From an uncultured Porphyromonadaceae bacterium (GTDB lineage: Bacteria > Bacteroidota > Bacteroidia > Bacteroidales > Muribaculaceae): 42,468 nucleotides of DNA. The notes beneath the pieces were generated by a model. That model had not been told where the DNA came from, did no database searches, and saw only the letters and a list, made by a program, of their open reading frames with translations. The stretch covers positions 1 through 42,468 of the forward strand of contig CAMWTJ010000011.1 of NCBI GenBank assembly GCA_947177185.1, given 5' to 3'. Positions 1-42,468 of the stretch are shown here, piece by piece (positions within the stretch are counted from its first letter, which is position 1; every line of letters starts with the position of its first letter). A program made the translations under genes and the position numbers.

Positions 1-73
1 CGCCGACCCCGTCCCTCCCCCTCTCTCCACTTTCATACCACAATAACGAAAACGAACGAAGTCAACACAATAT

Positions 74-3013
74 ATGGCGAAACAAAAGATAAGCAACCTC
101 GCAAAGGAACTCAATGTGGGCCTGCCCAACATATTTGAGTTCCTGCGCAAAAAAAACATCGAAATCGTCGAAAGCCCCAACACCCGAGTTGAGGACGAGG
201 TGGTAGAGATGCTCACCAACCATTTCCAGCCCGACCGGGAGTTGAAGACTCGTTCCGACCGGCAGTCGACCGACCGCGCACAGCAGCGCGCAGCCGCACG
301 CGCCACCGTCGAGAAAACGGCTCCCCGCACCGAGCCGGAGCAGGCACGCACGCCGGGCGACCTGGCGCAGAAGCCACGCATACTCGGAAAAATCGAACTC
401 GACGCCAAAGGCAACCCCGTGGCCCCCAAGCCCGAGCCCAAGCCGCAGCCCGCGCCCGAGGTCAAAACAGAGCCCGCGCCCGCTGCAGCTCCCGAAGCCC
501 CCAAGGCATCGGAGCCCGAGGTGAAAAAGGAAGAGCCCGCACCGGCTCCCGCACCCGAAGTGAAGCCTGCGCCCGCACCGGCTCCTGAGGTGAAACCCGA
601 GCCTGCACCCGCTCCCAAGCCCGAGCCCGCGCCGGCTCCCGAGGTGAAACCCGAAGCCAAGCCCGAGGCCAAACCCGAGCCCGCACCCGCTGCAGCTCCC
701 GCACCCGCGCCCGAAGCTCCCAAGGCATCGGAGCCCGAGGTGTTCACCACCGGCACCACTCCGCGCGTGCAGGGTCCCGTGATTCTCGGCAAAATCGACC
801 TCTCGGCCATCAACGCCACCACTCGCCCCAAAAAGAAAAGCAAGGAAGAACGCCGCAACGAGCGCAAGGGACAGGCCGGCGCCTCGCAGGCCGCTCCCGG
901 CCAGAACGGCGGCGGCGACTCGCGCCGCAAGCGCAACCGCATAGGCGGCCAGAAAGTCGACATCGAAAAGGCCGGCCGCCAGGCCGCCAACGAACCGCGC
1001 CCGCAGCGCGGCCCCGGCCAGCAGGGCCAGCAGGGCGGCCAGCAGCGCCCGCCCAAAAACCAGGGCGGCAAAGGCCGCGGACAGAAGCCCGCACCCGCAC
1101 CCGAGGTGACCGACGAAGACGTTTCGAAACAGGTGAAAGAAACCCTCGCACGCCTCACCAGCAAGGACAAGGGCCTCAAGAAAGGCGCCAAGTGGCGCAA
1201 GGAAAAACGCGACGCCAACGCCGCACGCGCCGAGCAGGCCGCACGCGCCGAACAGGCCGAAAGCCGCACCCTCAAGCTCACCGAATTCGTTACGGCCAAC
1301 GACCTGGCCGTGATGATGAACGTGCCCATCAACCAGGTAATCGCCACCTGCATGAACATAGGCGTGATGGTGAGCATCAACCAGCGCCTCGACGCCGAAA
1401 CCATCAACATCGTGGCCGAAGAATTCGGCTACACCACCGAATACGTGTCGGCTGAGGTGGCCGACGCCATTCACCAGGAAGAAGACAGCGAGGACGATCT
1501 GGTGGCACGCCCGCCGATTGTCACCGTCATGGGCCATGTGGACCACGGTAAGACATCGCTGCTCGACTACATCCGCAAGGCCAACGTGATAGCCGGCGAA
1601 GCCGGCGGCATCACGCAGCACATAGGCTCGTACAGCGTGAAGCTGGCCGACGGCCGCAACATCACCTTCCTCGACACTCCCGGCCACGAAGCCTTCACGG
1701 CCATGCGTGCGCGAGGCGCCAAGGTGACCGACATAGTGATTATCATTGTGGCCGCCGACGACAACGTGATGCCGCAGACGGTCGAGGCCATCAACCACGC
1801 GTCCGCAGCAGGCGTGCCCATAGTATTCGCCATCAACAAGATAGACAAGCCCCACGCCAACCCCGACAAAATCAAGGAAGAGCTCGCGGCCATGAACTAT
1901 CTGGTGGAAGACTGGGGCGGCAAATATCAGAGCCAGGACATCTCGGCCAAGAAAGGCACCGGCGTGGAGGAACTCATGGAGAAAGTGCTCCTCGAGGCCG
2001 AAATGCTTGACCTGAAGGCCAATCCCGACCGACGCGCCACGGGCGCCATCATAGAATCGTCGCTCGACAAGGGACGCGGCTATGTGGCCAACGTGCTGGT
2101 GCAGAACGGCACGCTGCGCGTAGGCGACATCGTGCTGGCCGGAAACCACTTCGGCAAAATCAAGGCAATGTTCAACGAGCGCAACCAGCGCATCAAGGAA
2201 GCCGGACCCGCCACTCCCGCCCTCATACTGGGCCTGAACGGCGCACCCACCGCCGGCGACACCTTCAATGTGATGGAAACCGAGCAGGAAGCCCGCGAGA
2301 TAGCCAACAAGCGCGAGCAGCTGCAGCGCGAACAGGGCCTGCGCACCACCAAGATTCTCACCCTCGAGGATATCGGCCGCCGACGCGCCATCGGCAACTT
2401 CCAGGAGCTCAACATCATCGTCAAAGGCGACGTCGACGGCTCCATCGAGGCCCTCGGCGACTCGCTCATCAAACTCTCTACGGAGGAAATCCAGGTCAAC
2501 GTGCTGCACAAGGCCGTGGGCGAGATTTCCGAAAGCGACGTCACACTGGCCGCCGCCTCCGACGCCATCATCATCGGCTTCCAGGTGCGCCCCAGCCAGG
2601 CCGCACGCCGCGTGGCAGAGCGCGAAGGAGTGCAGATACGCCTCTACTCCGTGATCTACGACGCCATCGAGGAAGTCAAGGACGCCATGCAGGGCATGCT
2701 CGCTCCCGAGCTCAAGGAAGAGGTCACCGGCACGGCCGAAGTGCTCGAAACCTACCACATCAGCAAGGTGGGCACCATTGCCGGCGCCATCGTGCGCGAA
2801 GGCAAAATCAAGCGCTCGGGCAAGGCCCGCGTGATACGCGAGGGCATCGTGCGCTACACGGGCTCCTTCGGCTCGCTCAAGCGCTTCAAGGACGACGTCA
2901 AGGAAGTGGCCTCCGGCTACGACTGCGGCCTCTCCATCGCCGGCTTCAACGACATCAAGGTGGGCGACATCATAGAGTGCTTCGAAGAAGTCGAAGTGGC
3001 CCGCAGCATCTGA
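74..3013 (+). CDS. infB: Translation initiation factor IF-2
   Basis: This GTPase brings initiator fMet-tRNA to the 30S subunit and promotes subunit joining. The 979-residue protein has an N-terminal IF2N-like helical domain (about 1-55), then a long low-complexity Pro/Ala/Glu/Lys linker (about 115-345), and a second IF2N-like segment (about 400-460). The G domain carries G1 GHVDHGKT at 487-494, a DTPGHEA switch-II motif and NKID at 588-591. The remaining domains II-IV reach the C-terminus. The ATG follows an A-rich leader, as is usual in Bacteroidetes. The 73 bases before it show no gene. They may be the nusA-infB spacer, since nusA usually lies upstream, but this cannot be seen here. The linker holds an in-frame DNA repeat (see the repeat entry). 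A strong terminator follows the stop codon. The identity is not in doubt. Confidence 0.98.
500..742 (+). repeat. In-frame direct repeat in the infB linker
   Basis: Two identical 24-base copies lie at 500-523 and 719-742, spaced 219 bases (73 codons) apart. Each encodes the PKASEPEV peptide. Between them the sequence is a run of short Pro-Ala-Pro-Glu-Val-Lys units. The spacing is a multiple of three, so gain or loss of units would keep the frame. This looks like slippage-driven length variation in a flexible linker and not a mobile element. Confidence 0.75.
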
Positions 3014-3038
3014 TGCCGCAGCTCACACCGCACAACAC

Positions 3039-3073
3039 AACAAAAACCGGGCCCGCTCCCGGTTTTTGTTTTT
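3039..3073 (+). terminator. Intrinsic terminator after infB
   Basis: Perfect 13-base arms at 3039-3051 and 3058-3070 surround a 6-base loop. The stem ends in a T-rich 3' arm that runs on into TTT. It begins 26 bases after the infB stop codon and ends only 16 bases before the likely folK ATG, so folk expression would need read-through or a promoter inside this region. Confidence 0.9.
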
Positions 3074-3089
3074 CACCGCACACTCAGCC

Positions 3090-3545
3090 ATGCGCATACA
3101 TCTGAACATAGGCTCCAACATGGGCCACCGCGAGGCTCTCATAGCCGCGGCTGTCGACGCCATAGCGTGCGCGCTGCCCGGGGCGGCCGTGCGCACCGCC
3201 GGCCCCGTGGAGTCGGAGCCGTGGGGCTACGATTCCGCCTGGCCTTACCTCAACATGGGCGTGATGCTCGAGCTGCCGGAGCCGATGGAGCCCGAGCGCG
3301 TGCTCGACATCACACAGGCCGCCGAACTCGCCGTGGGAGCCGGCGCTCCGCACCGCAACGCCGACGGCAGCTACCGCGACCGTCCCCTCGACATCGACAT
3401 CATAGCCATCGACCGCCTGCGGCTGTCGACCCCGCGCCTCACCCTGCCCCACCCCCGGGCAGCGCTGCGGCCCTTCGTGATGGGCCCGCTGCGCGAGCTC
3501 GACCCCGACACGGCCGACGCAATAATCGGCGACCGCGCGCGTTAA
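3090..3545 (+). CDS. folK: HPPK, 2-amino-4-hydroxy-6-hydroxymethyldihydropteridine diphosphokinase
   Basis: HPPK transfers pyrophosphate from ATP to 6-hydroxymethyl-dihydropterin in folate synthesis. The start was set at ATG 3090, which gives MRIHLNIGSNMG, the family's usual opening. An upstream in-frame TTG at 3066 lies inside the terminator stem and is unlikely. Visible signatures are WGYDSAWPYLN (pterin-binding region), RDRPLDIDII (the R-x-L-D-I-D metal/ATP motif) and LPHPRAALRPFV. The protein is about 151 residues, normal for a stand-alone HPPK. The next gene starts one base after its stop codon, so the two are probably co-transcribed. There is no recognisable -7 element between the infB terminator and this gene. 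Confidence 0.93.
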   Translation: MRIHLNIGSNMGHREALIAAAVDAIACALPGAAVRTAGPVESEPWGYDSAWPYLNMGVMLELPEPMEPERVLDITQAAELAVGAGAPHRNADGSYRDRPLDIDIIAIDRLRLSTPRLTLPHPRAALRPFVMGPLRELDPDTADAIIGDRAR

Positions 3546-3546
3546 T

Positions 3547-4908
3547 ATGTTGATGAAACACATTGTACACTCTCTCCTGCTGATTATAGCCATCGCGGCC
3601 GGCGGCTGCATCGAGGACGGCTTCACGACGTCGCCCTCCGACGCTCCGCGCGCCAGCGCCGACACGGTGCGCCTGGGCACGGTGTTCACCGGGCGCCGCA
3701 CGCCCACGTTCCGCTTCACCATACGCAACGGAGCGTCGAAATCCGTGGCCATAAACTCCATGCGCCTGGCCGGGCAGCATGGCGGATGCTTCCGCCTGTG
3801 TGTCGACGGCATGAGCGGCGACGAATTCTCCGACGTGGAAATCCGCGCCAACGACTCCATACTGGTGCTCGTCGACGCCCTGCTGCCGCCCAACGGCGAC
3901 ACAAAGCCCGTGGAGTACGCCGCCACAGTCGACTTCGAGGCATGCGGCGTGCAGCGCAGCGTGCGCCTGGAGGCGCAGGGACGCGACGCCGTGGCCCTGG
4001 AAGCGCTCACACTCACGGCCGACACACGCCTGACAGCCGAACGCCCTTACATAGTCACCGACAGCCTCGTCGTGGCGGCCGGCGCCACACTCACCATAGA
4101 CCCCGGAGCTGAACTGTGCTTCCACGACGGCTCCTACCTGCGCGTGTACGGTGCCCTGCACTCGCTCGGCACAGCCGCACAGCCGGTGAGCATGGCCGGC
4201 GACCGCACCGGCAACGTCGTGGCCGACATATCGTTCGACATCATGAGCCGCCAGTGGGACGGCGTGTACCTGACCGACGCCACGGCGCCGAGCCTGATAT
4301 CGCACACCGACATGCGCAACACCTGGGACGGCCTCGTGGCAGCCCGCTCGGCCGTGGAGCTTCTCAACAGCCGCCTGCACAACTCGGCCGGCTATGCCCT
4401 ATACTCGATAGGCAGCGACATCGACGCCGTGGGCTGCGAATTCGCCGAAGGCGGCGCCGGGCTGGTGCGCCTCGAAGGCGGCACGGGGGTGTTCAACCAC
4501 TGCACGTTCGCCAACAACTATCTGTTTGCGGCCATCGGCGGCCCTGCCATCGATTTCGCCGACCCGGCCGAGCTCTCGGCGCGCATCACCAACAGCATCA
4601 TATACGGACTTGGCGACGACCTCAGCCACGGCGACCTCAAGGACACCGACATAAGCCTCGAGCGCTGCCTGCTGCGCAGCGCAGGCACGGACGACGACCG
4701 GTTTGTGCGCTGTCTGTGGGACACCGACCCGATGTACTACACCGAGCGGCAGGCCTACGTGTTCGACTACCGCCTGCGGCCCGAATCGCCCGCGCGCGAA
4801 GCGGCAGACCCCGCGCTGACCGACCCTCGCGCAGCCGTCGACGCCTACGGCACGCCGCGCTCCGCCACCCCCTCGCTGGGCGCCTACGAGTGGACTCCGC
4901 GCGATTAG
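3547..4908 (+). CDS. Beta-helix surface lipoprotein
   Basis: This is a predicted secreted lipoprotein of about 453 residues. The signal peptide ends at a lipobox (AAGGC, Cys21 from the first ATG, or Cys19 if the second ATG at 3553 is used). Residues about 40-135 look like an Ig-like domain. From about 150 onward the sequence has the pattern of a right-handed parallel beta-helix, with turns such as AGATLTIDPGAELCFHDGSYLRV and a closing SLGAYEW. Such proteins in Bacteroidales are usually outer-membrane-anchored and may bind or cleave polysaccharide, but no catalytic residue set can be pointed to here. It starts one base after folK, though a link in function to folate synthesis is not expected. 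A GC-rich 118-base spacer follows. Confidence 0.8.
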   Translation: MLMKHIVHSLLLIIAIAAGGCIEDGFTTSPSDAPRASADTVRLGTVFTGRRTPTFRFTIRNGASKSVAINSMRLAGQHGGCFRLCVDGMSGDEFSDVEIRANDSILVLVDALLPPNGDTKPVEYAATVDFEACGVQRSVRLEAQGRDAVALEALTLTADTRLTAERPYIVTDSLVVAAGATLTIDPGAELCFHDGSYLRVYGALHSLGTAAQPVSMAGDRTGNVVADISFDIMSRQWDGVYLTDATAPSLISHTDMRNTWDGLVAARSAVELLNSRLHNSAGYALYSIGSDIDAVGCEFAEGGAGLVRLEGGTGVFNHCTFANNYLFAAIGGPAIDFADPAELSARITNSIIYGLGDDLSHGDLKDTDISLERCLLRSAGTDDDRFVRCLWDTDPMYYTERQAYVFDYRLRPESPAREAADPALTDPRAAVDAYGTPRSATPSLGAYEWTPRD

Positions 4909-4983
4909 ACCCGGCCGCGCCGGCGCCGCATTACAACTGCGTTAAAAATAAATAAACACGCGGGAAATACGCACCAAATGCGT

Positions 4984-4991
4984 TATATTTG
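4984..4991 (+). promoter_or_regulatory. Bacteroidetes -7 element upstream of rubrerythrin
   Basis: TATATTTG matches the TAnnTTTG consensus exactly. The predicted transcript start near 4995-4996 leaves a leader of about 30 bases before the ATG at 5027. No good TTTG -33 element is seen at the usual spacing. Confidence 0.6.
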
Positions 4992-5026
4992 TATTGTCAA
5001 AATAATTCGCAAATTCAAGTGAAGTT

Positions 5027-5578
5027 ATGAACAAGAAATTTATCTGCGTCGTTTGCGGCTACGTGCACGAAGGCGCTGAAGCTCCCGAAAAATGCCCCAT
5101 CTGCGGCGCTCCCAAATCGAAATTCAAGGAACTCGACACTGAAGCCGAACTCCAGTTCGTGACCGAACACGAAATCGGCGTGGCTAAGGACACCGACGAA
5201 GAAATGATCAAGGACCTCACCGCACATTTCAACGGCGAGTGCGGCGAAGTGGGCATGTACCTCGCAATGGCACGCCAGGCCGACCGCGAAGGCTATCCCG
5301 AAGTGGCCGAAGCCTTCAAGCGCTACGCGTGGGAAGAAGCCGAGCACGCTTCCAAGTTCGCCGAACTGCTGGGCGAATGTGTGTGGGACACCAAGACCAA
5401 CCTCGAAAAACGCATGGCAGCAGAAGCCGGCGCCAACGCCGACAAGATGCGCATAGCCAAGCGCGCCAAAGAACTCGGCCTCGACGCCATCCACGACACC
5501 GTGCACGAAATGGCCAAGGACGAAGCACGCCACGGACAGGGTTTCCAGGGTCTTTACAACCGTTTCTTCAAGAAATAA
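5027..5578 (+). CDS. Rubrerythrin with N-terminal rubredoxin domain
   Basis: This is a peroxide-scavenging diiron protein of 183 residues. The rubredoxin iron site comes first, with C7-x2-C10 and C23-x2-C26. The ferritin-like helical domain follows and contains the Glu/His ligands ([28 protein letters not shown]). This domain order is the reverse of classical Desulfovibrio rubrerythrin and is typical of 'reverse' rubrerythrins of anaerobes, which reduce hydrogen peroxide with electrons from NAD(P)H-linked donors. The gene has its own promoter and ends in a bidirectional terminator, so it is probably a single-gene unit. Its convergent neighbour is a LysR regulator, but that protein lacks the cysteine pair of OxyR. 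Confidence 0.93.
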
Positions 5579-5600
5579 ACCCGCACTCCGCGCAAACACA

Positions 5601-5644
5601 AAAAAACGACGCTTCCGCCGACAGCGGAGGCGTTGCTTTTTTTT
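5601..5644. terminator. Bidirectional terminator between rubrerythrin and the LysR gene
   Basis: A 10-base stem (5609-5618 with 5624-5633, one G-T wobble) with a 5-base loop is flanked by an A-run at 5601-5606 and a T-run at 5637-5644. It can stop transcription arriving from either side. Confidence 0.88.
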
Positions 5645-5665
5645 GTGCGCGCACGCGAGTGCGGC

Positions 5666-6568
5666 TCACAGCCACGAATTCACGCGCCGGCGTATGGCCG
5701 CCGAGTCGTTGAGCAGGCGCACGAACTCCTTCATGGAGCGCTTGTGGTAGGCGTCGCGCAGGGTGTGCACGCAGCCGTCCATCTCGTTTTCGGGCAGCGC
5801 CAGCGGTATGGCGCGCACGCCGGACTCGTCGTTGATGGTGGCCTCTGCGAGCACGGTGGCGAGGCGGTTGCAGCGTATGAGCTTGAGCAGTATGTTCACC
5901 TCGTTGAGCTCCACACGCACGCGCAGCTCGGTGGGATAGCGCTCCAGAAGGGCCTCGAGCATGTTTCGCGCCTGCAGGCCGCGGGCAGGGAGGGCCAGGT
6001 CGTGGGCGGCGAGCTGCTGCAGAGTCACCGACGGCAGCGCGGCCAGCGGATGGTCGGGGCTCACTATCACCGACAGGCGGTTCTGAAACAGCACGTGCGA
6101 CACCACATCGGCCGGCTGGCGGTAGGGTTTGAACGCAAGGGCGAAATCCACCCTGCGCTGCGCGAGCATGTCCATAAGCTCGGCCATCGGACGGTAGAAG
6201 ATGTTGAGCTTCACGCGCGGATACAGTTTCATGAATTCGACGAGCGTTTCGGTGAGTATCGGGCTGAACGAATACGTCACGCCTATGTTGAGCGTACCGG
6301 CCAACAGCTCGTTCAGGTCGTTGACACGGTCGCGGCACAGCTCGGCCGATGCCAGCGTGCGCTGCGCGTATGGCAGCAGTTCCTCGCCGGCTTCGGTCAG
6401 AGCCACCGTGTGGCTCGTGCGCTCGAGCAGCGGTGTGCCCAGGTCCTGCTCAAGCTGCTTTATCTGCTGCGAGAGGGTGCTCTGCGTTATGAACAGTGCC
6501 TTGGCCGCCTCGGAGAAATTGAGCGTGCCGGCCAGGGTCACGAAATACTTTAACTGACGTAGTTCCAT
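5666..6568 (-). CDS. LysR-family transcriptional regulator
   Basis: This 300-residue DNA-binding regulator has an N-terminal winged helix-turn-helix (MELRQLKYFVTLAGTLNFSEAA through TQSTLSQQIKQLE, residues 1-60) and a periplasmic-binding-protein-like effector domain from about 90. The opening resembles the CynR/CbbR-type branch. Its cysteines (78, 233, 266) do not form the OxyR redox pair, so peroxide sensing is not supported despite the adjacent rubrerythrin. It has its own -7 element 22 bases upstream. The target and effector are unknown. Its neighbours on the same strand are the ThrE-type exporter genes, which end 36 bases upstream. Confidence 0.9.
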   Translation of the reverse strand: MELRQLKYFVTLAGTLNFSEAAKALFITQSTLSQQIKQLEQDLGTPLLERTSHTVALTEAGEELLPYAQRTLASAELCRDRVNDLNELLAGTLNIGVTYSFSPILTETLVEFMKLYPRVKLNIFYRPMAELMDMLAQRRVDFALAFKPYRQPADVVSHVLFQNRLSVIVSPDHPLAALPSVTLQQLAAHDLALPARGLQARNMLEALLERYPTELRVRVELNEVNILLKLIRCNRLATVLAEATINDESGVRAIPLALPENEMDGCVHTLRDAYHKRSMKEFVRLLNDSAAIRRRVNSWL

Positions 6569-6589
6569 CTTCTATGCGGTAGATTGGTG

Positions 6590-6597
6590 CAAAGTTA
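6590..6597 (-). promoter_or_regulatory. -7 element for the LysR gene
   Basis: TAACTTTG (reading leftward) matches TAnnTTTG exactly and lies 22 bases before the LysR ATG. It sits between the LysR gene and the end of the exporter gene upstream. Confidence 0.6.
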
Positions 6598-6604
6598 CGC
6601 TTTT

Positions 6605-7096
6605 TTACTCATGACGGCGCATGGCCGTGAACGATATTTTCTTCATCATGAACACCGGCACGGTGGCGCCTACGGCCATCGACAGCAGAATGAAGAAGCA
6701 TGTGAGCCCGTTGTGGGCGAACAGATAGAAGTAATGGCCGAACGAGGCCTCGCCGCCGTGGTACAGACACATCACCAGCCCGCCGAAGGCGCGGTAGGCG
6801 TATATGCCGGGTATCATGGGCAGCAGCGACGGATACAGATATGTTTCGGCAGGCACGCGCGAGCGCGGCGATATCAGCACCGCCAGCACGCCTATGAGCA
6901 GCGATGCCAGCGCCGTGGCCACCACTATGTGCAGCCGCAGCCCCGTGCCTTCCATGAGCAGAAAACGCGTGGAGTGGCCCGCGGCGGCTATCACGGCGCA
7001 GTACAGATAGGCCCGGCGCGGCGGGTTGCTGATTGCGGCAAATCCGATAGCCGCTATCGCCGAAAACAATGCATCCTGAAAAAAATCCATCCACAT
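6605..7096 (-). CDS. Threonine/serine exporter, small membrane subunit (ThrE_2/YjjB-type)
   Basis: This 163-residue integral membrane protein has about five hydrophobic helices. It matches the YjjB/ThrE_2 half of the ThrE exporter, with PSLLPMIPGIYAYRAFGG as the recognisable segment. In many bacteria the single-chain ThrE of Corynebacterium is split in two. The other half is the next gene upstream (20 bases apart, same strand). Together they likely export small amino acids or, as reported for the E. coli YjjPB pair, succinate. Substrate choice cannot be told from sequence. A second ATG at 7090 is an alternative start. Confidence 0.85.
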   Translation of the reverse strand: MWMDFFQDALFSAIAAIGFAAISNPPRRAYLYCAVIAAAGHSTRFLLMEGTGLRLHIVVATALASLLIGVLAVLISPRSRVPAETYLYPSLLPMIPGIYAYRAFGGLVMCLYHGGEASFGHYFYLFAHNGLTCFFILLSMAVGATVPVFMMKKISFTAMRRHE

Positions 7097-7115
7097 GGCA
7101 GTATGTGTTTAGAAT

Positions 7116-7898
7116 TCAGAACATGCCCACGTTCATGAGCATCATGCCGGCGCACAGACCGATGGACAGGCAGCCGGTGATCACGAGCGCGTCAGTGAAC
7201 CGACCGAAAGCGCATATGTAGTGGCGGTCGAGCATGTCGCTGAACGAGTTTATAAATGGTATGCCGGGCACGAGATACAGCACGCTTGTGCCTACGGCTA
7301 TCTCGGGCGTGGCGCCGAGGCCGAACAGACCGTCGGCGCCGGCAAGCACCGACGACACAAACGAGCAGGCAATGACCGTGAGCCGGAAATCGGCGTGGCG
7401 TGCGGCCATGAACTGGCGCAGGGCGAAACCGGCCAATGTGGCGCCGAACACCACGGCCATGGCCACTGCATCGCCGCCGAACAGGCGGCAGAACGCCGCA
7501 TTGGCCACCGACGCGAGCAGTAGCACCAGCAGGCGGTCCTCGCCCCGCATGCCGGCAATGGCGCTGAAGCGCCTTACGGCCTCGGCGAAGCCCACAGTGC
7601 CGTCGGCCACGTCCCAGCTAAGGCGGCTGAGCGCCGCGTTCACAGCGAAGCTGAGGGAACAGTCGCTTATGGCCGCTATCGACGTGTACAGCTCTCCGCC
7701 GCCCTGAGCCACCACCGACAGGTGGATATGGCGCGGAAACACCGCTACCTCCACCTGCATGCCGAAGGCGGCGCCGATGCGGCGCACGTTCTTCTCAAGG
7801 CGTATGCACGTGGCGCCGCTGCCCAGGAGGCGCGCAGCGTAGTCGGCCAGAAACGTGCACATCTCGCGCGCCGTGGGCGCGTCAGTCCTCGGGGTCAT
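7116..7898 (-). CDS. Threonine/serine exporter, large subunit (ThrE/YjjP-type, DUF1212)
   Basis: This is the larger half of the split ThrE-type exporter, about 260 residues. A cytoplasmic N-terminal domain (FLADYAARLLGSGATCIRLEKNVRRIG) is followed by about five membrane helices containing LVPGIPFINSFSDML. The ATG at 7898 was chosen because it overlaps the last 17 bases of the small upstream gene, an arrangement typical of translational coupling. The longer frame opening at 7937 would bury most of the upstream gene's tail. It is followed after 20 bases by the YjjB-type half. A role in amino-acid or dicarboxylate export at the inner membrane is inferred from the family. Confidence 0.85.
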   Translation of the reverse strand: MTPRTDAPTAREMCTFLADYAARLLGSGATCIRLEKNVRRIGAAFGMQVEVAVFPRHIHLSVVAQGGGELYTSIAAISDCSLSFAVNAALSRLSWDVADGTVGFAEAVRRFSAIAGMRGEDRLLVLLLASVANAAFCRLFGGDAVAMAVVFGATLAGFALRQFMAARHADFRLTVIACSFVSSVLAGADGLFGLGATPEIAVGTSVLYLVPGIPFINSFSDMLDRHYICAFGRFTDALVITGCLSIGLCAGMMLMNVGMF

Positions 7899-8082
7899 AG
7901 ATATTGTCCTTGCGGTATATTTTGTCGCCGGGCACATAGAATTCCTCCCACTCGGCTCCTATGGAAAACAGGGGCATGCGGCGACGCGTGCGGTGGCCGC
8001 GCATTTCCGACACCACGCGCGCCAGCAACAGCACTGCCGCAAAGGCCGCGATTACACACCATGTGATTAAGGGTACGTTCAT
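7882..8082 (-). CDS. Small single-helix membrane protein, first gene of the exporter operon
   Basis: This is a 66-residue protein starting at ATG 8082. A longer GTG start at 8091 is possible. The first 25 residues form one hydrophobic helix (MNVPLITWCVIAAFAAVLLL), followed by an Arg-rich cytoplasmic-type stretch and an acidic/aromatic tail (EEFYVPGDKIYRKDNIYDPED). It has a consensus -7 element 24 bases upstream, and its stop codon overlaps the start of the exporter gene. Those two facts are the main support that it is real. I do not recognise the family. It may be an accessory to the exporter. Confidence 0.6.
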   Translation of the reverse strand: MNVPLITWCVIAAFAAVLLLARVVSEMRGHRTRRRMPLFSIGAEWEEFYVPGDKIYRKDNIYDPED

Positions 8083-8106
8083 ATTCTGCACGATTTAAAT
8101 TTCATG

Positions 8107-8114
8107 CAAAAGTA
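8107..8114 (-). promoter_or_regulatory. -7 element for the ThrE exporter operon
   Basis: TACTTTTG (leftward) matches TAnnTTTG and gives a leader of about 20 bases before ATG 8082. A 6-base inverted repeat (8120-8125 with 8136-8141) lies just upstream, at the expected -33 region. It could be a weak terminator for the response-regulator gene or an operator. Confidence 0.55.
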
Positions 8115-8182
8115 ACAATCGTGCGGCCCTTTTGTCGCACGTTTTCAAACGAATTATTCTATAACAGCTATCGCCTGCGGGG

Positions 8183-8878
8183 CTACTTTTCCGACAGTAT
8201 GTAGCCGCTGCCGGAGTGGTTCTGCAGCGAGGGTCCCAGCTCGCCGAGCTTGCGGCGCAGGCGGCTTATGTTGGTGTCGACCACGCGCTCGTTGGTACCG
8301 GCCTCGGGGGTGTTCCACACCGAGCGGTATATCTCGATGCGCGTCAGATGCCTGTCGCGGTTTTTCATGAGCATGGCGAGTATGGCATACTCCGTGGGGG
8401 TGAGTTTCATGGGCGTGCCGTGCAGGGTGGCCGTGCGGGTGGTGAAATTGACCGACAGCGGGCCGAACGAGGCTGTGGCCGCGCTGAGGGCCGATGCCAC
8501 GGGCCTGCGGCGGCGCATCACGGCGCGCACGCGCGCTATCATCTCGCGCAGCGAGAAGGGCTTGGCTATATAGTCGTCGGCTCCGGCATCGAGCGCCGTG
8601 ATGGCCTCGCCTGCGCTTTCGCCGGCCGAGCACACTATCACGCCCACATGGGCCGTGGCCACCGACGTGGTGAGCTCGCGCAGCGCGTCAAGGCCCGCCG
8701 GCGACGAGAAGGCGTCGATAATCACCAGCCGCGTGTCGCGGAAATCAAGGCTGCCCACCAGTCCGGGCTCAAGGTATGCTTCGGCCTCATAGCCCTCTGC
8801 ACGCAGGTTGTAGCACAACAGCTCGCGTATGTGGGCTTCGGGGTCGAGTATTACTATTTTACCTAAAGACTGGGGCAC
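8183..8878 (-). CDS. OmpR/PhoB-family response regulator with degenerate acidic pocket
   Basis: The 231-residue protein has a receiver domain (about 6-120) and a winged-helix DNA-binding domain (about 130-228; LTPTEYAILAMLMKN, NISRLRRKLG, GSGYILSEK). The phospho-acceptor Asp55, Ser84 and Lys106 are kept. The N-terminal acidic cluster, E-D-E in PhoB, reads D12-P13-E14, so the central magnesium-binding Asp is a proline. That suggests weak or phosphorylation-independent signalling. The start codon is GTG, with no in-frame ATG before it and a -7 element 29 bases upstream. No histidine kinase is adjacent. The next gene upstream is a Na/phosphate transporter, which makes phosphate-related control plausible but unproven. 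Confidence 0.88.
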   Translation of the reverse strand: MPQSLGKIVILDPEAHIRELLCYNLRAEGYEAEAYLEPGLVGSLDFRDTRLVIIDAFSSPAGLDALRELTTSVATAHVGVIVCSAGESAGEAITALDAGADDYIAKPFSLREMIARVRAVMRRRRPVASALSAATASFGPLSVNFTTRTATLHGTPMKLTPTEYAILAMLMKNRDRHLTRIEIYRSVWNTPEAGTNERVVDTNISRLRRKLGELGPSLQNHSGSGYILSEK

Positions 8879-8906
8879 TTGGGGTATGATGTGATGTTTG
8901 ACGGCG

Positions 8907-8914
8907 CAAATTTA
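8907..8914 (-). promoter_or_regulatory. -7 element for the response regulator
   Basis: TAAATTTG (leftward) matches TAnnTTTG and lies about 29 bases before the GTG start. The response regulator is therefore likely transcribed separately from the phosphate transporter gene. Confidence 0.55.
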
Positions 8915-9034
8915 GCCAATGGCGGCTATTCATGCGCTATTTGTAACCGACTTGTATCGGCTTTTGGGGCAAATTGCATTTTTCGGCGCCGCGTGCCGCC
9001 CTGAAAGCGGCCTGCGACGCCGTGTGCAGCGGGG

Positions 9035-10858
9035 TCAGACTATATGCCGGCGGAACTGCTCGCGGATGGTGTCGACCACGTTTATGATGTAGTCGCCCGT
9101 GCGTTCCAGGTCGGATATTATGTCCATGTAGTATATGCCAGCCTGATAGCTGTAGCGCTTGGCGTTGATGTTTTCGGGGTTGGCCGTGCGCAAGAGGTTT
9201 CGCATGTTGTTGATTTCGCGCTCCTTGTTGTAGCTCTTTATCAGCTCCTTCTCGCTTATGGTTTCCACGCTTCCGAGCTCGGCGAGCATCATGTCGGTGG
9301 CTTCCTTCACGTAGACGTACATGGCGTCGATGTTGGCATATATTTCGGGTGTGAACTCGGTGGCGTTCTGAGTCTTGCGCAGCAGTATCTTGCCTATGCC
9401 GAGGCAGCTGTCGGCTATGCTCTCGATTTCGCTGATGATGCTGAGCATGGCCGCCACGCGCAGTTTGCCCTCGTTGGAGAGGCGTCCTTCGGAGCATCGG
9501 TAGAGGTAGTTGGCAATCTCGAGCTCCATGCGGTCGCTGATATCCTCGTATTTCTCAAGCCGCGAGAGCAGGCGGTTGAATTCCTCGCTGCCCTCCTCGG
9601 TGTGAATGAGCTGCTGACCCATCTCGACCATGCGGCCCACGCGCTGTGCATACACCACGATTTCCTTCTCGGCCTGCGCCAGATTGAGTTCCGAGGCGCC
9701 CACGAGGCCGCCGCCGATGAATTTGAGGTTGAACTCCTCGTCTTCCTTGTGCTTGTTGGGCACGAGGCGCTCCACAATCTTCACATACAGCTTGGTGAGC
9801 CATATCATGATGGTCACGTTGACTATGTTGAACGTGGTATGGAACATCGACAGGCCGAACGACACGCTGAGCTGCATGGCTGCGATGCGCGACATCACGT
9901 CGTGGCCGGCGGGCAGGGAATTGTCGAAGAGATGGTTGTACAGGTCGGGGTCGGTCTGCTCGAGGCCGTTGACGAAAGCAAACAGGTCGTCGGGATTGCC
10001 CATGCCCAGCGCCTCCGTCAGCCAGGCGTTGAACTGCGAGAACGGAATGAATATGCAGATGCACCACAGCGTGCCCAGCAGGTTGAACAGCAGATGGCCC
10101 ATAGCGGCGCGCTTGGCCGCCACGTTGCCGCTCATGGACGCGAGCAGCGGGGTGATGGTGGTGCCGATATTGCTGCCGAGCACGAGCGCGCACGCCAGCT
10201 CAAACGTGATCCAGCCCTTGCTGCACATGATGAGCGTGATGGCGAAGGTGGCCGCCGACGACTGTATCACCATCGTGAGCACCAGTCCGACGAAAGTAAA
10301 CAGCAGCACCGAGGCCACACCCATCGACGAGTATTGCTTCAGCACGGCGAACATTTCGGGATTGCTCTGCAGGTCGGGCACGTAGGTGCTTATCATGTCG
10401 AGGCCCATGAACAGGAAGGCGAAGCCTATGAGGAATTCGCCCATGCTGCGCGTGCGGCTCTTTTTCATGAACAGCAACACCACGGCCAGCGCTATCAGCG
10501 GCAGCACCATGGCTGATATGTTCACCTTGAAGCCGAAAATGGCTATAATCCACGCTGTGAACGTGGTGCCGACGTTGGCACCCATTATCACGGCCATAGA
10601 CTGCGCGAGCGTCATTAGGCCGGCGTTGACGAAGCTCACCACCATTACGGTGCTGGCCGACGAGCTTTGAATAAGAGCGGTAATCACTATTCCCGTGAGC
10701 AGACCCGAGAAGCGGTTGCGGGTCATGGCTCCGAGGATGTTGCGCAGGCGGTCGCCGGCGGCTTTCTGAAGGCCCTCGCTCATTACTTTCATGCCGTACA
10801 GGAACAGGCCGACGGCGCCGAGGAGGCCAAGGAAGTCAAGGATGCTGTAGTCCATCAC
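9035..10858 (-). CDS. Na/phosphate symporter fused to a PhoU-like domain
   Basis: This is a 607-residue inner-membrane transporter of the NptA/YjbB (PNaS) family. The membrane part (about 1-380) contains the two inverted-repeat signature motifs ALIQSSSASTVMVVSF and MVIQSSAATFAITL, each in a helix hairpin. After a short linker, residues about 395-605 form helical PhoU-type bundles. These motifs are characteristic of sodium-coupled phosphate uptake or efflux in this family. The PhoU part may gate transport in response to phosphate status. Two ATGs are adjacent (10858, 10855). A -7 element lies 47 bases upstream. The neighbouring PhoB-like regulator on the same strand may belong to the same response. 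Confidence 0.92.
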   Translation of the reverse strand: MMDYSILDFLGLLGAVGLFLYGMKVMSEGLQKAAGDRLRNILGAMTRNRFSGLLTGIVITALIQSSSASTVMVVSFVNAGLMTLAQSMAVIMGANVGTTFTAWIIAIFGFKVNISAMVLPLIALAVVLLFMKKSRTRSMGEFLIGFAFLFMGLDMISTYVPDLQSNPEMFAVLKQYSSMGVASVLLFTFVGLVLTMVIQSSAATFAITLIMCSKGWITFELACALVLGSNIGTTITPLLASMSGNVAAKRAAMGHLLFNLLGTLWCICIFIPFSQFNAWLTEALGMGNPDDLFAFVNGLEQTDPDLYNHLFDNSLPAGHDVMSRIAAMQLSVSFGLSMFHTTFNIVNVTIMIWLTKLYVKIVERLVPNKHKEDEEFNLKFIGGGLVGASELNLAQAEKEIVVYAQRVGRMVEMGQQLIHTEEGSEEFNRLLSRLEKYEDISDRMELEIANYLYRCSEGRLSNEGKLRVAAMLSIISEIESIADSCLGIGKILLRKTQNATEFTPEIYANIDAMYVYVKEATDMMLAELGSVETISEKELIKSYNKEREINNMRNLLRTANPENINAKRYSYQAGIYYMDIISDLERTGDYIINVVDTIREQFRRHIV

Positions 10859-10905
10859 ATATAATTAGTGGTGTAAGGCTATTGCGCGCGTGCGCATTGC
10901 GGATG

Positions 10906-10913
10906 CAAAGATA
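10906..10913 (-). promoter_or_regulatory. -7 element for the Na/phosphate symporter
   Basis: TATCTTTG (leftward) is an exact TAnnTTTG match in an AT-rich island between rarA and the symporter gene. Confidence 0.6.
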
Positions 10914-10966
10914 ATTATTTTTGCGGTTTATTTGTTCAGTCGGGGGTGTATTTTAACACAGCTGTA

Positions 10967-12253
10967 TCATTTGGCGCCGGAGTCGCCCCAGCGTGCCTGC
11001 TGACGGGCAGCGAGAGTGGCTTCGGCGGGGTTGTCGCAGGGCGTCCACAGGCGTGTGCCGCGCAGGGAGTCGGGCATAAACTGCTGGCGCACGAAGTTGC
11101 CGGGATAGTCGTGGGAGTATTTGTAGTTGACGCCGTAGCCGAGCTTTTTCATGAGCGCCGTGGGCGCGTTGCGCAGGTGCAGGGGCACGGGAAGGTTGCC
11201 GCTGCGCTCCACCTCGCCCAGAGCGGCCGCTATGCCCATGTAGGCCGAGTTGCTTTTGGCGCTGGTGGCGAGATAGACGGTGCACTCGGCCAGGGGTATG
11301 CGTCCCTCGGGCATGCCTATCTTCTGCACGGCGTCGAATGTGGCGTTGGCCAGCAGCAGCGCGTTGGGGTTGGCCAGGCCGATATCTTCCGAAGCGAGTA
11401 TGAGCAGACGCCGGGCTATGAACTCGGGGTCCTCGCCGCCGGCAATCATGCGCGCGAGCCAGTAGAGGGCGGCGTCGGGGTCGGAGCCGCGCACGCTTTT
11501 TATGAAGGCCGAGATTATGTCGTAGTGCATCTCGCCGCCTTTGTCGTAGGCCTGCGGATTCTGCTGCAGACTGTCGGTGACGGTGGCGTCGTCTATCACT
11601 ATGGGCTTGCCCAGCGGGGCCGACTGCTCGAGCAGCTCGAGTATGTTGAGGAGCTTTCGGGCGTCGCCGCCGGCGTAGCGGAACAGCGCTGTGGTTTCGC
11701 GCACGTCGACACCGCGCGAGGCCATCACCTCGTCGGCGGCAAGGGTGTGGTCGAGCAGGCTGCGCAGCTCGGACTCGTCGAGCGGCCGCAGCGTGTACAC
11801 CTGCGCGCGCGACAGCAGCGGCCGTATCACCTCAAAGGAGGGGTTCTCCGTGGTGGCGCCTATCAGGGTGACCACGCCCTGCTCCACAGCGCCGAGCAGA
11901 CTGTCCTGCTGGCTTTTGCTGAAGCGGTGTATTTCGTCGATAAACAGTATGGGGCGTCCTTTGGAAAACATGCTCTGCGCGTCGCGGCGGCACGCGTCTA
12001 TGATTTCGCGCACGTCTTTGACGCCGGATGTCACCGCCGACAGCGTGTGAAACTCGCAGCCGGTGCTGTTGGCCACGATTCGTGCCAGCGTGGTTTTGCC
12101 CACTCCGGGCGGCCCCCAGAGTATGAACGACGCTACGCGCCCGGATTCTATCATTCGTCGCAACACGCCTCCGGGCCCCACGAGGTGGGTCTGCCCGATG
12201 TAGTCGTCGAGCGTGCGCGGGCGCATTCTTTCGGCAAGAGGTGGTAGGCTCAT
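10967..12253 (-). CDS. rarA: Replication-associated recombination protein A (RarA/MgsA AAA ATPase)
   Basis: RarA is a clamp-loader-like ATPase that acts at stalled forks. The 428-residue protein has Walker A GPPGVGKT at 47-54, Walker B ILFIDEIHRF at about 102-111, sensor-1 GATTENPSFE and an arginine-finger SRAQVYTL. The MgsA C-terminal tetramerisation and helical region ends in PGNFVRQQFMPDSLRG. Its length is that of bacterial RarA. It lies downstream of the TPR gene across a terminator, with no clear -7 element in the 24 bases between the T-run and its ATG, so it may depend on read-through. Confidence 0.96.
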   Translation of the reverse strand: MSLPPLAERMRPRTLDDYIGQTHLVGPGGVLRRMIESGRVASFILWGPPGVGKTTLARIVANSTGCEFHTLSAVTSGVKDVREIIDACRRDAQSMFSKGRPILFIDEIHRFSKSQQDSLLGAVEQGVVTLIGATTENPSFEVIRPLLSRAQVYTLRPLDESELRSLLDHTLAADEVMASRGVDVRETTALFRYAGGDARKLLNILELLEQSAPLGKPIVIDDATVTDSLQQNPQAYDKGGEMHYDIISAFIKSVRGSDPDAALYWLARMIAGGEDPEFIARRLLILASEDIGLANPNALLLANATFDAVQKIGMPEGRIPLAECTVYLATSAKSNSAYMGIAAALGEVERSGNLPVPLHLRNAPTALMKKLGYGVNYKYSHDYPGNFVRQQFMPDSLRGTRLWTPCDNPAEATLAARQQARWGDSGAK

Positions 12254-12277
12254 CTGTCAGGAGGGAATAGCGGAAAA

Positions 12278-12319
12278 ACGATGCCGGGGCCGGGCATCGT
12301 GGATGCGTCCGGCCCCGGC
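12278..12319 (-). terminator. Terminator with two mutually exclusive stems, between the TPR gene and rarA
   Basis: Reading leftward, an 8-base stem (12300-12293 with 12285-12278) with a 7-base loop continues directly into the T-run (12278-12274 on the opposite strand). A competing, GC-only 11-base stem pairs 12319-12309 with 12293-12283. The two share 12283-12285 and 12293 and cannot form together. Confidence 0.75.
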
Positions 12320-12342
12320 TGTGTGGTGTGGGAGTGCGTGGG

Positions 12343-13962
12343 TTACTGTCCGAGGAGAGTGTTCACGTTGTTGAGTTTCTCGGCGTACTCGGCGGCTTTG
12401 TCCTTGTCGTGGGCCACATTGCCGTAGTACACGTAGAGCAGCATGTAGGCTTCTTTGTAGAGGCCGAGCTGGTTGTTGGCGTTGGCGGCGTCCATGTTGG
12501 CGGCGTCAGCGTCGAGCAGTTCAACCACCTTCAGGTATGCTTCAGCAGCTTTTTCGTCCATGGTGTTGCCGGCGTTGCGGGCCATGGAGAGGCGTCCGAG
12601 GCGCTGGTAGAGTGCAGCCTGCGGCTCTGCGCCGGCGATGGCTTTGTTGACGTACTCGAGGCCGCGTGCCGCAGCTTTTTCGCGCTGCTCGATGTTGTCG
12701 CCGGCGGTGGCGGCTGCGTTGAGGTAGCGGCCGGAAGCGGTGAACATGTCGTTGAGCGACGGCTCGGCGAGAGTCTGCACGTAGGCGTCGTAGGCCTCGG
12801 CGGCCTTCACGTAGTTCTTATTGGCGGTGTACACGGAGCTGATTTCCTTGAGCAGGTCGCCGTTGTCGGGGAAACGTTTCACGGCTGCTTCATACTGGAG
12901 CACTGCCAGGGAGTCCTGTCCGAGGCCGGAGAGGGCTTCGGCGTATGTCACGTAGTCGTTGCTGTTGACGAGCGGATTGGAGGCGTTGGCTGCGAAGAAG
13001 GCTTCGGCGTTCTTGACGGCGTTCTGATAGTCTTTGAGTTTCACCTGGTCGATGAAGCGCAGACGCTGTGCCTGGAAGTTGGAGGGGTCCTGAGCGAGCA
13101 CCTCTTCAGCCACCTGCAGCGATTTGGGGTAGTCCTCGCCCCAGTACAGAAGCACGGAGTAGCGGGCTTTGTCCTGCGGGAAGTGGTTGGGGTTCTGTAT
13201 GTACTGGCCGTAGAGGTCGGAAGCCTTTTTCCAGTGGTTGCTCTGATAGTATTTCTCGGCGAGCTCGCGCTGTGCGAGTGCGGAGTTGGGTGTCTGCTTG
13301 AGCAGTTCCTCGAGTTTCTGGATGGAGAACGCGGGGTTGACGTTGAAATATGCGTTGGCGTATTTCACGTAGCCTTCGGGGTTGTCCTGCTCAAAGGTGA
13401 TGGCCATTTCGTATTTGCCGGCGGCAGCGCCCCAGTCCTGACGCGCAGCGGCCATGTCGCCTTCGAGGATGTAGATGGCGGGGTCCTTGTCCTTGGAGTC
13501 CTTGTGGGCCTTTTCGAGCTGTTTCTCGATGTCTTTTGCATAGGCCACGGGGTCGGCGTTGTAGTAGGCGCGTGCTATGTCGACAGTGATTTCGCTGTTT
13601 TTCTTGCCGAATTTCTGTGCCTGCTTGAAGTTGTCCTTGGCAGCGTCGGCGTTGCCGTTGAGCAGGTCGAGTGCGCCCAGTCCCACGTAGTTGTAGGGAT
13701 TTTCGGCGTCGGCGGCTATGCCCTGGTCGAAGTATTTCTTGGCAGCGGCCTTGTCGCCTTTGGCGAGTTCGGTCTGTCCCATGTAGTAGTATGCCGTGGC
13801 CTTTTCGGTGGCGGCATCGTTGATGGTACGCGCAAGGATTTCCTTTGCGTTGTCGTACTGGCCGGCTTTGTAGTATTCAATGCCGTCCTTGTAGCCCTGG
13901 CTCTGCGCGCCGGCGGCGAGGCTGCCGGCCACGAGCATGGAAAGGATAAGTTTGATTTTCAT
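12343..13962 (-). CDS. Secreted tetratricopeptide-repeat protein
   Basis: This is a periplasmic TPR protein of about 539 residues. ATG 13962 was chosen because it opens a classical signal peptide (MKIKLILSMLVAGSLAAGAQ). The upstream in-frame start at 14040 would put a polar stretch before it. TPR-like helical pairs run along most of the protein, for example KATAYYYMGQTELAKGDKAA and NPYNYVGLGALDLLNGNADA. No enzyme motif was found. In Bacteroidales a TPR protein of this kind commonly follows a PstS-like lipoprotein in an exbB/exbD/tonB cluster. Here the PstS-like gene is upstream (74 bases), but the energising genes are absent. Confidence 0.88.
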   Translation of the reverse strand: MKIKLILSMLVAGSLAAGAQSQGYKDGIEYYKAGQYDNAKEILARTINDAATEKATAYYYMGQTELAKGDKAAAKKYFDQGIAADAENPYNYVGLGALDLLNGNADAAKDNFKQAQKFGKKNSEITVDIARAYYNADPVAYAKDIEKQLEKAHKDSKDKDPAIYILEGDMAAARQDWGAAAGKYEMAITFEQDNPEGYVKYANAYFNVNPAFSIQKLEELLKQTPNSALAQRELAEKYYQSNHWKKASDLYGQYIQNPNHFPQDKARYSVLLYWGEDYPKSLQVAEEVLAQDPSNFQAQRLRFIDQVKLKDYQNAVKNAEAFFAANASNPLVNSNDYVTYAEALSGLGQDSLAVLQYEAAVKRFPDNGDLLKEISSVYTANKNYVKAAEAYDAYVQTLAEPSLNDMFTASGRYLNAAATAGDNIEQREKAAARGLEYVNKAIAGAEPQAALYQRLGRLSMARNAGNTMDEKAAEAYLKVVELLDADAANMDAANANNQLGLYKEAYMLLYVYYGNVAHDKDKAAEYAEKLNNVNTLLGQ

Positions 13963-14036
13963 CTTTCGGTTTGAAGGTATGATGGGTTTATTAATATTCT
14001 GCGTGGCATCGGGCGCGCGTGAGGCGCGTGAGGCGC

Positions 14037-15032
14037 TCACTCGTCGTCGCCCAGCTGCACCACCTGTATGCGGGTGCGTGCGGGCAGTATGCCTGTTTTC
14101 ATTATTATCTTCTGGCCGGTTTCGCCGGTGACAAAGCTGTAGAATCCGCTGGCGAGGCTTCCGCTTACGCCGGTGGTGATCATATAAATCTGTCGGAACA
14201 GCGGGTAGGTGCCGTCGAATATGTTCTGCTGATAAGGCTTGTAGGCCGTGACTTCGTCGTTGCGGCGTATTTTCAGCACCTTGATGTCGTCGGTGAGTGT
14301 GGCTCCGATTACGGGCGCGTCGCTGAGTATGCTTTCGGCCACGGAGTCGGGGCTGATGTCGGCGCCGCTCATGTCGCTCGTGATCCAGCTCACGCCGAGC
14401 ACGCCTATGGCGTTGCGGTTTTTCTTGACGGCCTCGAACACCTTGGGCACGCTGCCCTGGGCGTAGACATTGGGGCCGAGCTCACCGCCGTTGAGCAGCG
14501 AGTCGCGCATGTAGTTCACGAGGCTGGAGCCTTTGTCGTCGAATATGACGGCTATTTCGCCGAGCTTGCTTGGCTCGAGGTCGTTCCATTGGCTGGAGCG
14601 TCCGGCCAGGATGTCGCCTACCTCGCGCACGGTGAGCATCTCGATGGGGTTTTCCTTGTTGACAATCAGCGCCACGGCGTCGACGGCAATCTTGGCCGAT
14701 TTTACGGCCTTGCGCTTGGCCTTGAGGGCGCGTCGCTCGGCATCGGTGAGGTCGCGGGCTATGACGATGGTCTTGGTGTTGAGGCTCATGAGCGAGTCGA
14801 TGGCCACGCTCTGCGGCTCGTAGCGGGCCAGGATATGTGCCTCGGGATACTGATATTCGAACACGTCGATTTCCTGCTGCATGATGTTCTGGAACGATGC
14901 GTCGCACACCATGGTCGTGGTGCCCGTGGTGGAGGAGTTGGCCTTCTTCTCGTATTTCATGCACGAGCTGACGCCTGCGCACATGGCTATGGCGCAGGCC
15001 GCGGGAAGGATATGTCGGAAAATCTTGTTCAT
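14037..15032 (-). CDS. PstS-like substrate-binding lipoprotein
   Basis: This 331-residue protein belongs to the phosphate-binding (PBP-like) fold. The signal peptide ends at lipobox VSSC (Cys24), followed by MKYEKK. The fold is suggested by segments such as SSQWNDLEPSKLGEIAVIFD and GILGVSWI-type turns, and it ends in a FYSFVTGETGQKIIMKTG segment typical of PstS. The genes that would make up an ABC phosphate importer (pstC, pstA, pstB) are not nearby. The gene starts 4 bases after the end of a two-helix membrane protein and is followed by a secreted TPR protein, a pairing known from Bacteroidetes TonB-type clusters. The ligand is unknown. Confidence 0.85.
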   Translation of the reverse strand: MNKIFRHILPAACAIAMCAGVSSCMKYEKKANSSTTGTTTMVCDASFQNIMQQEIDVFEYQYPEAHILARYEPQSVAIDSLMSLNTKTIVIARDLTDAERRALKAKRKAVKSAKIAVDAVALIVNKENPIEMLTVREVGDILAGRSSQWNDLEPSKLGEIAVIFDDKGSSLVNYMRDSLLNGGELGPNVYAQGSVPKVFEAVKKNRNAIGVLGVSWITSDMSGADISPDSVAESILSDAPVIGATLTDDIKVLKIRRNDEVTAYKPYQQNIFDGTYPLFRQIYMITTGVSGSLASGFYSFVTGETGQKIIMKTGILPARTRIQVVQLGDDE

Positions 15033-15036
15033 AGCT

Positions 15037-15312
15037 TCAATACGGGGAGTCGATGCCTTTCACCTGACGGTAGGCGCGCCATATGCCGTAGAGCACGAGC
15101 ATCACACCCACCACGTAGCGTGTCCAGGCCCAGCCGCCTTCCCAACCGAAATAGTTGATGAGAAGCAGCACACCCATGCCCACGTAGACGATGACCATGA
15201 TGATACCGAAGATGGTGCGCATCACGGCGGGAGTGCCGGTGCCCGATGTGCGGCGGCGTGCGTTGTCGTCGTCGCCGCCGGAGGGGGTGTTGTTATAGTC
15301 GTATTCGTTCAT
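15037..15312 (-). CDS. Small two-helix membrane protein
   Basis: This 91-residue protein begins with a polar, Asn/Asp/Gly-rich stretch (about 1-30). Two membrane helices follow (about 31-55, with VIVYVGMGVLLLINYFGW, and about 63-80, with YVVGVMLVLYGIWR), then a short basic tail. It ends 4 bases before the PstS-like gene, so the two genes are almost certainly one transcript. I do not recognise a named family. Similar small membrane proteins occur in the PstS/TPR clusters of Bacteroidales. Confidence 0.75.
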   Translation of the reverse strand: MNEYDYNNTPSGGDDDNARRRTSGTGTPAVMRTIFGIIMVIVYVGMGVLLLINYFGWEGGWAWTRYVVGVMLVLYGIWRAYRQVKGIDSPY

Positions 15313-15394
15313 AGCTCTTGAATTTTGATAGTTTAAAACGCTTTAAGTCTAAACATATCAGGCGCGGGAAAGGTTCATATTCCTATTCGTGGCG

Positions 15395-15402
15395 TAAAGT
15401 TA
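15395..15402 (-). promoter_or_regulatory. Possible -7 element for the PstS-like operon
   Basis: TAACTTTA (leftward) matches TAnnTTTG at seven of eight positions and lies 82 bases before the first ATG of the operon, just beyond the fmt terminator. The rest of the 223-base spacer 15313-15535 holds only this and the terminator. Confidence 0.3.
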
Positions 15403-15415
15403 GCTATAAAACGCG

Positions 15416-15463
15416 AAAAATCGGAGTCGCGGCACTAAAAAACATGCAGTGGCTCCGATTTTT
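15416..15463. terminator. Terminator at the end of the miaB-fmt operon
   Basis: The outer 11-base arms (15416-15426 with 15453-15463) are perfectly paired and flanked by A-run and T-run ends, with an inner CACT/AGTG pair. For leftward transcripts the stem is followed by U-rich RNA. It lies about 70 bases after the fmt stop codon. Confidence 0.88.
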
Positions 15464-15535
15464 AATTATTTTTCACGATGGAGGGGTCGGCTCCTGAAGG
15501 CGATGTGCGGGTTTATCCCGCAGGACATGCCATGT

Positions 15536-16504
15536 TTATACCATTTTGGCTGCGGAGTCGAGGCGGGCGCCGCGCAGGAAGTCGGCTCCGCCCATGCGCT
15601 TGCGGCCGGCGGGGCGCACGCTCAGCAGCTCGAGCACGCGGCCGTCGGCCGTGGCGGCGGCCATGCGGCGGGTGTCGGGCAGCAGCGTGCCGGCGGGCAG
15701 CGAGGTGTGCTCGTCGGTGAGGCGCGTGGCGTAGACCTGCAGCTCGGTTTCGGCGCCGTCGGCCGTGTGCAGCAGCGTCCACGCCGCGGGATGCGGCGAG
15801 AGTCCGCGCACGTGGTTGTGCAGCGCGGCGGCGGGCATGGTCCAGTCCATGCGGCAGGTGTCCTTGAATATTTTCGGAGCCGGCGTGGGCTGCTCGCCCT
15901 GCAGCAGGCGGTCCTGCGGCACGGGCTGCAGGTCGCCGGCCACGATGTGGCGTATGGTGTCGAGCGTGAGGTCGGCGCCGAGGTGCATCAGGCGGTCGTG
16001 CACGCTGCCGGCGTCCTCGTCGGGCCCGATGGCTATGCGCTCCTGGCGCAGCACGTCGCCGGTGTCTATCTCGTGCTTCAGAAAGAAGGTGGTGACACCG
16101 GTTTCGCTGTCGCCGTTCATCACGGCGCGGTTGATGGGCGCGGCGCCGCGATAGCGCGGCAGCAGCGAGGCGTGCAGGTTGAATGTGCCCAGCTCAGGCA
16201 TGGTCCACACCACCTCGGGCAGCATGCGGAAGGCTATCACCACGAAGAGGTTGGCGCGCAGACTGCGCAGCTCGTCCACGAAGTCGGGGTCTTTGAGCTT
16301 TTCGGGCTGCATGAGATGGAGGCCGTGGGCCACGGCATACTGCTTGACGGCCGACTGTATGAGCTTGTGGCCGCGGCCGGCGATTTTGTCGGGCATGGTG
16401 ACCACGCCCACCACATTGTAGCCTTCGCTCACTATGCGGTCGAGGCTCTCGACTGCAAACTCGGGGGTGCCGAGAAAAACTATGCGTAAATCTTCTTTCT
16501 TCAT
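15536..16504 (-). CDS. fmt: Methionyl-tRNA formyltransferase
   Basis: Fmt formylates initiator Met-tRNA using 10-formyl-tetrahydrofolate. In the 322-residue protein the catalytic Asn109 and His111 lie in FNLHASLLPRYRGAAPINRA and Asp147 in HEIDTGD. The N-terminus MKKEDLRIVFLGTPEFAV is a Rossmann-type start. The C-terminal OB-fold domain, about 210-320, binds the tRNA. It is the last gene of a leftward cluster that begins with miaB, and its stop codon is followed by a strong terminator. The substrate cofactor needs folate, and folK lies elsewhere in this window. Confidence 0.97.
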   Translation of the reverse strand: MKKEDLRIVFLGTPEFAVESLDRIVSEGYNVVGVVTMPDKIAGRGHKLIQSAVKQYAVAHGLHLMQPEKLKDPDFVDELRSLRANLFVVIAFRMLPEVVWTMPELGTFNLHASLLPRYRGAAPINRAVMNGDSETGVTTFFLKHEIDTGDVLRQERIAIGPDEDAGSVHDRLMHLGADLTLDTIRHIVAGDLQPVPQDRLLQGEQPTPAPKIFKDTCRMDWTMPAAALHNHVRGLSPHPAAWTLLHTADGAETELQVYATRLTDEHTSLPAGTLLPDTRRMAAATADGRVLELLSVRPAGRKRMGGADFLRGARLDSAAKMV

Positions 16505-16554
16505 CTGTAGGTCTTGTCAGTTGGTTTTTTAGAGGATGTTCCGGCCGGGCTCGG

Positions 16555-18036
16555 TCAGGCTGTCTTTTTGCCCGTCAGCTCCCTTATCAGGTCGGCCTGT
16601 ATGCGCGAGCCGGCCAGCCGGTTGAGCCCGGCGTACAGCCCTACGGCCACCGCGGCCTCCGTCACGCAGGCCGCGAGGGGCGAGGCGACGAATCCGCCGG
16701 CAAAGAGCATCACCGGCACTATGAGCAGCGTCAGCGCCGCGTATGGCGCGATGTCGGCCACGAATCCCCACACGCTCGCCCCTATGCTGCGCGCGGCCAC
16801 CGCCACGCTCACCGCCCACGTGAGCGCCGAGGCGGCTATCTGCCCCCACAGCATGTAGCGCAGGCCGGCCACAGGGTCGGCCTCGGTAGACAGCGCTATC
16901 ACCGGCAGAGTGCACACAAGGGCCACGATGGCCACCACATCGCGCAGCAGCTCGAGGCGCACTATCAGACGCGCACGGCCGATGGCCAGGATATAGTTGT
17001 TGTACAGCGAGTTGAGCACCGTGAACACGCCACGCACCAAAAGCATCTGAAACAGCACTATGGCGGCGTCCCACTTGTTGCCGAACAGCGTGTGGAATAT
17101 CGGCGTGGCGAGGGCGGCAAGGCCGAGGGTGGCCGGAAACAGTATGTAGGCCGTGCAGCGGTTCATGCGGCGCACCAGCCGGCGGAAGCGCTCAGGCTCG
17201 TCCTGCACGGCCGACAAAGCCGGCAGAAACGACGACACCAGCACCTGCGAGATGCTCGTGATGCCCATTTTGCTCCACTTGTCGCCCTGGGTGTAGTAGC
17301 CGAGCGCAACCAGGCCCGCGCGATTGCCCACCACGAAGGAGTAGACGTTGAGAAACAGCGTGTTGAGAAACGACGTCAGCAGCATGCGCGACCCTATGCC
17401 GGCGTAGCTGCGCAGCGCGGCCACAGAAAACACAGGCGACGGGCACCAGCCCTCCGACACCCACAGCACGGCGTTTTTCACAATCGACAGCGTGATGCTC
17501 TGCCACACTATGGCCCATGCGCCCGAGCCGTGCAGGGCGAGCGTTATGCCCACTACCGCTCCGGCCACCAGACCCAGCGAGTTGGCCACGGCTATCATGC
17601 GCACGTCCATGCGCTTCACCAGGCGGCTGCACTGCACTATCAGCGCCGCGTTCATGGGCACGGTGACAAACATGGCCCGCGTGAGCGGTATCAGCCTCTG
17701 GTCGCCGCCGAAGCAGTCGGCCACGAGCGGCGCGCACACCCATGCCACGGCGTATATGGCCAGAGCCACGCCCACGTTGAACCACATGACCGTGCTGAAG
17801 TCGGTCTGTGTGGGATTCTTGCGCTGTATGAGCGCGTGGCTGAAGCCGCTGTCGACAAGCAGCGAGGCGAACGCCTGAAACACCATCACGGCGCCCACCA
17901 GGCCGAAATCCTCCTGCGAGAGTATGCGCGCGAGCACCACGCCGGTCACTGCATAGAGCACCTGCGTGGCCACACGGTCGAGCACGTTCCATTTGAGCGT
18001 GCCGGCCGTGCGCTGTCTGAGCGAGGGTTCGTCCAT
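16555..18036 (-). CDS. Polysaccharide flippase of the MOP/PST superfamily (WzxC-like)
   Basis: This is an inner-membrane protein of 493 residues with about 14 hydrophobic segments. It resembles oligosaccharide flippases that move lipid-linked sugars across the membrane. Landmarks are the N-terminal GTLKWNVLDRVATQVLYAVTG, the LSQEDFGLVGAVMVFQAF region, GYYTQGDKWSKMG and the central PEFRRLVRRMNR-like basic loop. No glycosyltransferase gene is adjacent, so the transported glycan is unknown. The gene lies between two GIN-domain genes and fmt within a single-strand cluster, with 30 bases to its upstream neighbour and 50 to fmt, and it could serve LPS or capsule assembly. Confidence 0.88.
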   Translation of the reverse strand: MDEPSLRQRTAGTLKWNVLDRVATQVLYAVTGVVLARILSQEDFGLVGAVMVFQAFASLLVDSGFSHALIQRKNPTQTDFSTVMWFNVGVALAIYAVAWVCAPLVADCFGGDQRLIPLTRAMFVTVPMNAALIVQCSRLVKRMDVRMIAVANSLGLVAGAVVGITLALHGSGAWAIVWQSITLSIVKNAVLWVSEGWCPSPVFSVAALRSYAGIGSRMLLTSFLNTLFLNVYSFVVGNRAGLVALGYYTQGDKWSKMGITSISQVLVSSFLPALSAVQDEPERFRRLVRRMNRCTAYILFPATLGLAALATPIFHTLFGNKWDAAIVLFQMLLVRGVFTVLNSLYNNYILAIGRARLIVRLELLRDVVAIVALVCTLPVIALSTEADPVAGLRYMLWGQIAASALTWAVSVAVAARSIGASVWGFVADIAPYAALTLLIVPVMLFAGGFVASPLAACVTEAAVAVGLYAGLNRLAGSRIQADLIRELTGKKTA

Positions 18037-18066
18037 CAGCTGCGCGCGGTCAGGCCGTTATGGCCG

Positions 18067-18768
18067 TCAGTCCTTTATTTCCTGAGTCTTTACACCTATG
18101 GTGCGGTTCACAATCTCTTTGGGCGCGCCCTTGTAGTAGACAGTGCCGCTTCCGGCGCCGAGCACGGTGAGTTTCTCCGTGGCGAAGCAGTCCACGGGCC
18201 CGGTGCCGAGCATCCAGCACTTCACGTCCTTGGCCTCGAGCGCTCCCGCCTCGATGGGGCCTGTGCCCACGTTGCTGAGCTTGGCTGTGGCGCCCCGGCC
18301 GATGAGCACCAGATGGCCGTGGCCGGTGGATATGCGTCCCTCGACGTTTGTGGCATATATGCCGCGCACCACGAGGGTGCCGTTGCCCACCACGCGCGCC
18401 TTGAAGGCCGGCAGAGCGTTGCTCATGTTGACGGTGACGGTGCTGTCGCCGCTGTTTTCCACCTTGCCCAGAATGGCGGAGTAGACATGCACCTCGGGCA
18501 GCCCGCGCAGGGGTCCGTTGTCGTCGAAAGCCACCTCAATCTTCAGGCGCTTGCGTCCGCTTTCGAATATTATCTTGTCGGCTATCTCAGGGGTGCAGGT
18601 GTAGGTCACCAGGCCGGCGGAATCCTGCGATGTGTGGTACACGACGTTTATGCCGTCCACCACCTTCAGCTCGCTGAAATCGTCGAGGCGGAGCGAATAG
18701 TCCTTGGTCTGCGCCGCAGCGGCCAGCGCGCACACGGCGGCCACGGCGGCTATAAGTATTCTTTTCAT
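18067..18768 (-). CDS. Secreted GIN-domain (DUF2807) protein
   Basis: This 233-residue protein has a signal peptide (MKRILIAAVAAVCALAAAAQ) and then a GIN/DUF2807 fold, a beta-helix-like domain common in Bacteroidetes. The family hallmark is the opening FSELKVVDGINVVYHTS with later repeats such as GNGTLVVRGI and GTGPIEAGALEAKDV. No lipobox cysteine is seen, so it should be periplasmic or secreted. The function of the family is unknown. It lies 13 bases downstream of a related lipoprotein, which suggests duplication followed by a change of localisation. Confidence 0.87.
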   Translation of the reverse strand: MKRILIAAVAAVCALAAAAQTKDYSLRLDDFSELKVVDGINVVYHTSQDSAGLVTYTCTPEIADKIIFESGRKRLKIEVAFDDNGPLRGLPEVHVYSAILGKVENSGDSTVTVNMSNALPAFKARVVGNGTLVVRGIYATNVEGRISTGHGHLVLIGRGATAKLSNVGTGPIEAGALEAKDVKCWMLGTGPVDCFATEKLTVLGAGSGTVYYKGAPKEIVNRTIGVKTQEIKD

Positions 18769-18781
18769 TTCCTCAGGTCGG

Positions 18782-19576
18782 TTATTTTGTGATTATGCCG
18801 GGTGCCGATGCGCGTCCCGACACTATTTTCGGAGTCACAGACGTGTTGTATTTCAGAATACCGCTGCCGGCTGCCGACACCGACAGCTGCGAGCAGCCGA
18901 GGCGCGATGCGTCGAGCACGCCGCTGCCTCGCAGCGCCAGCGACACCTTATCGGCCTTGCCTCTGACGGAGGCCGCTCCGCTGCCGCTCACGGTGCAGTT
19001 GAAGGCCGTGGCGTCCACATCGGCCGACAGCGCTCCGCTGCCTATGAGGCTTGTGCTCACGTTGCGCGCCTTCACGCCGTCGAGCGACAGCGCTCCGCTG
19101 CCGCTCAGTGTGGCCGTGAAGTTGGCGCAGGACACGTCGCGCAGGCTCATGGCGCCGCTGCCGCTGAGCACTGCGGTGAGGTCGCCGCGCGTGCGCAGCC
19201 CGGAGGCAGAGATGGCGCCGCTGCCGCCGAGCGTCAGCTGGCCTACGCCGCCCTCGCCGCAGTACACCACCACGCGCTTCACCTCGCGGCCATAGTGGCG
19301 CGAGGGCTCGTCGGGCGTGTAGTTCACGTGCAGAGTGCCGTCGGTGTTGGATATCTTCACATGGGGCATGGCGCGTTCACTGGCCTCTACCACCACCATG
19401 CCGGCGGAATCGGGCACCTGGCGCAGTTCCACGCCCAGCGAGCCGCTGACACGCAGCGCCGAGAAGCGCCCTGCCACGGTGCTGTGCGTGAGCATGTTCA
19501 GACTTGATGCGGAAGCGCAGGCCACCAGTGCTATGGCCGCTGCCGCCAGAGAGAGAGATGTGTGTTTGATTTTCAT
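18782..19576 (-). CDS. GIN-domain (DUF2807) lipoprotein with a seven-rung repeat ladder
   Basis: This 264-residue protein has a signal peptide with lipobox LVAC (Cys20). The FSALRVSGSLGVELRQV opening is that of the DUF2807 head. From residue 118 a GSG motif recurs at 118, 139, 159, 179, 198, 217 and 237, a period of 19-21 residues that fits one beta-helix turn per repeat. At the DNA level, an 18-base sequence recurs exactly 60 bases apart (19025-19042 and 19085-19102). The role is unknown. It is probably membrane-anchored and may bind glycan or cell-wall material, which is an inference only. Confidence 0.87.
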   Translation of the reverse strand: MKIKHTSLSLAAAAIALVACASASSLNMLTHSTVAGRFSALRVSGSLGVELRQVPDSAGMVVVEASERAMPHVKISNTDGTLHVNYTPDEPSRHYGREVKRVVVYCGEGGVGQLTLGGSGAISASGLRTRGDLTAVLSGSGAMSLRDVSCANFTATLSGSGALSLDGVKARNVSTSLIGSGALSADVDATAFNCTVSGSGAASVRGKADKVSLALRGSGVLDASRLGCSQLSVSAAGSGILKYNTSVTPKIVSGRASAPGIITK

Positions 19577-19610
19577 CGGATTCTTTTTTATTGATATTGC
19601 GATACGGGGT

Positions 19611-20621
19611 TCATATCGCCTCGGATTCTATTCCTAAAAAGTCGCGGGCCACACGCTGCAGTATTTCCTCGAGCGCTTCGGGCGTGGGAGCCTGGAGCAT
19701 GGCGATGCGCGTGGAGCGGAAGTCGGGTATTCCCTTGAACAGGGGCGACGCCGCCAGGTGGCGCCGTATGTGCAGTATGCCGCGCGTGGGGTCTATGCGC
19801 TCCACGCTCTCGGCTATCTGGCGCCGCAGGCATGCCAGCTTCTGCGCGGGCGTGAGCTCCGGCGGCATCTCCCCGCCTGCGGCGGCAGCCAGGGCGCGGC
19901 GTATGTCGCGGAACACCCACGGCGCGCCTATAGACGCGCGGCCCACCATGATGCCGTCCACGCCGTAGTGTTCGAAAGCGCGCACGGCGTCGGCGCCGGT
20001 GCATATGTCGCCGTTGCCTATCAGGGGGATGCGCAGGCGCGGATTTTCCTTCACGCGGGCTATCATCTCCCAGTCGGCCGTGCCGGTGTACATCTGCGAA
20101 CGCGTGCGGCCGTGCACCGTGAGCGCGGCTATGCCGCAGTCCTGCAGGCGCTCGGCCAGCTCCACTATGATGCGCGAGTCGTGGTCCCATCCCAGGCGGG
20201 TCTTGACCGTGACGGGCACCCGCACGGCACGCACCACGGCCTCCGTGATGGCCAGCATGCGCGGTATGTCGCGCAGCATGCCGGCGCCGGCTCCCTTGCC
20301 GGCCACTTTCTTGACGGGGCAGCCGAAATTGATGTCGATTATATCCGGGTGCGCCTGCTCCACTATGCGCGCCGCCTCCACCATTGAGTCGACGTCGCGG
20401 CCATAAATCTGTATGGCCGTGGGACGCTCCGCGGGGTGTATCTCGAGTTTGCGCGTGGTGGCGGCGATGTTGCGTATGAGCGCGTCGGCCGACACGAATT
20501 CCGAGTACGTCATGTCGGCGCCGAGTTCCTTGCATATCAGCCGGAACGAGGCGTCCGTGACGTCCTCCATGGGCGCGAGCGCCACGGGACGCGGTCCGAG
20601 GTCGAGGTCGCCTATACGCAT
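19611..20621 (-). CDS. dusB: tRNA-dihydrouridine synthase (DusB-like)
   Basis: This FMN-dependent enzyme reduces uridine to dihydrouridine in tRNA. The 336-residue protein has the TIM-barrel opening VALAPMEDVTDASFR, the catalytic cysteine in NFGCPVKKV, the substrate-contact motif TVHGRTRSQMYTG, and the FMN-phosphate motifs GNGDI and MVGRASIGAPW. The ATG overlaps the last 10 bases of miaB, so the two tRNA-modifying genes are translationally coupled. The family assignment is firm. The exact uridine position is inferred from similarity to DusB. Confidence 0.95.
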   Translation of the reverse strand: MRIGDLDLGPRPVALAPMEDVTDASFRLICKELGADMTYSEFVSADALIRNIAATTRKLEIHPAERPTAIQIYGRDVDSMVEAARIVEQAHPDIIDINFGCPVKKVAGKGAGAGMLRDIPRMLAITEAVVRAVRVPVTVKTRLGWDHDSRIIVELAERLQDCGIAALTVHGRTRSQMYTGTADWEMIARVKENPRLRIPLIGNGDICTGADAVRAFEHYGVDGIMVGRASIGAPWVFRDIRRALAAAAGGEMPPELTPAQKLACLRRQIAESVERIDPTRGILHIRRHLAASPLFKGIPDFRSTRIAMLQAPTPEALEEILQRVARDFLGIESEAI

Positions 20622-21994
20622 AGCTCACATATCAGTGTTGCCGACGAGGCGTCTGTCACGCGCACACGCACGGTGTCGCCCGTGCGGAAATCGCCGCGCG
20701 GAAACACACAGGTCTTGTTTTGGCTCGTGCGTCCCACCCACTGCTCGACGCTGCGCTTGCTCACGCCTTCCACCAGCACCTCGAACTCGCGGCCTATGTC
20801 GCGGCGGTTGCTGGCGGCGCTCAGCTCGTTCTGAAGGGCTATCATGCGGTTGAGGCGGTCTATCTTCACCTCTTCGGGCACATTGTCGGGCATGGTGCGG
20901 GCGGCCAGTGTGCCGGGACGCTCGGAATACTTGAACATGAAGGCCGAGTCGAATCCCACCGTGCGCATCAGCTCGAGCGTCTGCTCGAAGTCGTCCTCGC
21001 TCTCGCCGTGGAAGCCGGTGAAGAGGTCGGTGGTGATGGCGCAGTCGGGCATGGCGCGGCGTATGGCCTCGATGCGGCCCAGGTACCACTCGCGTGTGTA
21101 CTTGCGGTTCATGGCCTTGAGCACGGCATCGCTGCCGCTCTGCACTGGCAGGTGCACGTGGCGGCATATGTTGGGATGCGCCGCCATGGCCGCTATGGTG
21201 GCGTCGCTCATGTCCTTCGGATGCGAGGTGGTGAAGCGCACGCGCATGTCGGGAGCCGCTTCGGCCACCATGGCCAGCAGGCGGTCGAAGCCTATGGTTT
21301 CGCCGCCGTCGGCAGGCGTGTAGCTGTAGCTGTTGACGTTCTGCCCCAGCAGCGTCAGCTCGCGGAAGCCGCGTGCGCGCAGGTCGGCCACCTCGCGCAA
21401 GATGCTCTCGGCCGGACGCGAGCGCTCGCGTCCGCGGGTATAGGGCACGATGCAGTAGGAGCAGAAATTGTTGCATCCGCGCATTATGCTCACGAAGCCG
21501 CCCACACGCGCGCCGCCGATGCGGGCAGGCACCACGTCGCGATAGGTTTCGGTGGTGCTCAGCTCCACGTTGATGGCCTTCTCGCCGGCCTCGGCGGAGG
21601 CAAACAGCGCCGGAAGGTCGAGATAGGCGTCGGGGCCGGCCACGATGTCGACGCCGTGGCGCTCTATGAGCTCGTGCTGCAGACGCTCGGCCATGCAGCC
21701 TATCACGCCCACTATGAGCCGTCCGTGGCGCTTGCGGCGCAACGACGCGAGATACTGCAGGCGGGCCACAATCTTCTGCTCGGCATTGTCGCGGATGCTG
21801 CATGTGTTGAGCAGTATGGCGTCGGCGTCGGCCACGTCGTCGGCCAGGCCGTAGCCGGCCATCTCCATTACGGAGGCCACCACCTCGCTGTCGGCCACGT
21901 TCATCTGGCAGCCGTAAGTTTCTATGTATAAGCGGCGCCGCGCAGCGCCTTTTGTCGCATTTTCTGTCATTTCAAGCCGAAATATTTGTGCCAT
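20612..21994 (-). CDS. miaB: tRNA-2-methylthio-N6-dimethylallyladenosine synthase
   Basis: MiaB is a radical-SAM methylthiotransferase that acts on i6A37 of tRNA. ATG 21994 was chosen because a promoter places the transcript start at about 22013-22014. The longer frame from 22078 would begin upstream of that. A second ATG at 21970 is possible. From 21994 the auxiliary cluster cysteines are at 29, 65 and 100, and the radical-SAM cysteines are at 174, 178 and 181 in RGCNNFCSYC. A TRAM domain closes the protein (about 395-460). It is the first gene of the leftward cluster and overlaps dusB. Confidence 0.95.
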   Translation of the reverse strand: MAQIFRLEMTENATKGAARRRLYIETYGCQMNVADSEVVASVMEMAGYGLADDVADADAILLNTCSIRDNAEQKIVARLQYLASLRRKRHGRLIVGVIGCMAERLQHELIERHGVDIVAGPDAYLDLPALFASAEAGEKAINVELSTTETYRDVVPARIGGARVGGFVSIMRGCNNFCSYCIVPYTRGRERSRPAESILREVADLRARGFRELTLLGQNVNSYSYTPADGGETIGFDRLLAMVAEAAPDMRVRFTTSHPKDMSDATIAAMAAHPNICRHVHLPVQSGSDAVLKAMNRKYTREWYLGRIEAIRRAMPDCAITTDLFTGFHGESEDDFEQTLELMRTVGFDSAFMFKYSERPGTLAARTMPDNVPEEVKIDRLNRMIALQNELSAASNRRDIGREFEVLVEGVSKRSVEQWVGRTSQNKTCVFPRGDFRTGDTVRVRVTDASSATLICELCV

Positions 21995-22016
21995 TGCACA
22001 ATAATCACTAATTTTG
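21985..22016 (+). promoter_or_regulatory. Rightward promoter for the CoA-transferase gene
   Basis: TTTG at 21985-21988 and TAATTTTG at 22009-22016 are separated by 20 bases, an exact -33/-7 match for the Bacteroidetes housekeeping promoter. The predicted start near 22021 gives a leader of about 90 bases. Confidence 0.75.
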
Positions 22017-22018
22017 TG

Positions 22019-22050
22019 CAAATTTACAAAAAATGTGGCGGCCGCACAAA
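22019..22050 (-). promoter_or_regulatory. Leftward promoter for the miaB operon
   Basis: Reading leftward, TTTG at 22050-22047 and TAAATTTG at 22026-22019 are separated by 20 bases, again an ideal -33/-7 pair. The -7 boxes of the two divergent promoters are only two bases apart, so two polymerases could hardly bind together. Confidence 0.75.
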
Positions 22051-22112
22051 TTAAAACGCGTGCGCACCAGGCTCTCACACTTTTTCAAAACCAATTCGAA
22101 AACACTTTTTCA

Positions 22113-23606
22113 ATGGCATTCAACCGCATTACGGCTTCCGAAGCCGCTCAAATGATCAAAAACGGCGACACTATCGGCCTCTCCGGGTTCACCGCTCCCG
22201 GCTCACCGAAGGCCATTTCCGAAGAAATAGCCAAGATAGCCGAAAAGGAACACGCCGAAGGACGCCCGTTCAAAATCAACCTCTTCACCGGCGCCAGCAC
22301 CAGCGACCATGTGGACGGCTGCCTCTCGCGCGCCAACGCCATCAACATGCGCGCGCCCTACCAGAACGTGCCCGACCTGCGCAAGCGCATCAACTGCCAC
22401 GACGTGCACTACTTCGACCGTCACCTCTCCGAGATGGCGCAGGAGATGCGCTACGGCTTCTACGGCCCCGTCAACTACGCCATTATCGAAGCCGCCGACG
22501 TGACTCCCGACGGAGAAATACTGCTGGGCTGCGGCGTGGGCAACGTGCCCACATACGCCGCGCTCGCCGACAAAATCTTCATCGAGCTCAACGCCAAGCT
22601 GCCCGCAAGCCTCATGGGCATGCACGACATCTACACCCCCAACGACCCGCCCCGCCGCCGCGAGATACCCATCTTCCGGCCCTACGACCGCGTGGGCTCG
22701 CCCGTGCTGAAGGTCGACCCCGCCAAGATCGTGGGCATCGTCAACACCGACGCCTACGACGGCGTGCACCCCTTCACCGCGCCCGACGAGGTCAGCAAGC
22801 AGATAGGCGGCAATGTGGTCGACTTCCTGATCAGCGAGTACGAGAGCGGACGCCTGCCCAAAGAGTTCCTGCCCCTGCAGAGCGGTGTGGGCAACGTGGC
22901 CAACGCCGTGCTCTACGACCTCGGCGAAAGCACACGCCTGCCCAACTTCATGATGTACACCGAAGTGATACAGGACGCCGTGCTTGAGCTGCTCAAGAAA
23001 GGCAAGTGCACCTTCGCGTCCACATGCTCCATGACTTTCTCCGACCAGACCGAGGCCGAGCTCTTCAGCAACCTCGACTTCTTCCACGACAAAATCGTGC
23101 TGCGCCCTGCCGAGATAAGCAACAACCCAGAGGTGATACGCCGCCTGGGCGTGATAGCAATGAACACGGCCATCGAGGTCGACATCTTCGGCGGCGTGAA
23201 CTCCACGCACGTGCTCGGCACACGCATGATGAACGGCATCGGCGGCTCCGGCGACTTCACCCGCAACGCCTACATCTCCATCTTCTCCTGCCCCAGCGTC
23301 AGCAAAGGCGGCGTAATCAGCAACATCGTGCCCATGGTGGCTCACCCCGACCACAGCGAGCACAGCGTCGACATCGTGGTCACCGACCAGGGCATAGCCG
23401 ACCTGCGCCACAAGGACCCCGTGGAACGCGCCTACGAGATAATCAACAACTGCGCGCACCCCGACTACCGCCCGCTGCTGCTCGACTACATGCGCCTGGG
23501 CAAAGGCGGACAGACACCCCACAGCCTGCAGGCCGCGTTTGAGTTCCACAACGCCTTCAACGAAACCGGCGACATGCGCAACGCCGACTTCTCGAAGCAT
23601 TTCTAA
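22113..23606 (+). CDS. Acetyl-CoA hydrolase/transferase (succinate CoA-transferase type)
   Basis: This 497-residue class-I CoA-transferase exchanges CoA between acetate, succinate or related acids. ATG 22113 opens MAFNRITASEAAQMIKNGD. The earlier in-frame ATG at 22014 would start before or at the predicted transcript start. The catalytic Glu is predicted at residue 284 in MMYTEVIQD. The GVGNVANAV and GGSGDF motifs fit the family. In succinate/propionate-forming Bacteroidales this enzyme class links succinyl-CoA and acetate metabolism, but the exact pair cannot be read from sequence. The promoter is divergent from miaB. Confidence 0.9.
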   Translation: MAFNRITASEAAQMIKNGDTIGLSGFTAPGSPKAISEEIAKIAEKEHAEGRPFKINLFTGASTSDHVDGCLSRANAINMRAPYQNVPDLRKRINCHDVHYFDRHLSEMAQEMRYGFYGPVNYAIIEAADVTPDGEILLGCGVGNVPTYAALADKIFIELNAKLPASLMGMHDIYTPNDPPRRREIPIFRPYDRVGSPVLKVDPAKIVGIVNTDAYDGVHPFTAPDEVSKQIGGNVVDFLISEYESGRLPKEFLPLQSGVGNVANAVLYDLGESTRLPNFMMYTEVIQDAVLELLKKGKCTFASTCSMTFSDQTEAELFSNLDFFHDKIVLRPAEISNNPEVIRRLGVIAMNTAIEVDIFGGVNSTHVLGTRMMNGIGGSGDFTRNAYISIFSCPSVSKGGVISNIVPMVAHPDHSEHSVDIVVTDQGIADLRHKDPVERAYEIINNCAHPDYRPLLLDYMRLGKGGQTPHSLQAAFEFHNAFNETGDMRNADFSKHF

Positions 23607-23689
23607 GACCCCGTTCCCCAATATTTGTTAACGCTGGGGTCTAAACTCACGCACACATACCGCCGGCTCAAAAACAGCCGCGCCGAAGC

Positions 23690-23719
23690 AACAATAACAG
23701 CCCCCGGGCTGTTATTGTT
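23690..23719. terminator. Perfect hairpin abutting the start of the next gene
   Basis: Arms of 14 bases (23690-23703 and 23706-23719) are perfectly complementary, with a two-base centre that opens to a four-base loop in practice. The 3' arm is T-rich and is followed by GTT. It resembles the infB terminator and probably ends the CoA-transferase transcript, though its last base is only three bases from the next ATG (23723). Confidence 0.65.
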
Positions 23720-23722
23720 GTT

Positions 23723-23959
23723 ATGAAACGCTTCAACTATAGGAAATACCTCACGCGACTGCTCATAGCCATAGCGGCAGTGGGCATAAGCGACACCCTG
23801 GCTGCCTGCGGAAGCATGCGCAGCTACTGGGGCATCGAAAACGAGTATGAATGGGGCGACGGCCTCCACCATCACCACCACCGGCCGCCAAAACCGCCCA
23901 AGCACAAAAAACACAAGAAGCACAAGAAGCACAAGCACCATCACCACCACGACGACTGA
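23723..23959 (+). CDS. Small His/Lys-rich lipoprotein
   Basis: This 78-residue protein has a clear signal peptide with lipobox LAAC (Cys29). The mature 50 residues include GSMRSYWGIENEYEWGDG followed by a tail made of a five-His run, a PPKPP stretch, KHK repeats and a second five-His run ending in DD. The tail holds 14 histidines. Such tails bind divalent metals (nickel, zinc, copper) in known proteins, but this one is not recognised. It sits immediately after a hairpin, so its translation or transcription may be conditional. A terminator for the opposite strand follows. Confidence 0.65.
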   Translation: MKRFNYRKYLTRLLIAIAAVGISDTLAACGSMRSYWGIENEYEWGDGLHHHHHRPPKPPKHKKHKKHKKHKHHHHHDD

Positions 23960-23981
23960 GCCCACACGCTCACGCCCGTGC

Positions 23982-24023
23982 AAAAAAACGGGGGCGCGTC
24001 TACACACACAACGACGCACCCCC
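23982..24023 (-). terminator. Terminator after the glycan-locus operon
   Basis: Arms 23990-24000 and 24013-24023 pair in 10 of 11 positions (one mismatch) with a 12-base loop. For leftward transcripts the stem is followed by seven U (A-run at 23982-23988). It lies 30 bases after the last gene of the operon. Confidence 0.7.
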
Positions 24024-24053
24024 TCGCAGAATCTTTTAAACCTTAAAAAACTC

Positions 24054-25310
24054 CTACTTAACCATAACCTTTACAGCTGTGTTGCCTTGGCGGCGCACAT
24101 AGATGCCGGGAGCCGACGGGCATGCGCCGATGCGCACGCCGCGCAGGTCGTAGTACACGGCGGCTTCCGCGTCGGAGCCGTCGGCCACCACATCCTCGAT
24201 GCCCGTGGCCACACGGCGCACCAGGCGCACGTCGTCCACGAGATAATTTCCGTTGTCGGTTTTTATTCCGAGGCGAAGCTTGAAATTATTGCCCACCTTA
24301 GTGTCTTTCTTGATGGCGTAGCTCTTCTCGACCCACTGCTGTTCGGGCGCCTGGTTAATCCAGGTGTCATTGCCTGAGTCATCGACGTCAAGGTGCAGCA
24401 GCTCGTCGTCGGCCTGCACACGCATCTGCTTGTAATCGGCGTCGCCGCTGTGGCGGTAAAGGTTGAATTTCACCTCCGAGTAGTTTTTGAGCGTCTTACC
24501 TTCGGGAAGGGTCACCTCCATCTCGTGTATGGTGTTGTAATCACCGTTCTCCACCTGGAAATGAGCCACCAGGTTTTTCGCATCGGCGGGGTCGGAAGCG
24601 GTCTTGGACGAGCCCTTCGTTTCTTCTCCGTTCTGGTTCCACAACGGAAGCTGTATATTCACGTCGGCATGCTGCTGGAAATCGTTGACCATAAGCTCAC
24701 CGCTTACCATTTCGCCGTTTCGCGTAGGATAGTACTCCACGGGGGGCGCGGGTGCTTCGCCGAGTTCCTTGAACCTTATGTTGTCCAACGCGAAAGCGTT
24801 TGCCGCATGCACGTATTTGAATCCCACTATCAGAACCACCGAGGTGGCATCCGACCCGTTTGCGGCGAATTCAAACGAAAAATGCTTCCATGTGTTGTGT
24901 TCTTCCTGACCGCCGAAGCCGTATTCCTGCCACGATTTGTCGGCGCAGAGCACATCGTCGCCGAGTTTTACGTACAGGTCCTTGTAGTTCATTTCGTAGT
25001 TATACACATCGAAATCCACAGCGTCGAAATCGGCGAGCTTCTTGCCCTCGGGAAGGGCGAGTGTGATTTTCAATCCGGGATTGAGGTCCGAATCAGTCAC
25101 GTGCATGGCATGATTTTCGTTGACGCCATTGTGGGGCACAACGTCGAGATATGCCGTGCCTTTGGCCATCTGATTGCCTGTTTCTATGTCCACAAGCTCC
25201 GGCAGTTCATGGTTGCCTTCGAAATCCTCGACCATATGCCACTCGCCTTCGGCGGCGGCCATGCTCACGGCCGTCATGGCGGCAGCCGCTAAAATGTAAA
25301 GTCTTTTCAT
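24054..25310 (-). CDS. Secreted protein with two copies of a glycan-locus module and a sorting-type tail
   Basis: This 418-residue protein has a signal peptide (about 1-20). Two copies of one module, at about 25-185 and 195-370, each contain LPEG(K)xL, then about 23-25 residues later YKxLxVxxDDxxL, and a closing DN/DD-[IV]R strand. The C-terminal 35 residues carry VYYDLRGVRIG...GIYVRRQG...KVMVK, like the tails used for type IX secretion in Bacteroidetes. No catalytic residues were identified, so it is more likely a binding protein. Its ATG is 8 bases downstream of the GH8 gene, so it is co-transcribed with that enzyme. Confidence 0.75.
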   Translation of the reverse strand: MKRLYILAAAAMTAVSMAAAEGEWHMVEDFEGNHELPELVDIETGNQMAKGTAYLDVVPHNGVNENHAMHVTDSDLNPGLKITLALPEGKKLADFDAVDFDVYNYEMNYKDLYVKLGDDVLCADKSWQEYGFGGQEEHNTWKHFSFEFAANGSDATSVVLIVGFKYVHAANAFALDNIRFKELGEAPAPPVEYYPTRNGEMVSGELMVNDFQQHADVNIQLPLWNQNGEETKGSSKTASDPADAKNLVAHFQVENGDYNTIHEMEVTLPEGKTLKNYSEVKFNLYRHSGDADYKQMRVQADDELLHLDVDDSGNDTWINQAPEQQWVEKSYAIKKDTKVGNNFKLRLGIKTDNGNYLVDDVRLVRRVATGIEDVVADGSDAEAAVYYDLRGVRIGACPSAPGIYVRRQGNTAVKVMVK

Positions 25311-25428
25311 GATTGGATTTATTTTACAAGTATTTTTTGTGTGTTTTCGTTCTGTTTTCTGATATAGACGCCGGGGGCGGAGGGGGTGCCGCCGAGGCGC
25401 ATGCCGCGCAGGTCGTAGTACACGGCGG
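24138..25428. repeat. Direct repeat encoding the shared C-terminal tail
   Basis: A 26-base stretch is identical at 24138-24163 and 25403-25428, inside the two genes' 3' ends. It encodes the VYYDLRG tail motif, so either selection or recombination has kept the two tails alike. Confidence 0.8.
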
Positions 25429-27214
25429 GAGCGTCGGAATCGGGGTCGGCCACGGCGTCGCTCGCGCCGGCGGCCACTCCCGGACCGTATATGCGGTAGC
25501 GGCCCGCGCAGTTGAGCCAGTTGAGGAAATACAGGCAGCCGTCGTAGTAGCGGTAGCGGCCCGTGGGTATGGCCGTGTCGTAGAAATTCTCAATGAAGGC
25601 CCATGCGTCCTTGCTGTCGCAGGCGAGCGCGCCGGAGGCGTTGCAGGCCACGAGGCCGGGCGAGTGGTCGGTGTTGCCGTTCTTGTCCTGTCCGTCGAGG
25701 GTGTATATGCTGTGGTAGTCGGCGATGCCTTTCGAGAGGAAGAACTTGTACATGCGGCCCACGAGCTCGGTGTATGGTACGCCGTCGGGCTTGAACCACG
25801 CGTAGTCTATGGCCATGTTCATGATGCAGCGCCATGCGTCGTAAAGGAAATCGGCATGGTCGCCGTCGCCGTTGTGCGGCGCGCCGCTGAACTCGGCATA
25901 GTCGGGCATCAGACCCGTCACGGGATGGGCGAATTTAGGCCACATCTCGCGGCTCTTGGCGGCGAGGGCGGCGTAGAAATCGCGGTTGCTACCCGCCCAG
26001 CGGGCCCAGAGCTCGTAGAAGGCGGGCACATGGTAGGAGGGGTCGGTGAATTTGGCGGCCGACGCATAGGGCACAAACACCACCTGCTTCTCCACGGGGT
26101 CGAACAGCGGAGTGACCGACGAATAGGGGTTGACGTCCTGAGCGGGTTTCTCCATGCACATGTCGAGTATGTAGTCGGCTTCCTTGCTGTAGGCGTATAT
26201 GCCGGTGCCGTCGCCCCAGCGGCCGGAGGCAAACATCAGTGCCGTCACGAAGTACTCCTCGCCGTCGGAGGCGGGGGTGCCGCCCTTCTTGCTGCCGTCG
26301 GTGTTGCACTGCCAGGAGAAATAGCCGCGGCGCTCGTCGTCGGAGGGATACTGCATGTAGGTCTTGGCCCATTTCCACAGAGCGTCGAACTCTTTCTTGC
26401 GGTCGAGCTGCACGCACAGCATCATGCCGTAGCTCATGCCCTCGGTGCGCACGTCGGCGTTGTTGACGTCGAGTATGTAAGCCATGTCGGAGCCGCTTTC
26501 ATAGTACAGGCGCTCGGTGTCCTTGTCGCCCTCGAAATAGGTGGCCCACAGCTCGTCGATGCGCTGCTGCACCTGCGCTTCGCTATAGCCGGCCTCGGCG
26601 AAGAGGTTGCGGTAGCGGCCGGTCACGAACGCTCCCTGCGCGGGCAGTTCGGGCTCGGGCAGGTTGAGGTCGTAGGCGAATATGAGTTCGGCTATGTAGT
26701 ATGTCATCTTGTCGTCGTTGAGGCCCACGGCTATGGCGAAGTCCGAAAGAGCCTTCTGCGACGCGTCGAGTTTCAGGTCGGCCGCGCCCACGGTCTTTGT
26801 GAGCCACTTGTCCTTGTCGCCCTGGTTGGGATACTCGTCGCTGCCGTCGGGCTTGGTGTTTTTGAACACGAGCGCGCCATCCACGTACACCTGCAGCTGC
26901 TTGTAGTGGGCATACTGCTCGTTGCCGCCGGAGGGGATGTATATCTTGGCGCCCACGGACGTGCAGTCGCCGAGGGTGAGGCCGTCGGGCAGGCTGACGT
27001 CGAACTGCGGCACGCCGTTGTAGGCCGCGCACTGCACGCGCACCACGAGTCCGGCGCCCGCGGGGTTCTGCACCACCGTGGCCGTGCCGCTTCCGCTGCC
27101 GGCGAAAGCATAGCTCTGCCCGGGTGCTTCCCGGTTGAAATCAATCACGTGTCTTGCGCCATACGTCGCCACCGCCACGAGCAGCAGCATCGCTACGCTG
27201 AATAGTTTTTTCAT
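25319..27214 (-). CDS. GH8-family glycosidase with N-terminal accessory module
   Basis: This 631-residue secreted enzyme has a signal peptide (1-19) and an accessory module (about 22-185) with the same LPDGxxL...YKQLQV...D pattern as its neighbour. The glycoside hydrolase family 8 domain spans about 196-585. The predicted general acid is Glu258 in VRTEGMSYGM, and Asp317 (ASDGEEYF) and Asp459 (LYDAWR) match catalytic positions of reducing-end xylose-releasing exo-oligoxylanases. The tail, about 597-631, is sorting-type (VYYDLRGMRLG). It likely trims xylo-oligosaccharides outside the cell. The specificity is inferred from motif similarity. The promoter lies downstream of a ten-G run. Confidence 0.88.
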   Translation of the reverse strand: MKKLFSVAMLLLVAVATYGARHVIDFNREAPGQSYAFAGSGSGTATVVQNPAGAGLVVRVQCAAYNGVPQFDVSLPDGLTLGDCTSVGAKIYIPSGGNEQYAHYKQLQVYVDGALVFKNTKPDGSDEYPNQGDKDKWLTKTVGAADLKLDASQKALSDFAIAVGLNDDKMTYYIAELIFAYDLNLPEPELPAQGAFVTGRYRNLFAEAGYSEAQVQQRIDELWATYFEGDKDTERLYYESGSDMAYILDVNNADVRTEGMSYGMMLCVQLDRKKEFDALWKWAKTYMQYPSDDERRGYFSWQCNTDGSKKGGTPASDGEEYFVTALMFASGRWGDGTGIYAYSKEADYILDMCMEKPAQDVNPYSSVTPLFDPVEKQVVFVPYASAAKFTDPSYHVPAFYELWARWAGSNRDFYAALAAKSREMWPKFAHPVTGLMPDYAEFSGAPHNGDGDHADFLYDAWRCIMNMAIDYAWFKPDGVPYTELVGRMYKFFLSKGIADYHSIYTLDGQDKNGNTDHSPGLVACNASGALACDSKDAWAFIENFYDTAIPTGRYRYYDGCLYFLNWLNCAGRYRIYGPGVAAGASDAVADPDSDAPAVYYDLRGMRLGGTPSAPGVYIRKQNENTQKILVK

Positions 27215-27261
27215 GATATTGCTGTATGTATGATTTTCCGTTTCTGAAAAAGTTGACTTTG

Positions 27262-27297
27262 CAAAAGTATGTAAAAAAGAACTCTTACCCCCCCCCC
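27262..27297 (-). promoter_or_regulatory. GH8 operon promoter with a homopolymeric G tract upstream
   Basis: TACTTTTG (leftward, 27269-27262) is a perfect -7 match, 48 bases before the ATG. A run of ten C on the top strand (27288-27297; ten G in the sense of transcription) lies 18 bases upstream, exactly where a -33 element should be. Tract-length change would alter the -33/-7 spacing. No TTTG is seen there. The remaining spacer, 27215-27433, contains only this promoter and the phosphatase terminator. Confidence 0.6.
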
Positions 27298-27372
27298 TGT
27301 TAGTTAATGTATGTTAATAAAACGGACGATGTTACGCACGCAGCGTGCATTTGTTACAAATGCGCCGGCGCT

Positions 27373-27410
27373 AAAAAAGAGGCCGGACACCCCAAGCGGG
27401 GCGTCCGGCC
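27373..27410 (-). terminator. Terminator after alkaline phosphatase
   Basis: Thirteen-base arms (27381-27393 and 27398-27410, with one G-U pair in the RNA) form a GC-rich stem with a short loop. For leftward transcripts it is followed by a U-rich run (top-strand A6 at 27373-27378). It lies 23 bases after the phosphatase stop codon. Confidence 0.9.
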
Positions 27411-27433
27411 TGTGTGTGGCTGCGACGGCCGTA

Positions 27434-28825
27434 TTACAGGCCGGCGAGTTTAAGCATTATGGGTGCTATCTCGTCGTTGTTGTTGAGTCCCTTGAAGAGG
27501 TCGGCGCCCACGCCCACGGCAAACAGCGGCACGGGATTGCCCGTATGGCTCGTGGTGGTGAAGCCGAGTCCGGCGGCGTCGTTGACAAGTTTCAGCACCG
27601 CCACGGAGAAGGCGTCGAAATTGGCATAGAGTGTCTTCTGGTCCTCGCTGTTGCGCAGCTCGAAAGTGGATGTGAACTGGTCTTTGAGCGCCTGCTCCTG
27701 CTTGTCGCTGACGGGTATGTGGGTGAACAGGCCGAAATCCTGCTCCAGCTTGGCGCGCATGTCGTCCCAGGTGTAGACGCGGCGGTCGCGCAGCATAGCC
27801 TTGCACTCCTCGCTGAAGGCCTCTTTCGACTTGCGCTGACGGGCCAGATAGTCGAAGCGCGACGAGTATTTCACGGCATTGTTGCCCATGGCCAGGCCAC
27901 CGGTGTCGTGGTCGGCGGTGACCACAATCAGCGTTTCGTCGGGGTGCGCGAGGTAAAAGTCGTAGGCCACCTTGAGAGCCTCGTCGAAATTGAGTATCTC
28001 CATCACGGCCGCGCCGCCGTCGTTGGCGTGCAGCGCGTGGTCGATGTTGCCACCTTCGACCATCATGAAGAAACGCTCGGGCGAGTATTTTTCGAGATGC
28101 GCGAGGCACGTTTCGGCTATCACGGGCAGCGTGAGGCGGTTGGCGGCGGAATCGACGGTATAGCCCACGTTCCACACGTTGCCGCTCTCGGTGTTAAGCA
28201 GCACCACGCGCCGCGAGTCTATCTGCTGCACGCCTTCGGGTCCGTAGACCATCTGCACGCCGTTGGCCTTCATGGCCTCCACTATGGCGTCGTGCTGCTC
28301 GGGGCCTTTGGTGAGGCCGCGCAGTCCGGCTCCGGCTATGAACTCGTAGCCGCACCTGGCCGCCTCGAGGTCTATCTCGTAGCTCATGCCTCGGTTGGGC
28401 ACATGTGCGTAGAAGGCTCCGGGGGTGGCGTCGTCGGCGCTCACGCTCGTGGTCACGCCCACACCCCAGCCTGCGTCGTGGAGCGTGGCGGCCACGCTCG
28501 TCACGGCCGTGGTGTCGGGGCCCATGCCCAGCATGCCGTTGCGGGTCTTGGTGCCGGTGGAGAGGGCTGTGCCCGCCGCGGCCGAGTCGGTAGTGGTCGA
28601 CGATGCCGACCATGTCTGACACCATGCCACCGTGGGAAACTGCATCATGAGCAGCGGCTTGTCGCTGCCGCGCACCACACGGTTGTAGGTCTGCGCAGCC
28701 ATCACGGGACCCATGCCCATGCCGTCGCCTATGTAATAGAAAATGTACTTGGGAGTCTGCGCCTGCGCTCCTAAAGCAGCCAGCGCGAGTGCGCACGCGA
28801 GTGCGGATTTTTTGAAGCTTTTCAC
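27434..28825 (-). CDS. Periplasmic alkaline phosphatase (PhoA-type)
   Basis: This 463-residue metal-dependent phosphomonoesterase has a signal peptide (about 1-22). Signature residues are Asp34 in YYIGDGMGMG, the nucleophile Ser81 in TTTDSAAAGTAL, zinc ligands in VEGGNIDHALHANDGG and TADHDTGGL, and His in TTTSHTGNPVPLF. Its length fits bacterial PhoA-family enzymes. It likely frees phosphate from organic esters outside the inner membrane. It has its own promoter, divergent from the DUF4294-xerD pair, and a strong terminator. No PhoB box was identified. Confidence 0.94.
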   Translation of the reverse strand: MKSFKKSALACALALAALGAQAQTPKYIFYYIGDGMGMGPVMAAQTYNRVVRGSDKPLLMMQFPTVAWCQTWSASSTTTDSAAAGTALSTGTKTRNGMLGMGPDTTAVTSVAATLHDAGWGVGVTTSVSADDATPGAFYAHVPNRGMSYEIDLEAARCGYEFIAGAGLRGLTKGPEQHDAIVEAMKANGVQMVYGPEGVQQIDSRRVVLLNTESGNVWNVGYTVDSAANRLTLPVIAETCLAHLEKYSPERFFMMVEGGNIDHALHANDGGAAVMEILNFDEALKVAYDFYLAHPDETLIVVTADHDTGGLAMGNNAVKYSSRFDYLARQRKSKEAFSEECKAMLRDRRVYTWDDMRAKLEQDFGLFTHIPVSDKQEQALKDQFTSTFELRNSEDQKTLYANFDAFSVAVLKLVNDAAGLGFTTTSHTGNPVPLFAVGVGADLFKGLNNNDEIAPIMLKLAGL

Positions 28826-28849
28826 TTTTGTATTGTTTTTTGGTTATGG

Positions 28850-28857
28850 CAAAGGTA
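28850..28857 (-). promoter_or_regulatory. -7 element for alkaline phosphatase
   Basis: TACCTTTG (leftward) is an exact TAnnTTTG match, 25 bases before the ATG. A TTG at 28881-28879 lies 21 bases upstream and may serve as a partial -33. Confidence 0.6.
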
Positions 28858-28889
28858 CGTTTTTTTATTCAAACGCAGCAATTTTTCGT

Positions 28890-28897
28890 TATCTTTG
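28890..28897 (+). promoter_or_regulatory. -7 element for the DUF4294-xerD operon
   Basis: TATCTTTG matches TAnnTTTG exactly and lies 23 bases before ATG 28920. It is only 32 bases from the divergent phosphatase -7 element. Confidence 0.6.
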
Positions 28898-28919
28898 CAC
28901 GTCGGATTGTTATATAATT

Positions 28920-29555
28920 ATGAACGCACGCGTTGTTTCATCTATACTTTTGCTCTGCTTCGGCCTCTCGGCCGCGGCGGCGCGGCCGCAACGCACCCTC
29001 GAGTCGCCCGGCACGGGGCGCAATCCGTACTACAAGGGCTTCTACTACAAAGTGGACGAGGAAGGCGACACGGTGCCCGTGTTCGCTCTCACGGGCATCA
29101 CCGTGTTTCCGAAGCTGAAATTCAAAAACAAAAAGGAAGAAAAATTCTACTGGCGCACCGTGCGCGACGTGCGCCTCACGCTGCCCTACGCCAAGCTGAT
29201 AGCCGAAACCCTCATAGAAACCTACGAGTACATCGAAACCTTCCCCACGAAAAAAGAGCGCGAAGCCTACCTCAAACAGATGGAATCGGCCCTGTTCGAG
29301 CAATACAAGCCCGTGCTGAAGCGCTTCTCGCGGCGGCAGGCGCGCGTGCTCATAAAACTCATACAGCGCGAAACCAACCAGAGCAGCTACGACATCATAC
29401 GCGCCTTCCTGGGCTCGTTCCGCGCCGGCTTCTGGCAAGGTTTCGGCAAGCTCTTCGGCGTGAGCCTCAAAGCCGACTACAAACCCGACAGCGACCGCGA
29501 GGACGCCATAATCGAACGCATAGCGTGCGGTGTGGAGGAGGGCACTCTGCAATGA
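28920..29555 (+). CDS. DUF4294 family secreted protein
   Basis: This 211-residue protein starts at ATG 28920, which opens a signal peptide (MNARVVSSILLLCFGLSAAAA). The longer in-frame opening at 28743 lies inside the phosphatase gene. The central part contains FALTGITVFPKLKFKNKKEE and YWRTVRDVRLTLPYAK, as in the Bacteroidetes DUF4294 family, whose function is unknown. Much of the mature protein is charged and helical. Its stop overlaps the start of xerD (ATGA), a neighbourhood that I recall as recurrent for this family in Bacteroidetes. Confidence 0.85.
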   Translation: MNARVVSSILLLCFGLSAAAARPQRTLESPGTGRNPYYKGFYYKVDEEGDTVPVFALTGITVFPKLKFKNKKEEKFYWRTVRDVRLTLPYAKLIAETLIETYEYIETFPTKKEREAYLKQMESALFEQYKPVLKRFSRRQARVLIKLIQRETNQSSYDIIRAFLGSFRAGFWQGFGKLFGVSLKADYKPDSDREDAIIERIACGVEEGTLQ

Positions 29556-30445
29556 GCGCCGGGGCCCTGCTGCAGCGCTACGCCGCATGGCTGCTGCTCG
29601 AGCGCGGACTCAGCGCCAACACCCGCACAGCCTATCTGACCGACGCCACCCGCCTGGCCGACTGGCTTGAGGCGCAGGGACAAACACCCGAAAGCGCGTC
29701 GACCGACACACTGCGCGCACACATAGCCGAACTCCACGCCATGGGCATTTCGGCCCGCTCGCAGGCGCGCGTCATCTCCTCGGTAAAATCGCTCTACCGC
29801 TTCATGCGCCTGGAGCGCATCATAGCCGAAAACCCCGCCCTGCTGCTCGACGCGCCGCGCATAGGCCGCCACCTGCCCGAAGTGCTGACGGTGGAGGAGG
29901 TCGACGCCATGCTGGCCGCCATCGACCCCACGGGGCCGCACGCGCAGCGCAACCGCACCATAATCGAGCTGCTCTTCAGCTGCGGGCTGCGCGTCAGCGA
30001 GCTCACCGAGCTCGAAATCAGCAGGCTCAACCTCTCGCTGGGCTATCTCACCGTCACCGGCAAAGGCAGCAAGGAGCGCATGGTGCCCATGTCGCCGTCG
30101 GCCATAGCCGAGCTCACCGACTGGCTCGCCGAGCGCGAAAGCTACCCCGTGCGGGCAGGCCACGAGAACTATGTGTTTCTCAACCGCCTGGGCCGGCGCC
30201 TGACGCGCGTCATGGTGTTCTACATAGTGCGCGACCTGGCGCGCGACGCCGGCATACGCAAGGAGATATCGCCACACACGCTGCGCCACTCCTTCGCCAC
30301 AGCCCTGCTCGAGGGCGGAGCCAACCTGCGCGCCATACAGCAGATGCTCGGCCACGAAAGCATTGCCACCACCGAAATATACCTGCACATGGACAACACG
30401 CGCCTGCGCGCCGAAATCCTGCAGCACCACCCCCGCAGTTTCTGA
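29552..30445 (+). CDS. Site-specific tyrosine recombinase, XerC/XerD-type
   Basis: This 297-residue recombinase of the type that resolves chromosome dimers at dif sites has an N-terminal SAM-like core-binding domain (about 1-90) and a catalytic domain with the full set of residues: Arg147 (SCGLRVSEL), Lys171 (GKGSKER), His242 and Arg245 (HTLRHSFA), His268 (GHES) and Tyr277 (EIYLHM). Start ATG 29552 lies in the ATGA overlap with DUF4294. Its length is that of housekeeping XerC/XerD and not of an integrase in a mobile element. Bacteroidetes usually carry more than one Xer, so C versus D cannot be decided from the window. Confidence 0.94.
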   Translation: MSAGALLQRYAAWLLLERGLSANTRTAYLTDATRLADWLEAQGQTPESASTDTLRAHIAELHAMGISARSQARVISSVKSLYRFMRLERIIAENPALLLDAPRIGRHLPEVLTVEEVDAMLAAIDPTGPHAQRNRTIIELLFSCGLRVSELTELEISRLNLSLGYLTVTGKGSKERMVPMSPSAIAELTDWLAERESYPVRAGHENYVFLNRLGRRLTRVMVFYIVRDLARDAGIRKEISPHTLRHSFATALLEGGANLRAIQQMLGHESIATTEIYLHMDNTRLRAEILQHHPRSF

Positions 30446-30484
30446 CCGAAATACACAATAATTGACAGATACACACCGCAGCCG

Positions 30485-30516
30485 TTTCCCACATTCGATT
30501 TTTTTGACTACTTTTG
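30485..30516 (+). promoter_or_regulatory. Promoter for the nnr-ribD cluster
   Basis: TACTTTTG at 30509-30516 is a perfect -7 match. TTTC at 30485-30488, 20 bases upstream, differs from TTTG by one base. The ATG follows 26 bases downstream. Confidence 0.65.
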
Positions 30517-30542
30517 CTTTCTGATAGGCCACACCACACATA

Positions 30543-32072
30543 ATGAAACTTTATTCCTTCAAGCAAATACAAGACATCGAGGCCGCAAGCCTCGCCGAAA
30601 CAGGCCGCGACAGCCGCGCCCTCGCCGACGCGCTCGGCGCCGAGGCCGCAAGCGCCATAGCCGAGGTGGCGGCCGAGTGCGGCTGCCGCCCCATAGTGTT
30701 CGCCGGCCCGGGCCGATGCGGATGCGTGGCACTGGCGGCTGCCGCGCGGCTCACGGCAGGCGGCCGCCGCCCGCGCATCTACTTCTTCAACATACGCGGC
30801 ACGTCGGCGCAGCCCGACACCATGGCCGCGCGCGACGCCTACATAAACGACTGCGGCACGGACGACCTGCTGGAAATCACCGGCACGTTCTCCATGCCCG
30901 AACTGTCGGCACACGACCTCGTGGTGGACGGCCTTTTCGGCAGCGAGATAGAAAAACCGCTCGGGAGCGCCTATCAGGTGCTGGTGCGGCGCATCAACGA
31001 AAGCGGAGCGCGCATCATAGCCCTCGACATGCCTTCGGGACTGCCGGCCGACGGAGCGCCCGGACTTATCAACCGCAACATCATACACGCCGACCTCACC
31101 CTGGCCCTCGGACTCCCGAGGCTCGCTTATTTCCCGGCCGAAAACGCCGAGCTGGTGGGGCAGTGGCAGGTGCTCGACGCAGGCTACACACGCGCGGCCA
31201 TGGCCGCGCACGATGCGTCGTACTACCTCATAGAGCGCAAGCAGATAAGGCGCATACTCGCGCCGCGCCGCGCCGACTCGTCAAAGGCCGACTACGGCCA
31301 CCTCGTGGTGTTTGCCGGCAGCTACGGCATGATGGGCGCCGCCCAGCTCGCCACACGCGCAGCCATGCGCGCAGGCGCCGGCAAAGTCACATGCCACGCG
31401 CCGCGATGCGGATTTCTGGTGATGCAGACGGCCGTGCCCGAAGCACTCTTCGAGGCCGACCGCGGCGACGTGTACCTGACCGACATAGAGATGCGGCGCA
31501 ACTACTCGGCAGTGGCCATCGGCCCGGGCATAGGCACCGACGACGCCACAGTCGACACTCTCGAAGCCTTCCTCAAGGTGGCCAACGCCAACAGCCGCGC
31601 CGTGATTCTCGACGCCGACGCGCTCAACTGCATAGCCATACGGCCCTCGATGCTCGACTACATACCCGTCATGAGCGTGCTCACGCCGCACGCCGCCGAG
31701 TTCGACCGCATATTCGGCACGCATCCGGGCTCCGACGCGCGCCTGGCCAAAGCCATCGAGATAGCCATGTTCCACAAGATAGTGATAGTGCTCAAAGGCC
31801 ACCACACAGCCGTGGTGCGGCCCGACGGCAAAGTGTGCTACAACCCCACCGGCACGCCCGCGCTGGCCACAGCCGGCACCGGCGACGTGCTCACAGGCAT
31901 CATAGGCGCCTTCATGGCCCAGGGCCTCAGCACGGAGGTGGCGGCTTCGGCGGCGGTCTACGTGCACGGACTCGCCGGACAGATAGCCGAAAAGACACAC
32001 GGCCAGTACGGCGTCACGGCCTCCGACGTGGCCGAAGCCACAGGGCGCGCCATCAACTCCATCATCAACTGA
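30543..32072 (+). CDS. nnr: Bifunctional NAD(P)H-hydrate epimerase/dehydratase
   Basis: This repair enzyme rescues hydrated NAD(P)H. The 509-residue protein fuses the YjeF-type epimerase (about 1-215; FAGPGRCGCVALAAAARL and the VVDGLFGS loop) to the ADP/ATP-dependent dehydratase (about 230-505; FAGSYGMMGAAQLATRAAMR, LTPHAAEFDRIF and the ATAGTGDVLTG signature). Both halves look intact. It is the first gene of a same-strand cluster, with 14 bases to the next gene. Confidence 0.96.
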   Translation: MKLYSFKQIQDIEAASLAETGRDSRALADALGAEAASAIAEVAAECGCRPIVFAGPGRCGCVALAAAARLTAGGRRPRIYFFNIRGTSAQPDTMAARDAYINDCGTDDLLEITGTFSMPELSAHDLVVDGLFGSEIEKPLGSAYQVLVRRINESGARIIALDMPSGLPADGAPGLINRNIIHADLTLALGLPRLAYFPAENAELVGQWQVLDAGYTRAAMAAHDASYYLIERKQIRRILAPRRADSSKADYGHLVVFAGSYGMMGAAQLATRAAMRAGAGKVTCHAPRCGFLVMQTAVPEALFEADRGDVYLTDIEMRRNYSAVAIGPGIGTDDATVDTLEAFLKVANANSRAVILDADALNCIAIRPSMLDYIPVMSVLTPHAAEFDRIFGTHPGSDARLAKAIEIAMFHKIVIVLKGHHTAVVRPDGKVCYNPTGTPALATAGTGDVLTGIIGAFMAQGLSTEVAASAAVYVHGLAGQIAEKTHGQYGVTASDVAEATGRAINSIIN

Positions 32073-32086
32073 CACACGCAGGAATC

Positions 32087-33190
32087 ATGAAACATACCAT
32101 AGCCGCAATAGCCATACTCGCTGCCGCAGCCATCCCGGCGGCCGCACAGACCACACAACGCATCACGGCCGGAAAAGCCTCGGAATACGGCCTCACATAC
32201 AGCCTGCCGCTGACGGCCGTCGACATCACCGTCGAGGCCGAAATCAGCGAAAGCAAGCCCGGCGAGTTCCACAACTACGCCCGGCGACACCTCGCCATCG
32301 ACGACGCCATCCACGCCCCGGCCCACACGGCCGCCATACGCTCCGTGACCATACGCACCCACGGCGAGCCCGACCCCGACTCGCAGTGGCTCGTGCAGTT
32401 CAAAAGCGGCACATCGCCCTTCATGACGCTCAGCGAGCAGGGGCTGCCGCTGAGCGTCAACACCGATGCCGACGCCGCAGGCGCGGGCGTCGACACCGAG
32501 GGGCTGCCCGTGAGCCGCCCCGCAGCGCCCACAGCGCTCGAAAACGAAGCCGCACGCCAGGCCGTCACGCAGGAAATGACGCGCAGCTCGTCGCTCTCCA
32601 AGCGCGCCGAGCTCGCCGCACAGCGCATCTTCGAACTGCGCGAGATGCGCAGCGATATACTCGGCGGACAGGCCGAGAACACCCCGCCCGACGGGCAGGC
32701 CATGAAGCTCATACTCGACAACATAGCCGCGCAGGAAGCCGCACTCACAGCCATGTTTGCCGGCACCACGGCCACACGCACCGAAGTGCGCACGCTCACC
32801 ATAGTGCCCGACTCGGCCGACACCGACAGCCGCGTGCTCGCGCGCATTTCGCCCGTGGAAGGCATCATCGACGCCGACAACCTGGCCGGAGCGCCGCTCA
32901 CCGTAAGCATCACCGCCACACGCCGCGCCGAGCTCCCCCTCACCGACAAGGGCGAGCCCAAGCGCTTCCCCAAAGGCGGATTCGCCTACACCATACCGGG
33001 CGAAGCCACCGTGGCCGTGAGCTACGGAGGCCAGACCGTGGCCACTGCCACCGTAAGCCTGGCGCAGCTCGGCACCGTGTTCGGCATCGACCCCGCGGTG
33101 TTCACCGACAAGAAAGCCCCCTCGGCCCTGCGCCTCGACCCGGCCACGGGTGCCATAATATCGCTCGAGCCGGTGGGCAATCAGAGATAA
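32087..33190 (+). CDS. DUF4831 family secreted protein
   Basis: This protein of about 367 residues has a signal peptide (MKHTIAAIAILAAAAIPAAA) and then a TTQRITAGKASEYGLTYSLPLTAVDITVEAE opening typical of DUF4831, a family restricted to Bacteroidetes with no known activity. The middle part is helical and charged (KRAELAAQRIFELREMRSDILGGQ) and the C-terminal part is beta-rich. The ATG at 32087 is 14 bases after nnr. It is likely periplasmic. Function unknown. Confidence 0.85.
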   Translation: MKHTIAAIAILAAAAIPAAAQTTQRITAGKASEYGLTYSLPLTAVDITVEAEISESKPGEFHNYARRHLAIDDAIHAPAHTAAIRSVTIRTHGEPDPDSQWLVQFKSGTSPFMTLSEQGLPLSVNTDADAAGAGVDTEGLPVSRPAAPTALENEAARQAVTQEMTRSSSLSKRAELAAQRIFELREMRSDILGGQAENTPPDGQAMKLILDNIAAQEAALTAMFAGTTATRTEVRTLTIVPDSADTDSRVLARISPVEGIIDADNLAGAPLTVSITATRRAELPLTDKGEPKRFPKGGFAYTIPGEATVAVSYGGQTVATATVSLAQLGTVFGIDPAVFTDKKAPSALRLDPATGAIISLEPVGNQR

Positions 33191-33239
33191 ACGCCCGCCG
33201 CTCCCTTAACCTTTTACCAACCGTCAGACCTCCCCTCCC

Positions 33240-34688
33240 TTGTTCCACTCTCTCGCAGCATACCTCGGCATAAGCTGGGTCTATTACACGTTCGTGGTGA
33301 TATACGCCGTGACCGTAGTGGCCATCGTGGGCATCATCATTTCCGAAAACCGCAACCCGGTCAAGTCGCTGGCGTGGGTCACGGTGCTGCTGCTCCTGCC
33401 CGTGGTGGGGCTCGTGCTGTATCTGTTTTTCGGAAGAAACATCAAAAACACGCGCATGATTTCGCGCCGCAACCGCCGGAGGCTGCGCAAGCGCGACATA
33501 CGGCAGCCGCGCGACACACACACCGACGGACTCTCGCCCGAAAGCCGGCAGAAAATACGCCTCGGACGCTCGCTCACGGGAGCGCCGTTCCACCGCGGCA
33601 ACGACGTGCGCATCTTCACCTCGGGAGCCGAAAAGCTCGCCGCGTTCAAGGACGACCTGCGCCGCGCCCGACGCTCGATTTGCATACAGTACTACATATT
33701 CTGCAACGACCGCATCGGCAATGAAATCAGCGACATACTCATAGAGCGCGCACGCGCCGGAGTCGACATACGCCTTATCTACGACCACGTGGGCTCGTGG
33801 TCCACGCCGCGCAGCTTTTTCGACCGCATGCGCCGCCACGGCATCAAGGCCCACCCGTTTTTCAAAGTCACCTTTCCGCAGCTCGGCACCAAGCTCAACT
33901 GGCGCAACCACCGCAAGATATGCGTCATCGACGGCGCCGTGGGCTACATCGGAGGCATGAACATAGCCGACCGCTACATCGACGGCGGCACGCGCTTCGA
34001 ATCGTGGCGCGACACACACGCACGCGTAAGCGGGCCCATTGTGGCGTCGCTGCTCTACAGCTTCGCCGTCGACTGGAACTTCATGGGCCAGCCGCTGATC
34101 GACGACATCGCCGACCCCATGGCGCTCTACGAGGGCGGCGACGTGGGCATGCAGATGCTCACGTCGGGGCCCACCTCGCAGTGGCCCGACATAGCCTTCA
34201 TATTTCAGAAAGCCATAGCCACGGCCAAGCGCCGCATATACATACAGACACCCTACTTCCTGCCCACCGACAGCATCCTGAAATCGCTGCAGGCGGCAGC
34301 GCTGTCGCATGTCGACGTGCGCATCATGATACCCCAGCACAGCGACTCGGCCATGCTCACATACGCATCCGAAAGCTACATAGCCGAGTGTCTGCGCGCA
34401 GGCATCAAATTCTACCGCTACACGGCCGGCATGCTGCACAGCAAGACCATACTCGTCGACGACGAATTCTCCACCATAGGCTCGTCGAATTTCGACTTCC
34501 GCAGCTTCGAGCACAATTTCGAGGCCAACCTCTTCATGTACTCCCGCGAGGTCAACGAGCGCATGGCCGAGATATTCCGCGCCGACATACACAACTGCCA
34601 CCGCGTGGTGCCCGCCGAATGGCGCCGCAGGCCGCTGTGGCATAAAGCCATGCAGTCGCTGCTGCGGCTGCTGAGCCCCATACTCTGA
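33240..34688 (+). CDS. cls: Cardiolipin synthase
   Basis: This phospholipase-D-superfamily enzyme joins phosphatidylglycerol molecules into cardiolipin. The 482-residue protein has two N-terminal membrane helices (about 10-35 and 43-65) and two HKD motifs: HRKICVIDGAVGYIGG and HSKTILVDDEFSTIGSSNFD. The predicted start codon is TTG at 33240. No in-frame ATG exists before the second membrane helix, so an ATG start would remove the anchor. It lies 49 bases after the DUF4831 gene. Family assignment is firm. Confidence 0.94.
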   Translation: MFHSLAAYLGISWVYYTFVVIYAVTVVAIVGIIISENRNPVKSLAWVTVLLLLPVVGLVLYLFFGRNIKNTRMISRRNRRRLRKRDIRQPRDTHTDGLSPESRQKIRLGRSLTGAPFHRGNDVRIFTSGAEKLAAFKDDLRRARRSICIQYYIFCNDRIGNEISDILIERARAGVDIRLIYDHVGSWSTPRSFFDRMRRHGIKAHPFFKVTFPQLGTKLNWRNHRKICVIDGAVGYIGGMNIADRYIDGGTRFESWRDTHARVSGPIVASLLYSFAVDWNFMGQPLIDDIADPMALYEGGDVGMQMLTSGPTSQWPDIAFIFQKAIATAKRRIYIQTPYFLPTDSILKSLQAAALSHVDVRIMIPQHSDSAMLTYASESYIAECLRAGIKFYRYTAGMLHSKTILVDDEFSTIGSSNFDFRSFEHNFEANLFMYSREVNERMAEIFRADIHNCHRVVPAEWRRRPLWHKAMQSLLRLLSPIL

Positions 34689-34725
34689 ACTCCTCTTATC
34701 CACAAACCAGAAATTCAAGACCAAA

Positions 34726-35601
34726 ATGAGATTAAACGGACGCAGACAAAGCTCCAACGTGAGCGACCGACGCGGCACCACAGGCCGCAAAATAGGCATC
34801 GGCGGAGGCATTATAGGCGTGATTGTGATAGCAGCCGTCACACTCTTCAGCGGCGGAGGCATCACCGACGTGCTGCACAACGTGATCAGCCAGGGAGGCA
34901 TCACCATGGGCGACGGCGGAGGCTCCGGCCACCAGCTCGACCAGGAGGACCAGCGGCTGTTTGACCTCGCGTCGAAGGTGCTCGCAGGCACCGAGGACGT
35001 ATGGGCTCAGGAATTCGCACGCCAGGGATGGGGCGAATACCGATGCCCGAAAATGGTGGTCTACACCGGCACCGTGAGCAGCGCGTGCGGCACCGGCACG
35101 GCGCAGATGGGACCCTTCTACTGCTCCGCCGACGAAACCGTCTACATCGACCTCGACTTCTTCCGCGACATGCAGCAGAACATAGGAGCGTCGGGCGACT
35201 TCGCCTACGCCTACGTTATAGCCCACGAGGTCGGACACCACGTGCAGCACCTGCTCGGCACGCTCGACCGCGCGCACGACGCCATGGCCTCCATGAGCGA
35301 GCGCGAAAGCAACCGCATGAGCGTGCGCCTGGAGCTGCAGGCCGACTACTATGCCGGCGTGTGGGCCCGCCTCGACGACCGACAGTTCGGCTCCATAGAG
35401 CCCGGCGACATCGAAAACGCCATACAGGCGGCGTCGAAAATCGGCGACGACTACCTGCAGCGCAAGGCCACCGGCCGCGAGATGCCCGACTCCTTCAACC
35501 ACGGACGCTCCGCCCAGCGCGTGGCATGGCTGCAAAAAGGCCTCGACACCGGCGACCCCCTGCAGGGCGACACCTTCACTCCCGATTACGACCAACTCTG
35601 A
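34726..35601 (+). CDS. Neutral zinc metallopeptidase (YpfJ-type)
   Basis: This is a 291-residue membrane-anchored peptidase. A membrane helix lies at about 23-42 after a basic N-terminus. The zinc motif is HEVGHH (His167, Glu168, His171), with a probable third ligand Glu203 in RLELQADYYAGVW, and further family motifs FYCSADETVYIDLDFF. The active domain should face the periplasm. The substrate is unknown. It sits 37 bases after cls and 12 before ribD. Confidence 0.9.
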   Translation: MRLNGRRQSSNVSDRRGTTGRKIGIGGGIIGVIVIAAVTLFSGGGITDVLHNVISQGGITMGDGGGSGHQLDQEDQRLFDLASKVLAGTEDVWAQEFARQGWGEYRCPKMVVYTGTVSSACGTGTAQMGPFYCSADETVYIDLDFFRDMQQNIGASGDFAYAYVIAHEVGHHVQHLLGTLDRAHDAMASMSERESNRMSVRLELQADYYAGVWARLDDRQFGSIEPGDIENAIQAASKIGDDYLQRKATGREMPDSFNHGRSAQRVAWLQKGLDTGDPLQGDTFTPDYDQL

Positions 35602-35613
35602 CCCCGCACCAGC

Positions 35614-36636
35614 ATGCACCCTGACCACATATACATGCGCCGCGCGCTGCGCCTGGCCGCCCTCGGCCTGGGGCACGCGTCGCCCAACCCCATGGTGGGA
35701 GCCGTGATAGTAGCGCCCGACGGGCGCGTGGCCGGCGAAGGATGGCACCGCCGCTGCGGCGGCCCGCATGCCGAAGTCAACGCCGTGGCCGCCGTGCGCG
35801 ACGAGGCGCTGCTGCGCGAGTGCACCATGTACGTCACCCTCGAGCCGTGCAGCCACTGGGGGCGCACGCCGCCGTGCGCGCAGCTCATCATAGACAAGAA
35901 GATTCCGCGCGTGATAGTGGGCGCCACCGACCCCTTCCACGCCGTGAGCGGACGCGGCATAGCCATGCTGCGCGATGCCGGCGTGGAGGTGACCACGGGA
36001 GTGCTTGCCGACGAGAGCATACGCCTCAACCGCCGCTTCTTCACCGCCCACACGCTGCGCCGCCCCTACATAGTGCTGAAATGGGCACAGAGCGCCGACG
36101 GCTTCATGGACCGGCGCCGCGCGCCGGGCGAGGGCGCCGCGCGCTTGTCGTCGCCACTCACACAGCTGCTGGTGCACCGCCTGCGCGCCTGCTTCGACGC
36201 CATACTCGTGGGCAGCGGCACGGCGCTGGCCGACGACCCGCGGCTCGACTGCCGCCTGTGGCCCGCGGCCTGCACCGCGCCACGCCCCGTGCTGCTCGAC
36301 CGCCGCGGCCGCGTGCCGGCCACGGCACGTCTGCTCGCACGCCCCGACACCATAGTGCTGCGCGACCACCAAGACCTGCCCGACGCCATGCGGCGCCTCT
36401 ACGACTGCGGCATCACATCGCTCATGGTGGAAGGCGGCCCGCAGGTGCTGCGCTCGTTCGTCGACGCAGGACTCTGGGATGCAGCGCGCGTGGAAACGGC
36501 CCCCGTGGCCTTCGGCGCCGACGGCGCAGCGCCTGCGCCCGTGCTGCCGGTGCCACCCGACGCCATCCGCACTACGGGCACCGCACGCATTGCGCACTAC
36601 ACCAACACCGGCTCCGGGCAGCCGCTGTCGAGTTAA
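35614..36636 (+). CDS. ribD: Bifunctional riboflavin biosynthesis deaminase/reductase
   Basis: RibD performs the deamination and side-chain reduction steps of riboflavin synthesis. The 340-residue protein has the zinc deaminase motif HAEVNA (His52, Glu54) with Cys79 and Cys88 in PCSHWGRTPPC, followed by the NADPH-dependent reductase domain (about 150-335; VGSGTALADDPRL and SLMVEGGPQVL). The ATG 35614 gives the usual short N-terminus before MRRALRLA. Both domains look complete. It ends the nnr-to-ribD same-strand cluster. Confidence 0.95.
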   Translation: MHPDHIYMRRALRLAALGLGHASPNPMVGAVIVAPDGRVAGEGWHRRCGGPHAEVNAVAAVRDEALLRECTMYVTLEPCSHWGRTPPCAQLIIDKKIPRVIVGATDPFHAVSGRGIAMLRDAGVEVTTGVLADESIRLNRRFFTAHTLRRPYIVLKWAQSADGFMDRRRAPGEGAARLSSPLTQLLVHRLRACFDAILVGSGTALADDPRLDCRLWPAACTAPRPVLLDRRGRVPATARLLARPDTIVLRDHQDLPDAMRRLYDCGITSLMVEGGPQVLRSFVDAGLWDAARVETAPVAFGADGAAPAPVLPVPPDAIRTTGTARIAHYTNTGSGQPLSS

Positions 36637-36681
36637 AAACATATAAAAAACCTACATTTCGCACCATTTACGGCATTTCGC

Positions 36682-36712
36682 TTGCCCACTTGCCCGCAAA
36701 ATTTTAATTTTG
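36682..36712 (+). promoter_or_regulatory. Promoter for the DUF6242 gene
   Basis: TTG at 36682-36684 and TAATTTTG at 36705-36712 are 20 bases apart. The -7 box overlaps an 8-base inverted repeat (36697-36704 with 36707-36714), which could be an operator. The ATG is 23 bases downstream. Confidence 0.6.
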
Positions 36713-36735
36713 CACCTTGAAACATACGCCATCAC

Positions 36736-38253
36736 ATGACTAAAAACATAGCTATCAGCCTCACCGTGGCCGCGACTCTCGCAGCAGCAGTCGCCTGTAA
36801 CACCTCCACCGACTACCATACGGAGCTCGACGGAAACGCCGCGGTCAAAGCGTTCTCTCTCGCAGAAAACGACAAGGTGCTCGCCGACCTCGACAGTGTC
36901 TACTTCTCGATTGACCTCGTCACGGGCGACATCTTCAATGCCGACTCCCTCCCGCTCGGCACACGGCTGACAGGCATAGCTGCCAATATCACCACCGACG
37001 GCGCGTCGGCAGTCACCCTCTACGTGCCGCGCCCCGGCAAGACCGACTCCGTGGTAGACTATCTGCAGCACAGCGCCGACTCCATCGACTTCTCCAACGG
37101 CCCGGTGCGCCTTGAGGTCGTGTCGCAGAACGGCGTCACCAAGAAAGACTACCACATACGCATCAACGTGCACACCGTCGTGAGCGACTCGCTCTGCTGG
37201 GGCGACCGCGCCTTCGCCGACCTGCCCGGCACCCTGTCGGCGCCCGTGGCGCAGCACACCGTGAGCGTGGGCAGCGCCGCCTACACCTACACCACCGACG
37301 GCACGGCCTACAGCATAGCCGCCACCACCGATTTCGCCGCCTGGGAGCCCGCCGCCTTCACCCCCGGCTTCGCCATGGACATTAACTCCATCGTCAGCTC
37401 CGACACCGACGGCACGCTCTACGCCCTCGCCACCGACGGCACACTCCACAGCGCCACCCGTCCCGAAGGCCCCTGGACCGCCACCGGCGCCACGTTCCAC
37501 TCGCTCTACGGCGTGTACGGCGGCGCAGTGCTCGGATGTGTGCGCCATGCCGACGGCACCTACACCGTCGAAACCTACCCCTCGTCGAACCGCGTCATCA
37601 ACTTCCCCGCCGGGCTGCCTGTGAGCGACTTCTCGCCGGCCCTGCTCCTCGAATCGGAGATGTCCGACAAGCCTCAGATGCTCATCACCGGCGGCCGCCG
37701 CGCCGACGGACTGCTCAGCGCCGACACCTACGGCTACGACGGCCACTCCTGGGCCAAACTCACCGCCGCCCCCCTGCCCAAAGGCTTTGAGGGCGTGGCC
37801 GTGGCACCCTACTACTCGCTGCGCAGCCAGGCCATAGAGTGGCGCGCCGACATACTCCCGACACTGCTCGCCTTCGGCGGCCGCGACTCGCAGGGCAACT
37901 TCAACTCCATAGTCTACATGAGCCGCGACTGGGGCATGCACTGGCAGAAAGCCGACTCGCTGCTGCAGCTGCCCCCGGAGATGCCCGCCGTGTACGGCGC
38001 GCAGGCACTCGTGGCCGAGCGCACACTCCACGCATCGCGCAGCGCATCGGCCTGGACCGAGCTGCCCTCCCTGCGCCTGCCCATAGGCGCGCGCCTCGAA
38101 AGCTCCGGCTCGCCCTCGCGCGCGACCACGCTCGTCACCGAGTGGCAGGCGCCCTACATCTACCTCTTCGGCGGCACGCGCCCCGACGGCAAACTCAACC
38201 CCACCGTATGGCGCGGAGCCATCAACAGGCTCACGTACCGCCCCATCCAGTAA
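36736..38253 (+). CDS. DUF6242-type lipoprotein
   Basis: This 505-residue predicted lipoprotein has a signal peptide with lipobox AVAC (Cys21). The N-terminal part (about 30-150) resembles a beta-sandwich domain, with DYHIRINVHTV at its end. The rest has kelch/beta-propeller-like repeats such as LLAFGGRDSQGNFNSIVYMSRDWG and YLFGGTRPDGKLNPTVWRG. Proteins of this type are widespread in Bacteroidales and lack a known activity. The next gene, a DUF6089-type protein, starts 10 bases downstream, so the two are one transcript. Confidence 0.8.
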   Translation: MTKNIAISLTVAATLAAAVACNTSTDYHTELDGNAAVKAFSLAENDKVLADLDSVYFSIDLVTGDIFNADSLPLGTRLTGIAANITTDGASAVTLYVPRPGKTDSVVDYLQHSADSIDFSNGPVRLEVVSQNGVTKKDYHIRINVHTVVSDSLCWGDRAFADLPGTLSAPVAQHTVSVGSAAYTYTTDGTAYSIAATTDFAAWEPAAFTPGFAMDINSIVSSDTDGTLYALATDGTLHSATRPEGPWTATGATFHSLYGVYGGAVLGCVRHADGTYTVETYPSSNRVINFPAGLPVSDFSPALLLESEMSDKPQMLITGGRRADGLLSADTYGYDGHSWAKLTAAPLPKGFEGVAVAPYYSLRSQAIEWRADILPTLLAFGGRDSQGNFNSIVYMSRDWGMHWQKADSLLQLPPEMPAVYGAQALVAERTLHASRSASAWTELPSLRLPIGARLESSGSPSRATTLVTEWQAPYIYLFGGTRPDGKLNPTVWRGAINRLTYRPIQ

Positions 38254-38263
38254 GCTCCACCAC

Positions 38264-38953
38264 GTGCACACTCTCCGCCGCCTGCTCTCCGCCCTGCTCC
38301 TGACCGTAGCCGCCACCGCCGCGGCCGACGCCCAGGAAGCGCCCTACCGCTTCGACATCGGAGCCGACTTAGGCATGAGCGGCTACATAGGCGAAGCCTC
38401 GTCGTCGGTGTTCGCGCATCCCGGATTCACGGCCGACCTCTCCATGCGCTACATACCCAACGTGCGCATGGCCTTCCGAGGCATGCTGTCGGTGCAGGGA
38501 CTCAGCGGCACCACCGACGCACTCGCCGACGCACTGCCCGCAGGCATGGAGCCCGTCAGCTTCACAGCCACAGCCTATGCGCTCGACCTGCGCTACGAAT
38601 TCAATTTCCTGCCCTACGGCATAGGCGAAACCTACAAGCGCCTGCGCCGCTTCACACCCTACCTCACCATAGGCCTCGGACTCGGCATAAGCTCGTCGGG
38701 CGGCCACACCGCCGTGGCGCCGCTGCTGCCCATGGGCCTGGGCGTGCGCTACAAGCTGGGCAAGCGCCTGAACCTCAATGCCGAATTCACACTCACCAAG
38801 TCGTTCAGCGACAAATTCGACGGACCCGCGCTCAACGACCTGAACCAGATCAAGACCGAATTCTACAAAAACACCGACTGGTATTCGCGCCTCACCATAG
38901 GCATCTCCTACGAATTCGGAGAGCGCTGCGCCACCTGCCACTACGTGGACTGA
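38264..38953 (+). CDS. DUF6089-type outer-membrane beta-barrel protein
   Basis: This 229-residue protein has a GTG start, a signal peptide (MHTLRRLLSALLLTVAATAAADA) and alternating-residue beta strands typical of a small outer-membrane barrel (FDIGADLGMSGYIGE, YALDLRYEFNFLPYG, TPYLTIGLGLG, RLTIGISYEFGER). The ending CATCHYVD, with two closely spaced cysteines, is a family-like tail. It may support envelope assembly, which is an inference. It lies 10 bases after the DUF6242 gene and 37 bases before the DUF4062-NTPase gene. Confidence 0.82.
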   Translation: MHTLRRLLSALLLTVAATAAADAQEAPYRFDIGADLGMSGYIGEASSSVFAHPGFTADLSMRYIPNVRMAFRGMLSVQGLSGTTDALADALPAGMEPVSFTATAYALDLRYEFNFLPYGIGETYKRLRRFTPYLTIGLGLGISSSGGHTAVAPLLPMGLGVRYKLGKRLNLNAEFTLTKSFSDKFDGPALNDLNQIKTEFYKNTDWYSRLTIGISYEFGERCATCHYVD

Positions 38954-38990
38954 CCCCCGCGCCCGCCCTCCCCGACGGCACACCCCTACC

Positions 38991-41774
38991 ATGAATCCCG
39001 ACACCGCCGGCACCATACGCATATTCATATCCTCCACTTTCAAAGACCTGGAAGCGGAACGCGAACACCTGCGCACGCATGTGTTCCCGCGGCTGAGAGC
39101 TGCCGCCGCACGGCGCGGAGCCACGCTCGCCACGGTCGACCTCAGCTGGGGCATCACCCGGCAGCAGTCGCGCTCGGGCAAAGTGCTGGAGATATGCCTG
39201 CGCGAAATTGAAAACTCGCGGCCGTTCTTCATAGGCATCATCGGCAGGCGCTACGGCTGGCGGCCATCGGCGGGCGAACTGAACAAAAACGCGACGCTGC
39301 GCGAGCGCTACGGCTGGCTCGCCGACGACATAAAGCGGGGGCTGAGCATCACCGAGATGGAGATGCAATACGGCGCGCTGCGCAACCCCGACTTGCTCGC
39401 GGCATCGTTCTACATCAAAGAAAACACCCGCCGGCGACGCACACTCGCCGACACGCTGCGCGATGCGTGCAGCCTCTTTTCGGCAAGCGGCAAGCGGCTG
39501 AAACGGCTGAAGACGGCCGTGCGCGACAACGGCCGCTACCCGGTGCGCGCGTTCGCCGACCCCGACGAGCTCGGCCGCCAGGTGGAGGCCGACTTCATGG
39601 CCATGCTCGACCGCCGTTTTCCGCATGCGGAGCTATCGCAGCTCAACGCCGTGCGCCTCGCGCAAAAAGCGTTCGTGCGCGACAGATGCGGCATCTACAT
39701 CGACGTCGCTGCCAACAGCGCCATGCTCGACCGATGGCTCGACAGCGGCAGCGGCGCGCTCGTCGTCACATCCGCTCCGGGCATGGGCAAGAGCGCTCTC
39801 ATAGCCAACAGGCTCGCGCGCGGCAAGGAGAGCGCAGGGCGGCGCATCTGCTATTTCATAGGCCACGGGGGCCTCGAAGGCGACCACAAAGCCATAGCCA
39901 TGCACCTATGCAGTGAAATCTGCGGCCTTTACGGCTTCGACGGCGCGCAGCATCAGCACGACGCCTGCGAGCAGCTGGCCGTGCTGTGCGCGCAGATACC
40001 CGCGCACGAGCCGCTGCTCATCGTGCTCGACGGTCTGGACAGCCTGGATGCGTCGCCGCAGGCACGCAGCCTCGACTGGCTGCCTATGCCCTCGGACAGC
40101 GTGCGCTTTGTCTTTACGGCACACGACGGTTCGCCAGTGCTCAAAACGCTCGACCGCCGCGGATGCGAGCGCGCGCGGCTCCACCCCCTCGGCCGCGAGG
40201 AGCGACTGCTGCTCGTGCACGAGGTGCTGAAAAAAGCCTACGGAAAAAGCATCGACCCCGACCTTGCGCGACGCATAGCCGGCGACGACGAAAGCGCCAA
40301 CACACTGGTGCTGCGCTCGCTGCTCGACGAGCTGGCGGCCCATGGCCGCAACGCCACACTCGCCGCGCGCGTGAACCATTATCTGAAAGCAAAGTCTTAC
40401 GACCGCTTTTTCGAACTCGTGCTCGCGCGTTTCGAAAACGATTTCGGACGCGACACCACAGAGCGGCTGCTGGCTCCGCTCGCCTTCTCGCGCTCGGGAC
40501 TCCAGGAGGACGAACTGCTCGCTATATCCGGCCTCACGCAGCTGCAGTGGTCGCAGTTCTACTGTGCGTTCATGCCTTACCTTACGCGCTGCCGCGGTCT
40601 GCTCGGTTTCTCCAACCGATACGTGCGCGACGCCGCACGTACCCGCTATGCCGCCGCCGAGGCCGACAGCCGCAGCCACATAGCCGCCCTCTTCGCCGGA
40701 CGCACCGACGCACGCGCGTGCCATGAGTTACCGTGGCAGCTGCACGCCACGGCCCGACACCGCGAGCTGTACGCCTTCCTGCTCGATTTCGAGGTGCTGG
40801 CGCGGCTGTGCGGCACCGACGAGGTGCAGCTGGCCCGCTACTGGCGCCTGCTGACCGCCCGCGACAAGGAAGTCTTCACGCCCGCGGCATATCTCGACAT
40901 GCCGTGCGAAGACAGCGAGGCGCACATACGCCTGCTCGGCTTTCTCGGCCATCTGGCCGCCGACCATCTGACCGACGGCCCGCTCGCGCGTCGCTTCCAC
41001 GACAAAGCGCTCACCATGGCCATAAACCTGTACGGCGCCGACAGCATCGAAGCCGCGGCGGCCCACAACAACAAGGGCTGCATGCTCCACAGCCTTGGCG
41101 AATCCGAACGGGCGCTCCAACACCACCTGCACGCGCTGCGCATATACGAATCGGCAGAGCGGAACTACGACGTGGAAATAGCGGCCACGCACAACAACAT
41201 CGGACTCGCCTCGGCCGCGGATGAGGAGCACTCGCGCCGGCATTTCGAAAAGGCGCTCGCCCTGCTCGACGGCGGCAAGCGAGGGTACAGCTATTTCAAA
41301 GCCACCGCGTGCAACAACCTGGCCAACGCACTTCGCGACGAGGGCATCCACGACCGTGCGATACAGCTCTACGAGCGCGCGCTGGCCGAACTGGAACGCG
41401 CCAAGGGCCCTGACCACCCGGACGCGGCCTCCATCAAAAACAACATGGGACGGCTCTATAGCACTGCCGGCGACACAGCCGCAGCCATGGAAACGCACTT
41501 TGAGGCGCTGCGCATATACAAAGCCACGTATGGCGACAGCCACCCCGACGTGGCCGTAACGCTCTCGCACCTCGGCGCCCTGTGCCGGCAGGCCGGACAA
41601 AGCGACGAGGCACTGCGGTATCTGCACGAAGCGCTGCGCATCTTCATCGCGACATGCGGCGAGAGGCATCACGAAACCGCGCGCTGCTACCACAATCTCG
41701 GTGTGATTTATGCCGATGCGGGGCGCATGGCCGAAGCCATGCAGTTCCTGTCGAGAGCGTTCGACTTGCGCTGA
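38991..41774 (+). CDS. DUF4062-P-loop NTPase-TPR protein (NPHP3/TEP1-like STAND ATPase)
   Basis: The 927-residue protein has three parts. (1) Residues about 9-92 form a DUF4062 domain with IRIFISSTFKDLEAEREHL, VDLSWGIT and FFIGIIGRRYGW, the same motifs as in eukaryotic NPHP3, TEP1 and NWD1. (2) A P-loop NTPase has Walker A SAPGMGKS (261-268; the first Gly is Ser) and Walker B LLIVLDGLDSLD (342-353), then a winged-helix-like region with SRSGLQEDELLAISGL. (3) Six kinesin-light-chain-type TPRs at exactly 42-residue spacing run from 685 to the C-terminus. STAND proteins are usually switches that bind a ligand through repeats. The effector and ligand are unknown. No partner gene is obvious. Confidence 0.88.
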   Translation: MNPDTAGTIRIFISSTFKDLEAEREHLRTHVFPRLRAAAARRGATLATVDLSWGITRQQSRSGKVLEICLREIENSRPFFIGIIGRRYGWRPSAGELNKNATLRERYGWLADDIKRGLSITEMEMQYGALRNPDLLAASFYIKENTRRRRTLADTLRDACSLFSASGKRLKRLKTAVRDNGRYPVRAFADPDELGRQVEADFMAMLDRRFPHAELSQLNAVRLAQKAFVRDRCGIYIDVAANSAMLDRWLDSGSGALVVTSAPGMGKSALIANRLARGKESAGRRICYFIGHGGLEGDHKAIAMHLCSEICGLYGFDGAQHQHDACEQLAVLCAQIPAHEPLLIVLDGLDSLDASPQARSLDWLPMPSDSVRFVFTAHDGSPVLKTLDRRGCERARLHPLGREERLLLVHEVLKKAYGKSIDPDLARRIAGDDESANTLVLRSLLDELAAHGRNATLAARVNHYLKAKSYDRFFELVLARFENDFGRDTTERLLAPLAFSRSGLQEDELLAISGLTQLQWSQFYCAFMPYLTRCRGLLGFSNRYVRDAARTRYAAAEADSRSHIAALFAGRTDARACHELPWQLHATARHRELYAFLLDFEVLARLCGTDEVQLARYWRLLTARDKEVFTPAAYLDMPCEDSEAHIRLLGFLGHLAADHLTDGPLARRFHDKALTMAINLYGADSIEAAAAHNNKGCMLHSLGESERALQHHLHALRIYESAERNYDVEIAATHNNIGLASAADEEHSRRHFEKALALLDGGKRGYSYFKATACNNLANALRDEGIHDRAIQLYERALAELERAKGPDHPDAASIKNNMGRLYSTAGDTAAAMETHFEALRIYKATYGDSHPDVAVTLSHLGALCRQAGQSDEALRYLHEALRIFIATCGERHHETARCYHNLGVIYADAGRMAEAMQFLSRAFDLR

Positions 41775-41968
41775 CAAGACGCAGGTTTTGCGGGTTAAAG
41801 TTTGTGTTCGCCCGGCCCGACGCGCCCGCAGCCTGCGAAGGCTTCCACCTCACCGTGATACAGCCCTGAGCCACGCCCGCGCTGGCGCAACCGGCACCGC
41901 GGCGGGGACAAAAAACACGGCACGACGCTTTTTCCGGCGGTTTTTAACCAAATTGTCGGGGAATTTGT

Positions 41969-41976
41969 TAACTTTG
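41969..41976 (+). promoter_or_regulatory. -7 element immediately before hflX
   Basis: TAACTTTG matches TAnnTTTG exactly and ends four bases before the ATG at 41981. The expected transcript start therefore falls at or next to the A of the ATG. The spacer 41775-41968 before it holds no gene and no convincing terminator. Confidence 0.6.
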
Positions 41977-41980
41977 TATC

Positions 41981-42468
41981 ATGAAAGAATTCGTTATCAG
42001 CAAAGAAACCACCGAGCGTGCCGTGCTCGTAGGGCTTGTGACACCCCAGCAGGGCGAAGCGCGCGTGCAGGAATACCTCGACGAGCTGGCCTTCCTGGCC
42101 GACACCGCCGGCGCCCACACCGTGGCGCGCTTCACGCAGAAGCTGGACTATCCGAACCCGCGCACATTCGTAGGCAAAGGCAAGCTGGAAGAAATCAAGG
42201 CTTATGTAGAGGCCAACGAAGTGGGCATGGTGATTTTCGACGACGACCTGTCGACCAAGCAGGTGAGCAACATCGAGCGCGAGCTGCAGGTGAAAATCCT
42301 CGACCGCTCGAGCCTCATTCTCGATATTTTCGCAAAACGCGCGCAGACGGCCATAGCCAAGACACAGGTGGAGCTGGCCCAGTACCAGTATCTGCTGCCG
42401 AGGCTCACACGCATGTGGACACACCTCGAGCGCCAGCGCGGCGGCATAGGCATGCGCGGCCCCGGCGA
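41981..42468 (+). CDS. hflX: GTPase HflX, N-terminal part (runs off the window)
   Basis: HflX is a ribosome-splitting GTPase active under stress. The visible 162 residues cover the HflX N-terminal domain (LVGLVTPQQGEARVQEYLDELAFLADTAG, FTQKLDYPNPRTFVGKGKLEEI, VIFDDDLSTKQVSNIER and the DRSSLILDIFAKRAQTAIAKTQVELAQ helix). They end in RMWTHLERQRGGIGMRGPG, just before the G domain. The start at ATG 41981 agrees with other Bacteroidetes HflX proteins. The 3' end is cut by the window edge. Confidence 0.95.
   Translation, partial: MKEFVISKETTERAVLVGLVTPQQGEARVQEYLDELAFLADTAGAHTVARFTQKLDYPNPRTFVGKGKLEEIKAYVEANEVGMVIFDDDLSTKQVSNIERELQVKILDRSSLILDIFAKRAQTAIAKTQVELAQYQYLLPRLTRMWTHLERQRGGIGMRGPG

Follow-up and report, generated by a model that had tools for sequence, protein, structure and literature searches.

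A bacterial DUF4062-STAND-TPR protein with the layout of an immune receptor and a predicted NADase head

A single gene in the window (the whole 42,468-nt stretch of DNA analysed here, from a gut bacterium) encodes a protein that resembles in its architecture the immune receptors of animals and plants and belongs to a kind only now being recognised. Its parts follow the receptor plan: an effector domain at the N-terminus, a STAND NTPase carrying Walker A and B motifs in the middle and a repeat sensor at the C-terminus. Because the head is TIR-like and a predicted NADase effector, and because relatives have antiphage activity, we lean towards reading the gene as a single-gene, NLR-like immune switch that would cause abortive infection through its NADase head. 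In this scheme, whose ligand, oligomerisation, enzymatic activity and role we infer, the TPR array would sense a ligand, probably a phage protein, upon which the STAND NTPase would exchange nucleotide and oligomerise. The DUF4062 TIR-like heads would then cluster and NAD+ hydrolysis through E124 would be switched on, so that the infected cell, starved of NAD+, would die or stall ahead of phage release.

Parts of the predicted protein

The gene, its parts and its direct neighbours are as follows.

38264..38953, + strand: upstream neighbour porG, encoding the type IX secretion protein PorG; NCBIfam NF052316 at 147.7 bits (cut-off 130)
38991..41774, + strand: whole DUF4062-STAND-TPR gene; 927 aa, ATG start, intact ORF
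39012..39617, + strand: TIR-like DUF4062 domain, residues 8-209; AlphaFold2 model pLDDT 89.7, TIR/NDT-like fold
39360..39362, + strand: codon of E124, the predicted catalytic Glu
39708..40190, + strand: NACHT/NPHP3_N-type NTPase core, residues ~240-400, from Pfam, motifs and the AlphaFold2 model
39771..39797 and 40014..40040, + strand: Walker A and Walker B, respectively, inside the NTPase core
40194..40910, + strand: helical, winged-helix-like and second helical region, predicted part of the STAND module, residues ~402-640, from AlphaFold2 secondary structure
40917..41768, + strand: predicted sensor, a KLC-type TPR array (residues 643-926) with seven helix pairs, from Pfam, unit register and the AlphaFold2 model
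41981..42466, + strand: start of the downstream neighbour, presumably hflX, which runs off the contig; DNA similarity to the closest relatives starts at ~41935-41981

The DUF4062 motifs that the earlier note had read from the letters are present at residues 12 (FISSTFKDLEAER), 49 (VDLSWGIT) and 82 (GIIGRRYGW), as are Walker A (SAPGMGKSA from residue 261, with K267) and Walker B (LLIVLDGLD from 342), and Pfam agrees. DUF4062 was matched at residues 10-96 (E 3.6e-16, 59.6 bits against a cut-off of 24.7) and NPHP3_N at residues 245-355 (25.9 bits against 24.8), while the NACHT model stayed under its cut-off (20.0 against 26.7). The repeats were matched by TPR_12 (E 1.3e-43) and TPR_10 (E 1e-31). 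As sequence matches, the motif and Pfam assignments are far beyond chance. In the full-length AlphaFold2 model (pLDDT 86.3, 30 sequences) an alpha/beta head is followed by the NTPase, by parts that are helical or winged-helix-like and finally by seven TPR helix pairs; the model suggests that residues ~402-640 are STAND subdomains. Its best PDB match was 6mfv, a STAND protein with a TPR sensor (E 1.1e-9), and the antiphage proteins Avs3 (8dgc) and Avs5 (9jap) were within the top 15 matches.

An NPHP3/TEP1-like order DUF4062-NTPase-TPR had been proposed for the protein from the letters, and it is borne out by Pfam and by the match to the TEP1 domain described below. The TPR_NPHP3 model scored 67.1 bits, short of its cut-off of 100, and NPHP3_hel was not listed for the window protein at E 1; judged by sequence, the resemblance to NPHP3 is nevertheless real, though two of the three NPHP3 cut-offs are missed. 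When 30 of the 86 rows of the homologue alignment, the window protein included, were scanned with Pfam at E 0.001, DUF4062 was found in 30, TPR_NPHP3 in 29, NACHT in 26, NPHP3_N in 21 and NPHP3_hel in 14.

The DUF4062 head and what it may do

Residues 8-175, in the DUF4062 part, align with the solved structure of the human TEP1 domain (11gz_A) at an E value of 1.9e-23. In this alignment E124 falls on the catalytic E1008 of TEP1, and Glu is kept at this position in 86/86 rows (84 distinct proteins). A comparison of the predicted structure with TIR folds, which the earlier note had proposed as a check, gave a TIR-like head that resembles nucleotide-hydrolase domains too; in the fold search the nucleotide hydrolases came out on top, and TEP1 entry 11gz was not among the matches listed (structure library to 2026-04-08). 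Judged from the model, the fold is equally near to the nucleotide hydrolases.

DUF4062 has been described as a TIR-like NADase family that acts against phage in bacteria (Swarozyc) and whose member in human TEP1 is active, according to the sections available of a recent preprint (PMC13174449, bioRxiv, May 2026). In the same sections, KpSwz of Swarozyc is a DUF4062 domain, with catalytic Glu E97, fused to an AUX domain of the HTH/winged type, which binds the phage portal; the five bacterial proteins challenged with phage all have similar C-terminal auxiliary domains, and the idea that NACHT drives the DUF4062 NADase of TEP1 is offered as speculation only (PMC13174449). Since E124 is conserved, the fold is TIR-like and relatives have published NADase and antiphage activity, the effector of the window protein is probably an NADase. 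The suggestion that DUF4062 serves as the effector is supported by the same three observations, as far as the preprint's sections go (PMC13174449).

Head activity and an antiphage role are already known for DUF4062 relatives from these sections (PMC13174449). Our literature search found no reported test of any bacterial DUF4062-STAND-TPR protein, and no protein of this form was met in the portions consulted of three papers on bacterial STAND, NACHT and related conflict systems (PMC13092281, PMC7159879 and PMC10907252). The curated defence models of PADLOC matched the window protein with generic TPR only (E 6.4e-6). KpSwz, compared here by its description, shares with the window protein an N-terminal TIR-like DUF4062 with a catalytic Glu but has the portal-binding AUX domain at its C-terminus, where the window protein has a STAND NTPase and a TPR array. 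Human TEP1 likewise carries DUF4062 beside a NACHT NTPase, with E1008 corresponding to E124; it differs in having TROVE and WD40 domains and a vault location (sections of PMC13174449), whereas the window protein has a TPR array as its predicted sensor and nothing that links it to the vault, and neither TROVE nor WD40 was among its Pfam families at E 1. Human NPHP3 has the order DUF4062-NACHT-TPR, and its NPHP3_N model is over the cut-off in the window protein, but NPHP3 is NADase-inactive in the preprint (PMC13174449, in part) and its ciliary role does not apply here. With Avs3, Avs5/SIR2-STAND and bNACHT proteins the window protein shares the tripartite effector-NTPase-sensor plan, as the matches to 8dgc and 9jap reflect; its effector is DUF4062 instead of SIR2 (9jap) or another known effector domain.

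Several other explanations were weighed. The best structural matches of the head, the nucleotide hydrolases DNPH1 and MilB, would also suit a STAND immune switch whose TIR-like head produces a signalling molecule or acts on another N-glycosidic substrate, the killing being left to an unlinked effector. Also in its favour, RyR, SLOG-like or RelA_SpoT domains are encoded next to some homologues, and a gene of ~200-260 aa follows the ~1540-aa subtype in several loci. The window gene, however, has no adjoining partner, and in the preprint's sections KpSwz gives ADP-ribose and nicotinamide and the TEP1 TIR no further ADP-ribose derivatives (PMC13174449); we regard this explanation as unlikely. We would put about as little weight on a catalytically silent head that serves for oligomerisation or as an adaptor, the protein being a regulator or scaffold, perhaps of the envelope or of secretion, given porG. 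Full-length NPHP3, NWD1 and NWD2 are inactive as NADases according to these sections (PMC13174449), and the gene lies on the same strand as porG after a gap of 37 bp, so that co-transcription is possible. An invariant catalytic Glu in 86 rows from many phyla would, on the other hand, be unusual for a dead enzyme, and 18/18 genus relatives have porG without a DUF4062 gene within up to 1.5 kb of it, which argues that there is no conserved functional link to porG. The same mechanism could also serve a conflict other than phage defence, such as plasmid exclusion, kin recognition or stress-induced death; we consider this improbable indeed, as the bacterial DUF4062 proteins tested to date act against phage in the sections of the preprint available (PMC13174449).

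If the abortive-infection reading is true, it would link the recently described DUF4062 NADases to NLR-like defence in bacteria and to human TEP1 and NPHP3. Since the gene is single and has no obvious partner, the mechanism is directly testable in E. coli; bacterial relatives are abundant, and their varying TPR number provides natural variants for ligand finding. A wider and distinctly tentative idea, which we think doubtful, is that there is a widespread bacterial receptor class made of a TEP1-type TIR-like NADase, a STAND switch and a KLC-type TPR sensor whose repeats are gained, lost and altered at the ligand groove in the course of evolution, and that human NPHP3, a ciliopathy protein of like order, would be its descendant, with the enzyme activity lost and the switch and sensor kept.

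Repeat arrays

The earlier note had counted six TPRs of exactly 42 residues. The period is mostly 42, but the model has seven helix pairs between residues 643 and 926, the units at 691 and 773 are separated by 82 residues, which makes the step from the second to the third 40 rather than 42, and the last unit on the earlier list (895-927) has 33 aa. From this period a recent repeat expansion had been deduced. However, the Pfam TPR_10 model itself spans 42 aa, which is also the commonest unit spacing in the family (227/442), so the period is no sign of recent expansion. Units of the window array are 0-38% identical in amino acids, and identity at third codon positions is 0.30-0.50 against 0.37 expected; the array is therefore old, and we rejected recent expansion in the window protein.

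Among relatives the picture is one of recent turnover. The highest within-array nucleotide identities were 0.96 (L149), 0.95 (L132), 0.94 (L196) and 0.93 (L135). The number of repeats, which was to be compared among close homologues, differs: L126 and L129, with cores 92.5% identical, have 8 and 12 detected units. We examined 55 non-redundant pairs of recently duplicated units (at least 80% nucleotide identity) from 14 homologues. Changes were commonest at unit positions equated with TPR positions 12, 9, 2 and 13, which are part of the ligand groove in the portion consulted of PMC1261162. The groove set comprised the unit positions equated with TPR positions 2, 5, 9, 12 and 13, that is, the set given in that portion of PMC1261162 minus its positions 33 and 34. 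With unit positions mapped to TPR positions by eye from the consensus, and per-position counts seen before the groove set was chosen, pN was 0.300 in the groove and 0.068 elsewhere, and pS 0.320 and 0.217, respectively. Groove pN exceeded pN elsewhere in 14/14 loci, and only 9 of 850,668 five-position sets had as many changes. Groove pN amounted to 1.3 times the overall pS (0.228), a ratio that rises to ~3 in the young L149 and L135 arrays; over all pairs, however, it is no higher than the pS of the groove itself, which leaves positive selection unproven.

In a small control, 17 pairs drawn from 5 other TPR ORFs had a pN of 0.280 in the groove and 0.093 elsewhere. Groove-biased change is therefore not specific to the family, and groove diversification is not established as a special trait of it. 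The relatives thus show recent repeat turnover with groove-biased change, and no special selection regime is claimed. A parallel pattern is described for fungal NLRs in the portion consulted of PMC4986451. The other TPR ORFs of the loci in which young repeats show such groove-biased change are L186 2-3319, L010, L131 8182-9632 and L165 about 4757-7468, several of which lie near receptors.

Distribution, genomic site and neighbouring genes

DUF4062 occurs once in the window's genome, in 8/49 genomes of the genus (the window's included) and in 36/397 genomes of the family Muribaculaceae, 31 of them over the cut-off. This patchy presence, with different neighbours in the genus genomes compared, answers the question of a survey among relatives, and the picture of one locus in all relatives with a constant repeat number, which would have spoken against the earlier proposal, did not emerge. 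In the genus, what we take to be the neighbours, some of them named by recognition of the proteins, are a malic-enzyme gene (G019), an alaS-like gene (G011), a biotin-operon-like setting (G013), a glycosyltransferase gene on one side and a Band_7 gene on the other (G043) and, in G064, a fifth setting; in G012 and G006 the gene lies on short or cut contigs. Sensors differ too: the proteins of G043, G019, G011 and G013 (1057-1559 aa) carry TPR arrays, that of G012 has WG repeats, and no sensor was recognised in that of G064. A quick tree with several long branches placed the window protein among other Bacteroidales proteins (support 91), outside the clades with G043 and with G019/G011/G013.

A scan of genome contigs confirmed at least 453 stretches as relatives, from which 79 loci in many phyla (77 non-duplicate) were kept. 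No relative was found in the scan of viral contigs or, with residues 1-636 as the query, in phage records; plasmids gave two matches, both to the DUF4062 part only. Near-copies occur between phyla (cores of L158 and L167 86.8% identical, those of L142 and L143 78.7%), a pattern that misbinning could mimic.

The absence of a partner or mobile gene beside the gene, as first noticed, fits the neighbours found, porG upstream and hflX downstream. We take hflX, uppS and bamA to be such by recognition of the proteins, without a family search. The porG gene was found in 18/18 genus relatives searched, with a kelch gene adjoining. In the larger regions from 12/12 relatives uppS directly follows porG, with a gap of about -26 to +14 nt and bamA in that stretch, but in the window's genome uppS lies apart from porG, on contig C56 (L121 1262-4698). 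Since this adjacency is split here, the DUF4062 gene sits at a break left by rearrangement, provided that the contig is no chimera; misassembly at the porG/DUF4062/hflX junction may be the alternative. The "core-gene setting" first assigned to the gene thus stands by gene content, but its porG-uppS adjacency is broken. At the hflX loci of 29 relatives no porG, kelch or DUF4062 gene was seen within the flanks examined. GC and GC3 of the gene are native; a search for direct repeats flanking an insertion gave only a 9-base match, and no tRNA or known RNA was found at the site. On contig C56, uppS is preceded by 1.26 kb without a confident gene call, of which ~1.15 kb (L121, G000:C56, 1-1150) consists of palindromic repeats with the core GGTGTCCGCAGGACACCGATTTC; this repeat has 14 exact copies in the genome, over six contigs, and its 17-base core has no copy in the window with up to 3 mismatches allowed.

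Flanking ORFs were sampled as 124 direct neighbours of 120-1500 aa from the 77 non-duplicate loci, some loci having none in this range. PADLOC at E 1e-10 matched 23 families, none of them in more than two members; on this measure, made without a background control, members of the subfamily show no tendency to lie next to known defence genes. In several lineages the ORF that precedes the DUF4062-STAND gene encodes an RyR-domain protein, with TrkA_N, AAA, SLOG-like or RelA_SpoT domains; this was verified by Pfam in L136 (43-1725), L176 (4682-6388) and L184 (3448-6018) and indicated by a shared BLAST cluster in L169, L181 (gap 1.4 kb), L185, L191 and L201. We considered an RyR gene in the window's genome as an unlinked partner, but RyR is present in 38/51 genomes searched (7 of the genus and those behind 48 of the 79 loci, leaving out L137 and L142), in many as stand-alone proteins of ~100 aa, so its presence is no evidence of partnership.

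The ~200-260-aa gene mentioned above lies directly 3' of the ~1540-aa subtype in L071 (6403-7122), L072 (4478-5194), L073 (12672-13277), L166 (14565-15227), L180 (5567-6340) and L195 (13407-14057). It overlaps the subtype gene in three loci and gave no Pfam match in the four tested; the L166, L180 and L195 versions are recognisably related. Related proteins also flank homologues in L156 (7508-9220), L165 (13396-13932) and L204 (7918-9765), one of them with weak SLOG/DprA-like matches.
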